Shown: one piece after another, positions 1-64,000 of the stretch
How the letters are laid out: each line of letters begins with the position of its first letter
Numbering within the stretch: position 1 is the stretch's first letter
NCBI RefSeq assembly: GCF_014652235.1
Contig: NZ_BMYK01000006.1
Location: 186,001 to 250,000, forward strand
DNA: 64,000 bases
DNA from: Pseudorhodoferax aquiterrae
Lineage (GTDB): Bacteria > Pseudomonadota > Gammaproteobacteria > Burkholderiales > Burkholderiaceae_C
Direction of reading: 5' to 3'
Made by a program: the position numbers and the translations under genes
The notes under the pieces: model-generated
Seen by the model: the letters and a program-made list of their open reading frames with translations, nothing else
Database searches by the model: none
Told to the model about the DNA's origin: nothing

Positions 1-276
1 GCGCTGATGGCCTACAGCCCGCTGGACCAGGGCGCGCTGGCCGAGGATGCGGCATTGCAGGCCCTGGCCGAACGGCAGGGCTGCAGCACGGCGCAACTCG
101 CACTGGCCTGGTTGCTCGCGCAGCCCGGCGTCAATGCACTCCCCAAGGCCGTGGGCGAGGCCCATCTGCGCGAGAACCTGGCCGCGGCTGAGATCGTTCT
201 GACGGACGAGGTGAAGGCGGGCTTGGCGCAGCGCTACCCCGCACCCGCGCGCAAGCCCCCGCTGGCGATGATCTGA
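1..276 (+). CDS. Aldo/keto reductase, C-terminal fragment
   Basis: The reading frame enters from the left edge without a start, so only the last 91 codons are visible. AYSPLDQGAL matches the AYSPL strand of the aldo/keto reductase barrel. It is followed by a helix containing AQLALAWLL and a segment VNALPKAVGEAHLRENL that corresponds to the NADP-binding region near the family's C-terminus. Family members reduce aldehydes and ketones with NADPH in the cytosol. The catalytic Asp, Tyr, Lys and His lie upstream of the window, so neither substrate nor activity can be judged. The stop codon lies 3 bases from the convergent rdgC stop. Confidence 0.85.
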   Translation, partial: ALMAYSPLDQGALAEDAALQALAERQGCSTAQLALAWLLAQPGVNALPKAVGEAHLRENLAAAEIVLTDEVKAGLAQRYPAPARKPPLAMI

Positions 277-279
277 CGC

Positions 280-1248
280 TCAGAACGGCGCGTCTTCCGT
301 GTCCGGCTGCGCGGCCGGTGCCGCCGCTGCGGGCAGCGGCGTGTCCACCGCGGCCTTGAGCTCGATCTCGCCGCCCAGCGCCTCGAGCAGGCCCGGCAGC
401 AGGCGGCCGATCTCGCCTGTGGAGATGGCAGCGTCGGCGTCGAAGCTGTCTTCCTTTTCCTGCGAGGTCTTCTCGAACACGCCGTCCTGGAACTGCAGCT
501 TGCGCAGCTGCATGCTCTCGGTCAGCACGAAGGACACGCGCTCGTCCCAGGTCATGGCCAGCTTGGTCGGCAGCTTGCCCTCGGCGATGTGCTGGCGGAT
601 CTCCTCGATGTCCAGCGGGTGGTGGGCGTAGCGGATCGCAGCCTTGGACGCGTCGGTCGCCTTGAGCTCGCATTCGCGGTCGATCGTGAAACCGGCCGGC
701 GGCTCCTGCGTGCTGAGCCATTCGGACATCGCGGCCGTGGCCGAGGTGGCCGTGTGCACCTCCTGCACCACGAAGCCGTCCAGCACCTTCACGAGCAGGC
801 TGATGATCTCGTCCACACGGTTCTGGCTGCCCGCGTCGACCACGAAGCGGCGCGCCTGCGGGTCGATCCAGACCCAGGTGGCGCCGCGCTTGGAGAAGGC
901 CACGGGCAGCAGCGCCTGCTTGGCTTCCTCGCGCAGGTCGCGGATCTCCTTCTTGCCGGGCTTGCGGCCGGTCGTGGCCTCGATCTGCTGGGCGCGTTCC
1001 TCGGCCTTGCGCTTGACCACCGAGGCCGGCACGGCCTTGCTCTCGACCATCAGGCGCAGCAGGTACTGGCCGCCCACGGACTCGACCAGCGGGCCGTGTT
1101 CCTCGCCGCGCGGCGGCACCCAGCCGGCCGAACGTTCCTGCGTCGGGCCGCATTCTTCGAAGCGCTGCGTGCCGAGCGCCTCCTCGATCTGCTCCCAGGT
1201 GGCGGTCCAGTCGCCACCGAGCTTGTAAACCATCACGTTCTTGAACAC
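280..1248 (-). CDS. rdgC: Recombination-associated protein RdgC
   Basis: The 322-residue product resembles RdgC, a ring-forming DNA-binding protein that modulates RecA activity and has been linked to replication-fork recombination. Recognised features are the N-terminal FKNVMVYKL, a following acidic/aromatic region, and a middle segment RGATWVWIDPQARRFVVDAG. Length is slightly above the 303 residues of the E. coli protein because of an Ala/Pro-rich tail. The start is a GTG at 1248, chosen because family members begin with (W)FKN just before the conserved VYKL; the first in-frame ATG falls at that VYKL. The reading frame stays open far upstream, but that part has no family similarity. It is divergent from the LTxxQ gene at 1439. 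Confidence 0.9.
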   Translation of the reverse strand: MFKNVMVYKLGGDWTATWEQIEEALGTQRFEECGPTQERSAGWVPPRGEEHGPLVESVGGQYLLRLMVESKAVPASVVKRKAEERAQQIEATTGRKPGKKEIRDLREEAKQALLPVAFSKRGATWVWIDPQARRFVVDAGSQNRVDEIISLLVKVLDGFVVQEVHTATSATAAMSEWLSTQEPPAGFTIDRECELKATDASKAAIRYAHHPLDIEEIRQHIAEGKLPTKLAMTWDERVSFVLTESMQLRKLQFQDGVFEKTSQEKEDSFDADAAISTGEIGRLLPGLLEALGGEIELKAAVDTPLPAAAAPAAQPDTEDAPF

Positions 1249-1438
1249 TGTTCGCTCTCGTTGCACGGAAAGCCGCGTATTGTCGTTGCAGGCCGGCACC
1301 GCATCGCGCAGCAAACTTCCTTGCGAGAACTTTACAAACAAGTGGACAAGCGGCACGGGGCCGATACATGCGCGTCCGACACTGGACCCACAGCAGAGCA
1401 ACACGCCGCTGTGGTTCTCCGACAGAAAGGAAGTCTCG

Positions 1439-1960
1439 ATGACCCGCTCTTCTCTCTTCTCCTTGCGCCGCATCGTGCTGGCCAGCAGCCTGGCCGCCCT
1501 GGGCGCCACCGCCATGGCGCAGACCCCGCCGGCCTCCCCGCCGCCCGCCGAGGCGCCCGCTCGCCATGCCGGCGAGCACGTGCGCCCCGACCCGGCCAAG
1601 CGCATGGAGCGCCGTGAAGCCCGGCTCAAGCAGGAGCTCAAGATCACGGCCGAACAGGAACCCGCCTGGAACCAGTTCACGGCCAGCATGCTGCCGCCCG
1701 GCCCGCCCAAGGAACGCATGGACCGCGAGGGCTGGCGCAAGCTGACCACGCCGCAGCGCATCGAGCGCATGCGCACCATGCACGCCGAGCGCTCGGCCGA
1801 GATGGAGCGCCGGGCCGAGGCCACGCTGCGCCTGTATGGCGCGTTGACGCCCGAGCAGCAGAAGGTGTTCGACGAGCGCATGGCCATGGGCCCGCGCCAC
1901 GGCCCGCACCACGGTCCGCACCAGCACGGCATGCCGCCCAAGCCCGAACCGCGCGGCTGA
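1439..1960 (+). CDS. Periplasmic LTxxQ-motif (Spy/CpxP-like) protein
   Basis: The product has 173 residues with a clear Sec signal peptide (charged start, hydrophobic core, cleavage near ATAMAQ at residue 28). The mature part is rich in Arg, Met, Glu and Pro and predicted helical. It contains ITAEQ and [10 protein letters not shown] segments, the LTxxQ signature of the Spy/CpxP family of envelope-stress chaperones and sensors. The C-terminus is His/Gly/Pro-rich (repeated HGPH), which may bind metal. A good ribosome-binding site (AAAGGAAG) sits 7 bases before the ATG. Spy-like function is inferred from the motif and location; no Cpx or Bae regulators are present here. Confidence 0.75.
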
Positions 1961-2085
1961 GGAACCCGGGGGCGCCGGCCGGCTCTATCGGGTCTCGCAG
2001 ACCCGGTGTCCGGCAGGCGTCCTACAACGCCGGGCTGGCCGGCTGCGGTACAACCACTACCCGTATCCGCGTCACCCCCGCAGCC

Positions 2086-2859
2086 ATGTCGAACACCCCC
2101 GCCGACGGCACCGTCACCAAGCTCAAGGTCCTGACGGTCAACATCCACAAGGGCTTCACCTCGTTCAACCGCCGCTTCATGCTGCACGAGCTGCGCGAGG
2201 CCGTGCGCCATGTGCATGCCGACGTGGTGTTCCTGCAGGAGGTGCTGGGCACGCATGCGCGCCATGCGGCGCGCCATCCCGACTACCCCGAAGCGCCGCA
2301 CTACGAATTCCTGGCCGACTCGATCTGGCCGCAGTTCGCCTACGGCAAGAACGCGGCCTACCCGCATGGTCACCACGGCAACGCCGTGCTGTCCAAGTTC
2401 CCCATCGTGCACCAGGAAAACCGCGACGTTTCGCTGCCCGGCCCGGAACGCCGCGGCCTGCTGCATTGCGCGCTGGCCATCCCCGGTCAGAAGCACCAGC
2501 TGCATGTGTTCTGCGTGCACCTGGGACTGCGCGAGTCGCACCGGCGCGAACAGCTGCGCCTGTTGGCCGAGATGATCAACAAGGAAGTGCCCACCGGTGC
2601 GCCCGTGGTGGTGGCCGGCGACTTCAACGATTGGCGCCGGCGTGCCCACGACATCCTGGAAGAGCTGGCCGGGCTGCGCGAGGTCTTCGTGCATGCCACG
2701 GGGCACTCGGCCAAGACCTTTCCGGCCAAGTTCCCGGTGCTGTCGCTGGACCGCATCTACGTGCGCAATGCCAGTGCGCATTCGCCCATCGTGCTGCCGG
2801 GCTCGCCCTGGAACAAGCTGTCCGACCACGCGCCGCTGGCCGCGGTCATCGATCTCTAG
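2086..2859 (+). CDS. Endonuclease/exonuclease/phosphatase family protein (YbhP-like)
   Basis: A cytosolic protein of 257 residues with the full set of EEP-fold metal-dependent phosphodiesterase motifs in order: VNIHK near residue 18, FLQEV around 47, CVHLG around 146, GDFND around 178, LDRIY around 223 and SDHAPL close to the end. These positions supply the Asn, Glu, His, Asp/Asn, Asp and His of the active site. Family members cleave phosphodiesters in nucleic acids or phospholipid head groups. The E. coli relative YbhP sits beside a cardiolipin synthase gene, but no such gene is visible here, so the substrate is open. A terminator follows directly. Confidence 0.85.
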
Positions 2860-2868
2860 CCAAAAGAA

Positions 2869-2888
2869 AAGGGGCCTTGCGGCCCCTT
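2869..2888. terminator. Bidirectional intrinsic terminator candidate
   Basis: A perfect 8-bp stem, AAGGGGCC and GGCCCCTT, with loop TTGC lies 9 bases after the EEP stop. An A-rich stretch precedes it, which gives a T-run when read leftward. It could serve both the EEP gene and the convergent small-protein gene ending at 2914. Confidence 0.75.
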
Positions 2889-2913
2889 CGGCGGTGGCAC
2901 CACTGCGGCGCGC

Positions 2914-3276
2914 TCACATGCGGCCCAGGTCGTCGGCCTCGCCGCCGATGCGGTCGGTCTGGCCGCGCACCTGCGCCTGCACCTCGGCGCGCGTGCGATT
3001 GCGCGCCATGTAGCTGCCCAGCGCGTCGTTCTGCTCGCCCAGGTCGGCCGCCACCCGGCCACCCTTGTCGGCCTCGCCCGTGGCGTTGGCGCGGCGCGCC
3101 TCCTGGCGGATCTCGCCACGCGTGTGTTCGCTGGTGGCGTCGCGCGAGGGTGCCGGCTTGACCGGCATGCCCTCGATCACGGAAGGCGGCTGCTGTTGGG
3201 CCATCGCAGCGCCACCGGCGAAGACCGTGGCGGCAAGCAGGGCGGCGGCGGCGCGCAGAGACTTGTTCAGATGCAT
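2914..3276 (-). CDS. Small exported protein, DUF4148-like
   Basis: The product has 120 residues. Residues 1-27 form a Sec signal peptide (HLNKSLRAAAALLAATVF, then GGAAMAQ). The mature part is hydrophilic with two similar helical segments, TRGEIRQEARRA and TRAEVQAQVRG, resembling the (S/T)RAxVxAEL pattern of small DUF4148-type periplasmic proteins common in Burkholderiales. The start at 3276 is preceded by AAAGGAG at good spacing; an upstream in-frame Met lacks both a ribosome-binding site and a signal peptide. Function is unknown. The gene is convergent with the EEP gene. Confidence 0.65.
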   Translation of the reverse strand: MHLNKSLRAAAALLAATVFAGGAAMAQQQPPSVIEGMPVKPAPSRDATSEHTRGEIRQEARRANATGEADKGGRVAADLGEQNDALGSYMARNRTRAEVQAQVRGQTDRIGGEADDLGRM

Positions 3277-3405
3277 GGAAAACTCCTTTGTGTGGTTGGC
3301 GGGCTCTCGCGAGTCCCTGGCCACCAATCTAGAAGTCCCTGCATGTCGGCCCTGTCATCGGCGCCCAGACCTCTTTTGTAGGAAGCTGCGGCACCGGCCT
3401 GCCGG

Positions 3406-3951
3406 TCAAAGTGTGTAGCCGTAGCGCAGCTGGTAGAAGGTCTCGCCCGGGTTGGGGTCCTTCAAGCCGGCATTGGAGACGTGCTTGACGTACACGCCGA
3501 TCTCGTGGCGTCCGAAGCTGTAGCCCACACCCAGGTGGTCGCTGAAGTTCCAGCGCGAGCCGAATTCCTTGGTGCGTGTGCGGTAGCCGTTCACGAGGTA
3601 GGACACGCCCACGCCGCCCTCGACGAACCAGGGCGAGCGCCCTTCGTCGAAGCGCCAGCGCAGCATGGGCACCAGGCCCAGCTGGGTGAACTTGTCGCGC
3701 TCGCCCGGCAGGGCGTCCGCATGCCAGCGGCTGGCATAGCCATCCACGGACAGGGCCAGCCTGCCGCTGAAGAAGCGCACATCGGTGGGCAGCCGCAGGC
3801 CCAGGGTCAGGGCCTCGGTGGATGCGCCGTCGTGCCGGGCCTGTCCGGCCTCCAGGTACAGGCCGGTGCCCTGGCGCTGCTGGGCATGGACGGCGGTGCC
3901 GAACGCCAGGCACAAGGCAGCCAGGGCGGTTGCGGTGGGGAAGCGCTGCAT
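3406..3951 (-). CDS. pagL: PagL-type lipid A 3-O-deacylase
   Basis: An outer-membrane beta-barrel of 181 residues including a 24-residue signal peptide ending AVHAQ. Alternating aromatic/hydrophobic strands are typical of an eight-stranded barrel, and the protein ends in a C-terminal aromatic-rich strand LRYGYTL. The signature KHVSNAGLKDPNPGE holds the PagL catalytic His and Ser (HxS), with a Glu 13 residues later. PagL enzymes remove the 3-O-linked acyl chain from lipid A at the outer membrane, remodelling the surface and lowering TLR4 stimulation in pathogens. The start at 3951 is chosen for the signal peptide and a GAGAG ribosome-binding site; the next upstream Met (3984) lacks one. Confidence 0.85.
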   Translation of the reverse strand: MQRFPTATALAALCLAFGTAVHAQQRQGTGLYLEAGQARHDGASTEALTLGLRLPTDVRFFSGRLALSVDGYASRWHADALPGERDKFTQLGLVPMLRWRFDEGRSPWFVEGGVGVSYLVNGYRTRTKEFGSRWNFSDHLGVGYSFGRHEIGVYVKHVSNAGLKDPNPGETFYQLRYGYTL

Positions 3952-4042
3952 GGGAACTCTCGATGTGATGGGTTTGTTGCACATGCTACGCAGCTGTGAC
4001 AAACCGGCCTGTAGGAAGCCGCCGCCTGCACGCGCACAAGCC

Positions 4043-4233
4043 TGTGGATCGTTCCAGCACAACCTCGTGCTTGTCCACAGAGCGCAGGCCGGAGCGGAAG
4101 TTGTTCGTCGCAGCACCGCGATTTCCCGGGCGGCGGCCCACATGGCTGTGCATCGCGCAAGCCCTTGATCGCGTTGGACAAAGCCGGGTTGCCCACAGGA
4201 ACAAGTCGCCCTCTACTACTACGACTATTCAGA
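4043..4233. other. Origin-like module A: DnaA boxes plus DnaA-trio
   Basis: DnaA-box-like 9-mers occur at 4043-4051 (TGTGGATCG), 4071-4079 (TTGTCCACA), 4134-4142 (CGGCCCACA, degenerate) and 4189-4197 (TTGCCCACA). A short GC-containing spacer follows, then CTACTACTACGACTATT at 4213-4229. Read on the complementary strand 3' to 5', this last tract is GAT-GAT-GAT-GCT-GAT, the DnaA-trio pattern that guides DnaA onto single-stranded origin DNA. An A-rich purine tract follows. Module B at 5827-6040 repeats the same elements at the same spacings. The right end runs up to and just past the 3' end of the leftward lipoprotein gene. Origin function is inferred from architecture. Confidence 0.6.
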
Positions 4234-4749
4234 TCATTCAGAAGATAGACAGGAGACAGCGGCGGCGGCGGGGGGCTGTTGCGTCAGCCACACAGGTCCC
4301 AGCAGCGTGGTGCCCTCAAGATCGCGCAGGGTCAGCTGCAGGCGCAGGCCCTGCCCGTCCGGCAGGCTGGCGACGAGCGTGAGCCGCGCGCTTTGCTCGC
4401 GCAGCACCGTCTGGCCGTCCGCCACGACGAGCCCGCTCCAGCGGCCCGTCAGCTCGGCCTGGCCATCGGCATCGAAGACCCAGCTGCCTTCGTGCACGAA
4501 GCGCTGGCAGGGCAGGCTCAGCTCCACACGCGCCGCGCTGACCGAGAGCACCAGCGCGCCGGTGCACCGGTCGCCGCAAGGCAGGGGCTGCATCGGCTGC
4601 AGGGCCGCGTCCAGCGTGGCGGCGTAGGTGCCTTCGGCGAGCGCGGCACCCGCGTTCGGGCCCGTGCCCGTGCCACCGGTGCCGGGGCCACAGGCCACCA
4701 CAAGGCAGGCGACCCAGAGGCATGCGAGCAGCTCAGCGAATCGTTTCAT
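4234..4749 (-). CDS. Putative lipoprotein, function unknown
   Basis: The product has 171 residues with a lipoprotein signal: hydrophobic residues 7-18 followed by V-V-A-C with the lipidated Cys at residue 20. A Gly/Thr-rich linker (GPGTGGTGTGP) comes next. The mature domain is predicted beta-rich, has a CGDRC pair and a later Cys, and resembles small NlpE/META-like lipoproteins only in general character; I do not recognise a specific family. The ATG at 4749 overlaps the 3' end of the upstream DUF6502 gene by 17 bases, so the two are probably co-translated. The last codons overlap the edge of origin-like module A. Confidence 0.7.
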   Translation of the reverse strand: MKRFAELLACLWVACLVVACGPGTGGTGTGPNAGAALAEGTYAATLDAALQPMQPLPCGDRCTGALVLSVSAARVELSLPCQRFVHEGSWVFDADGQAELTGRWSGLVVADGQTVLREQSARLTLVASLPDGQGLRLQLTLRDLEGTTLLGPVWLTQQPPAAAAVSCLSSE

Positions 4750-5551
4750 GGTCGTCAGCGGCATGGAAGTAGCTGCCGAAGCGCACGCGCTGCGTGCGCT
4801 GCGCCGGGTCGGCATGGGCCTGGTCGTGGTCGAAGCGGGCCTGGGCCTCGCGCATGACCTGGCGGAAGGCCTGGCGCCAGACCCCGGCCGCCAGGGCGTG
4901 CAGTTCGGCGGCGGACGCCGGCGTCAGCTCGTCCACGAACACGGCCTGCTCCAGGAAGTTCTGCCCGCCGTCGACGTTGGCGCAGGCCGCCGCCAGGTGG
5001 TCGTGCACGTTGTCCCCGAGCAGCTGCACCATCTCGGCGAAACCCTGGCGCGGCACGAAGCCCGGCGCAAGCAGGCGCACGCCCTGCCCGCCCTCCTCGG
5101 CCAGGCCCAGGCGCAGCAGTTCGTCGAGCACGGCGCGCGGCCGCACATCGGTGCTGATGGCCGCGACCAGCGCGTCGAAGCTGGGGCCTTGGGACTGGCG
5201 CGGCAGCACCAGCGGCACGCCCTCGTCGTCGACGAAGGCTACGTCGCTGAGCCAGCGCGCCACCACCTGGCTGGCCATGTTCATGGCCGCGTGCGGCGCG
5301 GCCTCGCCGGCGGCGGCACGCAATTGCCGCACATCACGGCGGTGGACGCCCGACAGCAGGCTCAGTGCGCTGTCGGTGGGCTTTTGGCCGCTGGCGGCCA
5401 ACTCGTCCTGAGCCGCCTGCAGGAACACCTGCTTGAGCGCTGCCGCGAAGCTGGGATAGGCCACGCCATGCCGCAGCAGCAGCCGCACCGCGGGCCGCAG
5501 CAGGCGCAGCACCGAAGCCAGCACGACGGCGGACCGGGAAGGGGCAGACAT
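4733..5551 (-). CDS. DUF6502 family protein
   Basis: The product has 272 residues. It begins with a basic, hydrophobic segment (SVLRLLRPAVRLLLRHGVAYPSF typing, residues about 12-35). It then has a predicted winged-helix-like region with GQKPTDSALSLLSGVHRRDV, a domain containing the ARWLSDVAF segment, and a helical C-terminal half. This matches the uncharacterised DUF6502 family of proteobacteria as I know it. The reading SALSLLSGVHRRDV is helix-turn-helix-like, so DNA binding is possible but not shown. It lies between two origin-like modules, is divergent from a small ORF at 5576 and overlaps the lipoprotein gene downstream. Any role at the origin would be inference from position only. Confidence 0.7.
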   Translation of the reverse strand: MSAPSRSAVVLASVLRLLRPAVRLLLRHGVAYPSFAAALKQVFLQAAQDELAASGQKPTDSALSLLSGVHRRDVRQLRAAAGEAAPHAAMNMASQVVARWLSDVAFVDDEGVPLVLPRQSQGPSFDALVAAISTDVRPRAVLDELLRLGLAEEGGQGVRLLAPGFVPRQGFAEMVQLLGDNVHDHLAAACANVDGGQNFLEQAVFVDELTPASAAELHALAAGVWRQAFRQVMREAQARFDHDQAHADPAQRTQRVRFGSYFHAADDHETIR

Positions 5552-5575
5552 TTCGTGGGATATTATTCCACGCAC

Positions 5576-5815
5576 ATGAAGAGATGGACCCTGGAAAGCC
5601 CAGGTGCCGGCATCGCGCTGCACCTGCTGCTGCTCTCGCTCGTGGTGGCCGCTGTGCAGTACAGCGAGCACCGGGCCGCGTCCATCCCGGCCGCGGCACC
5701 CTCGCCGCCCCAGACGCGCCCGGAGCCCATGCGGGCGCAGCAGCAGGCGCGCGACCCCGCCGGGCAGGCCGTGCCCGTCGCCGAAGCGGCCCTGCCCCGC
5801 CATCCCGCCCCCTGA
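5576..5815 (+). CDS. Possible small single-pass membrane protein
   Basis: A 79-codon frame starts with ATG 24 bases from the divergent DUF6502 start. Residues about 11-28 form one hydrophobic segment (GIALHLLLLSLVVAAVQY), followed by a Pro/Ala/Gln-rich tail. The organisation suits a short membrane-anchored protein. However, there is no strong ribosome-binding site and the tail is of low complexity, so it may not be expressed. The region between the two starts holds the inverted repeat CGTGG...CCACG around an AT-rich centre (5554-5572), a possible shared operator. Confidence 0.35.
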   Translation: MKRWTLESPGAGIALHLLLLSLVVAAVQYSEHRAASIPAAAPSPPQTRPEPMRAQQQARDPAGQAVPVAEAALPRHPAP

Positions 5816-5826
5816 ACTAACAACCG

Positions 5827-6040
5827 TGTGGATAGTTCCGGCACAAGCCGGTGCTTGTCCACAGTCGCGCGCCCGGCGCGCGACTTGTTCATGCCCGCGC
5901 GACAGCGCGAAAGCGCGCCCGCCCACAGCCACGGCGGTGCCGCAAGTGCGCGGCACGGCTGGAAAAAAGACGGTTGTCCACAGCCGCGGGCGCCCTCTAC
6001 TACTACGACTATTGAGAGATAGAGAAGATAGAAAAGGGAT
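5827..6040. other. Origin-like module B: DnaA boxes plus DnaA-trio
   Basis: This is a second copy of the module at 4043. DnaA-box-like sites lie at 5827-5835 (TGTGGATAG), 5855-5863 (TTGTCCACA), 5919-5927 (CCGCCCACA, degenerate) and 5974-5982 (TTGTCCACA). The DnaA-trio-like CTACTACTACGACTATT is at 5997-6013, followed by a purine-rich, AT-leaning tract to about 6040. Offsets from the first box are 28, 92, 147 and 170 bases, against 28, 91, 146 and 170 in module A. Both modules are in the same orientation and 1.78 kb apart. The conserved geometry with diverged spacer sequence argues for selection on the sites. This copy is fully intergenic. Confidence 0.65.
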
Positions 6041-6082
6041 AGGGACAAGCGGCGCGCCCATCCCCGCATAGGATGGACCGCC

Positions 6083-6403
6083 ATGCAACGCGTCGCCACC
6101 GCCCCGAACCTCATGGTCGCCACCCTGTGGGCCGACATGCTGCGGCGCGACGGCATCTCCGCCACGGTCCAGCGCGCCTACGCCAGCAGCATCGCCGGCC
6201 AGATCCCACCGGACCAGGCCTTGCCCGAGATCTGGGTCGAGGAAGACCGGCACCTGGACCGGGCGCTGGCCATGCTCGAGCAGTTGCAGCATCCGCCGGA
6301 GCGGCGCTGGGGCTGCCCCGGTTGTGCCGAGATCGTGGAAGGGCCCTTCGAGCAGTGCTGGAACTGCGGCACGCTGCGCGAGTCAGCGGGGCCGGCCAGT
6401 TAG
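6083..6403 (+). CDS. DUF2007 protein with C-terminal zinc ribbon
   Basis: The product has 106 residues. The N-terminal half (residues 1-75, with ATLWADMLRRDGI and PEIWVEEDRHLDRA) fits the DUF2007 ('putative signal transducing protein') fold, a small ferredoxin-like domain. The C-terminus carries two Cys pairs, CPGC and CWNC, spaced as a zinc ribbon. No enzymatic role is known for the family. The gene precedes nadE by 42 bases in the same direction and is probably cotranscribed with it. Its promoter would lie in or next to origin-like module B. Confidence 0.8.
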   Translation: MQRVATAPNLMVATLWADMLRRDGISATVQRAYASSIAGQIPPDQALPEIWVEEDRHLDRALAMLEQLQHPPERRWGCPGCAEIVEGPFEQCWNCGTLRESAGPAS

Positions 6404-6445
6404 CATCGCGGCCCACCCGCGTCGTCAACAAAGGACTCCTGCGCC

Positions 6446-8527
6446 GTGCCGAACCGACTGAGCCACCTGCCCTTTCTGCATCCCTGGCGCCACGGCTTCG
6501 TGCGCCTGGCCGTGGCCGTGCCGCGCAACCGCGTGGCCGATCCTGTGTACAACGCCGCCGAGACCGTGCGCCTGTACGAGGACGCCGCCGACCAGGGCGC
6601 CTCGGTCGTGGCCTTCCCGGAGCTGGGCCTGTCGGCCTACACCTGCGACGACCTGTTCCACCAGGCTGCGCTGCTCGACCGTTGCATCGACGCGTTGCAT
6701 GCCGTGGCGCAGGCCACGCGCGGCCGCGATGCCGTGGCCATCGTCGGCCTGCCGCTGCGCGTGGACCACCGGCTGTTCAACTGCGCGGCCATCGTCGCCG
6801 GTGGCCAGGTGCTGGGCCTGCAGTCCAAGACCTACCTGCCCAACTACGGCGAGTTCTACGAAGGCCGCCAGTTCGCGGCCGCCGATGCCGCCGTCTCGAC
6901 CAGCGTGCAGCTGTTCGGCCAGGACGTGCCCTTCGGTACCGATCTCGTGTTCCGGGCCCGGCAGCAGCCTCTGCTGGCCCTGCACTGCGAGATCTGCGAG
7001 GACCTGTGGGTCCCCATCCCCCCTTCGAGCTACGCCGCCCTGGCGGGCGCCACCGTGCTGGTGAACCTGTCGGCTTCCAACATCACGATCGGCAAGGCCG
7101 CCTACCGGCACCGGCTGGCCAGCCTGCAGTCGGGCCGCTGCCTGGCGGCCTACCTTTATTCATCGGCCGGCATCGGCGAATCGACGACCGACCTGGCCTG
7201 GGACGGCCAGGCCCTGATCTACGAAGGCGGCGAGTTGCAGGCCGAGAGCGAGCGCTTTTCCAATGTCTCGCACACCATCTTTGCCGACGTGGACCTGGAG
7301 CGCCTGGTGCACGAGCGCATGCGGCAGAACAGCTTCGGCACCTCCGCCGCGCGCCACAAGGCCCAGCTGGCCGCCTGGCGCACCGTGGAATTCGACCTGG
7401 CGCCGCCGCAGGCGCCCGGCGCGCTGCGCCGCACGGTGGAGCGCTTTCCCTACGTGCCGGCCGATGCCGCCACGCGCGACGAGCGTTGCCGCGAGGTCTT
7501 CAACATCCAGGTGCAGTCGCTGGTGCAGCGGCTGGAGGCCGCGCGCATCGAGAAGGTGGTGATCGGCGTCTCGGGCGGGCTGGACTCCACCCACGCGCTG
7601 CTGGTGCTGGCCCAGGCCATGGACCGCCTCAACCGCCCGCGCAGCCACATCCTGGCCTACACCATGCCGGGCTTTGCCACCAGCACGCGCACGCTGGACC
7701 AGGCGCACCGGCTCATGGCCACGGTGGGCTGCACGTCCAAGGAGATCGACATCCGGCCCAGCTGCCGCCAGATGCTGGCCGACCTGGACCACCCGTTCGC
7801 GCGTGGCGAGCCGGTCTACGACATCACCTTCGAGAACGTGCAGGCCGGCGAGCGCACCAGCCACCTGTTCCGCCTGGCCAACCACCACGGCGCGATCGTG
7901 GCCGGTACCGGCGACCTCAGCGAACTGGCGCTGGGCTGGTGCACCTACGGGGTGGGCGACCACATGTCGCACTACAACGTGAACGCCAGCGTTCCCAAGA
8001 CGCTGATCAAGCACATGGTGCACTGGGTGGCCGGGCAGAACCTGCTGGGCGATGCGGGCAGCGCCGTGCTGCGCGAGATCCTGGCCACCGAGGTCAGCCC
8101 CGAGCTTGTGCCGGCCGGCGCCGACGCGGATGGCAAGGACCAGCCCGGCCAGCGCACCGAAGACACCGTCGGCCCCTACGAGCTGCAGGACTTTCACCTC
8201 TACCACACCGTGCGCCACGGTTTCGGCCCGGCCAAGGTGGCCTTCCTCGCGCACGCGGCCTGGCACGACCGGGAACAAGGGCCCTGGCCCGACACGCTGC
8301 AGGGCGCGCGCAACCAGTACGGCCTGGCCGACATCAAGAAGCACCTGCGCACCTTCGTCTGGCGCTTCTTCCAGACCAGCCAGTTCAAGCGCAGCTGCGT
8401 GCCCAACGGACCCAAGGTCGGCTCGGGCGGTTCGCTCTCGCCGCGCGGTGACTGGCGCGCGCCCAGCGATTCCGAGGCGCGCGTGTGGATCGACGAAGTC
8501 GCGGCGATTCCGACGGAAGACGATTGA
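6446..8527 (+). CDS. nadE: Glutamine-hydrolysing NAD+ synthetase
   Basis: A cytosolic 693-residue two-domain enzyme that makes NAD+ from deamido-NAD+, ATP and glutamine. The N-terminal nitrilase-type glutaminase domain shows its Glu (FPELGLSAY, about residue 60), Lys ([13 protein letters not shown], about 128) and Cys (CEICEDLW, about 181). The C-terminal ATP-pyrophosphatase domain has the P-loop [12 protein letters not shown] near residue 375. The length matches the long bacterial form seen in mycobacteria. The start is GTG at 6446, preceded by AAGGA. An ammonia tunnel linking the domains is a family property and is not visible in sequence. Confidence 0.95.
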
Positions 8528-8530
8528 ATT

Positions 8531-9550
8531 TCAGGGCCGCGGCGCCGGCCCGATCGATCCGCGGTCGGTGAACTGCAGCGGCACGCGCTCGCTGCGCCCC
8601 GGCTGGCCGGGGTCGGTCATACGGCTGTGCAGCAGCATGGCGATGCCTTCGGCCACGCGCTGGGCGTCCACGTTGAGCAGCGAGATGCTGGGCGAATGGT
8701 CGCGTGCGAAATCCGAGTCGCCGATGGTCACGACGGAAATGTCCTGCGGCACGCGCAGGCCGTTGGCCTCGATCGCGCGCAGCGTGCTGCCCAGCGTGTA
8801 GGTGCCCTGCGCGACGATGGCCGTGGGGCGGTCCGCCCGCTTGAGCAGCGCATCCACGTCCGCGAACACCGAGGCCGTGGCCGATGCGGCCTGCACCAGC
8901 ATGTCGGGCGCGCGCAGCCCGGCGGCCTTGTAGGCGGCGCGGTAGCCCTCGATGCGCCGGCGCACGGGCCGGCTGCTGGCGCGCCACAGGGCCAGAGCGA
9001 TGCGCTGGTGGCCCTGCGCGAACAGCTCGGCCATGGCGGCCTTCATGCCCGCGGCATGGTCGAACAGCAGCGCGTCGCAGCCGGGCGCGGCGATGTCGCG
9101 GTCCAGCACGACCACGGGCATGGCCAGCGCTTGGAGCGCGGCCAGCACCTGCGCATCGGTCTCGTTGCCGGGCGCTGCGATCACGCCGTCCATGCCACGC
9201 CGGGCGAACAGGGCCAGCGTTTCGGTCTCGCGCTGCGCGTCGTTCAGGCCATTGGCCAGCAGCAGCATGTAGCCGTCCTTGCGCAGCCGCTCCTCGAGCG
9301 AGCGGAACAGCCGCGCGTAGAGCGGGTTGGTCACGTCGGTGAACAGGCAGCCGATGGTCTTGCTCGAGCGCGAGCGCAGTGCCTGGGCCGTGTGGTTGGG
9401 CCGGTAATCGAGGATGGCGATCGCGCGCTCGACCTTGTCGCGGGTTTCTGGTGAAACGTTTTCAACACCATTGATCACGCGTGAGGCGCTGCCCACCGAC
9501 ACCCCGGCCAATGCCGCGACGTCGCGAATATCCACCTTGCCTTTGCCCAT
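8531..9550 (-). CDS. LacI-family transcriptional repressor
   Basis: The product has 339 residues. An N-terminal LacI helix-turn-helix (DIRDVAALAGVSVGSASRVI) is followed by the hinge region and a periplasmic-binding-like effector domain starting at KTIGCLFTDVTNPLYARL. It sits divergent from an SDR/Bug/CMD operon, with a perfect palindromic operator between them, so it most likely represses that operon. The effector is probably an organic acid or sugar-acid derivative but cannot be named. The start at 9550 (MGKGKVDIRD) is preferred to an upstream Met because family members begin shortly before the HTH. A low-GC codon island inside the gene at about 9449-9475 contains a second operator-like sequence. 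Confidence 0.9.
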   Translation of the reverse strand: MGKGKVDIRDVAALAGVSVGSASRVINGVENVSPETRDKVERAIAILDYRPNHTAQALRSRSSKTIGCLFTDVTNPLYARLFRSLEERLRKDGYMLLLANGLNDAQRETETLALFARRGMDGVIAAPGNETDAQVLAALQALAMPVVVLDRDIAAPGCDALLFDHAAGMKAAMAELFAQGHQRIALALWRASSRPVRRRIEGYRAAYKAAGLRAPDMLVQAASATASVFADVDALLKRADRPTAIVAQGTYTLGSTLRAIEANGLRVPQDISVVTIGDSDFARDHSPSISLLNVDAQRVAEGIAMLLHSRMTDPGQPGRSERVPLQFTDRGSIGPAPRP

Positions 9551-9601
9551 CGATCCGCTTTCTTCCGACGACCTGCGCCGCATGATAGCCAAGCCCCGAA
9601 C

Positions 9602-9618
9602 GGGCTAGGGGTTAGCCC
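9602..9618. promoter_or_regulatory. Hairpin beside LacI operator
   Basis: The inverted repeat GGGCTA / TAGCCC with a 5-base loop lies in the divergent intergenic region, immediately left of the operator palindrome. It could be a second regulatory site or an RNA hairpin in the 5' leader of the repressor gene; nothing distinguishes these from sequence alone. Confidence 0.35.
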
Positions 9619-9623
9619 CATGT

Positions 9624-9635
9624 TGAAACGTTTCA
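9624..9635. promoter_or_regulatory. LacI-family operator TGAAACGTTTCA
   Basis: A perfect 12-bp palindrome with the central CG typical of LacI/GalR-family operators lies between the repressor gene and the SDR gene, 40 bases before the SDR start. Position and symmetry make it the likely binding site of the adjacent repressor. Confidence 0.8.
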
Positions 9636-9674
9636 TCGGTGACCCTAGGATGCGCCTCAGCCACAGGAGACGCC

Positions 9675-10538
9675 ATGCAACAGGGACCCGCGATCGATCC
9701 GCAGCGACAGTGCTTCGCACCGGCCATCGGCCAGCCATCCGACCAGCCGGCGCTGCGGCTGCACGGCCGCAAGGTGCTCGTGGTGGGGGCCGGCCAGCGC
9801 AGCATCGACGACCCGGACCCGCCGGTGGGCAACGGCCGCGCCATCAGCCTGCTGTTCGCCCGCCATGGCGCGGCCCTGACCTGCGTGGACCGCTCGGAGC
9901 CGGCGCTGCGCGCCACCTGCGAGCAGGTGGCGCGCGAAGGCGGCCGCGTGCATGCCGAGGTCGCCGACGTGGCCGATGCCGTGCAGATCGCGCCGCTCGT
10001 GCAGCGCGCCCATGCGCAGATGGGCGGGCTGGACGGCTTGGTGCTCGTGGTCGGCGTGGCCAGCGGCCTCCCCCTGGCACGCCAGACCGCGCAGGACTGG
10101 GACCATGAGCACGCCGTCAACGTGCGCAGCAACATGTTGTTCGCGCAGCAGGCGCTGCAGCACATGGCGCCGGGCGGCTCCATCTTGCTGGTCTCCTCGC
10201 TGGCGGCGCTGCGCAACAGTTCGGGCAATCCGGCGTACGAGACCACCAAGGCTGCCCAGGTGGCACTGGCGCGGGCCATCGCCATGGCGGGCCAGCCGCG
10301 GGGCATCCGCTGCAACAGCCTGCTGCCCGGATTGATGGACACGCCCATGGGCCGCGCCGCCACCCGCCGGCGGCCGGACCGCCTGGCCATGCCGCTGCCC
10401 TTCGGCCGCCAGGGCACGGGCTGGGAGGTGGCGCACGCGGCGCTGTTCCTCATCTCGCACGAGTCGTCCTATGTGAACGCGCACGCGCTGCTCGTCGATG
10501 GCGGCCTGGCGGCCGGCATCGCGCTGGCCGCTTCCTGA
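9675..10538 (+). CDS. SDR-family oxidoreductase
   Basis: A 287-residue classical-type short-chain dehydrogenase. The nucleotide-binding glycine motif is unusual: VVGAGQRS...PPVGNGRAIS has about ten extra residues between the first and last glycines compared with the ordinary TGxxxGIG. The active site is otherwise intact, with SS at about residue 165 and YETTK at about 180 (Tyr and Lys of YxxxK). The C-terminal VDGG is also present. The ribosome-binding site AGGAGA precedes the ATG at 9675. It is the first gene of a three-gene operon with a Bug binding protein and a CMD protein under the LacI repressor, which suggests catabolism of an imported carboxylic acid. The substrate is not inferable. 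Confidence 0.85.
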   Translation: MQQGPAIDPQRQCFAPAIGQPSDQPALRLHGRKVLVVGAGQRSIDDPDPPVGNGRAISLLFARHGAALTCVDRSEPALRATCEQVAREGGRVHAEVADVADAVQIAPLVQRAHAQMGGLDGLVLVVGVASGLPLARQTAQDWDHEHAVNVRSNMLFAQQALQHMAPGGSILLVSSLAALRNSSGNPAYETTKAAQVALARAIAMAGQPRGIRCNSLLPGLMDTPMGRAATRRRPDRLAMPLPFGRQGTGWEVAHAALFLISHESSYVNAHALLVDGGLAAGIALAAS

Positions 10539-10563
10539 CAACCCTGCTCCGGAGGATCCGACC

Positions 10564-11565
10564 ATGCCCCAGGTTTCGCATGGCAGGCGGCGCGCTGCCG
10601 CCCTGCTCGCCTGTCCGGCCGCCTGGCTGGCCTTGGGCCGGCCAGCCCATGGCCAGCCGCAAGAGGACTACCCCAAGCGGCCGATCAAGATCGTGCTGGG
10701 CTTTCCGCCGGGTGGCTCCACCGACACCTCGGCCCGCCGCGTGGCCGACCAGTTGGCGCGGCAGATGGGCCAGCCCGTCATCGTGGAGAACCGGCCCGGC
10801 GCCTCCGGCAACATCGGCGCGACCTACGTGGCCAAGAGCGCGCCCGACGGCTACACGCTGCTGTACGGCACCAACACCACGCACGCCATGAATGTGAGCC
10901 TGTACCCCCGGCTGGAGTTCGACCCCGTCAAGGATTTCGAGCCGGTGGTGTTGCAGGGCAAGGTCTCCAACGTGTTCAGCGTCCATCCGTCCTTCGGCGC
11001 CACGACGCTGCAGGCCTTCATCGACCAGGCCAAGGCCAGGCCGGGCGCCATCAACGTGGCCTCCAACGGCAACTCCACCAGCACGCACATGGCGCTGGAG
11101 CTGCTCAAGAGCATGGCCGGCATCTCCTTCGTCCACGTGCCCTACAAGGGCAGCGCGCCGGCGCTCAACGACGTGCTGGGCGGCACGGTGCCAGCCATCA
11201 TGGACAACCTGCCGGCCTCGCTGCCGCACATCAAGGCCGGCAAGCTGCGGCCGCTGGCCGTTACCGCGCGCAAGCGCCTGCCGCAGCTGCCCGAAGTGCC
11301 CACCTTCGACGAACTGGGCCTGCGCGGCTACGAGGTGGCGGGCTGGGGCGCGATCTGGGCGCCGGCCGGCACGCCGCGGCCCATCGTGGAGCGGCTCAAC
11401 CGCGAGATCAACCTGGCACTCAGGGAGCCGCGCATCGTCGAGGTGATGTTCGAGACCGCGTCCGAGCCGCAGGGCGGCACGCCGGAGGAACTGGCCCGCT
11501 ACGCCCGCGAGGAAACCATCAAGTGGCGCGAGGTGATCCGCAACGCCAACATCCGTCTCGACTGA
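10564..11565 (+). CDS. Bug-family tripartite tricarboxylate transporter substrate-binding protein
   Basis: The product has 333 residues, with a signal peptide (Arg-rich start, then AAALLACPAAWLALG) and a mature Bug/TctC domain. Diagnostic segments are YPKRPIKIVLGFPPGGSTD at the start of the mature protein, VIVENRPGASGNIG, KSAPDGYTLLYG and PYKGSAPALNDVLGG. Bug proteins are periplasmic receptors of TTT transporters for citrate-like acids; they are hugely expanded in Comamonadaceae and Alcaligenaceae and are usually orphans. No TctA/TctB membrane genes are in the window. A strong GGAGG site precedes the ATG. The gene is cotranscribed with the SDR and CMD genes. Confidence 0.95.
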   Translation: MPQVSHGRRRAAALLACPAAWLALGRPAHGQPQEDYPKRPIKIVLGFPPGGSTDTSARRVADQLARQMGQPVIVENRPGASGNIGATYVAKSAPDGYTLLYGTNTTHAMNVSLYPRLEFDPVKDFEPVVLQGKVSNVFSVHPSFGATTLQAFIDQAKARPGAINVASNGNSTSTHMALELLKSMAGISFVHVPYKGSAPALNDVLGGTVPAIMDNLPASLPHIKAGKLRPLAVTARKRLPQLPEVPTFDELGLRGYEVAGWGAIWAPAGTPRPIVERLNREINLALREPRIVEVMFETASEPQGGTPEELARYAREETIKWREVIRNANIRLD

Positions 11566-11579
11566 CCAGGACCCAAGCC

Positions 11580-12128
11580 ATGGCACGCATTCCGTACTTC
11601 GATCTCGACCAGGCCTCGCCGACCATCCGCGAGATGGTGGCGTCCCGCCCGCCGCTCAACATCTACCGCATGGTGGCGCACGGCGGCCCCAGCGCCGAGG
11701 GCTTCCTGGCCCTGGGCAACGCGATCCTGCGGCGCTCGGAACTCGACCCAGTGCTGCGCGAACTCGTCATCCTGCGCGTGGGCGCGCTGTGCGGCTCGCA
11801 CTACGAGGTGTTCCAGCACCGCCGCGTGGCGGCGCAGGCCGGTGTTTCCCCGGAAAAGATCGAGGCCGTGCTGCAGCGGCCCGAGGACGGCCCCCCGCCG
11901 GCGGCCTTCACCGCGCTCGAGCTGCAGGTGCTGCACTACACGGACGCCGTGGTGCGGCAGGTCAAGGCACCCGCCTCGTTGTTCGATGCGGTCGCGGCCA
12001 GTTTGCCGCACCGCCAGCTCGTCGAACTGACGATGGCGATCGGCTTCTACATGCTGGTCTGCCGCCTGCTGGAGAACTTCGAGGTCGACCTGGAAGCCGC
12101 CCCGCCCGCCGCTGCGCCAGGCCGCTGA
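11580..12128 (+). CDS. Carboxymuconolactone decarboxylase / AhpD-like protein
   Basis: A 182-residue all-helical protein of the CMD family. The core ELVILRVGALCGSHYEVFQH (about residues 60-80) places a Cys, a nearby His and Glu, and a terminal His where AhpD-like proteins carry their redox or proton-relay residues. The usual CxxC pair is reduced to a single Cys, so a peroxidase-reductase role is less likely than decarboxylase-type chemistry. It is the third gene of the LacI-controlled operon, 14 bases after the Bug gene. The neighbouring SDR suggests action on a lactone or keto acid intermediate (inference). Confidence 0.8.
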   Translation: MARIPYFDLDQASPTIREMVASRPPLNIYRMVAHGGPSAEGFLALGNAILRRSELDPVLRELVILRVGALCGSHYEVFQHRRVAAQAGVSPEKIEAVLQRPEDGPPPAAFTALELQVLHYTDAVVRQVKAPASLFDAVAASLPHRQLVELTMAIGFYMLVCRLLENFEVDLEAAPPAAAPGR

Positions 12129-12137
12129 CGCCTTCGC

Positions 12138-13603
12138 TCAGCCGGACGCGCGGCGCCGCTCCTGGCGCCCGTCGCGGTAGAAGCGGGCCTTGGCGTCGAA
12201 CATGGCCCGGTCGGCCGCGTGCAGTGCGTCCTCCACCTCCGAGGCGCGGCTGGCACTCGCGATGCCGATCGACAGGCTCAGCGCCTGCCCGGGATAGAAC
12301 TGGTTGTTGAGCTCGATCATCGACTCGATGCGGCTCTTGAGTTCCTGCGCCGCGCGCTCGTCCGCGCCCGGCAGCAGGGCCACGAACTCGTCGCCGCCGA
12401 TGCGCGCCATGCAGCCGGGCTGGCCCGCACTGGCGCTGGCCAGCACCTCGCCGGCACGGCGCAGCAAGGCGTCGCCGGCCACGTGGCCCTCGCTGTCGTT
12501 GATGCGCTTGAGTCCGTTCAGGTCCATCGCCAGGATGCCCAACGGCCACGGGCCTTTGCGCGAGATGCGGTTGAGCTCCTCCACGTAGAAGGCGCGGTTG
12601 CGCAGCCGGGTCAGCGAATCGTGCTTGCCCAGGTACTCGAGGTAGGCCTCGGCCTTCTTGCGCGCCGTGATGTCCACCAGCGAGACCAGCACCAGGCTCC
12701 AGTCGTCCATGTGGTCGGGCAGCACGGCGAACTGCATGTGGATGTTGATCAGCGCGCCGCCCAGGCCGTAGTTGACGACCTCGCGCACCTGCTCGGTCTT
12801 GCCGTTCCACAGGTCGATCAGCTGCTCGGCGAAGGTGTCGTGCATCTCGTCGCGGAACACCTTGCCCAGGTTGCCCAGCAGCTCCTCCTGGCTGGCGGCG
12901 CCGAACATCGTGAGCGTCTGGCGGTTGACCTCCAGCACGCGGATCTCCTCCATGCAGCGGCCCACGAACTCCGGGTGCACCGAGAGGAACACGCGGAAGT
13001 CCTGGATGCCCTGGGCCCGCACCTCCTCCAGCAGCTGCTTCACGCCGCTGAAGTCTTCCACCCACAGTGACACCGGCGAGTAGTGGAACAGGTCGCGCGC
13101 ATGGCTTTCGCTGGCCGCCAGCTGCCGGCGCGTCTGCACGGCCGCGGTGGTGTCTTCCAGCGAGATCAGTACGCGGTCCCAGCGGTCTCGTGGCCGCGCA
13201 GCACGCGCACTCGGATCGCCACGTCGATGCGCCGGCCGTCCAGCGCGTAGTTGACGGTCTGGTTGCTGTAGTCGAGCCGGCCGTTCCACAGCGACAGCAT
13301 CTCGGGCAGCATGGTCGTGAACATGTCGCCGCGGAACACGTCGGGCAGGCGCTGCTGCAACTCCTCGAGGCTGGCCGCGCCGAACAGCGCCAAGGTCTGC
13401 CGGTTGACCTGCAGGATGCGGATGCCCGCCGCGCACTGCTGCACGCGCGTGGGGTCGGCACGCAGGTGCGCCTCCAGGTCCGTCACGCCGGCGGCGCGCC
13501 AGCTGGCGAACAGATCCTTGAGCGCGCTGAAGTCCTCCAGCCAGAGCGAGATCGGGGCCCACTCGAACATCTGTTCGAAGTCGGCGGAATCGGTTGGTGT
13601 CAT
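12138..13603 (-). pseudogene. PAS-PAS-GGDEF diguanylate cyclase split by a frameshift
   Basis: The gene starts with ATG at 13603. Its first sensor domain (FEWAPISLWLEDFSALKDLF onward) reads well to RVLRGHET, then ends at a TGA at 13166. The following sequence resumes in another frame from RWDRVLISLEDTT. It gives a second, homologous sensor domain (FHYSPVSLWVEDFSGVKQLL), then a GGDEF domain with intact ARIGGDEFV and the usual DxLTxLRNR entry. Inserting one base near 13184 would restore a single protein of about 487 residues. The loss is either a real inactivating mutation or a sequencing error. The two sensor repeats share RILQVNRQTLALFGAAS / RVLEVNRQTLTMFGAAS, so they arose by duplication. 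Confidence 0.8.
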
Positions 13604-13694
13604 CGCCTGATTTTCCAGGACTTATGTGTTGGTTGGACCCGGCGCTGGCCGGGGCCCGCGGACCGAAGCAAGCGCGGTGCCTGCCCTGCCGCGC

Positions 13695-14462
13695 TCAACC
13701 GCCCGGCGGCTGGCCGTTGGAGGCCGTCACGCCGCCGTCCACCGGCAGGTTCACGCCGTTGATGAAGCGTGCGTCCTCGCTCGCAAGGAAGGCCACCACG
13801 GCCGCGATGTCGGCCGGCTCGGCCACGCGGCCCAGCGGCAGGCGTTCCATGAACTTGGCCACGAGCTCTGCGTCGGCCAGCATGTCCTCGGTCATGCCCG
13901 TGCGCGTGAGCGATGGGCACACGGCATTGCAGCGCACGCCCTGGCCGCCGTAGTCCAGCGCGATCGCCCGCGTGAGGTTCACCACTCCGCCCTTGGCCGC
14001 GTTGTAGGCGCACATGGCCCAGTCCGCGCCCAGGCCCGAGACCGAGGCCGTGTTGACGATGCAGCCGCGCGTCTTGAGCAGCTCGGGCAGCGCGGCGCGG
14101 CAGCCGTAGAACACGCCCGTGAGGTCCACGCGGATGGTCTGGTCCCAATCGTCCAGCGCCACGTCGCCGGCCTTGCCTTCGGAGGCCACGCCGGCGTTGT
14201 TGACCATCACGTCCAGGCGGCCGAAGCGCTCCACGGCCGCGCGCACCAAAGCCTGCACCTGGGTGTGGTCGCCCGTGTCGCAGCGCTGCACCAGCGTGCG
14301 CTCGGCGTCCAGGCCGGCGGACACCGTCTGCAGCTTGGCGGCTTCGATGTCGGCCAGCACCACGTTGGCGCCTTCCTGTGCGAAGCGTTCGGCCACGCCA
14401 CGGCCGATGCCGGAGGCCGCGCCCGTGACGATGACGGCCTTGCCCTTGAAGCGTTGTTCCAT
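13695..14462 (-). CDS. SDR-family NAD(P)-dependent oxidoreductase
   Basis: The product has 255 residues with all classical SDR landmarks: TGAASGIGRG for cofactor binding (residues about 14-23), NNAG at about 88, a catalytic Ser in NTASVSG, YNAAK (catalytic Tyr and Lys), and the C-terminal PVDGG. An Asp at the end of the second strand (LADI) suggests preference for NAD(H). It is closest in general form to 3-oxoacyl/3-hydroxy dehydrogenases, but the substrate is unknown. The start ATG at 14462 follows GGGAG at 6 bases. The gene is followed by the frameshifted GGDEF gene in the same direction and preceded by a DUF1330 gene. Confidence 0.88.
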   Translation of the reverse strand: MEQRFKGKAVIVTGAASGIGRGVAERFAQEGANVVLADIEAAKLQTVSAGLDAERTLVQRCDTGDHTQVQALVRAAVERFGRLDVMVNNAGVASEGKAGDVALDDWDQTIRVDLTGVFYGCRAALPELLKTRGCIVNTASVSGLGADWAMCAYNAAKGGVVNLTRAIALDYGGQGVRCNAVCPSLTRTGMTEDMLADAELVAKFMERLPLGRVAEPADIAAVVAFLASEDARFINGVNLPVDGGVTASNGQPPGG

Positions 14463-14594
14463 GTGCACTCCCTGCTCAGAAAACCGCCATGGTGGGCGGC
14501 CGGCGCGGGGTGCGGCGTAGGACGGCGCACAGCCGCACGGGCAGGCAAGGCCGCGTGCGCGTGCGCGGCGCGCGCCAGGCGCGCCGTGGGTGGC

Positions 14595-14885
14595 TCAGAC
14601 GCCTTCGACGATGCGGATCTCGCGCTCGGCGCCGTCGCCCAGCGCATCCAGCGCTGCGCCGTAGGCCGCGCTGTCGTGCGTGGCCACGGCCTGGGCCACG
14701 CTGTCGAACTCGATCAGCACGGTGCGCTGCTCCAGCCCGGCCTCGTAGACCTTGGCGGGCAGGCCGCGTGCGAGGAAGCGGCCGCCGCCGGCGGTGATGG
14801 CCGGGCCGGCCAGCTGGGCGTAGGCGGCGAGCTTGTCGGGGTTGCTGACCGCGCGGTAGGTCGAGATCCAATAGGCTTTGGGCAT
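14595..14885 (-). CDS. DUF1330 family protein
   Basis: The product has 96 residues and a ferredoxin-like dimeric alpha/beta barrel fold predicted from family membership. AYWISTYRAVSNPDKLAAYA, RFLARG and a hydrophobic LIEFDS strand are the DUF1330 hallmarks. The biochemical role is unknown; relatives are often near SDR genes, as here. It probably shares a leftward transcript with the SDR 132 bases downstream. Confidence 0.85.
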   Translation of the reverse strand: MPKAYWISTYRAVSNPDKLAAYAQLAGPAITAGGGRFLARGLPAKVYEAGLEQRTVLIEFDSVAQAVATHDSAAYGAALDALGDGAEREIRIVEGV

Positions 14886-15057
14886 GTCGGTGTCCTGGGT
14901 TGGGGTGGGGCGTTGCAGGGCCGCAGGGCTGCGGCGGCGCGGCTACTCTAACCGCATATCGCCAGCCGGACGCACCGGTGCGCGCGCCTGGCGTTGTGGC
15001 TTAGCATGCGGCCGACACAGAACAAACAAGCGCGCACCCGCGAGACAAGCACCAACG

Positions 15058-16215
15058 ATGAGCGCCGGCACCCACAGCCCTCCCTTCGGCACCCTGCACC
15101 GCATCGCCCGCATGATGCAACTCTCGCAGGCCATCGCCCTGGCCCTGCTGCTGGTGTTCGGTGCCCTGCTGTGGCGCAACATCGCCGACTTCCGCAACGC
15201 CGATGCGCTGGTCGACCACACGCACGAGGTGCAGGAAGAGATCGACCGCGTGCGCGCCAGCGTCATGCTGGGCGGGCTGGCGCTGCGCAACTACGCGATC
15301 TCGCCCAGGCCCGAGTTCCTGGAACGACTGGCCCGGACATCGGCCGAATCCCGCGATGCCACCGAGCGCCTGCAGGAGCTCGTGCAGGACAACCCCAGCC
15401 AGACCACCCGCGCCCGCGAAGTGCATTCGGAGACCACCGAGATCCTCGGCTGGTACGGCAGCTCCAGCGTGATCGCGCAGCGCGACGGTGCGGCCGCGCT
15501 GCAGGCCTCGCTGGCTGCACGCGTGAACATCGACGCGAGCCAGCGCCTGCGCGAGCTGCTGGACGTGATGGACACCGAGGAACGCACGCTGCTGGAGGCG
15601 CGGCGCGACGCCAGGGAGACGGGCTTTCAGTCCGTCAAGCGCTGGAGCGCGGCCATCGGCCTGGTGTTCGTGCTGTTCACGGCCGGCGCCATCGTGCATG
15701 CAGGCCGGCTCGTGGGCCTGGGCGAATCCAGGCTCAAGACCCTGCACGACGACGCCGAGAAGGACCCGCTCACCGGCCTGGCCAACCGCCGCGCCATCGA
15801 CCGCGCCGCCCAGGCCCAGGCCGGCCGGCCCATGGCCGTGATCAGCTTCGACCTCGACCTGTTCAAGCCCGTCAACGACCGCCATGGCCATGCGGCGGGC
15901 GACCAGGTGCTGCGCACCGTGGCCGCGCGGCTGCAGCAGCAATCCCGCCACGGCGACACCGTGGCGCGCACGGGCGGCGACGAGTTCGTGATCCTGCTGC
16001 CGGGCCTGGCGGATGTGAAGGTGCTGGAGGGCATCGCGGCGCGCGTGCGCAGCACGGTGGGCGAGCCGATCGATTTCGACGGCGTGGCGCTGCGGGTGGG
16101 CGCCTCGGTGGGGTACGCGTGTTCGGACGGCAGCCAGCGCTTCGAGCAGCTGGCGGCGCAGGCGGATGCGATGTCTTACGAGGAGAAGAAGCGGGGGAAG
16201 GTGGGGCGGGTGTGA
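15058..16215 (+). CDS. Membrane-bound diguanylate cyclase
   Basis: A 385-residue inner-membrane protein with a transmembrane helix at about residues 20-42, a periplasmic four-helix sensor of about 150 residues resembling CHASE3, and a second membrane helix at about 200-222 (AAIGLVFVLFTAGAIVHAG). A cytoplasmic GGDEF domain follows, beginning DPLTGLANRR. The active-site loop reads RTGGDEFVILLPG, so c-di-GMP synthesis from two GTP is expected. No RxxD inhibitory site is evident just upstream of the GGDEF. The signal sensed is unknown. It is transcribed alone. Confidence 0.9.
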   Translation: MSAGTHSPPFGTLHRIARMMQLSQAIALALLLVFGALLWRNIADFRNADALVDHTHEVQEEIDRVRASVMLGGLALRNYAISPRPEFLERLARTSAESRDATERLQELVQDNPSQTTRAREVHSETTEILGWYGSSSVIAQRDGAAALQASLAARVNIDASQRLRELLDVMDTEERTLLEARRDARETGFQSVKRWSAAIGLVFVLFTAGAIVHAGRLVGLGESRLKTLHDDAEKDPLTGLANRRAIDRAAQAQAGRPMAVISFDLDLFKPVNDRHGHAAGDQVLRTVAARLQQQSRHGDTVARTGGDEFVILLPGLADVKVLEGIAARVRSTVGEPIDFDGVALRVGASVGYACSDGSQRFEQLAAQADAMSYEEKKRGKVGRV

Positions 16216-16237
16216 GGGGACACGTGCGGGCCGCGCA

Positions 16238-16588
16238 TCAGGGCGCGCCGTGCTTGCGGCTGGTGCCGCGGGCGGTGGCCACGGGGTACTTGCGCGCGTT
16301 GACCTGGATCTTGGCCTGCGCCGCGGCAATGGGGTCGATGCCCAGCGCATCGGACAGCTGCACGAGGTAGAGCAGCACGTCGGCGATCTCGGCAGCCACG
16401 GCCTGCTTCTGCTCAGGCTGCAGCGCGCGGCTTTGTTCCTCGGTCATCCACTGGAATTGCTCCAGCAGTTCGCCGGCTTCGACGATGAGGGCGGATGCGA
16501 GGTTCTTGGGAGCGTGGAATTGCTGCCAGTCGCGTTCGGCGGCGAAGGCGGCGAGTTGGTGGCGGAGGGAGGTGAGGGAGTCGGGCAT
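16238..16588 (-). CDS. MazG-like nucleotide pyrophosphohydrolase
   Basis: The product has 116 residues and is all-helical. The metal-binding pattern of the MazG/dCTPase (RS21-C6) group is visible: EAGELLEQFQW (ExxE type) at about residue 37, followed by EIADVLLYLVQL (ExxD) at about 67. Such enzymes hydrolyse non-canonical or excess dNTPs to the monophosphate, cleaning the nucleotide pool. The C-terminus has the typical N-x-R-K-Y-P segment (NARKYPV). It lies convergent with the diguanylate cyclase gene and divergent from the restriction-modification operon. Confidence 0.88.
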   Translation of the reverse strand: MPDSLTSLRHQLAAFAAERDWQQFHAPKNLASALIVEAGELLEQFQWMTEEQSRALQPEQKQAVAAEIADVLLYLVQLSDALGIDPIAAAQAKIQVNARKYPVATARGTSRKHGAP

Positions 16589-16914
16589 GAGGACTGAATG
16601 CTTTGCAGGCGCGAGACACTAGTTTGGATTGCATTCGATGGTGCCGGCGGCTTTGAAATTCCAGAAATTTCCGAACGCCGATTGCCACGCTCGCGCCCGC
16701 GGATCTGAAAAGCTGCCCCGCGCCCTCGCCAACATCGATCCCATAAAGCTGAACGTCAGCAGTGCAGCGGTTGCGGCCGGTCGATAGCCGAAGACTAGGG
16801 ACAGCTTTGCAACGCATCGTCGACCCTTGAGCTCACCCTGCCGCGCGGAGCACCAGCGACTCCTTGGGCAGAATCGAGCACTTCGGGTGCTTACCTGACC
16901 CGGTTCCCTTGCCC
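16589..16914. other. Intergenic region upstream of the hsd operon
   Basis: This 326-base stretch has no gene I can support. It is less GC-rich near 16620-16680 and contains an inverted repeat GAAATT-ccaga-AATTTC at 16655-16671 that could be an operator. I see no convincing sigma-70 promoter, tRNA or direct repeat that would mark an integration site. Confidence 0.4.
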
Positions 16915-19392
16915 ATGGCCATCAAGAAATCCGACCTCTATTCGTCTTTGTGGGCATCGTGTGATGCCCTGCGCGGCGGCATGGATGCCAGCCAGTACAA
17001 GGACTATGTCCTGTTCATGCTGTTCATCAAGTACGTTTCAGACAAGTACGCCGATAGCCCAGACCTCCGCCCCGCCATCGTCATCCCGCAAGGCGCCAGC
17101 TTCAGAGACATGGTGGCGCTCAAGGGCAAGAGTGACATCGGCGACCGGATCAACACCGACATCATCCAGCCGCTGGTCGACGCCAACACCCGCTTGGCCC
17201 GTACCGACTTCCCGGACTTCAACGACCCCAACAAGCTCGGCGAAGGCAAGGACATGGTGGACACCTTGTCCAACCTGATCGGCATCTTTCAGAAGCCAGA
17301 ACTCGACTTCTCGAACAACCGCGCCGAGCACGACGACATCCTCGGCGATGCCTACGAGTTCCTGATGCGGCACTTCGCCACCGATTCTGGCAAGTCGAAA
17401 GGGCAGTTCTATACCCCGTCGGAGGTGAGCCGCGTCATCGCGCAGGTGATCGGCGTCTCGCCCGAGAACGCGAAAGCCTCGACGACGGCGTACGACCCGA
17501 CATGCGGCTCGGGCTCGCTGCTTCTGAAGGTGGCCGCCCAGGCAGGCAAGCGCATCACGCTCGAAGGGCAGGAGAAGGACGTGACCACCGCGGGTCTCGC
17601 CCGCATGAACATGATCCTGCACGACTTCCCCACGGCCAATATCCTCTCGGGGAACACCTTGGCCGCACCGAAGTTCAAAGGCACAGACGGTCAATTGCGC
17701 ACCTACGACTATGTGGTGGCCAACCCGCCGTTTTCCGACAAGGCCTGGAGCACCGGCCTCGTGACGCCCCTGAAGGAGAACGACCCCTACAAGCGCTTCA
17801 GCTGGGGCGACCCACCGGCCAAGCAGGGCGACTATGCCTACCTGCTGCACATCATCAGGTCGATGAAGAGCACGGGCAAAGGCGCCTGCATCCTGCCCCA
17901 CGGTGTGCTCTTCCGTGGCAACGCCGAGGCGGTGATCCGTGAGCAACTGGTTCTCTCTGGCATTCTGAAAGGCATCATTGGCCTGCCGGCCAACCTGTTC
18001 TACGGCACCGGCATTCCAGCCTGCATCGTGGTGCTCGACAAGCAGAACGCCTCGGCCCGCAGGGGCGTGTTCATGATCGATGCCTCCAAGGGCTACACCA
18101 AGGACGGCAACAAGAACCGCCTGCGCGAGCAGGACATCCACCGCATCGTCGACACCTTCACCCGCCAGGTGGACACGCCCCGCTACGCGCGCATGGTGCC
18201 ACTGGCCGAGATTGCCGACCCGAAGAACGACTTCAACCTCAACCTGCCGCGCTACATCGACAGCAGCGAACCCGAAGACCTGCAGGACATCGACGGCCAC
18301 CTGCGTGGGGGCATCCCCGAGCGCGATCTCGATGCCTTCGCTGCCGACTGGCAGGTGCTGCCCGGTGTGCGGCAAGCCCTGTTAGAGTCCGCCGGCCGCC
18401 CCGGCTACGCCCAACTGAAGCTGCCGCTGACCGAGGTGAAGTCCACCGTGCTCGGCCATCCGGAGTTCGCCGCGTTCACGAACAAGGTGAATACCTTGTT
18501 GGGCAAATGGCAGCAGGCGATCACGCCACGACTGATGGGTTTTGACCGGGGCGATCATCCCAAGGCCTTGATCGACACCGTGTCCGAAACCCTGCTCGCC
18601 GCCTTCCAGGCCGCCCCGCTGCTGGACGCGTATGACGTGTACCAGCATCTGATGGACTACTGGGCCGAGACCATGCAGGACGACGCCTACCTCGTGGCCG
18701 CCGACGGCTGGGTGAAGGGCGCGCAGCCGCGCGAGATCGTCAAGGTGCCCAACAAGGACAACAAGCTCGTCTGGCCCGAAGCGCACGACTACCTGCAGGG
18801 CAAGCGGCGCTTCAAGTCCGACCTGATCCCCAAGGCTTTGCTCGTGGCGCGCTATTTCGCCAAGGAGCAGACCGCCATCGACGCCACCCGCGCCGAACTG
18901 GAAGCACTGCAAGCGCAGCTCACCGAGCTGGAAGAAGAACATAGCGGTGAGGACGCTGTGTTCTCCGGCTTCGACAGCATCACCGCCGCGGCAGTGAAAG
19001 ATCGCGTCCGGGAAATCAGCGAAGGCGGAGATGGTGACGACGCCGACGAGTTGGCGGTTCTAAAGCAATGGCAGCGCCTCGCCGACACGGTGGCTGCGCT
19101 GAAGAAGCAGCTGCGCGAGGCCGAGGCCGCGCTCGACACACTGGCCTTCCAGAAGTACCCCAAGTTGAAAGAAGCCGAGGTCAAGGCCCTGGTGATAGCC
19201 GACAAGTGGCTGGCCCGCCTGCACGCCGACGTGCAGGGCGAGCTGGACCGCATCTCGCAAACGCTGACCGGCCGCATCCGCGAGCTGGCCGAGCGCTATG
19301 CCACTCCGCTGCCACAGCTCACCGACGAGGTCGAAGCCCTGGCTCGCCGCGTTGACGAGCACCTCAAGAAGATGGGCTTCGCATGGCACTGA
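16915..19392 (+). CDS. hsdM: Type I restriction-modification methyltransferase subunit
   Basis: An 825-residue adenine-N6 methyltransferase. The canonical N-terminus MAIKKSDLYSSLW is at the ATG at 16915; there is no clear ribosome-binding site. The HsdM N-terminal helical domain is followed by the SAM site DPTCGSGSLLLK (about residue 195) and catalytic NPPF (about 272). The C-terminal third extends beyond the usual 500-residue core with a helical, coiled-coil region (EALQAQLTELEEE; LKKQLREAEAALD), typical of the long subfamily. It works with HsdS (specificity) and HsdR (cleavage). Its end overlaps the next gene by 10 bases. Confidence 0.95.
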   Translation: MAIKKSDLYSSLWASCDALRGGMDASQYKDYVLFMLFIKYVSDKYADSPDLRPAIVIPQGASFRDMVALKGKSDIGDRINTDIIQPLVDANTRLARTDFPDFNDPNKLGEGKDMVDTLSNLIGIFQKPELDFSNNRAEHDDILGDAYEFLMRHFATDSGKSKGQFYTPSEVSRVIAQVIGVSPENAKASTTAYDPTCGSGSLLLKVAAQAGKRITLEGQEKDVTTAGLARMNMILHDFPTANILSGNTLAAPKFKGTDGQLRTYDYVVANPPFSDKAWSTGLVTPLKENDPYKRFSWGDPPAKQGDYAYLLHIIRSMKSTGKGACILPHGVLFRGNAEAVIREQLVLSGILKGIIGLPANLFYGTGIPACIVVLDKQNASARRGVFMIDASKGYTKDGNKNRLREQDIHRIVDTFTRQVDTPRYARMVPLAEIADPKNDFNLNLPRYIDSSEPEDLQDIDGHLRGGIPERDLDAFAADWQVLPGVRQALLESAGRPGYAQLKLPLTEVKSTVLGHPEFAAFTNKVNTLLGKWQQAITPRLMGFDRGDHPKALIDTVSETLLAAFQAAPLLDAYDVYQHLMDYWAETMQDDAYLVAADGWVKGAQPREIVKVPNKDNKLVWPEAHDYLQGKRRFKSDLIPKALLVARYFAKEQTAIDATRAELEALQAQLTELEEEHSGEDAVFSGFDSITAAAVKDRVREISEGGDGDDADELAVLKQWQRLADTVAALKKQLREAEAALDTLAFQKYPKLKEAEVKALVIADKWLARLHADVQGELDRISQTLTGRIRELAERYATPLPQLTDEVEALARRVDEHLKKMGFAWH

Positions 19393-20432
19393 GCACCACA
19401 CCGAGCGCCCCCCTAAACGCCAGCGACGGCTACCGCCAGCTGGTGCAGCAGATTTCCAACACCTACACCCAGGGGCGGGTGCAGGCGGTCCAAGCCGTCA
19501 ACGCCCAGCTCGTGCAGACCTACTGGCAGGTGGGCCGCCACATCGTCGAGTTCGAGCAGGCCGGCCAGGTGCGCGCCGAGTACGGCAAGGCGCTCATCGA
19601 CACCCTGGCGGCCGACCTGGGCCTGCGCCACGGCAAGGGTTTCAGCCGCAGCAACCTCATCCGCTTCCGCCAGTTCTACCTGGCCTACCCGGCCCTGGTC
19701 GAGAAAAGTGCGACGCCGTCGCACCAATTGACCTGGTCGCACATCGTCGAGCTGCTGAAGATCGACGACCCGCTGGAACGCGGTTTCTATGAGCAGCAGG
19801 CGCTGCGCGAGCGCTGGTCGGTGCGCGAGCTGGTGCGCCAGAAAGACAGCGCGCTCTTCCTGCGCCTGGCCGCCAGCCAGGACAAGGCGGGCATCCTGCA
19901 ACTCGCAGCCCAAGGCCAGGTGGTCGAACAACCGGCCGACCTGCTGCGCGAGCCCTATGTGTTCGAGTTCCTGAAGATCCCCGAGCCCTACCAGGTGTCG
20001 GAAACGCAGCTCGAAACCCTGCTGTGCGACCACCTGCAGCCCTTCCTGCTGGAGCTGGGCAAGGGCTTCACCTTCGTCGGCCGGCAATACCGCGTCACGA
20101 TCAACGGCACGCACCACCGGGTGGACCTGGTCTTCTACCACCGCATCCTGCGCTGCTTCGTGCTCATCGACCTGAAGCTGGGCGAGGTGCAGCACCACGA
20201 CATCGGGCAGATGAACCTGTACCTGGGCTACTTCGCCGTTGAGGAGAACGTGGAAGGCGACAACCCGCCGGTCGGCATCATCCTCAGCCGGCAGAAGGAC
20301 GAGCTGCTGGTGGAGTACGCGACTTATGGCATGAGCAGTCAGCTGTTTGTGCAGAAGTACCAGCTGTACCTGCCGGATCGGGAGGCGCTGCGGCGGGAAC
20401 TGGAGGAGACGTTGCGGGAGGCGGGACAGTGA
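19383..20432 (+). CDS. DUF1016 / YhcG-type PDDEXK nuclease-domain protein
   Basis: The product has 349 residues. An N-terminal helical DUF1016 domain (YRQLVQQISNTY, YWQVGRHIVEFEQ, FSRSNLIRFRQFY) is followed by a C-terminal PD-(D/E)xK-like nuclease core: HRVDLVFYHR supplies the Asp and FVLIDLKLG the D-x-K. The family is found as an accessory inside type I restriction-modification operons and elsewhere in defence loci. Its exact contribution is not settled. It starts inside hsdM (10-base overlap) and its stop overlaps the hsdS GTG start by 4 bases, so it is translationally tied to both and is an integral part of this system. Confidence 0.9.
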   Translation: MALSTTPSAPLNASDGYRQLVQQISNTYTQGRVQAVQAVNAQLVQTYWQVGRHIVEFEQAGQVRAEYGKALIDTLAADLGLRHGKGFSRSNLIRFRQFYLAYPALVEKSATPSHQLTWSHIVELLKIDDPLERGFYEQQALRERWSVRELVRQKDSALFLRLAASQDKAGILQLAAQGQVVEQPADLLREPYVFEFLKIPEPYQVSETQLETLLCDHLQPFLLELGKGFTFVGRQYRVTINGTHHRVDLVFYHRILRCFVLIDLKLGEVQHHDIGQMNLYLGYFAVEENVEGDNPPVGIILSRQKDELLVEYATYGMSSQLFVQKYQLYLPDREALRRELEETLREAGQ

Positions 20433-21676
20433 CTCCAAAAGGATGGGAAGTTGCGTCGCTGAACGACTGCGTTCTGCCCAACGCTCCGATTTGCTATGGC
20501 ATCCTGATGCCCGGGCAGCACTGTGCCGGTGGTGTGCCTGTTGTGAAGGTGAGAGATATCTTTGACGGACGCATAGACGAATCCGACTTGCTTTTCACCC
20601 ATCCGTCGATTGATGGAGCGTACAAGCGATCTCGGTTGGCGGCAGGCGATCTGTTGATAACGATTCGAGGAACTACAGGGCGTGTCGCGTTTACGCCCTC
20701 CACGTTGGCCGGCGCAAACATTACCCAAGACACGGCTCGAATCAGAGTCAAGGGCGGCACATCGAGTGACTTCGTCTATTTCGCGCTCCAATCCGAACAA
20801 GCTCAACAACAGATCGCTCTTCACACGATTGGTCAAGCAGTCAAAGGCATCAACATTCGAGATGTACGACGGCTTACGTTCCCGATCCCGAAAAAGGAGG
20901 ACGAGCAGCGTGCAATTGCTAGAGCACTGAGCGATGTAGACGCCGTGCTGGCTGGGCTGGATCGGCTCATCGCCAAGAAGCGCGACCTCAAACAGGCCGC
21001 CATGCAGCAACTCCTCACAGGCCAAACTCGCATGCCCGGTTTCACCGGCAAATGGAAAGTCATGAGCTTGGGCGAGCTCTTTGAGTTCAGCGGTGGCTAC
21101 GCCGCGTCGCGCGATGAGCTGTCGAGCGAGGGGCACCGTTATCTTCACTACGGAGACATTCATGGCTCGTCGAAAACGTCCATTGATACAACCCTGGATG
21201 CCCAAGACATTCCAAGGTTGGACGTTTCATTGAAGCAAGTCTCGCCCGACTCTCTTCTTCACCACGGTGACGTTGTGTTCGTGGACGCCTCCGAAGACGA
21301 CGAGGGGACGACGAAGCACGTTGTTGTCTCGAATCAAGAGGGGCACCCGTTCATCGCGGGCTTGCACACGATAGTTGCGAAGCCACGGACGGCCGACTTG
21401 ACGCATGAGTACCGGCACTACTGTTTCCAGACGGAAGCCGTGCGGAAGCAGTTTCTTTTCTACGCTGTTGGAACGAAGGTTTCGGGCATCAGCAAGACGA
21501 ACATCGCGAAGGTGTTCTTACCGATACCGTCAACGAATGAGCAGGTCGAAATTGCCTCCATGCTGACCGACATGGAAAGCGAACTCGCCGCACTCCACTC
21601 GCGCCGCGACAAGACCCGCGCACTCAAGCAAGCCATGATGCAAGAGCTGCTCACCGGCCGAATTCGATTGATCTGA
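20429..21676 (+). CDS. hsdS: Type I restriction-modification specificity subunit
   Basis: The product has 415 residues built from two target-recognition domains (about 1-165 and 210-370), each followed by a conserved helical spacer. The spacers are recognisably duplicated: [15 protein letters not shown] and [14 protein letters not shown] end the two halves, and both contain EQ-x-x-IA. The two TRDs would each read one half of a bipartite target; the site cannot be predicted here. The TRD DNA is visibly less GC-rich than neighbouring genes, as expected for horizontally reassorted recognition domains. The start is GTG, overlapping the previous stop (GTGA). Confidence 0.93.
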
Positions 21677-21716
21677 ATGGCCGAGCACTGAACAACAAAG
21701 CCTCAGGAGAAGCGTG

Positions 21717-24700
21717 ATGCCCACCGTGCCGCCTCCATCGCCGCGTTCCGAACGCCGCACGCAGAACCGCGTGGCCGCGCTGTTCACCACGCCGGAGGCC
21801 GCCGGCGGCCTGGGCTACCGCCACCTCGGCGACTGGAGCAAGCGCCCCGACGCGAGCACACGCAACCGCCCCATCGAACCGGCGCTGCTGCGGGACAACC
21901 TCACTGCGCGCGGCTACTCACCCGCCCACATCGCCGCCGCGCTGCAGAAGCTGGAAACCGCCGCGGACAGCACCGGCATCACGCTCTACCAGGCCAACCT
22001 GCGCACCTACCAGTTGCTGCGCTACGGCGTGCCGGTGCAGGTGGCGCCCGGCAAACCGAACGAGACGTTGCACCTGATCGACTGGGCGCACCCCGAGCGC
22101 AACGACTTCGCGCTGGCCGAAGAGGTGACACTGAAGGGCGGTCACGAACGGCGACCCGACATCGTGCTCTACCTCAACGGCCTGGCCGTCGTGGTGATCG
22201 AGCTGAAGCGCAGCTCGGTGGAGGTGGCCGACGGCGTGCGCCAGCTCATCAGCAACCAGGAAGAGATCTTCAACAAGGGTTTCTTCAGCACCGTGCAACT
22301 GGTGCTGGCCGGCAGCGACTCGCAAGGGCTGCGTTACGGCACCGCCGACACGAAGGAGCAGTTCTTCGTGGAGTGGAAGGACGAGGCGCCCGCCGAAGCC
22401 GGTGCCGCGGCCGCGGAAGGCGCGTTGCTCGACCGGCCATTGGCCCAGCTGTGCCACAAGGCGCGGCTGCTCGACCTGATGCGCCACTTCGTGATCTTCG
22501 ATGGCGGGCAGAAGAAGGTGCCACGCCAGCACCAGTACTTCGGCGTGAAGGCCGCCCAGGCGCGCATCGCACAGCAGGAAGGCGGTGTGATCTGGCACAC
22601 CCAGGGCAGCGGCAAGAGCATCCTGATGGTGCTGCTGGCCAAGTGGCTGCTGGAGCACGACGCGCAGGCGCGCATCCTTGTCGTCACCGACCGCGACGAG
22701 CTGGACAAGCAGATCGAAGGCGTGATGAAGAACGCCGGGGTGATCGGCACTGACGCGCCCTCGCCCCGCACCACCTCGCGCGCCGACTTCATGCAGAAGC
22801 TGGGCACGGCCAATCCGCGCCTGCTGTGCGCGCTGATCCACAAGTTCGACGCGGCCGACCTGAAGGGCGAGCCACCCGCCGTACAGGGCCGCTTCTACGT
22901 GTTCGTGGACGAATGCCACCGCACCCAGGGCGGCGACATGAACAAGCAGATGAAGCGCTGGCTGGCCAGCGCCATCTTCATCGGCTTCACCGGCACGCCG
23001 CTGCTGCGCAAAGACAAGCTGATGACGCGCGATGTGTTCGGCACCTACATCCACACCTACAAGTTCCACCAGGCGGTGGCCGACAAGGTGGTGCTCGACC
23101 TGAAGTACGAAGCCCGCGACGTGCCGCAGCGGCTGACCTCGCAGCGCGCCATCGACCAGTGGTTCGAGCAGAAGACGCGCGGGCTCAACAACTTCCAGAA
23201 GTCGGTGCTGCGGCAGCGCTGGGCCACGATGGAAGAGCTGATGAGCGTCGAAGAGCGCAAAGCGCGCATCGCGGCCAGCATCATCCACGACTTCGCCGTG
23301 AAGCCTCGGCTGAACAACGAGCGCGGCACGGCCATCCTGGTGGCCCCCAGCATCTACGACGCCTGCCACTACTACCGCATCTTCCAGGCCAAGCCCTTCG
23401 GCCAATACTGCGGCATCGTCACGTCGTACGAGCCGAACCACAATGCGATCTCGCGTGAGCCGAAAGACAGCGACGAACGCTACAAGTTCGACACCTACAC
23501 CAGGCACGTGCTGGCGAAGAACCAGACCACGAAGCAGTATGAAGACGAGGTGAAGCGCCGCTTCAAGGAGGAGCCGGCCAACCTGAAGCTGCTGATCGTG
23601 GTGAGCAAGCTGCTCACCGGCTTCGACGCACCGAGTTGCAGCTACATCTACCTCGACAACGAGCTGCGCGACCACAACCTGTTCCAGGCCATCTGCCGCA
23701 CCAACCGGCTGGATGGCGATGACAAGGACTACGGCTACATCGTCGACTTCAAGGAGCTTTTCGGTGATGTGCAGCAGGCCATCGCGGTCTACAGCTCCGA
23801 CGAGCTGGACATCGACAAAGGCAGCGGCGGCGAGAACAACGTGCACCTGAAAGACTGGCTGGCCGAAGGGCGGCACCAGCTCGACCAGGCCCGCGAGGCC
23901 CTGCACTACCTGTGCGAGCCCGTGCCGCTGCCGCGCGAGGTGGAACAGTTCCTGCACTATTTCTGCGGCGATGCGGCCGCGCCCGATGCCTTGCTCAAGA
24001 CCGAGGCGCTGCGCATTTCGTTCTACAAGGCCGTGGCAGTCTTCGTGCGCGCCTTTGCCGCACTGGCGCAGCACCTGGGCGAAGCGGGCTACTCGGAAGC
24101 CGAAGCGGCCACGCTGCAGCGCGAGCTGGACTTCTACACCTTCACGCGGGCCAGCATAAAACGCCACTCGGGTGAGGAGCTGGACATCAAGCCCTACGAG
24201 GCGGACATGCGCCACCTCATCAACACCTACATCCAGGCCGATGCGGCCGAAGACCTGGGTGAGCTGGGCGAGATGTCGCTCACCGAGCTGATCATCGAGA
24301 CAGGCATCCACGATGCGATCGCGAGAAAGCTCAACGCGAAGGGCAAGCTGTCGAAGAACGCGATTGCCGAAGGCATCATCAACAACGTCCGCAAGACGAT
24401 CATCCGCGACCAGCTGACCGATCCGCGCTTCTACGAGCAGATGTCGAAGCTGCTGGACGATCTGATCCGGCAGAGCCGGGCCGATGCGGCCGCCTACGAA
24501 GAGTTTCTGCGCAAGGCCGAGGCGCTGGTGAGGCAGCTGGGCGCGAAGCGCGGTGAAGACGGCGTGCCGGCGGCCTTGCATGGCCGGCATGAGGCGGCGG
24601 TGATCTACAACAACCTGGGCTCGCTGCCAGCGACCACCTTCAAGTACCCGACGGCCGATGACGACAAGGCGGCGCTGGCGCTGAAGATCGACCTGACCGT

Positions 24701-24845
24701 GCGCGAGAACGCCCCGGCGGGCTGGTATGGCGACGACGCCCGCGAGGCGCAAGTCGTGAACGCGCTGTTCCCCATCCTGGAGCGCGACCGCACGGCCACC
24801 GAGGCAGTATTCGAGATCGTCAAGAACCAGCCGGGCTACCAATGA
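21717..24845 (+). CDS. hsdR: Type I restriction enzyme endonuclease/translocase subunit
   Basis: A 1042-residue motor and nuclease. The N-terminal PD-(D/E)xK nuclease has RPDIVLYL and [10 protein letters not shown] (Asp and ExK near residues 143 and 161). The superfamily 2 translocase follows, with Walker A QGSGKS near residue 297, a DECH box near 398 and TGTPLL as motif III. The C-terminal helical domain would dock on HsdM. The start ATG at 21717 follows AGGAG; a GTG three bases earlier is also possible. It lies 40 bases after hsdS and overlaps the metallopeptidase gene by 4 bases (ATGA). Confidence 0.95.
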
Positions 24846-25558
24846 CCGAGACCATTCGCCTGGGCGAGGTGTCGATCCGGGTGACCCGCAAGGACGTCAA
24901 GAACGTCCACCTGACGGTGCATCCGCCGAATGGGCGGGTGACGCTCACGGCGCCCGCTGCCACACGGCTCGATGTGGCCCGGGCCTATGCAATCTCGAAG
25001 CTGGGTTGGATCAGAGCTCAGCAATCGACGCTCACGGCGCAGGCCCGGGAAGCCCCTCGGCGTTTCGTCGGGCGCGAGAGCCACTACCTGTGGGGGCGCC
25101 GGTATCTGCTGAGCGTCGACTTTCAAGACGCCAAGCCCGCCGTGACGCTGGACCACAAGCGCATTCGTTTGACCGTTCGCCCGGGCAACGAGGAGAGTCA
25201 ACGCGCGGCGGTGATACACGAGTGGCACAAGTCACTGCTGCACCACGTCGTGCCACCGCTGCTGCGCCACTGGGAACAGCGGCTCGGCGTCAAGGTCGAG
25301 CGCTACTTCCTTCAGAGGATGAGGACCAAGTGGGGCAGTTGCAACCCTGAGGCGGGGCACATCCGGCTCAATACCGAACTGGTGAAGAAGCCAAAGGACT
25401 TGCTGGAGTACGTGATCGTCCACGAGATGGTTCACCTGCTGGAGGCAAGCCACAACGATCGCTTCGTGACGATCCTGTCTGAGCATTGGCCGCAGTGGCG
25501 CGAAGCTCGGCAAGAGCTCAACGAATTACCGCTGGCCTCCGAAAAGTGGGGGCGATGA
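24842..25558 (+). CDS. YgjP-like M48-type metallopeptidase
   Basis: The product has 238 residues and belongs to the YgjP/DUF45 (WLM/SprT-like) zincin group. The key features are [19 protein letters not shown], then HEMVH (zinc-binding HExxH near residue 193) and a later His in EASHNDRF as third ligand. The N-terminal beta-rich domain is typical of the family. Such genes repeatedly follow hsdR in bacterial type I systems. A role in controlling or degrading the restriction subunit would be analogous to ClpXP alleviation but is inference. It shares a 4-base overlap with hsdR and is the last gene of the operon. Confidence 0.88.
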
Positions 25559-25744
25559 CGCTCGCTTCTTGCAGGGCATTTGATGTCCGCCAATGCTGTC
25601 AGCAGTCATTCGAAGGAACTCGATTGAGCTTTCCCTTCAGTTCCGACCCGACGTTCGCCACCATGGAAGCAACGACAGCGGATGGCCGATTTGAGTCTTT
25701 GAGTTCGTCCTAGGAATTGCTCGGGGCCAATCAGCGCGAACAAA

Positions 25745-25775
25745 AAAAGCCATGAACGACTCGTCCGTGGCTTTT
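25745..25775 (-). terminator. Intrinsic terminator of gyrB
   Basis: The stem AAAAGCCA / TGGCTTTT with a 15-base loop is followed, in the leftward direction of gyrB, by a continuation of the T-run (TTTTTTT). It lies 50 bases beyond the gyrB stop. Confidence 0.75.
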
Positions 25776-25824
25776 CATTGATGGCACCCAGCTTGAGCGC
25801 GGATGAGCCAGGTGATCTACTACG

Positions 25825-29614
<3,790 letters not shown>

Positions 29615-29738
29615 GTCAACAACCTCTCGGTGAAATTCTTGTGGAGCTGGTGCAAAAGCTTCGCATTTTCGCCTGAATCCACGCCGCGATCTGCGACGGC
29701 CGTGGTGCACATGCAGGCGTGTGGCAAGGAGCCGGGCC

Positions 29739-31133
29739 TCATCCCTTCAGCGTCTGTTCCAGCACGTGCAGTTGCTGGTTCAGCTCGGCCAGCTGCTGGC
29801 GTTCGCCGCCGATCTTGCGCACGGCATGCAGCACGGTGGTGTGGTCGCGGCCGCCGAAGAGCTCGCCGATCTCGGGCAGGCTCTTCTGCGTGAGTTCCTT
29901 GGCCAGGTACATCGCGATCTGGCGCGGCCGCGCGATGCTGGCCGGGCGCTTCTTGCTGTACATGTCGGCGACCTTGATCTTGTAGTAGTCGGCCACCGTC
30001 TTCTGGATGTTCTCCACGCTGATCTGGCGGTTCTGGATCGACAGCAGGTCGCGCAGCGCCTCGCGGGCCAGCTGGATCGAGATCTCCTTCTGGTTGAAGC
30101 GCGAATAGGCCAGGATCTTGCGCAGCGCGCCTTCGAGCTCGCGCACGTTGGAGCGCACGTTCTTGGCGACGAAGAAGGCCACTTCCTCGGGCATCTCGGT
30201 GCCTTCGGAGATCGACTTGTTGATCAGGATGGCCACGCGCATCTCGAGCTCGGGCGGCTCGATGGCCACCGTGAGGCCGGAGTCGAAACGCGACACCAGG
30301 CGCTCGTGGATGTCCGGCAGACCCTTGGGATAGGTGTCCGAGGTCATCACGATGTGGCTCTTCTTGGCCAGCAGGGCCTCGAACGCGTTGAAGAACTCTT
30401 CCTGCGTGCGGTCCTTGTTGGCGAAGAACTGCACGTCGTCGATCAGCAGCAGATCGAGCGAGTGGTAGCGCTCCTTGAACTCGTCGAAGGTCTTGCGCTG
30501 GTAGGACTTGACCACATCCGAGACGAACTGCTCCGCATGGATGTAGAGAACTTTGGCGCCGGGCTTCTCCTCGAGCAGCCGGTTGCCCACGGCGTGCATC
30601 AAGTGCGTCTTGCCCAGGCCCACGCCGCCGTAGATGAACAAGGGGTTGTAGAGCTGGCCCGGCGAGCCCGCCACGTGCATGGCCGCCGCGCGCGCCATGC
30701 GGTTCGCCGTGCCCTCCACCAGGGTGGAAAACGTGAGGGCCGAATTGAGGCGGTTCTTGGGTGGACCAGGGGAGATTTCCTCGCCCAGATCGGCCGGCTC
30801 GGACTGCGCGCTGATCTCGCGCGCCAGCTGCAAAGGCGTAAGCCTGGCAACGTTTTCCCGCGGAGTGATGGCTAACTCGAGCTGGATGGGCTGGCCGTAG
30901 AGGTTCTCCAGCATCTGGGTGATACGGCCACTGTATTGCGCGCGGATCCAGTCGAGCTTGAAGCGGTTGGCCACGTACACCGTGACCTTGCTGAAATCAC
31001 CCGTCACCTGGGCCGTCAAGGGCTTGATCCAGGTGTTGAACTGTTGTTCTGGAAGTTCCTGGGCAAGCTGCTCGATGCAGGCCTGCCACAGGCTGTCGCC
31101 GGCGGCACCGCTGGCATGGTTCCCCTCGATCAT
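29739..31133 (-). CDS. dnaA: Chromosomal replication initiator DnaA
   Basis: The 464-residue initiator that binds DnaA boxes and opens the origin. Domain I (residues 1-85; [19 protein letters not shown]) mediates self- and helicase contacts, and a short linker follows. The AAA+ domain has Walker [10 protein letters not shown] near residue 170 and Walker [10 protein letters not shown]. Domain IV holds the DNA-binding signature [15 protein letters not shown]. The linker is short for the family. The start at 31133 is preceded by AGGAG at a slightly long distance. Two DnaA boxes lie just upstream of the start, suggesting autoregulation. Confidence 0.98.
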
Positions 31134-31148
31134 GCGCCGCCCAGCTCC

Positions 31149-31207
31149 TGTGGATAAATGTTTTTTTGAAGCACCCGGCATTCTAGGTGTGCGGGTAGTT
31201 GTCCACA
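31149..31207. promoter_or_regulatory. Pair of DnaA boxes upstream of dnaA
   Basis: A consensus box TGTGGATAA at 31149-31157 and an inverted TTGTCCACA at 31199-31207 lie within 75 bases of the dnaA start. A T-rich run separates them. No DnaA-trio-like tract accompanies them, which fits dnaA autoregulation at least as well as origin function. The rest of 31134-31507 shows only the rpmH promoter. Confidence 0.75.
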
Positions 31208-31273
31208 AGCTGAAAGGGCATGTGGCGCGGCCGACACAGAAGTGCATTGAACCCTTGCCAAGCAGGCCCGTGC

Positions 31274-31301
31274 TTGTGGCAAAACGATTTTTGGCGATAA
31301 T
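31274..31301 (+). promoter_or_regulatory. Probable sigma-70 promoter of rpmH-rnpA
   Basis: TTGTGG (-35, 31274-31279), a 16-base spacer, and GATAAT (-10, 31296-31301) lie about 200 bases before rpmH. The strong promoter for the ribosomal protein gene is expected here in this conserved gene order. Confidence 0.6.
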
Positions 31302-31507
31302 CGCCGGTTCCCCGAGGTTTGGCCCTGTCTGGCGTGTTCATGCACCCATGAGCGTCCAGCGTGGTGCCGCGGGTGCGGATCGGTCGGTCATCGCGCGTGC
31401 ATGTCGCACGCATGCTGGTGCCGGCCTGGTTTCGGCACCGAACCTGTGGTCCGCATGCGGGCAACGCCAAGGCGCTGCCCGCCGAAACTGATTTCCAAGG
31501 AAGTGAC

Positions 31508-31642
31508 ATGAAACGCACCTACCAACCCTCCAAGATCCGCCGCGCGCGCGTCCACGGTTTCCTGGCCCGCATGAAGACCCGCGGCGGCCGCGCCGTCATC
31601 AACGCGCGCCGCGCCAAGGGCCGCAAGCGCCTGGCGGTCTGA
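31508..31642 (+). CDS. rpmH: 50S ribosomal protein L34
   Basis: 44 residues, [19 protein letters not shown] followed by the basic RxxGRxVxxxRRxKGRxRL ending: the complete, invariant L34 sequence pattern. AAGGAAG precedes the ATG. It is the first gene of the rightward rpmH-rnpA-yidD-yidC-mnmE cluster. Confidence 0.98.
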
Positions 31643-31709
31643 GTCTCTTGCGGGTGGCCTGCTTCGCGTCGGCTCCCCGCATGGCTGTCTCCCCTTTCTC
31701 GGTGCCGCT

Positions 31710-32102
31710 GTGCAGCGACTCAAGACGCGCGCGCAGTTCCAGGCCGTGATGGCCGGCACCACCGTCTCGCGGACAGCCCACTTCGCCCTGCATCGCATCG
31801 CGCTGCCTGCTCCCCCTGTGGACGAGCAGGCCGGCGCGCGTCCGCTGTTCCCCGTCACTGACTGCTGGATCGGCGCCGTGCTGCCCAAGCGCTGGGCGCG
31901 CCGCGCCGTCACGCGCAACGCCATCCGCCGCCAGATCTATGCGGTCTGCGGCGAGCATGCGGCCGCCCTGCCCCAGGCCGTCCATGTGGTGCGGCTGCGC
32001 AGCGGCTTCGACCGCAAGCAGTTCATCAGCGCCACCTCCGTGCAGCTCAAGCAGGCGGTGCGCGGCGAGCTCGAGCAGCTCGTGCGCAGGGCCGCTTCGT
32101 GA
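31710..32102 (+). CDS. rnpA: Ribonuclease P protein component
   Basis: A 130-residue basic protein that assists the RNase P RNA in trimming tRNA 5' leaders. The RNR motif region AVTRNAIRRQIY carries the conserved Arg residues contacting RNA, preceded by an N-terminal FQAVMAGT segment of the family. The start is GTG at 31710, giving the expected beginning QRLKTRAQFQ. The stop overlaps the yidD ATG by one base (TGATG), which indicates translational coupling. Confidence 0.93.
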   Translation: MQRLKTRAQFQAVMAGTTVSRTAHFALHRIALPAPPVDEQAGARPLFPVTDCWIGAVLPKRWARRAVTRNAIRRQIYAVCGEHAAALPQAVHVVRLRSGFDRKQFISATSVQLKQAVRGELEQLVRRAAS

Positions 32103-32359
32103 TGCAGCGCGCCCTCATCGCGCTGGTGCGCGGCTACAAGCTGCTGCTGAGCCCCTGGCTGGGCTCGGCCTGCCGGTTCGAACCCAGCTGCTCCACCTAC
32201 GCCATCGGCGCGCTGGAGCAGCACGGTGCGGGAATGGGCAGCTACCTTACACTGCGCCGGCTCGCGCGTTGCCATCCCTGGTGCGATGGCGGACACGACC
32301 CGGTGCCCGCGCAGCGGCCCCGCCTCTTCGGCCGGCTGTTCCCGTCTTCCTCCGACTAG
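32102..32359 (+). CDS. yidD: Membrane protein insertion efficiency factor YidD
   Basis: The product has 85 residues. The family core SPWLGSACRFEPSCSTYAIGAL contains the conserved Cys residues and the CSxYA motif, followed by RRLARCHPWCDGG. YidD is a peripheral inner-membrane protein with an amphipathic N-terminus that assists YidC; the gene is almost always placed between rnpA and yidC, as here. A GTG three bases upstream is an alternative start. Confidence 0.95.
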   Translation: MQRALIALVRGYKLLLSPWLGSACRFEPSCSTYAIGALEQHGAGMGSYLTLRRLARCHPWCDGGHDPVPAQRPRLFGRLFPSSSD

Positions 32360-32365
32360 CCTTCC

Positions 32366-34078
32366 ATGAACGATATCCGCCGAACCATCCTGTGGGTGAT
32401 CCTTGGTTTCTCCCTGGTGATGCTGTGGGACAAATGGCAGATCCACAACGGTCGCCAGGCCACCTTCTTCCCGACGCCCACGGCCACCGCGCCGGCGGCC
32501 GCCTCGTCGGCGCCGGGCAGCGCGGCGGCGGCCGCATCCGCGCCCGACAGCGCCGTGCCCACGGCCGTCACGGCCGCGGCGCCGGCTGGCGCGGGCCAGG
32601 TGCCCGGCACGCCCGCCGCGCCGGCACCGGCGCGTGAGCGCGTGGAGGTCAGCACCGATGTGCTCAAGCTCAGCTTCGACACGGCCGGCGGTTCGCTGGT
32701 GCGCGCCGAACTGCTCAAGAACATCGACCTGCACGACCCCAGCCGCCACTTCGTGCTGTTGGACGAAAGCCCGGAGCGCGTCTACCTGGCCCAGACCGGC
32801 CTGATCGGCGCGCCCGGCCTGCCCAACCACACGACCGTGATGACGGCCGTGCCCGGCCCGCGCCAACTGGCCGACGGCAGCAACACGCTGGAAGTGCGCT
32901 TCGAGTCGCCCGAGAGCGGCGGCGTGAAGCTGGTCAAGACCTACACGCTCACGCGCGGCTCCTACGCCATCGGGGTCAAGCACGAGGTGGTCAACACCGG
33001 CACGGCGCCGGTCACGCCCCAGGTGTACCTGCAGCTCGTGCGCGACGGCAACAAGCTGCCCGGCGAGTCGAGCTTCTACTCCACCTTCACGGGCCCGGCG
33101 GTCTACACCGAAGCCAAGAAGTACCAGAAGGTCGAGTTCAAGGACATCGAGAAGAACGACGCCAAGTTCGAGACCAAGTCCGCCAACGGCTACGTGGCCA
33201 TGGTGCAGCACTACTTTGCCAGCGCCTGGCTACTGGGCGACGGCATCGAGCGCGACATCTTCGCGCGCAAGGTCTCCAACAACCTGTACGCCGTGGGCAT
33301 GATCAGCACACTGCCGGCCGTGGCGCCGGGTGCCAGCCAGGTCGCCGAGTCGCGCCTGTTCGTCGGCCCGCAGGAAGAGAAGATGCTGGAGTCGCTGACG
33401 CCGGGCCTGGAGCTGGTGAAGGACTACGGCTGGCTGACCATCCTGGCCAAGCCGCTGTACTGGCTGCTGGACAAGCTGCACAGCGTGCTGCAGAACTGGG
33501 GCTGGTCCATCGTGGCGCTGGTGTTCCTGCTCAAGCTCGCGTTCTACTGGCTCAACGCCAAGGCGTACGCGAGCATGGCCAAGATGAAGGCGGTGAACCC
33601 GCGCATCCAGGAGATGCGCGAGCGCCTGAAGGACAAGCCGCAGGAAATGCAGCAGGCCATGATGAAGATGTACAAGGAGGAGAAGATCAACCCCTTGGGC
33701 GGCTGCCTGCCCATCATGATCCAGATCCCCGTGTTCATCGCGCTGTACTGGGTGCTGCTGTCCAGCGTGGAAATGCGCGGCGCACCCTGGATCGGCTGGA
33801 TCAAGGATTTGTCGGCACCCGATCCGTGGTTCCTGCTGCCCGTCATCATGACGCTGACCACGCTGCTGCAGACGGCCCTGAACCCGGCCCCGCCGGACCC
33901 GATGCAGGCCAAGCTGATGTGGTTCATGCCGCTGGCGTTCTCGGTGATGTTCTTCTTCTTCCCGTCCGGCCTGGTGCTGTACTGGATCACGAACAACATC
34001 CTGTCCATCGTGCAGCAGTGGGTCATCAACACCCGCATGGGCGTGCCGCCGCAGTTCAACCTGCCGAAGTTCAAGTAA
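32366..34078 (+). CDS. yidC: Membrane protein insertase YidC
   Basis: A 570-residue Oxa1/YidC insertase. An N-terminal membrane anchor ([17 protein letters not shown]) is followed by an Ala/Pro-rich linker and the large periplasmic beta-supersandwich domain. The conserved membrane core (about 370-560) includes the [18 protein letters not shown] entry and [20 protein letters not shown]. An Arg-containing hydrophilic groove is known for the family. YidC inserts and folds inner-membrane proteins alone or with SecYEG. It is 6 bases downstream of yidD and is followed by an intrinsic terminator. Confidence 0.97.
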
Positions 34079-34098
34079 GCCGGCAGACGATCTCCACC

Positions 34099-34127
34099 AG
34101 GGGCCGCGCAAGCGGCCCTTGTCTTTT
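34099..34127 (+). terminator. Intrinsic terminator after yidC
   Basis: The stem GGGCCGC / GCGGCCC with loop GCAA, extended by weaker flanking pairs, is followed by TTGTCTTTT. It lies between yidC and mnmE and probably separates their transcription partly. Confidence 0.75.
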
Positions 34128-34143
34128 GTACATTCCACAGCCC

Positions 34144-35505
34144 ATGAGCGCCTCGCCCCGCGACCCCATCGTTGCCATCGCCAGCGCACCCGGCCGCGGC
34201 GCGGTGGGCATCGTGCGCGCCTCGGGCCGCGACCTCGCGCTGCTCGTGGCGGCCCTGTGCGGCCGCACGCTCAGGCCCCGCGAGGCCACCTACCTGCCCT
34301 TCCGCGACGCGGACGGCAGCGCCATCGACCATGGCCTGGCCCTGCACTTTCCGGCGCCGCACAGCTACACGGGCGAAGAGGTGCTGGAGCTGCAGGCCCA
34401 CGGCGGCCCGGTGGTCATGCAGCTGCTGCTGGCGCGCTGCCTGCAGGCTGGTGCCGGCATCGGCCTGCGCGCGGCCGAGCCCGGCGAATTCACGCAGCGC
34501 GCCTTCCTCAACGACAAGCTCGACCTGGCGCAGGCCGAGGCCGTGGCCGACCTCATCGACGCGAGCACCGAGGCGGCCGCACGCAGCGCCAGCCGCTCGC
34601 TGGCGGGCGAGTTCTCGCAGGAGGTGGACGCACTGCGCGAACGCCTGATCCACCTGCGCATGCTGGTCGAAGCGACGCTGGACTTCCCCGAGGAAGACAT
34701 CGACTTCCTGCGCAAGGCCGACGCCCAGGGCCAGCTCGACGGCCTGCAGCAGCAGTTACAGGCCGTGCTCGCGCGCACGCGCCAGGGTGCGCTGCTGCGC
34801 GAGGGCATCACGGTGGTGATCGCCGGGCAGCCCAACGCGGGCAAGTCGTCCCTGCTCAACGCGCTGGCCGGCGCCGAGCTGGCCATCGTCACGCCGATCG
34901 CGGGCACCACGCGCGACAAGGTCGAGCAGTCCATCCAGATCGAGGGCGTGCCGCTGCACGTGGTCGATACGGCCGGCCTGCGCGACAGCGACGATCCGGT
35001 CGAGCGCATCGGCATCGAGCGCGCCTGGGGCGCCATCGCCAAGGCCGACGCCGTGCTGTTCCTGCACGACCTGCTGCGCCGGGACGACCCGGTCGCGCAG
35101 CAGGCCGATGCGGACATCGCGCAGCGCCTGCCCGCTGGCGTGCCCGTGCTGCAGGTCTGGAACAAGCGCGATGCCGCAGGCGACGGTCCGCTGCCGCAGG
35201 GCCTGCACCTGTCGGCCAAGACCGGCGCGGGGCTGGCCGAACTGCGCGCCGCGCTGCTGCAGATCGCGGGCTGGCAAGCGCTGCCCGAAGGCGTGTACCT
35301 GGCGCGCGCGCGCCACGTGCAGGCGCTCGGCCGGGTGCAGGAACACCTCGACGCCGTGGGGCTGCACCTGGCCGATGGGCGGACGCTGGACCTCATGGCC
35401 GAGGAACTGCGGCTGGCGCAAAATGCCCTGAACGAAATCACCGGCGCCTTCGGATCGGACGATCTGCTGGGCGTCATCTTCTCCCGGTTCTGCATCGGCA
35501 AATAG
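34144..35505 (+). CDS. mnmE: tRNA uridine-5-carboxymethylaminomethyl modification GTPase MnmE
   Basis: A 453-residue GTPase that, with MnmG, installs the cmnm5 group on U34 of certain tRNAs. An N-terminal folate-binding domain ([19 protein letters not shown]) and helical domain surround a G domain. The G domain has the P-loop GQPNAGKSS near residue 232, DTAG at about 278 and NKRD at about 340. The invariant C-terminal FCIGK ending carries the catalytic-assisting Cys. The product starts at ATG 34144 (SASPRDPI). Confidence 0.97.
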
Positions 35506-35528
35506 CCGCAGGAGCACGCCCCCCCGCC

Positions 35529-36017
35529 ATGAACGCCATGCCGCCCCCCGCCCGTTTCGACATCCAGGACCTGATCCAGGCCATCGCGGCCGCCAAGGTC
35601 GACGACCAGCTGTTGCTGCAGCTGACGCCCGCGCAATGGGAGGTGCTGGCGCCCTACCTGCAACCGCTGGCGCTGGCGGCCGGACAGGTGCTGTTCAAGC
35701 AGGGCGCGGCCGACCGCACGCTGTACTTCGTCGAGAGCGGCAACCTGAGCGTGCACTACGAGGACGAGCAGGGCGAGGTGCGGCTGGCCATCATCAGCGC
35801 CGGCTCGGCCGTGGGCGAAGGCAGCTTCTTCTCGCGCGCGCCGCGCAGCGCCACGGTGCAGGCCGGCATGCCGGCGCGGCTGTGGAGCCTGTCGCCGCTG
35901 CGCTTCGGCGAACTGACCAACCGCCGGCCGGAACTCGCGCTGGCCGTGGCCATGGCAGCCGGCGCCGTGGTGTCCAGGCGCATGGTGAACCGGCGCCGCC
36001 GCGACGCAGTGACTTGA
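35529..36017 (+). CDS. Cyclic-nucleotide-binding-domain protein
   Basis: A 162-residue single-domain protein. The cNMP-binding beta-roll runs from about residue 40 (PYLQPLALAAGQVLFKQG) through LYFVESGNLSVHYED to a phosphate-binding-cassette-like VGEGSFFSRAPRSATVQA. There is no C-terminal helix-turn-helix, so it is not a Crp-type regulator by itself. It may signal through protein contacts or bind a ligand other than cAMP. It follows mnmE by 23 bases and precedes a small unknown gene by one base, so all three are likely cotranscribed. Confidence 0.8.
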   Translation: MNAMPPPARFDIQDLIQAIAAAKVDDQLLLQLTPAQWEVLAPYLQPLALAAGQVLFKQGAADRTLYFVESGNLSVHYEDEQGEVRLAIISAGSAVGEGSFFSRAPRSATVQAGMPARLWSLSPLRFGELTNRRPELALAVAMAAGAVVSRRMVNRRRRDAVT

Positions 36018-36018
36018 G

Positions 36019-36375
36019 ATGACGGTGTTGGACGACAGCGCACTGGCCGGCCTGGACCCGGCCGCGGTGCGCAAGGTGGAACGCGCGGACCGCCGCGCAC
36101 AGCTGTTCGCCGTGGTGCGCGAGGCCATGGCGCAATGCGGCTTTCCGGCCGAGGGCTACCGCTTCAAGGTGGTGGCGCTCGATGCCGATGGCTGGCGCTA
36201 CCTGGTGCTGGTCGACCTCGCGCCGGCACTGGAGGCCAGCGAGGCCGACCCCGGCCCGGTGCAGGGCCTGGTGGCCGTGGCGGCCAAGATGCGGGCCGAC
36301 ATCGTCGTCGAGGGCGTGTACTGGCGGCCCGCGGCGGCCGAGCCGGGCGCCGCCGCGCCGGCCGCCGGCGGCTGA
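36019..36375 (+). CDS. Hypothetical protein
   Basis: The product has 118 residues. The N-terminus is helical and charged (AVRKVERADRRAQLFAVVRE), the centre has a beta-hairpin (YRFKVVALDADGWRYLVLVDL), and the C-terminus is Ala/Pro-rich. I recognise no family, though the composition and codon usage are those of a real gene. It lies one base after the cyclic-nucleotide-binding gene and abuts the convergent antiporter gene. A functional link with the preceding gene is plausible from spacing alone. Confidence 0.65.
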   Translation: MTVLDDSALAGLDPAAVRKVERADRRAQLFAVVREAMAQCGFPAEGYRFKVVALDADGWRYLVLVDLAPALEASEADPGPVQGLVAVAAKMRADIVVEGVYWRPAAAEPGAAAPAAGG

Positions 36376-38361
36376 TCAGCCGCGCAGCAGACGGCCCTCG
36401 GCCAGGGCCAGGGCTTCGGCCCGGCCCGACAGCACGACCGTGTCGCCATCCTGCAGCACGGCCTCGTCGTTGACGGGCACCGCGGCGCCGCCCATGCGGC
36501 GCAGCTGCACCACGCGGGCGCCCAGCGCGTGCAGTGCCAGATGGCCCAGCGGCTTGCCGAGCGAGCGCGAGGCCAGCGTCAGCGACACCGTGGCCAGCCG
36601 CTCGTGGTCCAGCTCGTCCTGGCCGTCGTCGTCTGCGCCGTGGAAGTAGCCGCGCAGCAGGTCGTAGCGCGCATCGCGCTGGTCCTGCACCAGCCGCAGC
36701 ACGCGGCGCATCGGCACGCCCACCAGCGCCAGCGCGTGGCTGGCCAGCATCAGCGAGCCTTCGATGGCCTCGGGCACGACCTCGGTCGCGCCGGCCTGCT
36801 GCAGGCGTTCGAGGTCGCGGTCGTCCTGCGTGCGCACGATCACGGGCACCTGTGGCGCGTGGGCGCGCACATGCGCCAGCACCTTCAGCACGCCGGGCAC
36901 GTCCAGGTAGGTCAGCACCACGGCGCTGGCCCGCGCCAGGCCTGCGGCCATCAGCGCCTGCAGCCGCGCGGCGTCGCCGAACACCACCGAATCGCCGGCC
37001 GCGGCGGCCAGGCGCACGCGGTCGGGGTCCAGGTCCAGCGCCATGTAGGGGATGGACTCGCGCTCCAGCATGCGCGCCAGGTTCTGGCCGCAGCGGCCGT
37101 AGCCGCAGATGATCACGTGCTTGTTGGCGTTGATGGAGCGCCGCGCGATGCTGGTCATCTGCAGCGACTGCTGCAGCCAGTCGCTGCTGACGAAGCGCGT
37201 CACGATGGCGTTGCTGTACATCACCATGAAGGGCGTGGCCAGCATCGAGAGCACCATGCTGGCCAGGATGGGGTTGAGCAGCGTGGGCGGCACCAGGCCG
37301 CGGTTGTTGGCCAGGGTCAGCAGCACGAAGCCGAACTCGCCGGCCTGCGCGAGGTACAGGCCGGTGCGCAGCGAGACCCCGGCCGAAGCGCCCAGGCCGC
37401 GCGCCAGCGCCGTGATCAGCGCGAGCTTGAACAGCACCGGCAACGAGATCAGCAGCAGCAGCAAAGGCCAGCGCTCCAGCACGATGCGCCAGTCCAGCAT
37501 CATGCCGATGGTGATGAAGAACAGGCCCAGCAGCACGTCGTGGAAGGGCCGGATGTCGGTCTCCACCTGGTGCTTGAACTCGGTCTCGGAGATCAGCATG
37601 CCGGCGATGAAGGCGCCCAGCGCGAGCGACAGGCCGGCCAGCTCGGTCAGCCAGGCCAGGCCCAGCGTGATCAGCAGCAGGTTCAGCACGAACAGGTCTT
37701 CGCTCTTGCGCCGCGCCACCAGCGTGAGCCACCAGCGCATCACGCGCTGCCCGCCCGTCAGCAGCAGCGTGATCAGCAGCACCGCCTTGACCATGGCCAG
37801 TCCCAGCGCGAACAGCATCTGCTCCGCCGAGGCGCCCAGCGCGGGGATCAGCACGAGCAGCGGCACCACGGCCAGATCCTGAAACAGCAGCACGCCCATC
37901 ACGCGCTTGCCGTGCTCGGACTCGAGCTCGATGCGGTCGGCCATGAGCTTGACCACGATGGCCGTGCTGCTCATGGCCAGCGCACCCGACAGTGCCACCG
38001 CCGTCTGCCAGGGCATGCCCCACCAGCGCGGCGCCGCAGCAGCCAGCGCGAGGGAGGCGCCCGTACCCACGAGGATGGTCAGCACCACCTGCCACAGCCC
38101 CAGCCCGAACACATGCCGGCGCATGGCGCGCAGCTTGGGCAGGTTGAATTCCAGCCCGATCACGAACATCAGGAACACCACGCCGAATTCGCCCAGGTGC
38201 TTCACGCTCTCCGAGTTCTGCGCGAGGGCCAGAGCGTTCGGCCCGATCAGCACGCCCACCGTCAGGTAGCCCAGCATGGGCGGCAGCTTCAGCGTGCGGA
38301 ACAGCACCACGCCCAGCACCGCAGCCAACAGATAGACCAGCGTGAGTTCGAGCGAGGACAT
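36376..38361 (-). CDS. Kef/YbaL-type CPA2 cation:proton antiporter
   Basis: A 661-residue inner-membrane transporter. Residues 1-390 form about 12 membrane segments of the Na+/H+ exchanger fold with FGVVFLMFVIGLEF and QDLAVVPLL, the conserved acidic residues of CPA2 proteins. A cytoplasmic RCK_N domain follows with the Rossmann motif CGYGRCGQNLAR near residue 408, and then an RCK_C domain at about 570-655. Family members exchange or release K+ under electrophile or pH stress. The glutathione-adduct site of KefC is not obvious, so a YbaL-like assignment is equally possible. It is divergent from kdsD (83-base gap). Confidence 0.88.
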   Translation of the reverse strand: MSSLELTLVYLLAAVLGVVLFRTLKLPPMLGYLTVGVLIGPNALALAQNSESVKHLGEFGVVFLMFVIGLEFNLPKLRAMRRHVFGLGLWQVVLTILVGTGASLALAAAAPRWWGMPWQTAVALSGALAMSSTAIVVKLMADRIELESEHGKRVMGVLLFQDLAVVPLLVLIPALGASAEQMLFALGLAMVKAVLLITLLLTGGQRVMRWWLTLVARRKSEDLFVLNLLLITLGLAWLTELAGLSLALGAFIAGMLISETEFKHQVETDIRPFHDVLLGLFFITIGMMLDWRIVLERWPLLLLLISLPVLFKLALITALARGLGASAGVSLRTGLYLAQAGEFGFVLLTLANNRGLVPPTLLNPILASMVLSMLATPFMVMYSNAIVTRFVSSDWLQQSLQMTSIARRSINANKHVIICGYGRCGQNLARMLERESIPYMALDLDPDRVRLAAAAGDSVVFGDAARLQALMAAGLARASAVVLTYLDVPGVLKVLAHVRAHAPQVPVIVRTQDDRDLERLQQAGATEVVPEAIEGSLMLASHALALVGVPMRRVLRLVQDQRDARYDLLRGYFHGADDDGQDELDHERLATVSLTLASRSLGKPLGHLALHALGARVVQLRRMGGAAVPVNDEAVLQDGDTVVLSGRAEALALAEGRLLRG

Positions 38362-38444
38362 GGTGCGCGCATGCTAGCGTGTTGCCCGTGCCAGGCCGCG
38401 GGCTCTGGACGGCGCCACAGGGGGCGCTCGATAGAATTCGCGCC

Positions 38445-39443
38445 ATGACATCACCGCGCGAACGCGTCCAGACGCTGGACACGGCACAGGTCATCGGCCT
38501 GGCGCAAACCACCTTCGACATCGAGGCCGCGGCCGTGCTGGGGCTCAAGGCCCGCGTGGGCGAGAGCTTCGTGCGCGCCGTGCAGCGCATCCTGCACCTG
38601 AGCGGCCGCGTGGTCGTGATGGGCATGGGCAAGAGCGGCCACGTCGGCCGCAAGATCGCCGCCACGCTGGCGTCCACGGGCACGCCCGCGCTGTTCGTGC
38701 ACCCGGGCGAGGCCAGCCATGGCGACCTGGGCATGGTGACCGCGCAGGACCTCGTCATCGCGATTTCCAACAGCGGCGAGAGCGCCGAGCTCAACCTGAT
38801 CCTGCCCGTGCTCAAGCGCCAGGGCGTGCCGCTCGTGGCCATCACGGGCGGGCTGCAGTCCACGCTGGCGCGCCATGCCGACGAGGTGCTGGACAGCGGC
38901 GTCGAGAAGGAAGCCTGTCCGCTCAACCTGGCACCCACGGCCAGCAGCACGGCCCAGCTGGTGATGGGCGACGCACTGGCCGTGGCCCTGCTCGAGCTGC
39001 GCGGCTTCAAGGCCGAAGACTTCGCGCGCTCGCACCCCGGCGGTGCGCTGGGCCGGCGCCTGCTGACCCATGTCAGCGACGTGATGCGCAGCGGCGCCGA
39101 GATGCCCACCGTGGCCGCGGACACGCCGCTGGCCGAGATGATGCGCGAGATGAGCGCCAAGGGCGGGCTGGCCGCCATCGTCGACGACGCACTGCGCGTG
39201 CAGGGCGTGTTCACCGACGGCGACCTGCGCCGCCTGGTCGAAAAGGGCAGCGACCTGCGCGCCGTGCGTGCCGGCGAGGTCATGCACGCCAAGCCGCGCA
39301 CCATCCGCGCCGATGCGCTGGCGGCCGAGGCCGTCGAGCTCATGGAGCAGCACCGCATCACCGCCGTGCTGGTGGTCGACGCGGCCGGCACGCTGGTCGG
39401 CGTGGTGCACATCGGCGACCTCATGCGGGCCAAGGTGATCTGA
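38445..39443 (+). CDS. kdsD: D-arabinose 5-phosphate isomerase
   Basis: A 332-residue enzyme that converts ribulose 5-phosphate to arabinose 5-phosphate, the first step of Kdo synthesis for lipopolysaccharide. An N-terminal SIS sugar-isomerase domain (GMGKSGHVGRKIAATLASTG, SNSGES) is followed by two CBS domains (DVMR..., EVMHAK...). It overlaps kdsC by 3 bases (stop TGA shares bases with ATG), forming the kdsD-kdsC-lptC operon. Confidence 0.95.
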   Translation: MTSPRERVQTLDTAQVIGLAQTTFDIEAAAVLGLKARVGESFVRAVQRILHLSGRVVVMGMGKSGHVGRKIAATLASTGTPALFVHPGEASHGDLGMVTAQDLVIAISNSGESAELNLILPVLKRQGVPLVAITGGLQSTLARHADEVLDSGVEKEACPLNLAPTASSTAQLVMGDALAVALLELRGFKAEDFARSHPGGALGRRLLTHVSDVMRSGAEMPTVAADTPLAEMMREMSAKGGLAAIVDDALRVQGVFTDGDLRRLVEKGSDLRAVRAGEVMHAKPRTIRADALAAEAVELMEQHRITAVLVVDAAGTLVGVVHIGDLMRAKVI

Positions 39444-40018
39444 TGGCGCGCGCCCCGGTGCTGAGCCATCCGCCCGAGCTGCTGCTGCGCGGCCAGGACG
39501 TGCGCGTGGCCTTCTTCGACGTCGACGGCGTGCTGACCGACGGCAGCCTGTACTTCACCGAGCTGCCCGATGGCGACGCGCGCGGCGCGGCCGAGACCAT
39601 CAAGCGCTTCCACACGCTGGACGGCATGGGCATCAAGCTGCTGCAGGCCGCCGGCATCACGCCGGCCGTGGTGACGGGGCGCGATTCCGTGGCGCTGCGC
39701 GCGCGGCTGAAGGCCCTGGGCGTGGTCCATGCCCGCTTCGGCACGGAAGACAAGCGCCCCGCTGCCGAAGCCATCCTGGCCGAACTGGGCCTGGAATGGA
39801 GCGCGGCCGGCGCCATCGGCGACGACTGGCCCGACCTTCCCGTGCTCAACCGCGCCGCGCTGGCGGCCGCCCCGCCGCATGCGCACCCCGAGGTGCTGGC
39901 TGCGGCCCACTACGTCACGCGCATGGCCGGCGGCCAGGGCGCCGCGCGCGAGTTCTGCGACCTGCTGCTGATGGCGCGCGGCCGCTACGCCGAGCTGCTG
40001 GCGCCCTACCAGGCATGA
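39443..40018 (+). CDS. kdsC: 3-deoxy-D-manno-octulosonate 8-phosphate phosphatase
   Basis: A 191-residue HAD-superfamily phosphatase lacking a cap domain. FFDVDGVLTDG supplies the catalytic Asp pair near residue 25, VVTGRDS the second motif, and GDDWPDLPVL the metal-binding Asp pair. It releases phosphate from Kdo-8-P to give Kdo. The tail MARGRYAELLAPY matches the family's tetramer-capping C-terminus. It overlaps both kdsD and lptC by a few bases. Confidence 0.95.
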   Translation: MARAPVLSHPPELLLRGQDVRVAFFDVDGVLTDGSLYFTELPDGDARGAAETIKRFHTLDGMGIKLLQAAGITPAVVTGRDSVALRARLKALGVVHARFGTEDKRPAAEAILAELGLEWSAAGAIGDDWPDLPVLNRAALAAAPPHAHPEVLAAAHYVTRMAGGQGAAREFCDLLLMARGRYAELLAPYQA

Positions 40019-40635
40019 AGATGTTCGCCCTGCTGCGCGATGCCTGGGAGCGCCTGTCCATCTACCTGCCGCTGGTGCTCATGGTGCTGCTGGCGCTGGG
40101 CACCTACTGGCTGGTGCGCAACGCGCCCACGCTGGCGCAGCCCGCCGTGGCCCGGCCCGTGAACCACGAGCCCGACTACTTCATGCGCAATTTCTCGGTC
40201 AAGACCTTCGACGCCAGTGGCCGGCTGCGCAGCGACATCCGCGGCGAGCAGGCCTGGCATTACCCGGACACCGACACGCTGGAGATCGCCAACGCCAACA
40301 TCCGCTCGCTCAACGAGCAAGGCCATGTGACGGTGTCCACGGCCAAGCGCGCGCTCTCGAATGCCGACGGCTCCGAGGTGCAGCTGTTCGGCGACGCCGT
40401 GGTGGTGCGCGAGTCCGTCAAGGGCGCCGATGGCCGCATGCTGCCGCGCCTGGAGCTGCGCAGCGAGTTCCTGCACGCCTACACCAATGTGGAGCGCGTG
40501 CGTTCGCACCTGCCGGTGGAACTGCTGCGCAACGGCGACCGCTTCACGGCCGACCGCATGGACTACGACAACCTGGACCGTTTGCTGCAGCTCGATGGCC
40601 GCGTGCGCGGCACCGTCACGGGCCGCAAGCCCTGA
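40015..40635 (+). CDS. lptC: LPS export ABC transporter periplasmic protein LptC
   Basis: The product has 206 residues. One N-terminal membrane helix (YLPLVLMVLLALGTYWLV) anchors it in the inner membrane and the rest forms the periplasmic beta-jellyroll of LptC (EPDYFMRNFSVKTFDASG, then HYPDTDTLEI). LptC receives lipopolysaccharide from LptB2FG and passes it to LptA. In many proteobacteria lptA and lptB follow directly; here an SDR gene follows instead, so the rest of the Lpt set must lie outside the window. It overlaps kdsC by 4 bases (ATGA). Confidence 0.92.
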   Translation: MKMFALLRDAWERLSIYLPLVLMVLLALGTYWLVRNAPTLAQPAVARPVNHEPDYFMRNFSVKTFDASGRLRSDIRGEQAWHYPDTDTLEIANANIRSLNEQGHVTVSTAKRALSNADGSEVQLFGDAVVVRESVKGADGRMLPRLELRSEFLHAYTNVERVRSHLPVELLRNGDRFTADRMDYDNLDRLLQLDGRVRGTVTGRKP

Positions 40636-40639
40636 CACC

Positions 40640-41422
40640 ATGGCGGCACCGCTGGCCTTCATCACAGGCGCGTCCAGCGGCATCGGTCAGGCGCTGGCGC
40701 TGCGCTACCACCAGGCCGGCTACGCGCTGGCGCTGGTGGCACGTCGCACCGACGAGATCGAGCGCTGGCGCAGCGAGCAAGGCCTGGATCCAGCGCGCGT
40801 CGCGGTCTACGGCGCCGACGTGGCCGAGGCCGACAGCATCATCGCCGCCGCGCAGCTGTGTCTGCAACACCAGGGCCTGCCCGACGTGGTGATCGCCAAT
40901 GCCGGCATCAGCATCGGTGTGGACACGGCCGAGCGGGAAGACCTGGCGGTGTTCGCGCGCATCCTGGCCGTCAACAACCTGGGCATGGCCGCCACCTTCC
41001 ACCCCTTCATCGCGCCCATGCGGGCGCGCGGCAGCGGCACGCTGGTGGGCATCGCCAGCGTGGCCGGCATCCGCGGCCTGCCCGGCCACGGGGGCTACTG
41101 CGCGAGCAAGGCCGGCGTCATCTCCTACTGCGAAAGCCTGCGCGGCGAACTGCGCCCGTCCGGCGTGAAGGTCGTGACCATCACACCGGGCTACATCGAC
41201 ACGCCGCTCACGCGCCGCAACCGCTACGGCATGCCGTTCCTGATGACGGCCGAACGCTTTGCCGACAAGGCCTATGCGGCGATCGAGGGCGGGGTCAGTT
41301 ACCGCGTGATCCCCTGGCAGATGGGCGTGGTCGCCAAACTCATGCGCGCGCTGCCCAATGCCTGGTTCGACAGACTGCTGGTCGGCCGTGCGCGCAAGCC
41401 GCGCCAGGGCGCAGGCGGCTGA
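40640..41422 (+). CDS. SDR-family oxidoreductase
   Basis: A 260-residue short-chain dehydrogenase. ITGASSGIGQALA binds the cofactor, and VARR after strand 2 suggests NADPH. ANAG, a Ser in IASVAG and GYCASK complete the active site. The C-terminal quarter has a hydrophobic helix (YRVIPWQMGVVAKLMRALP) that could associate with membranes, as in YbbO/DltE-like SDRs acting on lipids or long-chain aldehydes. It is 4 bases after lptC and probably belongs to the same operon. Substrate unknown. Confidence 0.87.
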   Translation: MAAPLAFITGASSGIGQALALRYHQAGYALALVARRTDEIERWRSEQGLDPARVAVYGADVAEADSIIAAAQLCLQHQGLPDVVIANAGISIGVDTAEREDLAVFARILAVNNLGMAATFHPFIAPMRARGSGTLVGIASVAGIRGLPGHGGYCASKAGVISYCESLRGELRPSGVKVVTITPGYIDTPLTRRNRYGMPFLMTAERFADKAYAAIEGGVSYRVIPWQMGVVAKLMRALPNAWFDRLLVGRARKPRQGAGG

Positions 41423-41451
41423 GACCGCAGCAACAACACGCGCCCAGCAAA

Positions 41452-41475
41452 AAGGCTCCCGAAGGAGCCTTGTTC
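41452..41475. terminator. Intrinsic terminator between convergent SDR and RRM genes
   Basis: The stem AAGGCTCC / GGAGCCTT with loop CGAA is followed by TGTTCT, and is preceded by an A-run that serves as a T-run leftward. It lies between the SDR (rightward) and RRM gene (leftward). Confidence 0.75.
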
Positions 41476-41495
41476 TGCCGTCGCCGGTGCAGCGA

Positions 41496-42032
41496 TCAGT
41501 AGTTGTTGTTGTTGCCGCCACGGCCGCCGCCGCGCGGGCCGGAGCCGTAGGGGCTGCGGAAACCGCCGTCGCCACCACCGCCGCCGCTGCGGCCACCACC
41601 GCCGTAGCTGTCGCCACCGCGGCCACCGCCACCGTAGCTGTCGCCACCACGGCCGCCACCGCCGTAGCCGCCGCCACCGCTGCGGCCACCGCCGTAGCCG
41701 CCGCCACCACCACCGTAGCCGCCACCACCGCCACCGCCGTAGCCGCCGCCGCCGCCGTAGCCGCCGCTGCGCGGGGGACGCGCTTCCATGGGGCGTGCTT
41801 CGTTGACGACACAGCTGCGGCCGCCCAGCGACTGACCGTTCATGCCGTTGATGGCGGCCTGTGCTTCCGCGTCAGAGCTCATTTCGACGAAGCCGAAACC
41901 CTTGGAACGGCCGGTGTCGCGCTCCATCATGACCTTGGCGCTGGTCACGGTGCCGAATTGGCTGAAGGACTGCTCCAGGTCGCTGTCGCGAACCGAGTAA
42001 GGCAGGTTGCCAACGTACAGTTTGTTGCCCAT
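41496..42032 (-). CDS. RRM RNA-binding protein with Gly-rich tail
   Basis: The product has 178 residues. One RNA-recognition motif occupies residues 3-80, with RNP2 LYVGNL and RNP1 KGFGFVEM. The tail is about 90 residues of Gly/Tyr/Arg repeats (GGYGGGG, GGDSYGGGG) ending in GGNNNNY. Cyanobacterial and betaproteobacterial relatives are cold-induced RNA chaperones. The tail resembles low-complexity RGG/YGG domains that can drive condensate formation. A 216-base leader separates it from the paralogous gene upstream. The DNA repeats in the tail reflect codon repetition. Confidence 0.92.
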   Translation of the reverse strand: MGNKLYVGNLPYSVRDSDLEQSFSQFGTVTSAKVMMERDTGRSKGFGFVEMSSDAEAQAAINGMNGQSLGGRSCVVNEARPMEARPPRSGGYGGGGGYGGGGGGGYGGGGGGYGGGRSGGGGYGGGGRGGDSYGGGGRGGDSYGGGGRSGGGGGDGGFRSPYGSGPRGGGRGGNNNNY

Positions 42033-42194
42033 TGAAGGGACTCCTCAAAAACACAAAGAAAAAGCGATGGAGTCCCGAAAACGCAATCTGCAGAACTCAA
42101 GGACGCGGAACTGGCCGACACCGCAAGCCGCATGTACGCAGGGCACACGCTCTACCATCATATGCCTTCAGATCGGAAAGAAACACCAATCACG

Positions 42195-42206
42195 TGAAAA
42201 TTTTCA
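42195..42206. promoter_or_regulatory. Palindrome in leader/promoter of RRM gene
   Basis: TGAAAATTTTCA is a perfect 12-bp palindrome, extended by ACG on both sides, in an AT-rich promoter-like stretch between the two RRM genes. A direct repeat of CACCAATC flanks it (42184-42191 and 42217-42224). It is a candidate operator for the Gly-rich RRM gene. Confidence 0.4.
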
Positions 42207-42248
42207 ACGTGAAAAGCACCAATCCGTGGTGAGAACCCCGAAACCGTC

Positions 42249-42548
42249 TCAGTAGCGGCTGCGTTCGCCGCCAAAGCCACCGCTGCGCGGCGGGCGGGGC
42301 TCCAGCGGGCGCGCTTCATTGACCACCAGGGCCCGGCCGCCGACGCTCTGGCCGTGCAGGCCTTCGATGGCTGCCTGGGCTTCTGCTGCGCTCGACATCT
42401 CGACGAAACCGAAGCCCTTGGAGCGACCGGTGTCGCGCTCCATCATGACCTTGGCGCTGGCGATGTTGCCGAACGGGCTGAATGCCTGGTGCATGTCGTC
42501 GTCGCGGAAGGAATAGGGCAGGTTGCCCACATACAGTCTGTTGCCCAC
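42249..42548 (-). CDS. RRM RNA-binding protein, short form
   Basis: A 99-residue paralogue of the neighbouring RRM protein. The RRM domain (LYVGNLPYSF, KGFGFVEMSS) is about 80% identical to it by eye, but the Gly-rich tail is reduced to RSGGFGGERSRY. The start is GTG at 42548 with AAGGAGT ahead of it, equivalent to the ATG of the paralogue. Tandem duplication with tail loss (or gain) is the simplest history. It probably acts in RNA folding or decay; no target is visible. Confidence 0.9.
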   Translation of the reverse strand: MGNRLYVGNLPYSFRDDDMHQAFSPFGNIASAKVMMERDTGRSKGFGFVEMSSAAEAQAAIEGLHGQSVGGRALVVNEARPLEPRPPRSGGFGGERSRY

Positions 42549-42660
42549 GCAGGACTCCTTGGAAATCGAATCTCGAAACGCACGCGATGGGGGAGCCGCC
42601 CGCTGACCGAACTGACCGAACACCGCAACTGCATGCGCCTCGCAGGCGCATGAATTGACC

Positions 42661-42695
42661 ATTATGCGAGCACTTGTTCGGTTTGCGAACGAGTG
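42661..42695 (-). promoter_or_regulatory. Promoter with overlapping inverted repeat
   Basis: Leftward -10 CATAAT (42661-42666) and a 17-base spacer to TTCGCA form a weak promoter for the short RRM gene. A 10-bp inverted repeat, CACTTGTTCG / CGAACGAGTG (one mismatch; 42671-42680 and 42686-42695), covers the spacer and -35, so a regulator could bind here. A hairpin TGCGCC/GGCGCA at 42634-42650 follows in the leader. Confidence 0.4.
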
Positions 42696-42759
42696 TGGCT
42701 AGGGATAAACGCGAATACTGAAACGGGCCCCTGGTCGGCCCGAGGCTACAATCGCGCCC

Positions 42760-42914
42760 GTCTTGGGGGAGTAGCCAACCTTCGCTTCGCGCGAGAGGGG
42801 TTTGCGTCAACAGACTTGTTCGTGCCGCGCCTGCGGCCGACATGGCGCAAACGAACCACCGACGGCGGGCCTGCAACGGGCCAGCGACCACGGGGTTTCA
42901 GCGAGACCTTTGAC
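42760..42914 (+). promoter_or_regulatory. yybP-ykoY (Mn2+) riboswitch
   Basis: The conserved elements occur in order: GGGGAGTAG at 42766-42774, GTCAACAGAC at 42806-42815, and GCGAGACCTTTGAC at 42901-42914. The first and last come together in the closing helix and Mn2+ pocket of the aptamer. A TACAAT -10 element at 42747-42752 would place the transcript start just upstream. The class senses Mn2+ and controls exporters; the gene 70 bases downstream is a UPF0016-type Mn2+ exporter, which agrees. No T-run terminator follows, so control of translation is more likely. Confidence 0.88.
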
Positions 42915-42982
42915 TGCGCAGCTTCTCGTGCCGGGAAAGCTGTCGTCAGTCATTGGTGTCGCATCCCGGCCGGAGTGTTTTC

Positions 42983-43546
42983 TTGGAAGCCTTTCTGATC
43001 TCCACCGGCATCGTCGCGCTCGCCGAAATGGGCGACAAGACGCAGTTGCTGGCCCTGCTGCTGGCCGCGCGGTTCCGCAAGCCCTGGCCCATCGTCGCCG
43101 GCATCCTGGTGGCCACGCTGGCCAACCACGCCGCGGCAGGCGCCGTCGGCGCCTGGATCCAGTCCATGGTCAGCCCATCCACCCTGCGCATCGTCCTGGG
43201 TGTGTCCTTCCTGGCCATGGCCGTCTGGATGCTGATCCCCGACAAGATCGACGACGACGCGGGCGACAAGGCGCCGCGCCTGGGCGTGTTCGGCACCACG
43301 GTGGTCCTGTTCTTCCTGGCCGAGATCGGCGACAAGACGCAGATCGCCACCGTCATGCTGGCCGCGCGCTACGAGGCCGCGCTGGCCTGGGTGGTCGCCG
43401 GCACCACGCTGGGCATGATGCTCGCCAACGCGCCGGCCGTCTGGCTGGGCGACAAGCTGGTGCGGCGCGTGCCGGTGCGCGCGGTGCACCTGGTCTCTGC
43501 CGTGATCTTCCTGGTGCTGGGCCTCATCGCGCTGCTCGGCGCCTGA
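42983..43546 (+). CDS. mneA: UPF0016/TMEM165-family manganese exporter
   Basis: A 187-residue inner-membrane protein of about six helices. It has the two signature motifs EMGDKTQ (about residue 15) and EIGDKTQ (about 115) of the inverted-repeat GDT1/TMEM165/MneA family. Bacterial members export Mn2+; plant and animal members move Mn2+ or Ca2+. The start is TTG at 42983, chosen because GGAG lies 7 bases ahead and the protein then begins with the family's EAFLISTGIVALAE. Expression should rise with Mn2+ via the riboswitch upstream. Confidence 0.9.
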   Translation: MEAFLISTGIVALAEMGDKTQLLALLLAARFRKPWPIVAGILVATLANHAAAGAVGAWIQSMVSPSTLRIVLGVSFLAMAVWMLIPDKIDDDAGDKAPRLGVFGTTVVLFFLAEIGDKTQIATVMLAARYEAALAWVVAGTTLGMMLANAPAVWLGDKLVRRVPVRAVHLVSAVIFLVLGLIALLGA

Positions 43547-43554
43547 CCCATGGC

Positions 43555-43600
43555 GGGGCGCCATGCCCTGCCGGCGTGCGCCGCCGCCCCGATTCGGCGC
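43555..43600. terminator. Terminator-like inverted repeat between convergent genes
   Basis: GGGGCGCC and GGCGCCCC form a perfect 8-bp stem around a 30-base loop between the Mn exporter and flavin reductase genes. There is no T-run, so termination efficiency is uncertain. Confidence 0.45.
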
Positions 43601-43613
43601 CCCGTCTCTGCCA

Positions 43614-44165
43614 TCAGGCGGGCAGCGGCGCCAGCCGCCGGTACTGGCGTTCCGTGTAGTAGAGGCCGCCCTGCGCCGAGGCCCCGTGCGCGACGGCCAG
43701 CACCTCGCAGAACAGCACATCGTGCGTGCCCATGCCCAGGCTGTGCGCGATGCGGCAATCGAAGGCCACGCGCGCGTCTGCCAGCACCGGCGCACCGGTG
43801 GCCAGCTGCGCCCAGTCGGCCGCCGCACGCCGCGTGTCCATCGGCGTCTTGCCTCCGAAGAGGGCCGACAAGGCCTGGTGGTCGGCCTCCAGTGTGTTCA
43901 CGCACAGCACGCCGTTGCCGGTGACGGCGGCGTGGGCCGACGAGTCGCGCCGCAGGCACACCAGCAGCGTCGGCGGATCGTCGGTGACGCTGCAGACGGC
44001 CGAGGCCGCGAAGCCGGCCCAGCCCTGCGGACCATCGCTGGTCACCAGGTGCACGGCACCGCCCATGCGGGCCATGCCGTCGCGGAAGTCCCGGGCATTC
44101 AAAGGTGAGCTTTCGGGCGCCGGGCTGCAGGAGGCCGGCAAGGTGGTTTCGGAGGTCATGCGCAT
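43614..44165 (-). CDS. Flavin reductase (HpaC/RutF-like)
   Basis: A 183-residue member of the split-barrel flavin reductase family, which reduces free FMN or FAD with NAD(P)H for two-component monooxygenases. Family segments are ARDFRDGMARMGGAVHLVTS, GFAASAVCSVTDDPPTLLVCL (flavin-binding) and HDVLFCEV near the end. It stands divergent from the ABC/monooxygenase operon, 148 bases away, and most likely feeds FMNH2 to the NtaA-type monooxygenase at 46719. The start may be 44165 or 44159; neither has a strong ribosome-binding site. Confidence 0.88.
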   Translation of the reverse strand: MRMTSETTLPASCSPAPESSPLNARDFRDGMARMGGAVHLVTSDGPQGWAGFAASAVCSVTDDPPTLLVCLRRDSSAHAAVTGNGVLCVNTLEADHQALSALFGGKTPMDTRRAAADWAQLATGAPVLADARVAFDCRIAHSLGMGTHDVLFCEVLAVAHGASAQGGLYYTERQYRRLAPLPA

Positions 44166-44254
44166 GGTGTGGCTTCGAGAAATATCCAGATTCGAGCAAT
44201 TTGCATACCCATCTGTGGGACGCGTGTCCGAGAAGTGGAACTTTGGTGTGCACG

Positions 44255-44269
44255 TGGCATGGCTGTTGC
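44255..44269 (+). promoter_or_regulatory. Sigma-54 promoter before ABC importer operon
   Basis: TGGCATG-GCTG-TTGC followed by TTTT matches the -24/-12 consensus (TGGCAC-N5-TTGC), with GG and GC exactly 10 bases apart. It lies 45 bases ahead of the ATPase gene start. A nearly identical element occurs at 54476. Confidence 0.75.
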
Positions 44270-44313
44270 TTTTCTCGGGGCATGAAGCCACGTCACACCT
44301 TCGGAGCAGCGCG

Positions 44314-45138
44314 ATGAGCGGGCCGATTTCCACCCCTGCGGGCCCCCTGCTCGAGATGCGCAACATCCACAAGACCTTCGGGCCGGTGCAGGCCGTGGCC
44401 GGCCTGGACGTGGCGATCGCGCCAGGCGAACTGGTCACCGTGGTCGGCCCCAGCGGTTGCGGCAAGAGCACGCTGTTCAACATGGTGGCCGGCCTGGACG
44501 AGCCCGATGCCGGCGGCGTGCTGCGCTTCGAGGACCGCTCGGTGCACGCGCACGAGCTGCTGGGCCGCGTGTCCTTCATGCCGCAGCGCGACCTGCTGCT
44601 GCCCTGGCGCACCGTGATCGACAACGCCATCCTGGCCATCGAGATCGAAGGCATGCCACGTGCCGAGGCCCGCGCACTGGCGCTGCGCATGCTGCCGGAG
44701 TTCGGCCTGGCCGGTTTCGAGAACCAGTACCCGCACCAGCTCTCCGGCGGCATGCGTCAGCGCGTGGCGCTGATGCGCACCTTTATGTTCAAGCGCGACC
44801 TGATGCTGCTGGACGAGCCCTTCGGCGCGCTCGACGCACTCACGCGCACCATGATGCAGCGCTGGCTGCTGGACGTGTGGCAGCAGCACAAGCGCACCAT
44901 CCTTTTCATCACGCACGACGTGGACGAGGCCCTGTTCCTGGGCGACCGCGTGCTGGCCATGACGGCGCGGCCCGGCCGCATCAAGCTCGAGCTGAAGGTC
45001 GACCTGCCGCGCCCGCGCAAGCCCGAGCTGCTGACCGACCCCGCATTCATCCGCCAAAAGCGCATCCTGCTCGACGCCATCGAGGAGGAAAGCATGAAGT
45101 CCTTCCAGGCGACGGCAGCGCGCCCCGCCCACGCCTGA
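44314..45138 (+). CDS. ABC transporter ATP-binding protein (SsuB/TauB type)
   Basis: A 274-residue ATPase of the nitrate/sulfonate/taurine/pyrimidine importer class. Walker A GPSGCGKST is near residue 47, the Q-loop is in FMPQRD, the signature is LSGGMRQR near 145 and Walker B is LMLLDEPFGALD. FITHDVDEALFLGDRV ends the core. It forms the energising subunit with the two permeases that follow and the NMT1-like binding protein encoded at 48993 in the opposite operon. A sigma-54-type promoter lies just upstream. Confidence 0.93.
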   Translation: MSGPISTPAGPLLEMRNIHKTFGPVQAVAGLDVAIAPGELVTVVGPSGCGKSTLFNMVAGLDEPDAGGVLRFEDRSVHAHELLGRVSFMPQRDLLLPWRTVIDNAILAIEIEGMPRAEARALALRMLPEFGLAGFENQYPHQLSGGMRQRVALMRTFMFKRDLMLLDEPFGALDALTRTMMQRWLLDVWQQHKRTILFITHDVDEALFLGDRVLAMTARPGRIKLELKVDLPRPRKPELLTDPAFIRQKRILLDAIEEESMKSFQATAARPAHA

Positions 45139-45145
45139 GCCCGCG

Positions 45146-45976
45146 ATGTCCAGCCCCCCCCTCTCCGCACCTGCGGGCATGACCGTCGCACGCGCCGCCA
45201 GCGCGCCGCCGCGCCCCGCCACGAACGGCGCCTTGCGCCGCGCGGCGCGCGTGGCGCTGGCCCTGCTCGCGGTCGGCATCGTCTGGGAAGCGGCCGTCGT
45301 GCTGCTGTCGGTCCAACCGCACTACCTGCCGCGCCTGAGCCTCGTGCTGCAGGCCATCGTCGCCACGCCCGACGCGTACTGGAGCGGCTTCGTGCGCACG
45401 CTGAGCGAGGCACTGATGGGCTTTTCGGCCGGCGCCGTGTTCGGCATCGGCATCGGTGTCCTGTTCTACCGTGCGCCGGTGCTGCGCGACATGGTGTTCC
45501 CGCTGTTCATCGTGTCGCAGACGATTCCGGTCATCGCCTTCGGTGCCCTGGTCGTGCTCTGGTTCGGCAACACCATGCTGGCCAAGGCCATCATCGCGTT
45601 CTACGTGACCTTCTTCCCGGTCACGGTCAACACGCTGGTCGGCCTGCGTTCGGTGGACCCACGCCAGGTGGATCTGATGCGCAGCTTCGGCGCCACCCGC
45701 GGCCAGCTCATGCGCCAGCTGCAGTTCCCGACCGCGCTGCCGCAGATCTTCGTGGCCTTGCGCCTGGGCGCCTCGCTGAGCCTGGTCGGCGCCATCGTCG
45801 GCGAGTGGTTCGGCGACACCACGGGCCTCGGGGTGCTGCTGCTGCAGGCGATGTTCAACGAGAACGCGGTGGGCCTGTGGGCCGCGCTGCTGTGCTGCGC
45901 GCTGCTGGGCACGCTGTTCTACGGCGTGGTGGCCTTCATTGAACGCCGCCTCGTGTTCTGGGGAGCCGAGCAATGA
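45146..45976 (+). CDS. ABC transporter permease (SsuC/TauC type), first copy
   Basis: A 276-residue membrane protein with about six helices after a cytoplasmic Ala/Pro-rich N-terminus. The EAA loop contacting the ATPase is visible as DLMRSFGATRGQLMRQLQFPTALP. It shares the BPD_transp_1 fold with the next gene, so the channel is probably a heterodimer. It starts 7 bases after the ATPase gene and overlaps the second permease by 4 bases (ATGA). Confidence 0.92.
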   Translation: MSSPPLSAPAGMTVARAASAPPRPATNGALRRAARVALALLAVGIVWEAAVVLLSVQPHYLPRLSLVLQAIVATPDAYWSGFVRTLSEALMGFSAGAVFGIGIGVLFYRAPVLRDMVFPLFIVSQTIPVIAFGALVVLWFGNTMLAKAIIAFYVTFFPVTVNTLVGLRSVDPRQVDLMRSFGATRGQLMRQLQFPTALPQIFVALRLGASLSLVGAIVGEWFGDTTGLGVLLLQAMFNENAVGLWAALLCCALLGTLFYGVVAFIERRLVFWGAEQ

Positions 45977-46722
45977 GGCCGATGGTTCCGCTCGCCGCGC
46001 AACGCGGCATCCTGGGCGCCGTGCTGCTGGTCGCGTTGTGGGAGGGCGTGGCGCGCGGCTTCCAGCTGCCGGCGTACACGCTGCCGGCCATCAGCCAGAT
46101 CTTCGGTTCGATCTGGGACATGCGCACGGTGCTGACGCGCGCCGCCGGCGTCACCGTCACCGAGGCCCTGGTCGGCTACGCGCTGGGCGCGCTGATCGGC
46201 ATCGGCGGCGCCATCTGGGTCACCATGGTGCCGCGCGTGCGCGGTGCCGTGCTGCCGGCTGCCACGGCCTTCAACTCCGTGCCCGTGATCGCCTGGTCGC
46301 CACTCGTGCTGCTGTGGTTCGGCATGGGCATGTCGTCCAAGTACGTCATGGTGGCGCTGGCCATCGCGTTCACGCTGTTCCTGTCCACGCTGTCGGGCCT
46401 GGACCGCGTGGACCGCCGCAGCGTGGACCTCATGCGCAGCTTCGGCGCCAGCCGCCTGGCCATCCTGTGGCGGCTGCGGCTGCCTACGGCGCTGCCGCTC
46501 ATGTTCGCGGGCCTGCGCGTGGCCACCGCGCGCAGCGTGCTGATCGCCGTGGTCACCGAGATGCTGGGTGCGCAGGCCGGGCTGGGCCTCTTGATCTACC
46601 AGGCCGTGGTGCAGGTGGACTTCGTGCAGGTCTGGGCCGCGGTCTTCGTGGCATCGGCCGCCAGCCTGCTCTTCTTCGGCATCGTGAGCTTCATCGAACG
46701 CAGGACGGTTTTCTGGAAATGA
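45973..46722 (+). CDS. ABC transporter permease (SsuC/TauC type), second copy
   Basis: A 249-residue paralogue of the preceding permease with the same topology and EAA loop (DLMRSFGASRLAILWRLRLPTA). It is coupled to both neighbours by 4-base overlaps. Two distinct permeases are common in thiamine-precursor/pyrimidine-type importers, whereas classic taurine and sulfonate systems use one. This argues mildly for a heterocycle substrate. Confidence 0.92.
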   Translation: MRPMVPLAAQRGILGAVLLVALWEGVARGFQLPAYTLPAISQIFGSIWDMRTVLTRAAGVTVTEALVGYALGALIGIGGAIWVTMVPRVRGAVLPAATAFNSVPVIAWSPLVLLWFGMGMSSKYVMVALAIAFTLFLSTLSGLDRVDRRSVDLMRSFGASRLAILWRLRLPTALPLMFAGLRVATARSVLIAVVTEMLGAQAGLGLLIYQAVVQVDFVQVWAAVFVASAASLLFFGIVSFIERRTVFWK

Positions 46723-48020
46723 CACGACGACAGATGCATCTCGGCCTGTTCCTGCTGGGAACGGGCAGCCACACCGCCGGCTGGCGCATGCCGGGCGCGG
46801 TCGACAGCTTCCAGGACTTCGCCGCCATCCAGAAGATCGGGCAGACCGCGGAACGCGGCTGCTTCGACCTGATCTTCATGGGCGACAACCTGTACGCCGA
46901 CCCCAAGGCCCATCCGTCGTACACGCTGCGGCTGGAGCCGCTGACCATGCTGTCGGCGCTGGCCATGTCCACGCGCCACATCGGGCTGGGGGCCACGGTG
47001 TCCACGACCTACAGCGACCCTTACACCGTGGCGCGCATGTTCGCCTCGCTCGACCACATCAGCGGCGGCCGTGCGGCGTGGAACGCGGTCACCACCTCGC
47101 ACGCGGGCACCGCCGCCAACTTCGGCAAGGTCCACCCGGACCATGCGCGCCGCTACGAGATGGCCGGCGAGTTCGTCGACGTGGTCAAGGGCCTGTGGGA
47201 CGGCTGGACCGACGAGGCCATCGTGGCCGACCGCGCGAGCGGCCTGTACATCGACCCGGCGCAGGTGCGCGCGCTGAACCACGATGGTGCCTTCTTCAAG
47301 GTGCAGGGCCCGCTGAACATCGGCCGCACGCCGCAGGGCCGGCCCGTGGTGCTGCAGGCCGGCGGCTCCGCGCCCGGCCTGGACCTGGCCGCACGCACGG
47401 CCGACGTCGTGTTCTCCGTGGTGCAGGACTTCGACGAGGCGCGCGCCGCCTATGCATCGCTCAAGGACCGCCTGCCGCGCTTCGGCCGCACGGCCAGCGA
47501 GGTGATGGTGCTGCCCGGCGTGATGCCGGTGGTCGGCCGCACCGACCGCGAGGCGCGCGACAAGCTCAATGCGCTGCAGGAATTCATCGGCAGCGGCAGT
47601 GCGCTGGCCGTGCTGTCCGAACGCTTCGGCCACGACTTCTCGGCGTACGACCTCGACGGCCCGGTGCCCGAGCTCGCCCTGCCCGACACCTACCACGCGT
47701 TCACGCGCGTGCTGCTGTCCAAGGCGCGGCGCGACAACATGAGCCTGCGCGACCTCTACAGCCTGACGGCGGCCGCGCGCGGCCACTGGGTGCTGTGCGG
47801 TTCGCCCGAAACCATCGCCGACACCTTGCAGCAGTGGTTCGAGGGCGGCGCGGCCGATGGCTTCAACGTGATGCCTCCGTACTTCCACGAAGGTTTCGAC
47901 GACTTCGTCGACCTGGTGGTGCCGGTGCTGCAGGAGCGCGGGCTGTTCCGCCGTGCGTACGAGGGCGACACGCTGCGCGCGCTGCTGGGCCTGCGCCGCC
48001 CGACCTTGCAGGCGGCCTGA
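46719..48020 (+). CDS. FMNH2-dependent monooxygenase, NtaA/SnaA/DszA family
   Basis: A 433-residue luciferase-like monooxygenase. The start HLGLFLLGTGSHTAGWR and the AERGCFDLIFMGDN and ISGGRAAWNAVTTS segments are diagnostic of the nitrilotriacetate/EDTA/dibenzothiophene-sulfone subgroup, which oxidises C-N or C-S bonds using O2 and FMNH2 from a separate reductase. The divergent flavin reductase is the obvious partner. Being in the importer operon (4-base overlap with the permease gene), it probably makes the first attack on the imported compound. A convergent terminator follows. Confidence 0.9.
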   Translation: MTRRQMHLGLFLLGTGSHTAGWRMPGAVDSFQDFAAIQKIGQTAERGCFDLIFMGDNLYADPKAHPSYTLRLEPLTMLSALAMSTRHIGLGATVSTTYSDPYTVARMFASLDHISGGRAAWNAVTTSHAGTAANFGKVHPDHARRYEMAGEFVDVVKGLWDGWTDEAIVADRASGLYIDPAQVRALNHDGAFFKVQGPLNIGRTPQGRPVVLQAGGSAPGLDLAARTADVVFSVVQDFDEARAAYASLKDRLPRFGRTASEVMVLPGVMPVVGRTDREARDKLNALQEFIGSGSALAVLSERFGHDFSAYDLDGPVPELALPDTYHAFTRVLLSKARRDNMSLRDLYSLTAAARGHWVLCGSPETIADTLQQWFEGGAADGFNVMPPYFHEGFDDFVDLVVPVLQERGLFRRAYEGDTLRALLGLRRPTLQAA

Positions 48021-48032
48021 ACCGAAGAGAAG

Positions 48033-48054
48033 GCGACCGCAGCCCGGCGGTCGC
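48033..48054. terminator. Convergent terminator-like hairpin
   Basis: GCGACCGC / GCGGTCGC, a perfect 8-bp stem with a 6-base loop, lies between the monooxygenase and cupin genes that run toward each other. It has no T-run. Confidence 0.55.
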
Positions 48055-48060
48055 GTGGTG

Positions 48061-48993
48061 TCAGACCGGCGCGAAGCCCATGGTGCGCGCCCGGTAGTGA
48101 AACTGCCCGTCCTGCACGATCAGGAACAGGGCCCGCCGCGTGGCAGCGCCGTTGTGGTGCGAATGCGGTGCGCCGGGCGGCGTGACCATGGTGGTCCAGC
48201 GCTCCCAGCCAATGCGTTCGCCACCCACCATGGAGTGGCAGTCCTCCCCGTCCACGATCAGCGTGATGGCGGCCGAGTTGTGCCGGTGCGCGGCCTGGCT
48301 CTCGCCGGGCGGCAGCGTGTTGAGCGACAGCGTCATCGTGCGGTGGATGTTGTGGCTGGCCTCGAGGCCCTCGGACGAGAAGATCAGCGCGCGGCCCGAG
48401 GTGTCGGGCTCGGGCTCGGCCGCGTACACCAGCGCGAGCTGGCGCGCGATCTCGGCCGCCGGGTAGTGCACCACGCCCTCGTCGGTCGCGCGCGCCGCGA
48501 GGCCCCCTTCGGCCAGCATCGGCTCGTCGGTCACGACCCACAGCGTCGCACCCTCGGGGCCGGCGGTGTGGCGCAGATCGCGCGTGCCGGGCACATGGAA
48601 CACGTCGCCGGCCGACCAGGCCAGCAGCGCGCAAGCGCCCTCCTGTGTGCAGCCGCTGCCGGCGATCACGTACCAGATGGCGCCCGTGGCCACGAAGTGC
48701 GAAGCCAGCGTCTCGCCCGGCGCGATGTGCGCATAGCGCGCCAGCATCAGCGGCGTGGTGGCAGGGTTGCCGCTGCCCATGGCCTGCGATTGGTCGCAGG
48801 GCTGCCAGCCGGTGGGCGCCTGCGGATCCATGGCGCGCCGCGCCTCGGCCGCGAAGCTGTGCGCGGGCACGGGCGGCAACCGGATGTTGAAGGCGTTGGC
48901 CGAGTTGAAGAAGCGCGCGCGCGCCTGCGCCGCATCGGCCGGCGCGGCGTGGCGTTGCGGCCCCATGGCCGCCATGCGCATGGCGGCCGGCAT
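48061..48993 (-). CDS. Double-cupin protein
   Basis: A 310-residue protein with two cupin domains. The first is seen around RYAHIAPGETLASHFVA and GDVFHVPG. The second is around LNTLPPGESQAAHRHNSAA, which has the HxH metal-binding motif and a later H in PPGAPHSHHN. The arrangement recalls gentisate/salicylate-type ring-cleaving dioxygenases, but the length is somewhat short and the first cupin lacks a clear HxH, so isomerase or storage roles are possible. The start at 48993 overlaps the binding-protein stop (TGATG); internal Mets at 48966-48981 are alternatives. It is the last gene of the leftward operon. Confidence 0.7.
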   Translation of the reverse strand: MPAAMRMAAMGPQRHAAPADAAQARARFFNSANAFNIRLPPVPAHSFAAEARRAMDPQAPTGWQPCDQSQAMGSGNPATTPLMLARYAHIAPGETLASHFVATGAIWYVIAGSGCTQEGACALLAWSAGDVFHVPGTRDLRHTAGPEGATLWVVTDEPMLAEGGLAARATDEGVVHYPAAEIARQLALVYAAEPEPDTSGRALIFSSEGLEASHNIHRTMTLSLNTLPPGESQAAHRHNSAAITLIVDGEDCHSMVGGERIGWERWTTMVTPPGAPHSHHNGAATRRALFLIVQDGQFHYRARTMGFAPV

Positions 48994-50006
48994 CAAGGCT
49001 TGCGCTGCTCGGCCGTCAGCGACTTCAGGAAGCTGTCGTCGAAGGCCACCGCCACATCCACCGGCTTGGTCAGCACCTTGTTGGCCAGCAGAAAGTCGTG
49101 CGCGCTCTTGAGCGCGGTCGGGTCGATCGTGAACAGGCCTTCGGTCTTGCCCTTGCCGGCCGTCATGAGCTTGTAGGCCTCGGTCAGCATGGACTCCTGC
49201 TGCGCGCGGTTCAGTGTCGGCGCTACCTTCATGACGATGTCCACGGCCTCCTTGGGGTTGGCCGCGGCCTCGCGCCAGCCCTTGATCGAGGCGCGCAGGA
49301 AGGCCTTCACGAGCTCGGGGTTCTTCTGCGCCGTGTCCTTGGAGACGATCAGCGTGTCGCGTGGGAAGGTGATGCCGCTGTCTTCCGCGCGGAAGGTGCG
49401 GATCTTGTCGCCGAGCTTGTCCTTCACGACCCACATCTCGTTGTAGACCGTGGCCGTGGCCACGTCGGTGTCGCCGTTGATGAAGGGCGTCATGCTGACC
49501 TGCTGCGGCTGGATGTCGACCTTGGTGCGGTCGATGCCGGCCTGGCCCAGCATGCCGAACAGCACGTAGTTGGCGCCCGTGAACCAGGTCGTGACCTTCT
49601 TGCCCTCGAAGTCCTTGAGCGTCTTGATGGGGCTGTCGGCCTTGGTCACGAACACGAAGGGCGTGATCTGGTGCGCCACGCCGATGGAGACGATGGGCAG
49701 GCCCTTGTCCACGCCGGCCATCACGCTGTCCGAGCCACCGGACAGGCCGAAGGTGTCGGCGCCCGTGGCCACCAGGTTTTCGGTCAGCAGGTTGGGCCCG
49801 CCCGGGTTGATCGTGAGGTCGATGCCCTCGTCCTTGTAGTAGCCCTTGGCCTGGGCGTAGTAGAAGCCCGCGAACTGGGTCTGCGTGAGCCACTTCAGGC
49901 GCAGGCTGGCCTTCACGGGCTCTTTGGTCTGGGCCTGGGCGAGGGGGGCGAGGGCGGCCAGCGCGACGGCGGCGGCCACGGTGCGGAGGAAATGACGCGT
50001 CTTCAT
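48993..50006 (-). CDS. NMT1/THI5-like ABC transporter substrate-binding protein
   Basis: The product has 337 residues, with a signal peptide of about 25 (ending LAQAQ) and a mature type II binding fold. KWLTQTQFAGFYYAQAKGYY and INPGGPN near the N-terminus are typical of receptors for hydroxymethylpyrimidine, formylaminopyrimidine, riboflavin precursors and other heterocycles. This supports a pyrimidine- or pyridine-like substrate rather than a simple sulfonate. GAGAGG precedes the ATG. The membrane and ATPase parts are in the rightward operon at 44314-46722. Confidence 0.9.
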   Translation of the reverse strand: MKTRHFLRTVAAAVALAALAPLAQAQTKEPVKASLRLKWLTQTQFAGFYYAQAKGYYKDEGIDLTINPGGPNLLTENLVATGADTFGLSGGSDSVMAGVDKGLPIVSIGVAHQITPFVFVTKADSPIKTLKDFEGKKVTTWFTGANYVLFGMLGQAGIDRTKVDIQPQQVSMTPFINGDTDVATATVYNEMWVVKDKLGDKIRTFRAEDSGITFPRDTLIVSKDTAQKNPELVKAFLRASIKGWREAAANPKEAVDIVMKVAPTLNRAQQESMLTEAYKLMTAGKGKTEGLFTIDPTALKSAHDFLLANKVLTKPVDVAVAFDDSFLKSLTAEQRKP

Positions 50007-50049
50007 GGGGGAACCTCTCGGGAACGAAGGGGGGGATGGAAAGGGAGAT

Positions 50050-50829
50050 TCAGTCGTCGTGGGCCGGCGTGCCGGGCGGTGTGTCGCGCCGCAGCTTGCG
50101 CATGAGGCCCGGCCACTCGCGTTCGCCCGCGACCAGGATGTCGCCGTGCTGCTCCCAGAACTGGCGCGCCGCGTGTTCGCACACCGCGTGCGGGGGCGCG
50201 ACGATGGGGCCGGCGCCGCCGGCCGCTGCGGCCTGCATCTGCAGCTGGATGCGCGCGGCACGCTCGAAGTAGTACAGCAGCATGAAGGCCTCGCCCACCG
50301 TGCGGCCCACGGTCAGCAGGCCGTGGTTGCGCAGCAGCATGACCGGGTGCTGGGCGAAGTCGCGCACCAGGCGGGTCTGCTCGTCCAGGTCGATGGCCAC
50401 GCCCTCGTAGCCATGGAAGGCCTGGCGCTGGTAGAAGCGCATCGCGAACTGCGACAGCGGCAGCAGGCCCTCGGCCTGGGCCGACACCGCCACGCTGGCG
50501 TCCGAGTGCGTGTGCAGCACGCACAGAGCGTCGTGCCGGCTCTCGTGGATGGCGCCGTGGATCACGAAGGCCGCGGCATTCACGTCATAAGGCGTGTCTT
50601 CCAGCTTGCGGCCTTGCAGGTCGATGCGCACCAGGCTGGAGGCCGTGATCTCCTCGAACAGCAGGCCGTAGGGGTTCAGCAGGAACTCCCCTGGCCGGCC
50701 CGGCACGCGCATCGAGATGTGGTTGTAGACCATGTCGTCCAGGCCGAGCCGGGCGACCAGGCGGTAGCACGCGGCAAGGTCGACGCGGGCCTGCCATTCG
50801 GCGTCGTCGATGTGGGACGGTCTAGTCAT
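50050..50829 (-). CDS. Class II aldolase/adducin-family protein
   Basis: The product has 259 residues. Zinc-binding His residues are visible in LHTHSDA (about residue 105) and LLRNHG (about 165), with an N-terminal YNHISMRVPG anchor as in fuculose-phosphate aldolase relatives. Members catalyse reversible aldol cleavage or decarboxylation. A role at the end of the pathway, splitting a hydroxylated chain, is inferred from the operon. Its start overlaps the 3' end of the amidohydrolase gene by 8 bases. Confidence 0.88.
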   Translation of the reverse strand: MTRPSHIDDAEWQARVDLAACYRLVARLGLDDMVYNHISMRVPGRPGEFLLNPYGLLFEEITASSLVRIDLQGRKLEDTPYDVNAAAFVIHGAIHESRHDALCVLHTHSDASVAVSAQAEGLLPLSQFAMRFYQRQAFHGYEGVAIDLDEQTRLVRDFAQHPVMLLRNHGLLTVGRTVGEAFMLLYYFERAARIQLQMQAAAAGGAGPIVAPPHAVCEHAARQFWEQHGDILVAGEREWPGLMRKLRRDTPPGTPAHDD

Positions 50830-52063
50830 TGGCGAGCTCCAGCAAGAGATCGGCCAGCACGCGGGTGCCGGCGGCCAGGTCCGAGGGCGTGGCCGACTCG
50901 GCTTCGTTGTGGGTGAGCCCCAAGTGGCAGGGCACGAACAGCATGGCCGTGGGCGTGACCGCGTGCAGGTAGCGCGCGTCGTGGCCCGCGGCCGAGGGCA
51001 GGTCGCGCCAGGGCGTGGCGAGCCGGTCGGCCACCGCGCGTGCGCGCTGGCGCAGCGCCTCGGGAAATTCCAACGAGTCGGCGGCCGACAGGCGTTGCAC
51101 GTTCACCGCGCAGGGCCCGCGCGCGGCCGCGCACAGGTGCTCGACCTGCGCGCTCATGGCGCGCAGCCGGGCCGTGTCGGGGTGGCGCAGATCGATCGAG
51201 AAGACCACCCTGGCGGCCACCACGGAAGGCGCGTTGGGCAGCACCTCGAAGCGGCCGATCGTGAACTTGGTGATGTCCTCCACGTCGTGGAAGGCCGCGG
51301 CCAGCGATTGCACCATGGCGGTGGCGGCCAGCAGCGCGTCCTTGCGCTCGCTGCGCTGCGAGGTGCCGGCATGTGCGGCCTCGCCGGTCACCTCCACGCG
51401 GAAGGTGTGCTTGCCCTGGATGCCGCTCACGATGCCCACCGGATAGCCCTCGCGCTCGAGCACCGGGCCCTGCTCGATGTGGGCCTCCACGAAGGCATGC
51501 ACGGCGCCGCCCAACGGGCGCAGCGGCACGTGGGCCAGGCTTTGCTGCTGCACGGCCAGGGCCTCGCCCACGCGCACGCCCTGCGCGTCCTGCGCGGCCA
51601 GGACGGCGTCGAGCGGGCGGTCGCCCGCGAACACGGCCGAGCCCATCATGCCGGGCGCGAAGCGCGAGCCCTCCTCGTTCATCCAGGCCACCACGTCGAT
51701 GGCGCGGCGCGGCACCACACCGGCCGCACGGATGGCACGCGCGGCCTCGAAGGCGGCCAGCACGCCGTAGGCGCCGTCGAATTTTCCGCCCGTGGGTTGG
51801 CTGTCCAGGTGCGAGCCGCTCAGCACGGGCGAGGCGCTCGCGTCGCTGCCAGGCAGGCGCAGGAACAGGTTGCCGGCCGCGTCGCGGCTGGCCAGCATGC
51901 CGGTGGCTTGGCCCCAGCGCACCAGCTCGGCCTGGGCCGCCGTGTCTTCGGCGGACAGGGCCTGGCGGTTCACGCCGCCCGCGGCCGTGGCACCGAAGCG
52001 CGCCATGGCCTGCAGGCTGTCCCACAGCCGCTGCGCGCTGACGAAGGAGGACGGTGCGGCCAT
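50822..52063 (-). CDS. M20-family amidohydrolase (N-carbamoyl-amino-acid/allantoate type)
   Basis: A 413-residue zinc hydrolase. SGSHLDSQPTGGKFDGAYGV holds the first His and the bridging Asp, and MNEEGSRF the catalytic Glu. The EAHIEQGP segment is typical of the hydantoinase/carbamoylase subgroup rather than peptidases. A final His is in CHLGLTHNEAES. Enzymes of this type remove carbamoyl or ureido groups from ring-opened hydantoins, pyrimidines and allantoate, releasing ammonia and CO2. That fits a nitrogen-scavenging pathway. The start overlaps the alpha/beta hydrolase stop (TGATG). Confidence 0.9.
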   Translation of the reverse strand: MAAPSSFVSAQRLWDSLQAMARFGATAAGGVNRQALSAEDTAAQAELVRWGQATGMLASRDAAGNLFLRLPGSDASASPVLSGSHLDSQPTGGKFDGAYGVLAAFEAARAIRAAGVVPRRAIDVVAWMNEEGSRFAPGMMGSAVFAGDRPLDAVLAAQDAQGVRVGEALAVQQQSLAHVPLRPLGGAVHAFVEAHIEQGPVLEREGYPVGIVSGIQGKHTFRVEVTGEAAHAGTSQRSERKDALLAATAMVQSLAAAFHDVEDITKFTIGRFEVLPNAPSVVAARVVFSIDLRHPDTARLRAMSAQVEHLCAAARGPCAVNVQRLSAADSLEFPEALRQRARAVADRLATPWRDLPSAAGHDARYLHAVTPTAMLFVPCHLGLTHNEAESATPSDLAAGTRVLADLLLELAND

Positions 52064-52944
52064 CACGACGTCTTCATGATTTCGGCCGGCACCGAGCGCG
52101 GGTCGCGCGGCAGCCACTTGTTCTGCTCCACCGTGGCGAGGAAGTCCGACACGAACTGGTTGAACAGTGCGGGCTCGTCGATGTTGAGCGTGTGGCCGGT
52201 CTTGGGCAGCACGAGCAGACCGCTGGCGGGCACCGTGCGCTTGAGGAACAGGCCGGGCTGCAGGCAGTGGTCGTCCTCGTCGCCGACCACGACCAGCGTG
52301 GGCACCTGCATTTGCTTGAGCTCGGCTTCCAGGTCGTAGATGGAGGGTCGGCGCGCCTGCACGCCCTGCATGGTGCGGGCCGAGCCCACGGCCGAATGCT
52401 CGGCGAGCTGGGTCGCGAATTCCTGCCAGCCGCGCGGATCCTTCTGCTGGAACACGATGCGCGAGGCCGCCGTCGAGTAGATCTTGGCGAACTCCACCGC
52501 GCCCAGTTCCTCGAACCTGCGCGCCACTTCCAGCGACACATTGCGGAAGTAGTCCTCGTACTGCTTCTCGGCGCCGTAGCCGGCACCAGCCACCACCAGC
52601 GACAGCGCGCGCTCGGGATAGCGCAGGCCGAAATGCAGCGTGGCGAAGCCGCCCATGGACAGGCCGACGATGTGCGCCTTCGCGATGCCCAGGGCCGTCA
52701 TCACGTCGGCGATGTCGTCGGTGGCGATGGCCTGCGAGTAGCGCTCCACATCGGTGGGCACGTCCGATGGCGGGTAGCCGCGCGCGCCGTAGGTGATGCA
52801 GCGGTAGCGCCGCGTGAAGTAGCGCATCTGCGGCTCCCAGCTGCGGTGGTCGCCGCCGAACTCGTGCACGAACACGATGGGCGTGCCGGAGCCGGCTTCC
52901 TCGACATGCAGACGCGTGCCGTCGCGGGTGGTGATCATGGGCAT
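52063..52944 (-). CDS. Alpha/beta-fold hydrolase
   Basis: A 293-residue hydrolase with the nucleophile elbow GLSMGG (Ser near residue 110), an oxyanion segment VHEFGGDH near 27, an acidic residue in VVGDEDDH and the terminal His in KTGHTLN. It most resembles C-C or amide/ester-cleaving enzymes such as RutD and the vitamin B6 pathway hydrolases in layout; specificity is unknown. The start at 52944 follows GGAGAAAGAG. Coupled to the amidohydrolase by a one-base overlap. Confidence 0.88.
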   Translation of the reverse strand: MPMITTRDGTRLHVEEAGSGTPIVFVHEFGGDHRSWEPQMRYFTRRYRCITYGARGYPPSDVPTDVERYSQAIATDDIADVMTALGIAKAHIVGLSMGGFATLHFGLRYPERALSLVVAGAGYGAEKQYEDYFRNVSLEVARRFEELGAVEFAKIYSTAASRIVFQQKDPRGWQEFATQLAEHSAVGSARTMQGVQARRPSIYDLEAELKQMQVPTLVVVGDEDDHCLQPGLFLKRTVPASGLLVLPKTGHTLNIDEPALFNQFVSDFLATVEQNKWLPRDPRSVPAEIMKTS

Positions 52945-53098
52945 CTCTTTCTCCAACGATTCGTCGTGCCGCGCACCAACTGCAGGACACAAGGCCGGGT
53001 CGCAAGCAAAGGTTCAAGTGGCCGCGGAGACGGCCATGCCAGCGGACGCCGCGGAACGGGCTCTGCCCGGCCGCTGGCGGCGCCCCTGGAGGGGGATG

Positions 53099-53124
53099 GG
53101 ATGTCTACACGAAGTGAGACATCC
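53099..53124. repeat. Perfect hairpin between aminotransferase and hydrolase genes
   Basis: GGATGTCT / AGACATCC (8 bp) with a 10-base loop is placed 18 bases after the aminotransferase stop, inside the leftward operon. A GC-rich near-palindrome CCCCTGGAGGGG follows at about 53083-53095. It may attenuate or stabilise the mRNA, or be a dispersed palindromic element. Confidence 0.45.
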
Positions 53125-53141
53125 AAACGGGGTGGATTCAT

Positions 53142-54299
53142 TTAGAACAGGGCGGTGGAGACGGGCATGCGGCGGGCCTTCTCGACCATGGCCGGCAACA
53201 GTTCGCAGAAGTGCGCGGCCCAGGCCTCGGGCACGCTCAGGCTGACCTTGACGAAGCGGTCGCCGAAGCGCTTGGTGTGGTAGGTGCCCTGGCGGATCAT
53301 CACGCCCTCCTGCTGGTAGGCCTCCACCAGCGCCTCGGGGCGGATGCCGGCGTCCACGGTTTCGATCACGAGCAGGTTGGCGTTGGACGGGTAGACCGGG
53401 ATGTGCAGGCCGGGGATGCGCTGCACCGCCTCGTACACGGCCTTCTGGTTGGCGCGCAGCCGGGCCAGCACGGCGGGGAACCATTCGGCCTTGCTTTGCA
53501 GGCCGGCAATGGCGGCGCGCTGCGACACCACGTTGCTGCCCAGGTTGTTCGGCGGGGCCGTGGCCAGCAATTCGATGATGTCCGGGTTGGCGACCACCGC
53601 GCCCAGGCGCATGCCGGCCAGGCCCAGCCACTTGGAAAAGCTGTAGGTCAGGATCGCCTTCTCCGGGTAGTAGCGCAGCGCGGGGCTGAAGCCCTCGGCG
53701 AACTGCGAATACGTGGCGTCGTGGATGAAGTAGGCGCCGACGGAACGCGCGATGTCGCAGAAGGCCTCGATCTCGGCCGCCGTGTGGCAGGTGCCCAGCG
53801 GGTTGTTCGGGTCCACGAGGTAGACCACGCGGGTCTGGTCGGTCACGGCCGCGCGCAGCTGCTCGGGCGTGAGCTTGTAGCCCTGCGCTGCGTCGTAGAT
53901 CGGCAGCTCCACCACGCGGGCGCCGGCCTTGCGCGCGAAGTGCATGGGCCAGGCCCAGCTCGGGTCGGTGGTGACGAAGTCGGTGCCCGGTACGCAGACG
54001 TTGCTGCACACGTTGTAGAGCGCTTCCACGGCGCCGTCGGTCACGAAGGCCGACATGCCCGGCACGCCCACGTCGTCCACGATGAGCTGGCGCAGCGCCT
54101 CGAAGCCGCAAGGCGGCGCGTAGGCGTGGAAGCTGCCGTCCTGCAGCGCGGCGACGGCGGCCTCGAGCACCGAGGGATGGGGGTCGAAGTGGTTGGTGTT
54201 CTGGCCCAGCCACATCAGGCCGGGGGTGTTGCAAAGCCGGTCGAAATACGCGTTGCGCAGTTCGAAGGGGCGCGGGGTGGTGCTGGTGTTGGCGGTCAT
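53142..54299 (-). CDS. Class I/II PLP-dependent aminotransferase
   Basis: A 385-residue fold-type I enzyme. The cofactor lysine sits in TYSFSKWLGLAGMRLG (near residue 225), with DPNNPLGT supplying the conserved Asn and an Arg near the C-terminus (KVSLS region) for the carboxylate. It is the first gene of the leftward catabolic operon and could transaminate an amino acid released by the amidohydrolase. The start 54299 is chosen by family alignment; upstream in-frame Mets (54323, 54332) cannot be excluded because ribosome-binding sites are weak. Confidence 0.87.
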   Translation of the reverse strand: MTANTSTTPRPFELRNAYFDRLCNTPGLMWLGQNTNHFDPHPSVLEAAVAALQDGSFHAYAPPCGFEALRQLIVDDVGVPGMSAFVTDGAVEALYNVCSNVCVPGTDFVTTDPSWAWPMHFARKAGARVVELPIYDAAQGYKLTPEQLRAAVTDQTRVVYLVDPNNPLGTCHTAAEIEAFCDIARSVGAYFIHDATYSQFAEGFSPALRYYPEKAILTYSFSKWLGLAGMRLGAVVANPDIIELLATAPPNNLGSNVVSQRAAIAGLQSKAEWFPAVLARLRANQKAVYEAVQRIPGLHIPVYPSNANLLVIETVDAGIRPEALVEAYQQEGVMIRQGTYHTKRFGDRFVKVSLSVPEAWAAHFCELLPAMVEKARRMPVSTALF

Positions 54300-54395
54300 C
54301 GGCGAGGGCAAAGCAGATGCCATGCCATGCATTCGTGGCCCTTTTTTCGCCGACGCTCCCTGTTTGGGTGCACAGCGCAGGCATTCGGTGCATCC

Positions 54396-54410
54396 AAAAA
54401 CGGCGTTTTT
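54396..54410. promoter_or_regulatory. Inverted repeat in divergent promoter region
   Basis: AAAAAC-GGC-GTTTTT, a 6-bp symmetric AT-rich element, lies in the 271-base region between the aminotransferase and GntR genes. It is a plausible operator for the GntR regulator; no other function is evident. Confidence 0.4.
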
Positions 54411-54475
54411 GTATTTTCGATTTGCACGAGCACCAAGATCGGCAGTGCAGCGGCGCGTCAGTGGGGTGCTGCGCG

Positions 54476-54490
54476 TGGCATGGATACTGC
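54476..54490 (+). promoter_or_regulatory. Sigma-54 promoter before GntR gene
   Basis: TGGCATG-GATA-CTGC followed by TTTT has the GG and GC dinucleotides exactly 10 bases apart, as required for -24/-12 recognition. The surrounding CGTGGCATGG and TGCTTTT are shared with the element at 44255. Confidence 0.7.
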
Positions 54491-54570
54491 TTTTGCGGAA
54501 CCGTATATGTCGATGGCCACCGCAGTGCAGCGGGTGCCAGCGCCACCGTCCACCCCTGTCCAAGAACGAC

Positions 54571-55320
54571 ATGACGACCGTAGACACCAACGACAAGAAG
54601 AGCCGCGGCAAGGCGCGCAAGGCGCCGGCTTCGACGCCGCGCGAACGCGCCCGGGACAAGTCCGTCACGCTGGCCGACGAACTGCAGGAAACGCTGGAGG
54701 GCCTGATCGTTAGCGGCGCGCTCAAGCCCGGCACGCGGCTGGACGAGGCCGAGCTCGTCGAGCGCTTCCAGGTCTCGCGCACGCCGCTGCGCGAGGCGCT
54801 CAAGTCGCTGGCCGGCAATGGCCTCGTGGACATGCGCGGCCACCAGGGCGTGTGCGTGGCGACGATCTCGGTGCCCGTGCTGATCGAGATGTTCCAGATG
54901 ATGGCCGTCAGCGAAGGCCTGTGCGCCAAGTACGCGGCGCGCCGCGCCACGCCGGCCCAGCGCGCCAACCTGGTCGCCATCCACAAGCGCCTGGTGGAGC
55001 TGCTGGAGATCGGCGACCACGAAAGCTTCTACGAGGTCAACCGCGAGTTCCACGAGGCGCTGTACGACGCCTCCAACACCAGCTATCTCTCCGAGCAGAC
55101 GCACCGCCTGCGCAAGCGCGTGGGCGTGTACCGCCGGCACGTGACCTTCCAGCCCGGCCGCATGGCGGCCACCATCGGCGAGCACCAGGCCATCCTGGAC
55201 GCGCTCGACCGCAACGATCCCGACGCCGCGTTCGCCGCGGCCGTCGACCACGTGACGCTGCTGCAGGACGACATGGTCGACCTGATCGCAGCGATTTCCA
55301 CGCACCTCCCCGGCCTGTGA
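54571..55320 (+). CDS. GntR-family (FadR/FCD) transcriptional regulator
   Basis: The product has 249 residues. A basic, disordered N-terminus (about 1-30) precedes a winged helix with RLDEAELVERFQVSRTPLREALKSL, typical of GntR. The C-terminal all-helical FCD ligand domain contains the metal-binding acidic/His pattern (NREFHEALYDAS and TIGEHQAILDAL). It is divergent from the aminotransferase operon and is the likely local regulator. Having its own sigma-54-type promoter would tie its level to global nitrogen or sulfur status. Confidence 0.9.
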   Translation: MTTVDTNDKKSRGKARKAPASTPRERARDKSVTLADELQETLEGLIVSGALKPGTRLDEAELVERFQVSRTPLREALKSLAGNGLVDMRGHQGVCVATISVPVLIEMFQMMAVSEGLCAKYAARRATPAQRANLVAIHKRLVELLEIGDHESFYEVNREFHEALYDASNTSYLSEQTHRLRKRVGVYRRHVTFQPGRMAATIGEHQAILDALDRNDPDAAFAAAVDHVTLLQDDMVDLIAAISTHLPGL

Positions 55321-55351
55321 GCCTCCCGTTTCTCTCGTTCCCCTTCACCTC

Positions 55352-56182
55352 ATGATCACTCTCGACCTCAGCGGACAGACCGCACTCATCACGGGCGCCT
55401 CCAAGGGCATCGGCCTGGCCGCCGCGCACAGCTTTGCCGAAGCCGGCTGCCACCTGCATCTGGCCGCGCGCGACGGCGCGGCCCTGGCCGCCGCACGCGA
55501 GGCCATCATGGCCGCGCACGACGTGCGCGTGACCATCCACCCGATGGACCTGGCCGCGCCCGGCGCCATGCGCCAGCTGGACGAAGCCGTGGGCGATGTC
55601 GACATCCTCGTCAACAACGCCGGCGACATTCCCTCGGGCCCGATCGAGTCGCTGGACTTCGAGGTGGTGCGCCGCGGCTTCGCGCTCAAGGTGCTGGGCT
55701 ACATGGAGCTCACGCAGCTGGTCTATGCGCGCATGAAGCGCCAAGGCCACGGCGTGATCGTCAACGACATCGGCAACTCGGGCGAGAACTGGGACGCCAA
55801 CTACATCGCCGGCTCCACCGGCAACGCGGCCGTGATGGCCTTCACCAAGGCGCTGGGCGGCGTGAGCCTGGACGACGGCATCCGCGTGGTCGGCGTCAAC
55901 CCCGGTCCGGTGGCCACCGACCGCATGGTCAAGCTCATGAAGCGCCGCGCGCTCGACAACCTGGGCGACGAGGGCCGCTGGGAAGAGCTGTTCCTGCAGT
56001 ACCCGGGCGGCCGCCCGGCCGAGGCCAAGGAAGTGGCCGAACTCATGCTGTTCCTGGCCTCCAAGCACGCGGCCTACATCACCGGCACCATCGTGACCAT
56101 CGACGGCGGCATCGCCGCACGCGGCTCCATCATCAAGACCAGCAAGAAGGCGATGGAGCTGGCGGCGGCGCAGCAGAAGTAG
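55352..56182 (+). CDS. SDR-family protein lacking the usual catalytic lysine
   Basis: A 276-residue short-chain dehydrogenase with normal TGASKGIGLA and NNAG motifs. The active-site helix, however, reads YIAGSTGNAAV: the Tyr is present but the residue four positions later is Ser instead of Lys. Some SDR subgroups with a GNAA pattern share this change, so it may be a specialised active form or one that needs another proton relay. It is 31 bases after the GntR gene in the same direction and likely part of the catabolic island. Confidence 0.8.
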   Translation: MITLDLSGQTALITGASKGIGLAAAHSFAEAGCHLHLAARDGAALAAAREAIMAAHDVRVTIHPMDLAAPGAMRQLDEAVGDVDILVNNAGDIPSGPIESLDFEVVRRGFALKVLGYMELTQLVYARMKRQGHGVIVNDIGNSGENWDANYIAGSTGNAAVMAFTKALGGVSLDDGIRVVGVNPGPVATDRMVKLMKRRALDNLGDEGRWEELFLQYPGGRPAEAKEVAELMLFLASKHAAYITGTIVTIDGGIAARGSIIKTSKKAMELAAAQQK

Positions 56183-56231
56183 CCCTTGCCTGCATGCCAG
56201 CGGCGGCCGGGGAGGCCGCGCCGGCTTGGCC

Positions 56232-56237
56232 TATACT
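56232..56237 (+). promoter_or_regulatory. -10 element of metX
   Basis: TATACT lies 10 bases ahead of the first helix of the riboswitch-like leader, giving a transcript that would begin close to the aptamer. The -35 region is GC-rich and unclear. Confidence 0.5.
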
Positions 56238-56246
56238 GGCCGCCCT

Positions 56247-56311
56247 GCGCCGATTTGTTCCAGATTGCGGGCGCCGGAACCTCCGAGTTCCGAAATGCTG
56301 CTAAACACGGA
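56247..56311 (+). promoter_or_regulatory. SAM-II-like riboswitch of metX
   Basis: Helix P1 pairs GCGCC (56247-56251) with GGCGC (56270-56274). Its loop contains ATTT (56253-56256) and TCC (56259-56261). A linker with an extra hairpin CGGAAC/GTTCCG (56275-56292) follows, then AAATGCTGCTAAACACGGA (56293-56311). AAAT can pair with ATTT and GGA with TCC, giving the pseudoknot, and GCTAAA is the conserved 3' element of the SAM-II class. SAM-II elements classically precede metX/metA and shut it down when SAM is abundant. The match is by eye; the extra hairpin lies in the loop that varies in length. Confidence 0.65.
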
Positions 56312-56318
56312 CGCCCCC

Positions 56319-56357
56319 AACCCGGCTTCGTTGTTCAGCGAGCCGGGTTTTTTGTTT
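56319..56357 (+). terminator. Terminator/expression platform upstream of metX
   Basis: AACCCGGCT / AGCCGGGTT, a 9-bp stem with a 13-base loop, is followed by a T-rich run (six T, G, five T). It sits only 9 bases before the metX ATG and directly after the SAM-II-like aptamer, so it is well placed to stop transcription when SAM is bound. Confidence 0.75.
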
Positions 56358-56365
56358 TTGCGTCC

Positions 56366-57586
56366 ATGCCACTCATCGCGCATCCCCAGTCCATGCCGTT
56401 CAGCCAGCCGCTGCCGTTGCAAAGCGGCGCGGCCATCCGCGACTACGCGCTCAGCTACGAGACCTACGGCCAGCTCAACGCGGACAAGAGCAACGCCGTG
56501 CTGATCTGCCATGCGCTGAACGCCTCGCACCATGTCGCGGGCGTCTACGAAGGCCAGCCCAGGTCCGAAGGCTGGTGGGACAACATGATCGGCCCGGGCA
56601 AGCCCGTGGACACCGACCGCTTCTTCGTGGTCGGCGTGAACAACCTGGGCTCGTGCTTCGGCTCTACCGGCCCCATGCACGTGAACCCGGACACCGGCCG
56701 CGTCTACGGCGCCGACTTCCCGGTCGTCACGGTGGAGGACTGGGTCGACGCCCAGGCCCGGCTGCTCGACGCGCTGGGCATCCGCCAGCTGGCGGCCGTG
56801 ATGGGCGGCAGCCTGGGCGGCATGCAGGCGCTGTGCTGGAGTCTGCGCTACCCCGAGCGCGTGCGCCACGCCGTGGTGGTGGCCAGCGCGCCCAACCTGA
56901 CGGCCGAGAACATCGCCTTCAACGAGGTGGCACGCCGCGCCATCGTGACCGACCCCGATTTCCACGGCGGCCACTTCTACGCCCACGGCGTGGTGCCCAA
57001 GCGCGGCCTGCGCATCGCGCGCATGATCGGCCACATCACCTACCTCAGCGACGACGTCATGAACGAGAAGTTCGGACGGCAGCTGCGCGAGGGCATCGAC
57101 CCGAACGTTCCGCCGCCGGGCCGCCCCAAGGCGGAAGGCGCCCCCTCGGGGGGCAGTGAGGACACGCCGGTGCCGAGCGTGGGGGCCTACAAGTACTCCA
57201 CGCAGGATGTCGAGTTCCAGATCGAGAGCTACCTGCGCTACCAGGGCGACAAGTTCAGCGAGTACTTCGACGCCAACACCTATCTGCTGATCACGCGTGC
57301 GCTCGACTACTTCGACCCGGCCCGTGCCCACGGCGGCAGCCTGCAGCAGGCGCTGGCGCAGACCCAGGCCAGGTTCCTGCTCGTGAGCTTCACGACCGAC
57401 TGGCGCTTCGCGCCCGCGCGCAGCCGCGAGATCGTGCAGGCCCTGCTCGACAACAAGCGCGCCGTGAGCTACGCGGAGATCGATGCGCCGCACGGACACG
57501 ACGCCTTCCTGCTCGACGATGCGCGCTACCTGAACGTGGTGCGCGCCTACTTCGCGCGCATCGCCGCCGAAGGAGCCGCCGCATGA
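56366..57586 (+). CDS. metX: Homoserine O-acetyltransferase
   Basis: A 406-residue alpha/beta-hydrolase-fold acyltransferase that activates homoserine for methionine synthesis. The catalytic Ser is in [11 protein letters not shown], with the Asp in TTDWRF and His in [22 protein letters not shown] and [12 protein letters not shown] are family markers. Compared with ordinary MetX there is an extra Pro/Gly-rich segment of roughly 25 residues (about 250-274) between the lid domain and [19 protein letters not shown]. It is encoded by a GC-rich palindromic stretch. The gene overlaps metW by 4 bases. Confidence 0.93.
57112..57187. repeat. GC-rich palindromic element inserted in metX
   Basis: CGCCCCC-tc-GGGGGGC lies in a stretch ending GAGCGTGGGGGC that resembles the dispersed palindromic elements often seen between genes in Comamonadaceae (from memory). 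Here it is in frame and encodes a segment rich in Pro, Gly and Ala absent from typical MetX. Confidence 0.55.
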
Positions 57587-58167
57587 GCGACCAGTCCACC
57601 ATGGAGACCATCGCACGCCTCGTGCCGCAGGGCGCGCGCGTGCTCGACCTGGGCTGCGGCGACGGCGCCCTGCTCGCCCACCTGCAGGCCACGCGCGGCT
57701 GCACGGGCTACGGCATCGAGATCGCCGACGCCAACGTGCTGGCCTGCGTGCAGCGCGGCGTCGACGTGATCCAGCTCAACCTCGAGGAGGGCCTGGCGAT
57801 GTTCGACGACGCCAGCTTCGACGTGGTGCTGCAGATCGACACGCTGCAGCACCTGCGCAATGCCGAGACCATGCTGCGCGAGACCGCGCGCGTGGGCCGC
57901 CGCGGCATCGTCGCCTTCCCCAACTTCGCCCACTGGCCGAACCGGCTGTCGGTGCTGCGCGGGCGCATGCCGGTCACGCGCCGCCTGCCCTACCAGTGGT
58001 ACGACACGCCCAACATCCGCGTCGGTACCTTCAAGGACTTCGAGGCGCTGGCGCGCAAGAACGGCCTGAAGATCCTGGACGCCTTCGGCCTGCAGGCGGG
58101 CCTGGAGATCCGCGCGTTCCCGAACGCGCGGGCCTCCACCGCCCTGTTCCACTTCGAACGCGGCTGA
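57583..58167 (+). CDS. metW: Methionine biosynthesis protein MetW
   Basis: The product has 194 residues and a methyltransferase-like Rossmann fold with [15 protein letters not shown] as the SAM-binding motif I. Family markers include GIEI, QVIDTLQHL-type helix ([14 protein letters not shown]) and [11 protein letters not shown]. MetW is obligately paired with metX in many proteobacteria and assists acetyl- or succinyl-homoserine formation. It overlaps metX by 4 bases (ATGA) and ends at an intrinsic terminator. Confidence 0.94.
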
Positions 58168-58177
58168 GCCCCAAGAA

Positions 58178-58200
58178 AAAGGGCCCGAAGGCCCTTTCTG
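58178..58200 (+). terminator. Intrinsic terminator after metW
   Basis: AAAGGGCC / GGCCCTTT with loop CGAA, preceded by an A-run and followed by CTG. It may act in both directions between metW and the convergent transaminase gene. Confidence 0.75.
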
Positions 58201-58216
58201 CTGTGCCGCGTGCCGC

Positions 58217-59566
58217 TCAGGCCACTTCGCCCAGCGCGTCCGACACCGCGTTGACGAGACGGTCGATCTCGGCCTTCTCGCTGATGAAGGGCGGGGCCAG
58301 CTGGATGGTGTCGCCGCCGTAGCGCACGTAGAAGCCCTTCTTCCACATCGCCATGGCGATCTCGTAGGGCCGCTTGGCCGGCTCGCCCGGCACCGGGGCG
58401 ATGGTGATGCCCGCGGCCAGGCCGAAGTTGCGGATGTCGGCCACGTGCCTGGCGCCCTTGAGGCTGTGCACGGCGTTCTCGAAGTGGGGCGCCAGCGCCT
58501 TCACGCGGCCCACGCCGTCCTCGGCCTGCAGCAGCTCCAGCGCGGCCAGGCCGGCGGCGCAGGCCACCGGGTGCGCGGAGTAGGTGTAGCCGTGCGGGAA
58601 CTCCACCATGTACTCGGGGCCGCCGGCCGCCATGAAGGTGTCGTAGATCTCCTTGCTGGCGACCACGGCGCCCAGCGGCTGCGTGCCGTTGGTCACCTGC
58701 TTGGCGACGTTCATGATGTCCGGCGTGACGCCGAAGGCCTCGGCGCCGGTCATCGCGCCGCAGCGGCCGAAACCGGTGATGACCTCGTCGAAGATCAGCA
58801 GGATGTTGTTCGCCGTGCAGATGTCGCGCAGGCGCTGCAGGTAGCCCTTGGGCGGGATCACCACGCCGGCCGAACCCGAGAACGGTTCCACGATCACGGC
58901 CGCGATGGTCGAGGCGTCGTGCAGGGCGATGATGTCCAGCAGCCGGTCGGCCAGCTCGGCGCCGTTCTCCGGCATGCCGCGCGTGAAGGCGTTGGCGGCC
59001 AGCTGCGTGTGCGGCAGGTGGTCGGCCTCGATGCCCTGGCCGAAGGTCTTGCGGTTGCCCACGATGCCGCCGACCGAGATGCCGCCGAAGTTCACGCCGT
59101 GGTAGCCCTTCTCGCGGCCGATCAGGCGCGTTTTGCCGGCCTGGCCTTTGGTGCGCCAGTAGGCGCGCGCCATCTTGAGCGAGGTGTCGGCGGCTTCCGA
59201 GCCCGAGCCCGTGAAGAACACGTAGTCCAGGCCCGCGGGCGTCAGTTCCCGGATCTTGTTGGCCAGCGCGAACGAACCTGGGTGGCCGAACTGGAAGGCC
59301 GGCGCGTAGTCCAGTTGGGCGACCTGGCGGGCCACGGCCTCGCTGATCTCCGCGCGGCCATGGCCCAGGCCCGTGCACCACAGGCCTGACAGGCCGTCGA
59401 AGATCTTGCGGCCGTCGGCGTCGGTGAAGTAGGCGCCCTTGGCGCTGACGACCATGCGCGGGTCGGCCTTGAAGTTGCGGTTGCCGGTGAACGGCATCCA
59501 GTGCGCGTCCAGCCAAGCGGCGTCGCGTTGGGTGGCTTGGGTCTGCGGGGCGGACAGCACGGTCAT
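58217..59566 (-). CDS. Omega-amino acid:pyruvate (beta-alanine) transaminase
   Basis: A 449-residue class III PLP aminotransferase. WMPFTGNRNFKADPRMVVSAKG at the N-terminus, TGSGSEAADTSLKMARAYW, EKGYHGVNFGGISVGG and FDEVITGFGR match the omega-amino-acid:pyruvate group. The PLP lysine follows in NVAKQVTNGTQPLGA. Members transaminate beta-alanine, 4-aminobutyrate or aryl-alkyl amines to pyruvate. GGAG precedes the ATG at 59566. The divergent LysR gene 91 bases away probably controls it. Confidence 0.92.
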   Translation of the reverse strand: MTVLSAPQTQATQRDAAWLDAHWMPFTGNRNFKADPRMVVSAKGAYFTDADGRKIFDGLSGLWCTGLGHGRAEISEAVARQVAQLDYAPAFQFGHPGSFALANKIRELTPAGLDYVFFTGSGSEAADTSLKMARAYWRTKGQAGKTRLIGREKGYHGVNFGGISVGGIVGNRKTFGQGIEADHLPHTQLAANAFTRGMPENGAELADRLLDIIALHDASTIAAVIVEPFSGSAGVVIPPKGYLQRLRDICTANNILLIFDEVITGFGRCGAMTGAEAFGVTPDIMNVAKQVTNGTQPLGAVVASKEIYDTFMAAGGPEYMVEFPHGYTYSAHPVACAAGLAALELLQAEDGVGRVKALAPHFENAVHSLKGARHVADIRNFGLAAGITIAPVPGEPAKRPYEIAMAMWKKGFYVRYGGDTIQLAPPFISEKAEIDRLVNAVSDALGEVA

Positions 59567-59628
59567 GGCGGCTCCGGGAAAGGGTAGAAAAGCGCGCATT
59601 GTTCGGCAGCGCCATCTCTTGGACAATG

Positions 59629-59640
59629 TTGATGTATCAA
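59629..59640. promoter_or_regulatory. LysR-type operator candidate
   Basis: TTGATGTATCAA is a palindrome (TTGA-N4-TCAA) fitting the T-N11-A LysR box. It lies in the 91-base divergent region, 18 bases before the LysR start. Confidence 0.5.
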
Positions 59641-59657
59641 ACTTCAGTTGACGATCT

Positions 59658-60590
59658 GTGAAAGTAAAGACGCGCGCCGTGCTGGGCCAGCTCGACGACA
59701 TGGACCTGCGCCTGCTCAAGGTCTTTCGCAGCGTGGTGCAGTGCGGCGGCATGACGGCAGCGGAACTCGAGCTCAACATCGGCACCTCGACGATCAGCCG
59801 CCACATCAAGGACCTGGAGATCCGCCTGGGCCTGGTGCTGTGCCGGCGCGGCCGGGCCGGCTTCGCGCTGACCGAAGAAGGCCAGCGCGTCTACGACGAA
59901 ACCCAGCGCCTGCTGGCTTCGGTCGACGTGTTCCGCAGCGGCATCGACGACATCCACGGCCGCATGGGCGGCGCGCTGGAACTGGCCGTGTTCGACAAGA
60001 CCGCCACCAATCCGCAGGCGCGCATCGCCGAAGCCATCGCGCTGTTCTGCGCGCAGGCGCCCGAGGTGCAGCCCAGCCTGCACGTGGCCTCGATCAACGA
60101 GATCGAGCGCGGCGTGATCGACGGCCGCTTCGCGCTGGGCATCATCCCCGCGCACCGCGCCTCGCGCAGCCTGCGCTACACCGAGCTGTTCGGCGAAACC
60201 ATGCTGCTGTACTGCGGTCGCACGCACGCGCTGTTCGGCGCGGCGCACGCAGGCCTGAGCTGGGCGCGGCTGCGCCAGTACCCGTTCGCGGGCCTGGGCT
60301 ACCACTCGCCCAATATGGAACTGAGCCACCAGGAGCGGCTGGTGCGCCGGGCCAGCGGCTACGACCAGGAGGCCATCGCCACGCTGGTGCTGTCGGGTTG
60401 CTTCCTGGGTTTCCTGCCCGACCACTACGCGGCCGGCTTCGTGGCCCAGGGCCTCATGCAAACCGTGGCGCCTGAGCGCTTTTCCTACGCCTGCCAGTTC
60501 GTGAGCCTGTTGCGGCGCTCACCCCAGCCCTCGCGCGCGGCGTTGCTGTTCCAGGATTGCCTGAACACGGTCCATGCCCGCGCTCAGTAA
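59658..60590 (+). CDS. LysR-family transcriptional regulator
   Basis: The product has 310 residues. The helix-turn-helix spans about residues 16-75 (DLRLLKVFRSVVQCGGMTAAELELNIGTSTISRHIKDLE), split normally into recognition segment TSTISRHIKDLE. It is followed by a periplasmic-binding-like effector domain. The start is GTG at 59658. It is divergent from the transaminase, the classical LysR arrangement, and probably activates it in response to an amine or beta-amino acid. The 3' end overlaps the convergent slyX gene by 7 bases. Confidence 0.9.
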   Translation: MKVKTRAVLGQLDDMDLRLLKVFRSVVQCGGMTAAELELNIGTSTISRHIKDLEIRLGLVLCRRGRAGFALTEEGQRVYDETQRLLASVDVFRSGIDDIHGRMGGALELAVFDKTATNPQARIAEAIALFCAQAPEVQPSLHVASINEIERGVIDGRFALGIIPAHRASRSLRYTELFGETMLLYCGRTHALFGAAHAGLSWARLRQYPFAGLGYHSPNMELSHQERLVRRASGYDQEAIATLVLSGCFLGFLPDHYAAGFVAQGLMQTVAPERFSYACQFVSLLRRSPQPSRAALLFQDCLNTVHARAQ

Positions 60591-60802
60591 TGCGGCGGCA
60601 GTTCGTCGCGCAGGCTGCGGAAGGCACCGGCCGTGGGGTCGGACTGCTGCACGCGCAGTGCCTCGAGCTGGCGCAGCAGCGCATCGATCTGCTGCTGCTG
60701 GCGGTACACGGTCAGGTTCAGCTCGTCCAGCAGGTCCTCGGCCTCGCAGGCCTTGAGTTCCAGCGCATCGAGCCGCCGCAAAAGGGCGTCTTGGGCATCC
60801 AT
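60584..60802 (-). CDS. slyX: SlyX family protein
   Basis: A 72-residue coiled-coil protein. The heptad-rich segment LDALELKACEAEDLLDELN and QQQQIDALLRQLEAL is followed by the family's terminal LPPHY. SlyX function is unknown. The gene is small but the sequence pattern is distinctive. Confidence 0.9.
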   Translation of the reverse strand: MDAQDALLRRLDALELKACEAEDLLDELNLTVYRQQQQIDALLRQLEALRVQQSDPTAGAFRSLRDELPPHY

Positions 60803-60865
60803 GGCGGGGATTGGACACCATGGCCGGCACAGGCCTGCGCACTCGTACTAGAATCCGCCCGCCGT

Positions 60866-60941
<76 letters not shown>

Positions 60942-61066
60942 CCGGTTCAGTCTGCCCGTGAAATGCCATCGCGGCGTCGGCAGCCAGCCGGCCGGGAATG
61001 CCGCCCAGCTGGTCCGTGCAGGAGCTGCAAACCCATCGGTTTCAGCAGCTCCGCCACCCCATCACA

Positions 61067-61486
61067 TCATTTGGCGGGTCCGGTGGACTTCATCTCGCCC
61101 ACCCCGCCCTTCTTGTCGGCCTTCTCGCCGTTGGCTTCTGCAGCGGGCGTCGGAGCGCCCTTGCGGTCGCCGGTCGATGCCCGTCCCGACGTGTCGGCCG
61201 ATCCGGTCGCAGGTCGACGCTCCGCCGGCATGCGCGCTTTTTCGCCGGTGGTCTCGGTCGTCGGGGCAGGCGCCATGCCGGCACGCGGCGTGCCGCTGCT
61301 GTTGCCCGAAGCGCTGCCACCGGCCATGTCGGGCCTCGGCCCCGCAGGTGCCGTGCCCTTTTCGCCGTTGGCCTGCGCGGTCGGGGTCGACGTGCCCATC
61401 GCTCCGCCCGTCGTGTTCTGTGCAAACGCGCTGATGCAGGCTGCTTGTGCGATCACGATGCCCGTTGCCAAAAGAAGCTTTTTCAT
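61067..61486 (-). CDS. Hypothetical exported protein
   Basis: The product has 139 residues. A signal peptide (KKLLLATGIVIAQAACISAFAQ, with cleavage near AFAQ) precedes a low-complexity Gly/Ala/Thr/Pro-rich region containing four short repeats around NGEKG / TGEKA / NGEKAD. It is probably intrinsically disordered. No family is recognised. GAGGA lies ahead of the ATG at 61486. Confidence 0.6.
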   Translation of the reverse strand: MKKLLLATGIVIAQAACISAFAQNTTGGAMGTSTPTAQANGEKGTAPAGPRPDMAGGSASGNSSGTPRAGMAPAPTTETTGEKARMPAERRPATGSADTSGRASTGDRKGAPTPAAEANGEKADKKGGVGEMKSTGPAK

Positions 61487-61717
61487 TTCATGTCCTCGAT
61501 GGTGATCCGCTGCGCCGGATGGCGCTGCCTGGAACAGCCACAGCGTAGGGACACGCCGGCCCCCCACTGGTAGGACAGCACGCAGTCGGGGCGCAAGCGC
61601 TCGCTCAACAACGGCGTGCAGCTGCCAGTTGCGCGGCTGAAGCGGGTCGACTGCAGCTGTGCCGTCGATCGCAGCCGCAGCCGCGCAGGCGGCCTCAGCA
61701 AAGGCTTCTAAGGGTTT

Positions 61718-62014
61718 CTAAGGCGCGAGTCTCAGCTCGGCATCGAGCGGTGCGCTTCGGCCGCGATAACAGGCCATGAGCGCCGATTCGAGCGCCCCAT
61801 CGAGCGCCTCTGCCGCGACGAGTTCGGTGGGCGTTGGCTCGTGCAGGGGCGCCAGGCCGCTGTCGCCCCACGTCGCCCGCGCGGCATCGCCTGCGAATGC
61901 TTCTTCGGGTGTCACGCCTGCCCGCGATAGAAACAACGAAGCCGCAGCAAGGCCGCGCTCCGCGGCCTCCTGCGAAGCACCAGGAGCATGGAACTGCAAG
62001 CGCTGCCTGCTCAT
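61718..62014 (-). CDS. Hypothetical protein
   Basis: The product has 98 residues, is mildly acidic and predicted helical (ASQEAAERGLAAASLFLSRAGVTPEEAFAGD as two helices), with no signal peptide or membrane segment. No family is recognised. Its ATG overlaps the stop of a small upstream frame (ATGA), suggesting the pair is cotranslated. Codon usage agrees with neighbouring genes. Confidence 0.5.
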   Translation of the reverse strand: MSRQRLQFHAPGASQEAAERGLAAASLFLSRAGVTPEEAFAGDAARATWGDSGLAPLHEPTPTELVAAEALDGALESALMACYRGRSAPLDAELRLAP

Positions 62015-62205
62015 CGGTCCGCCCGCTCGCCCAGGGCGAGGATGTCCAAGGAGGCATGCCGTTGCAGGATGCATTCGGCACATCCGTCCACATGGCCGAC
62101 GGACACGCGTGCGACACGCAGCGGCGGCCCGTCTCGGCCGCCGTCCCGGTGAAAGGCGTGGTGACCGCGGAGGGGGTCAGGCATCGTGACAGAGAACTGC
62201 GCCAT
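62011..62205 (-). CDS. Hypothetical small Cys-containing protein
   Basis: A 64-residue frame from ATG at 62205, ending in a 4-base overlap with the next gene. It contains several His residues (GHHAFH) and a CAEC pair followed by QRH, so metal binding is possible. There is no recognised family or strong ribosome-binding site; the overlap is the main support. Confidence 0.4.
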   Translation of the reverse strand: MAQFSVTMPDPLRGHHAFHRDGGRDGPPLRVARVSVGHVDGCAECILQRHASLDILALGERADR

Positions 62206-62445
62206 GCTCGGAAACTTCTGTGCAAAACGCAAGTTTTCCAGGCCGGGCCGCCGCCGAACCGGCCATCCGGTACCAGTAGTCGGTCCGTCGATGACGGCCG
62301 TCGGCGCGTGAGCAACGCAGCGCTGTCGACCGCGGCCGCCTGGATCGATCGCGCGCGGTGAAGCTCGGCCCGTATTCCCACGGCATGGAGGCCTGATGGA
62401 CCACGTGCCCCGGCCCCCCATCCCCGCGAACCTGGAGGCGACCAA

Positions 62446-62745
62446 ATGACTGCAGGAAGGTGTGGTGTTCCCGTGTATGTTTCCCTGGATGTGCCCATGT
62501 TCCACTGCGTCGAAGGCTTTGTGCGCGTCGCCGCTGCTGTCGATGAACCGGGCGTCATGCACGTGGAGGTGTTCGGCAGCGAAGCCTGCATCCACGCCAT
62601 CCACCTGGTCTTGCTTGAGGGCCCGATCGATGCGGAGCTGGACGGACGGACGATCCGCATGGTCCATTTCGCCGTGCGCAACGACGCAGACAAGCGCCGC
62701 ATCGCCATGACGGTCCGCTTCCAGGAGTCGCCCCGGCACCGCTGA
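62446..62745 (+). CDS. Hypothetical protein
   Basis: A 99-residue, likely cytosolic beta-rich protein (VYVSLDVPMFHCVEGFVRVAA as alternating strands; HLVLLEGPIDAELDGRTIRM). A clear GGAGG lies 7 bases before the ATG. No family is recognised. It is divergent from the pair at 61718-62205; the 240-base gap between them shows no further gene. Confidence 0.55.
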   Translation: MTAGRCGVPVYVSLDVPMFHCVEGFVRVAAAVDEPGVMHVEVFGSEACIHAIHLVLLEGPIDAELDGRTIRMVHFAVRNDADKRRIAMTVRFQESPRHR

Positions 62746-62874
62746 CGGCGGGCTCTCGTACCGGAACTTCTGGGTGTCTGTCCTACCCGCGGCCAGCAGG
62801 TCCGGTGACGGCGTCCCGTTGCAGGGCTTCCTACCTTGTTCCTGAGCATGCCGCTCGAACAACCGGAGGCCACC

Positions 62875-63153
62875 ATGACCAAGGCGCAGAACGAACCGAA
62901 CCTGCAAGCTCAGCCGGAGCAGTCCCGTCCTGCTGCGATCAACCCTGCGAGTGCCCAGGGGGGACAAGGCGACATGCTGCCGAGCATCGACGACGTCGAC
63001 ACGACCCGGACAGCCGGCGCCGTCGCGACACAGATGGACCGTGAAGGGCGGACCCTGGGTTCGGACGCACGGGCCGCCGACCATGGCACGCTGGACAAGG
63101 GCCTGGGGCCCGCCCAGGTGGAGGGCCGGCAGAAGCCTTCGCCTCGGAACTGA
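62875..63153 (+). CDS. Hypothetical hydrophilic protein
   Basis: A 92-residue protein rich in Gln, Asp, Gly and Ala, lacking hydrophobic segments and probably disordered. CGGAGGCC precedes the ATG. No family is recognised. It resembles small stress-associated hydrophilic proteins only in composition. Confidence 0.5.
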   Translation: MTKAQNEPNLQAQPEQSRPAAINPASAQGGQGDMLPSIDDVDTTRTAGAVATQMDREGRTLGSDARAADHGTLDKGLGPAQVEGRQKPSPRN

Positions 63154-63370
63154 CATGGCGCCGCGCCGCTTGGGGACCGACTGCCCCCGCATCCCCCGGG
63201 GGTGCGCTCCGACCACATGCAGACCACAGCGCAGCCTATGAGGCCAAGCGGCGGCGTCCTACCGCTCAAGGCCTTGCCATGTTCGAAAGTCATTTCGCCG
63301 GTGGATGTGATGAGGACAGCAGCCGGCAGACCAACAAACACAGCAACGTCTCACTTCTGAAGGACACCCT

Positions 63371-63772
63371 ATGAAAAAGCATCTTCTTTGGATCGCCCTG
63401 GCTGGCAGCGTCTTCGCCGCGACTGGCGCGAACGCGATGACCAAGGACGAGTACAACGTCGCCAAGGAGAAGATCTCGGCCGACTACAAGGTGGCCAAAG
63501 CCAAGTGCGACACCTTCAAGGACAACGCCAAGGACGTGTGCGAGAAGGAAGCCAAGGGCACGGAGAACGTGGCCAAGGCCGAGCTCGAGCAGCGCTACAA
63601 GCCCTCGAACGACCATGCCAAGAAGGTCGCCGAAGCCAAGGCCGAAATGGCCTACGAAGTCGCCAAGGAAAAGTGCGACGACATGAACGGCAATGCCAAG
63701 GACGCGTGCGAAAAGGACGCCAAGGCGCAGCACGAAGCCGCCAAGGCCGAAATCAAGCGCATGAAGGGCTGA
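63371..63772 (+). CDS. Exported Lys-rich helical-repeat protein
   Basis: The product has 133 residues, with a signal peptide of about 22 residues (ending ATGANA). The mature part contains two homologous repeats, AKAKCDTFKDNAKDVCEKEAK and a second copy with EKCDDMNGNAKDACEKDAK (shown here in part), each with two Cys about 12 apart. A helical hairpin closed by disulfide is plausible. AAGGAC precedes the ATG. Similar uncharacterised periplasmic proteins occur in Burkholderiales. Function unknown. Confidence 0.65.
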   Translation: MKKHLLWIALAGSVFAATGANAMTKDEYNVAKEKISADYKVAKAKCDTFKDNAKDVCEKEAKGTENVAKAELEQRYKPSNDHAKKVAEAKAEMAYEVAKEKCDDMNGNAKDACEKDAKAQHEAAKAEIKRMKG

Positions 63773-63900
63773 TCGACGCTGCAGGCCCGCGCACAGCGCA
63801 TCTTCCTACGCCAGCGCGGGCCCCTCGATCACCCATCGCCACCGCGCGCGGCGTAGCCTGAAGGCTGGGCTTGTCGCTCACCATCCAGGAGACCGAAAGA

Positions 63901-64000
63901 ATGGGAAACGAAGACATCAGCTTTGCACCGAATGCAACGGGCGCCGATCGCATCGACACCGGCTCCGACGAGGCTGTGCGCGTGTGGGCGCAACGCCTGA
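63901..64000 (+). CDS. DUF3606-like protein, N-terminal part (cut by window end)
   Basis: The ATG at 63901 follows CCAGGAG at good spacing. The 33 visible residues include ADRIDTGSDEAVRVWAQRL, matching the INxxEDYEVxYW-x-x-xL pattern at the start of DUF3606 proteins, which are short and of unknown function. The 3' end lies outside the window. Confidence 0.55.
   Translation, partial: MGNEDISFAPNATGADRIDTGSDEAVRVWAQRL

Follow-up and report, generated by a model that had tools for sequence, protein, structure and literature searches.

In Pseudorhodoferax aquiterrae, two similar modules with DnaA boxes, a DnaA-trio and an AT-rich stretch lie on the same strand of one contig of the draft genome, and we consider it probable that they are two complete copies of the chromosomal replication origin (oriC), with replication starting mainly at the downstream copy (module 2, 5827–6040) and the upstream copy (module 1, 4043–4256) maintained as an auxiliary or alternative origin. 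The window, i.e., the whole stretch of DNA that was analysed, is 64 kb long and corresponds to C6:186001–250000 of an assembly of 94 contigs. The features to which the text refers are as follows (window coordinates unless a contig is given).

4043–4256, plus strand: module 1, putative upstream oriC copy, delimited by sequence; profile match C6:190027–190247, E = 2.4e−36
4043–4051, minus strand: DnaA box TGTGGATCG
4071–4079, plus strand: DnaA box TTGTCCACA
4101–4106 and 4138–4142: TTGTTC and CCACA
4189–4197, plus strand: DnaA box TTGCCCACA, followed by a 15-bp spacer
4213–4229, plus strand: DnaA-trio 17-mer CTACTACTACGACTATT, followed by an AT-rich stretch to about 4256
4234–4749, minus strand: lipoprotein-like frame between the copies, no Pfam family matched; context, outside the origin
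4733–5572, minus strand: DUF6502 gene between the copies (Pfam PF20112); context, outside the origin
5827–6040, plus strand: module 2, putative downstream oriC copy and probable main start, delimited by sequence; profile match C6:191817–192035, E = 9.1e−38
5827–5835, minus strand: DnaA box TGTGGATAG
5855–5863, plus strand: DnaA box TTGTCCACA
5885–5890 and 5923–5927: TTGTTC and CCACA
5974–5982, plus strand: DnaA box TTGTCCACA, followed by a 14-bp spacer
5997–6013, plus strand: DnaA-trio 17-mer CTACTACTACGACTATT, followed by an AT-rich stretch to about 6040
29739–31247, minus strand: dnaA (longest frame; matches DnaA of 38 other genomes; true start probably near 31133)
31149–31157 and 31199–31207: DnaA boxes upstream of the probable dnaA start

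A preliminary description of this DNA had reported box-like sites at matching offsets (0, 28, 91/92, and 146/147) and a shared 17-mer at offset 170, which were right on direct reading, and its interpretation as a duplicated origin module away from dnaA was borne out by the DnaA boxes, the trio and the AT-rich element in both copies, by these two similar modules being the sole profile matches in the genome, and by a distance to dnaA of 24–26 kb. The core modules (4043–4229 and 5827–6013) were read directly on the same strand. Box quality is uneven. At most one mismatch from TTATCCACA was counted in 4 of the 8 sites, a set that includes the three main boxes of module 2; both modules have a weak site at offset 91/92 (its fit is limited to the CCACA end), and module 1 has two additional boxes with two mismatches each. 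On the box strand the trio reads CTACTACTA, in the correct polarity, and the spacers, 15 bp long in copy 1 and 14 bp in copy 2, do not exceed 16 bp, the maximum in a published trio search, where 13 bp was the commonest length (PMC8287927). The trio 17-mer occurs exactly twice in the whole 7.1-Mb genome, while the reversed pattern, used as a control, has zero occurrences in it. When stability was compared over 63,965 overlapping 35-bp windows, the site starting at 6001 ranked as the least stable of the 64 kb and the one starting at 4213, separate from it, as the second, in surroundings with a GC content of 68%. Only two module matches were found in the genome at E ≤ 1e−5 with a profile of 36 modules; their E-values (2.4e−36 and 9.1e−38) are not independent because both modules sit in the profile seed, whereas matches in genomes outside the seed are. 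A chance cluster of boxes was rejected on the 17-mer count and the profile matches, and an assembly duplication because in Pseudorhodoferax the two copies of a genome show differences at about 40% of their sites on average.

The layout is common to the 36 modules of the profile, which come from 21 genomes (20 seed regions around trio matches in 19 relatives, plus G295 and P. aquiterrae). These modules were used to build a sequence-only covariance model, which matched 284 of the 299 genomes of the family (E ≤ 0.01); order-wide, matches were obtained in 33 of 120 genomes at E ≤ 0.001, mostly weak, and three of these 33 belong to the family itself. The position of the module relative to dnaA was compared in 39 genomes (36 single-contig, 2 two-contig, and the draft of P. 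aquiterrae). Among the 20 single-copy genomes, 10 have the module directly 3′ of dnaA and 9 more than 30 kb off, while in G254, where the module is near a contig end, its position was not assignable. In 16 of the 19 multi-copy genomes the modules are at least 17 kb from dnaA; elsewhere, both copies are just 3′ of dnaA (G174), one copy adjoins dnaA and the other is 29 kb off (G272), or one is 14.5 kb from dnaA and the other near a contig end (G121). From its sequence, the module is the predicted oriC module of the family; its position beside dnaA is the classical oriC arrangement, and it has often moved away. The expectation that a remote or two-part origin would be unusual for this group was thus not upheld: the module is at least 17 kb from dnaA in 9 of the 20 genomes with one copy and in 16 of the 19 with more, and two strong copies are present in at least 45 of the 299 family genomes (among the 150 best matches listed).

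At E ≤ 0.01, two or more matches were found in 95 of the 299 family genomes, and in a re-test at E ≤ 1e−5, 20 of 21 genomes kept at least two copies (G175 dropped to one). Among the listed matches, 41 of the 45 pairs are same-stranded, with a spacing of 325–10205 bp (median 1790), and four are in opposite orientation (G243, G162, G044, and G159). In Diaphorobacter nitroreducens (G010), 9 kb separate the copies. Two or three modules were confirmed at E ≤ 1e−5 in 19 of 19 multi-copy genomes, 18 of them on a single contig and P. aquiterrae on one contig of its draft; three copies occur in G003, G004, G120, and the Comamonadaceae metagenome record L115. Tandem matches were also present outside the family but within the order (e.g., G305 and G353). 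A scan of named genomes for the box-trio pattern resulted in 64 stretches of up to 8 kb each, 50 of which contain a module and 31 of these 50 at least two; they include Acidovorax, Paracidovorax, Paenacidovorax, Delftia, Pseudorhodoferax, Hydrogenophaga, Malikia, Diaphorobacter, and Polaromonas, while the remaining 14, mainly clostridial records, had no profile match. As the seed came from regions with a near-exact trio, so that the profile favours that trio, the copy numbers are probably lower bounds.

The history of the copies was followed in four groups: Pseudorhodoferax (5 pairs), Acidovorax and near relatives (17), Delftia/Comamonas-like (8, one genome entered twice), and Diaphorobacter-like genomes (6). 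In all four, each copy is closer to its counterpart in other genomes (copy 1 to copy 1, copy 2 to copy 2) than to the second copy in its own genome (differences per site in Acidovorax of 0.287 for copy 1 and 0.309 for copy 2 vs. 0.439 within a genome; in Pseudorhodoferax, 0.321 and 0.170 vs. 0.398). Recent duplication or gene conversion within genera was rejected on the same comparison. Judged from these distances, both copies are orthologous lineages within genera, a statement limited to this level because the closer likeness of same copies vanishes over all 42 pairs (0.437 for copy 1, 0.425 for copy 2, and 0.440 within a genome). In a FastTree phylogeny of 116 modules (some genomes entered twice), the twelve Pseudorhodoferax modules cluster with a support of 0.91, a grouping suggestive of a separate duplication, but the order of the genes points to shared slots.

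The identity of boxes and trio is 0.86–0.98 vs. 0.51–0.80 in the other module columns, and in all eight tests (both copies in four groups) they surpassed every one of 5000 random column sets. The named loci were chosen through the exact box-trio pattern in at least one copy and the other copies through the profile only, so the conservation of the pattern-found copy is inflated by its selection for an exact match. Trio identity in copy 1 is 0.88–0.95 across the four groups. Of the 116 modules (some genomes entered twice), 95 have a spacer of 14 bp and 21 one of 15 bp; since 12 of 26 single copies have 15 bp, the longer spacer need not disable a module.

The genes around the modules vary. The DUF6502 and lipoprotein-like genes, which the preliminary description had presented as enclosed by the two origin parts, do lie between the copies in P. 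aquiterrae, but this is not a general feature: they were found there in three of five Pseudorhodoferax genomes (P. aquiterrae, G253, and P. soli), while G069 has a lipoprotein-like match only and Leaf274 neither gene. G253, catalogued in the genus of P. aquiterrae, has sequence in common with Pseudorhodoferax sp. Leaf265 (L124), which identifies this genus as Pseudorhodoferax. DUF6502 as an origin component was rejected, as it is missing between the Leaf274 copies. A search with the window proteins found LTXXQ-family or PagL genes near the modules in many regions, not in all. Both copies are downstream of LTXXQ in Acidovorax, Delftia, and Pseudorhodoferax, Diaphorobacter-like genomes have one copy on either side of it, and in G003 and L115 copy A is upstream and copies B and C downstream. 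This gene order suggests three ancestral module slots with differential loss, the tree being too weak for proof. Sites resembling parS were seen upstream of the modules, roughly 14–50 kb away, in eight of eight genomes.

Strand skew was pooled over 200–400 kb around the modules of eight genomes (P. aquiterrae included, Leaf274 not). When the curves were aligned at the end of the last module, the mean cumulative GC skew had its minimum at −29 bp and the keto skew at +169 bp, and both stayed within 170 bp when any one genome was left out; when the anchors were instead drawn at random within 55 kb, none of the 400 sets placed its minimum within 200 bp and none reached the same depth, which held for both measures. 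Anchored on module 1, the pooled minimum fell 4.0–4.1 kb downstream (GC depth of 916 vs. 951), so the depth is nearly equal for either anchor and the place of the minimum alone favours module 2. The pooled curve is the main skew evidence because it has the random-anchor control, a choice that was made after the single curves were known. In our reading, starts are concentrated at the copy that is last in the trio direction.

Single genomes scatter widely, with GC minima at 17, 119, and 162 bp, 5.5 and 6.5 kb, and 34, 84, and 93 kb from the nearest module start. The 34 and 93 kb belong to G003 and G190, and the 84 kb to the 323-kb contig of P. aquiterrae. The skew comparison proposed in the preliminary description (dnaA against 4–6 kb) did not decide between the two places in P. 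aquiterrae, the contig minimum lying at neither; the minimum of the eight-genome pool is at module 2. Neither in the window nor on the 323-kb contig does cumulative GC skew locate the origin of P. aquiterrae, third-position skew and gene strand are weak as well, and KOPS-like octamers are uninformative. The cumulative minima of G289, G004, and G295 are separated from a module by 17 bp, 162 bp, and 5.5 kb, and from dnaA by 36–44 kb. V-shaped fits over 400 kb are broad in these three genomes (best points at 16, −94, and −27 kb), and in all three dnaA (0 kb) fits better than the modules (40–69 kb), coming within 6–7% of the best point in G289 and G295. Leaf274 shows a slope change at its modules (GC skew from −0.014 to −0.001 over 40 kb), with the minimum of its 120 kb at the edge. 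A KOPS-like change was seen in G295 at 26–36 kb, nearer to the modules (42–46 kb) than to dnaA (0).

Under the explanation that we favour, DnaA would bind the double-stranded boxes of each module and extend from the last box over the 14–15-bp spacer onto the single-stranded trio, and the AT-rich stretch beyond the trio would then melt; opening through DnaA at the box nearest to the trio is proposed by analogy with Bacillus subtilis and Helicobacter pylori (PMC8287927, PMC8235120). Bidirectional replication would begin mainly at the downstream copy, and the long-kept upstream copy may assist DnaA assembly at copy 2 or act as an alternative start. A regulatory role of copy 1 would be a third possibility.

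If both copies instead fired independently at similar rates, the chromosome would have two starts (three in some relatives) a few kb apart, and it speaks for this that each copy has its own boxes, spacer, trio and AT-rich stretch and that both are conserved. However, equal use predicts an intermediate skew between the copies, which is why it counts against this alternative that the DNA between modules has a negative GC skew, like the left arm, in 10 of 11 segments (zero in one; three of less than 200 bp were left out); the pooled minimum, moreover, is at the last copy, 4.0 kb past the end of the first. As an evolutionary average, skew would not reveal occasional use of a copy, and we regard equal firing as unlikely. 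We think it quite unlikely, too, that copy 2 is the sole origin and copy 1 an origin-derived DnaA-binding site with a regulatory role (titration or reactivation, in the manner of datA or DARS), for a titration site needs neither a trio nor an AT-rich stretch, yet copy 1 keeps both, the former at the identity given above and the latter as the second least stable site of the window. datA and DARS are not known to contain trios. Such a role would agree with the weaker boxes of copy 1 in P. aquiterrae (TGTGGATCG and TTGCCCACA) and with a box and trio conservation that is slightly lower than in copy 2 in four of four groups. A true origin at dnaA (31 kb), with the modules as mere relics or chance clusters of boxes, is very improbable, since despite the two boxes just upstream of dnaA and the V-shaped fits, no origin module was matched by the profile at dnaA in P. 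aquiterrae, the cumulative minima of G289, G004, and G295 are near modules, and module boxes and trio show no decay.

The arrangement of two complete copies, one of them the probable main start, resembles several known systems in part. Like the basal unwinding system of Richardson, Pelliciari, Murray and colleagues, the module combines a box, a short spacer, a 3′-GAT trio and an AT-rich stretch, but here two or three complete units are present per chromosome. The bipartite oriC of B. subtilis and H. pylori consists of two DnaA-box clusters with gene-sized DNA between them (PMC4285127, PMC8235120), an arrangement also seen in P. aquiterrae. In such origins, as described, a single subregion holds the unwinding element (PMC4285127). 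Their spacer is usually dnaA. In contrast, both copies here carry a predicted unwinding element, dnaA is 24 kb away, whole modules are paralogous at a spacing of about 0.3–10 kb, and the spacer holds a DUF6502 and a lipoprotein-like gene in P. aquiterrae and neither in Leaf274. Of the earlier proposal of a bipartite oriC or an origin plus a duplicate, the duplication is supported; the modules differ from the described bipartite type in that both have the unwinding element.

Putative double origins were reported for Ralstonia pickettii 12D, Ochrobactrum anthropi, Dehalobacter sp. CF, and Acidaminococcus fermentans, with Pseudomonas aeruginosa cited (PMC4403523); three of these pairs are 150–882 kb apart, and in A. 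fermentans the second origin is accompanied by another dnaA. Two oriC-like regions per chromosome are shared with our cases, which differ in being close, same-stranded in 41 of the 45 listed pairs, recurrent in many genera and orthologous within genera. A remote oriC has also been published for chromosome 1 of Cupriavidus metallidurans, where the skew switches about 90 kb from dnaA and a region of 213 nt contains three perfect DnaA boxes (PMC2864759); the portion of that report available to us describes a single box cluster at the switch and mentions no tandem copy. For the main chromosome of Burkholderia cenocepacia, the exact origin position was called unclear (PMC4948915). Several oriCs on one chromosome are considered possible by Ori-Finder 2022 (PMC10225481), and a single-chromosome Vibrio cholerae with two origins has been described (PMC6284228). 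The trio survey, in its available text, keeps one candidate per genome and therefore would not report a second copy (PMC8287927). In the accessible parts of the open-access literature, which omits most subscription journals, we recognised no description of tandem complete oriC modules in this family.

More tentatively, and as a possibility that we hold to be rather doubtful, many genera of the family may have two to three tandem, individually competent origins, usually in the same direction and long kept as distinct lineages, more than one of which would be usable (alternating or condition-dependent); if true, natural multi-origin bacterial chromosomes would be common and not exceptional. The working rule is one origin per bacterial chromosome, to which few natural exceptions are known. 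Surveys that retain one candidate origin per genome will miss a second copy. Dozens of natural cases exist in the family in which one, two or three complete modules lie beside dnaA or remote from it, with their spacing known. They make it possible to test why origins split, whether a second unwinding site is in use, has a regulatory part or is redundant, and how origins leave dnaA.

GC skew remains negative on both flanks of the two origin modules in the contig that holds the window (G000:C6, 323 kb), a two-sided pattern that differs from most of the relatives tested and for which a rearrangement close to the origin is one possible explanation. Upstream of the probable dnaA start, two DnaA boxes are located at 31149-31207 of the window, and a comparable pair is likewise found upstream of dnaA in the family relative G295; the pair in the window probably reflects autoregulation of dnaA rather than an origin. 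A small frame, hydrophobic at its start, is located between the DUF6502 gene and module 2:

5577-5815, plus strand, frame of about 79 codons, read in the sequence, also as the closing part of a longer one

Among the named genomes recovered by the box-trio pattern scan, the Comamonadaceae-type module was present in L072, L089, and L103, which are listed under the names Pantoea sp. 18069 and Chitinophaga pinensis; either these names are wrong or the assemblies are mixed, in all probability. The Butyricicoccus records (L070, L086, L097, L099, and L104) matched the box-trio pattern and not the module profile; their matches may be unwinding elements of clostridia that resemble this one in sequence.

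Tandem module-like matches were also detected in two genomes of another family within the same order, three at G353:C1:1853626-1855249 and two at G305:C1:5138110-5138721. Within the family, four genomes (G243, G162, G044, and G159) carry module pairs on opposite strands, spaced 0.3 to 46 kb apart, which offer a natural counterpart with which the tandem arrangement can be contrasted.
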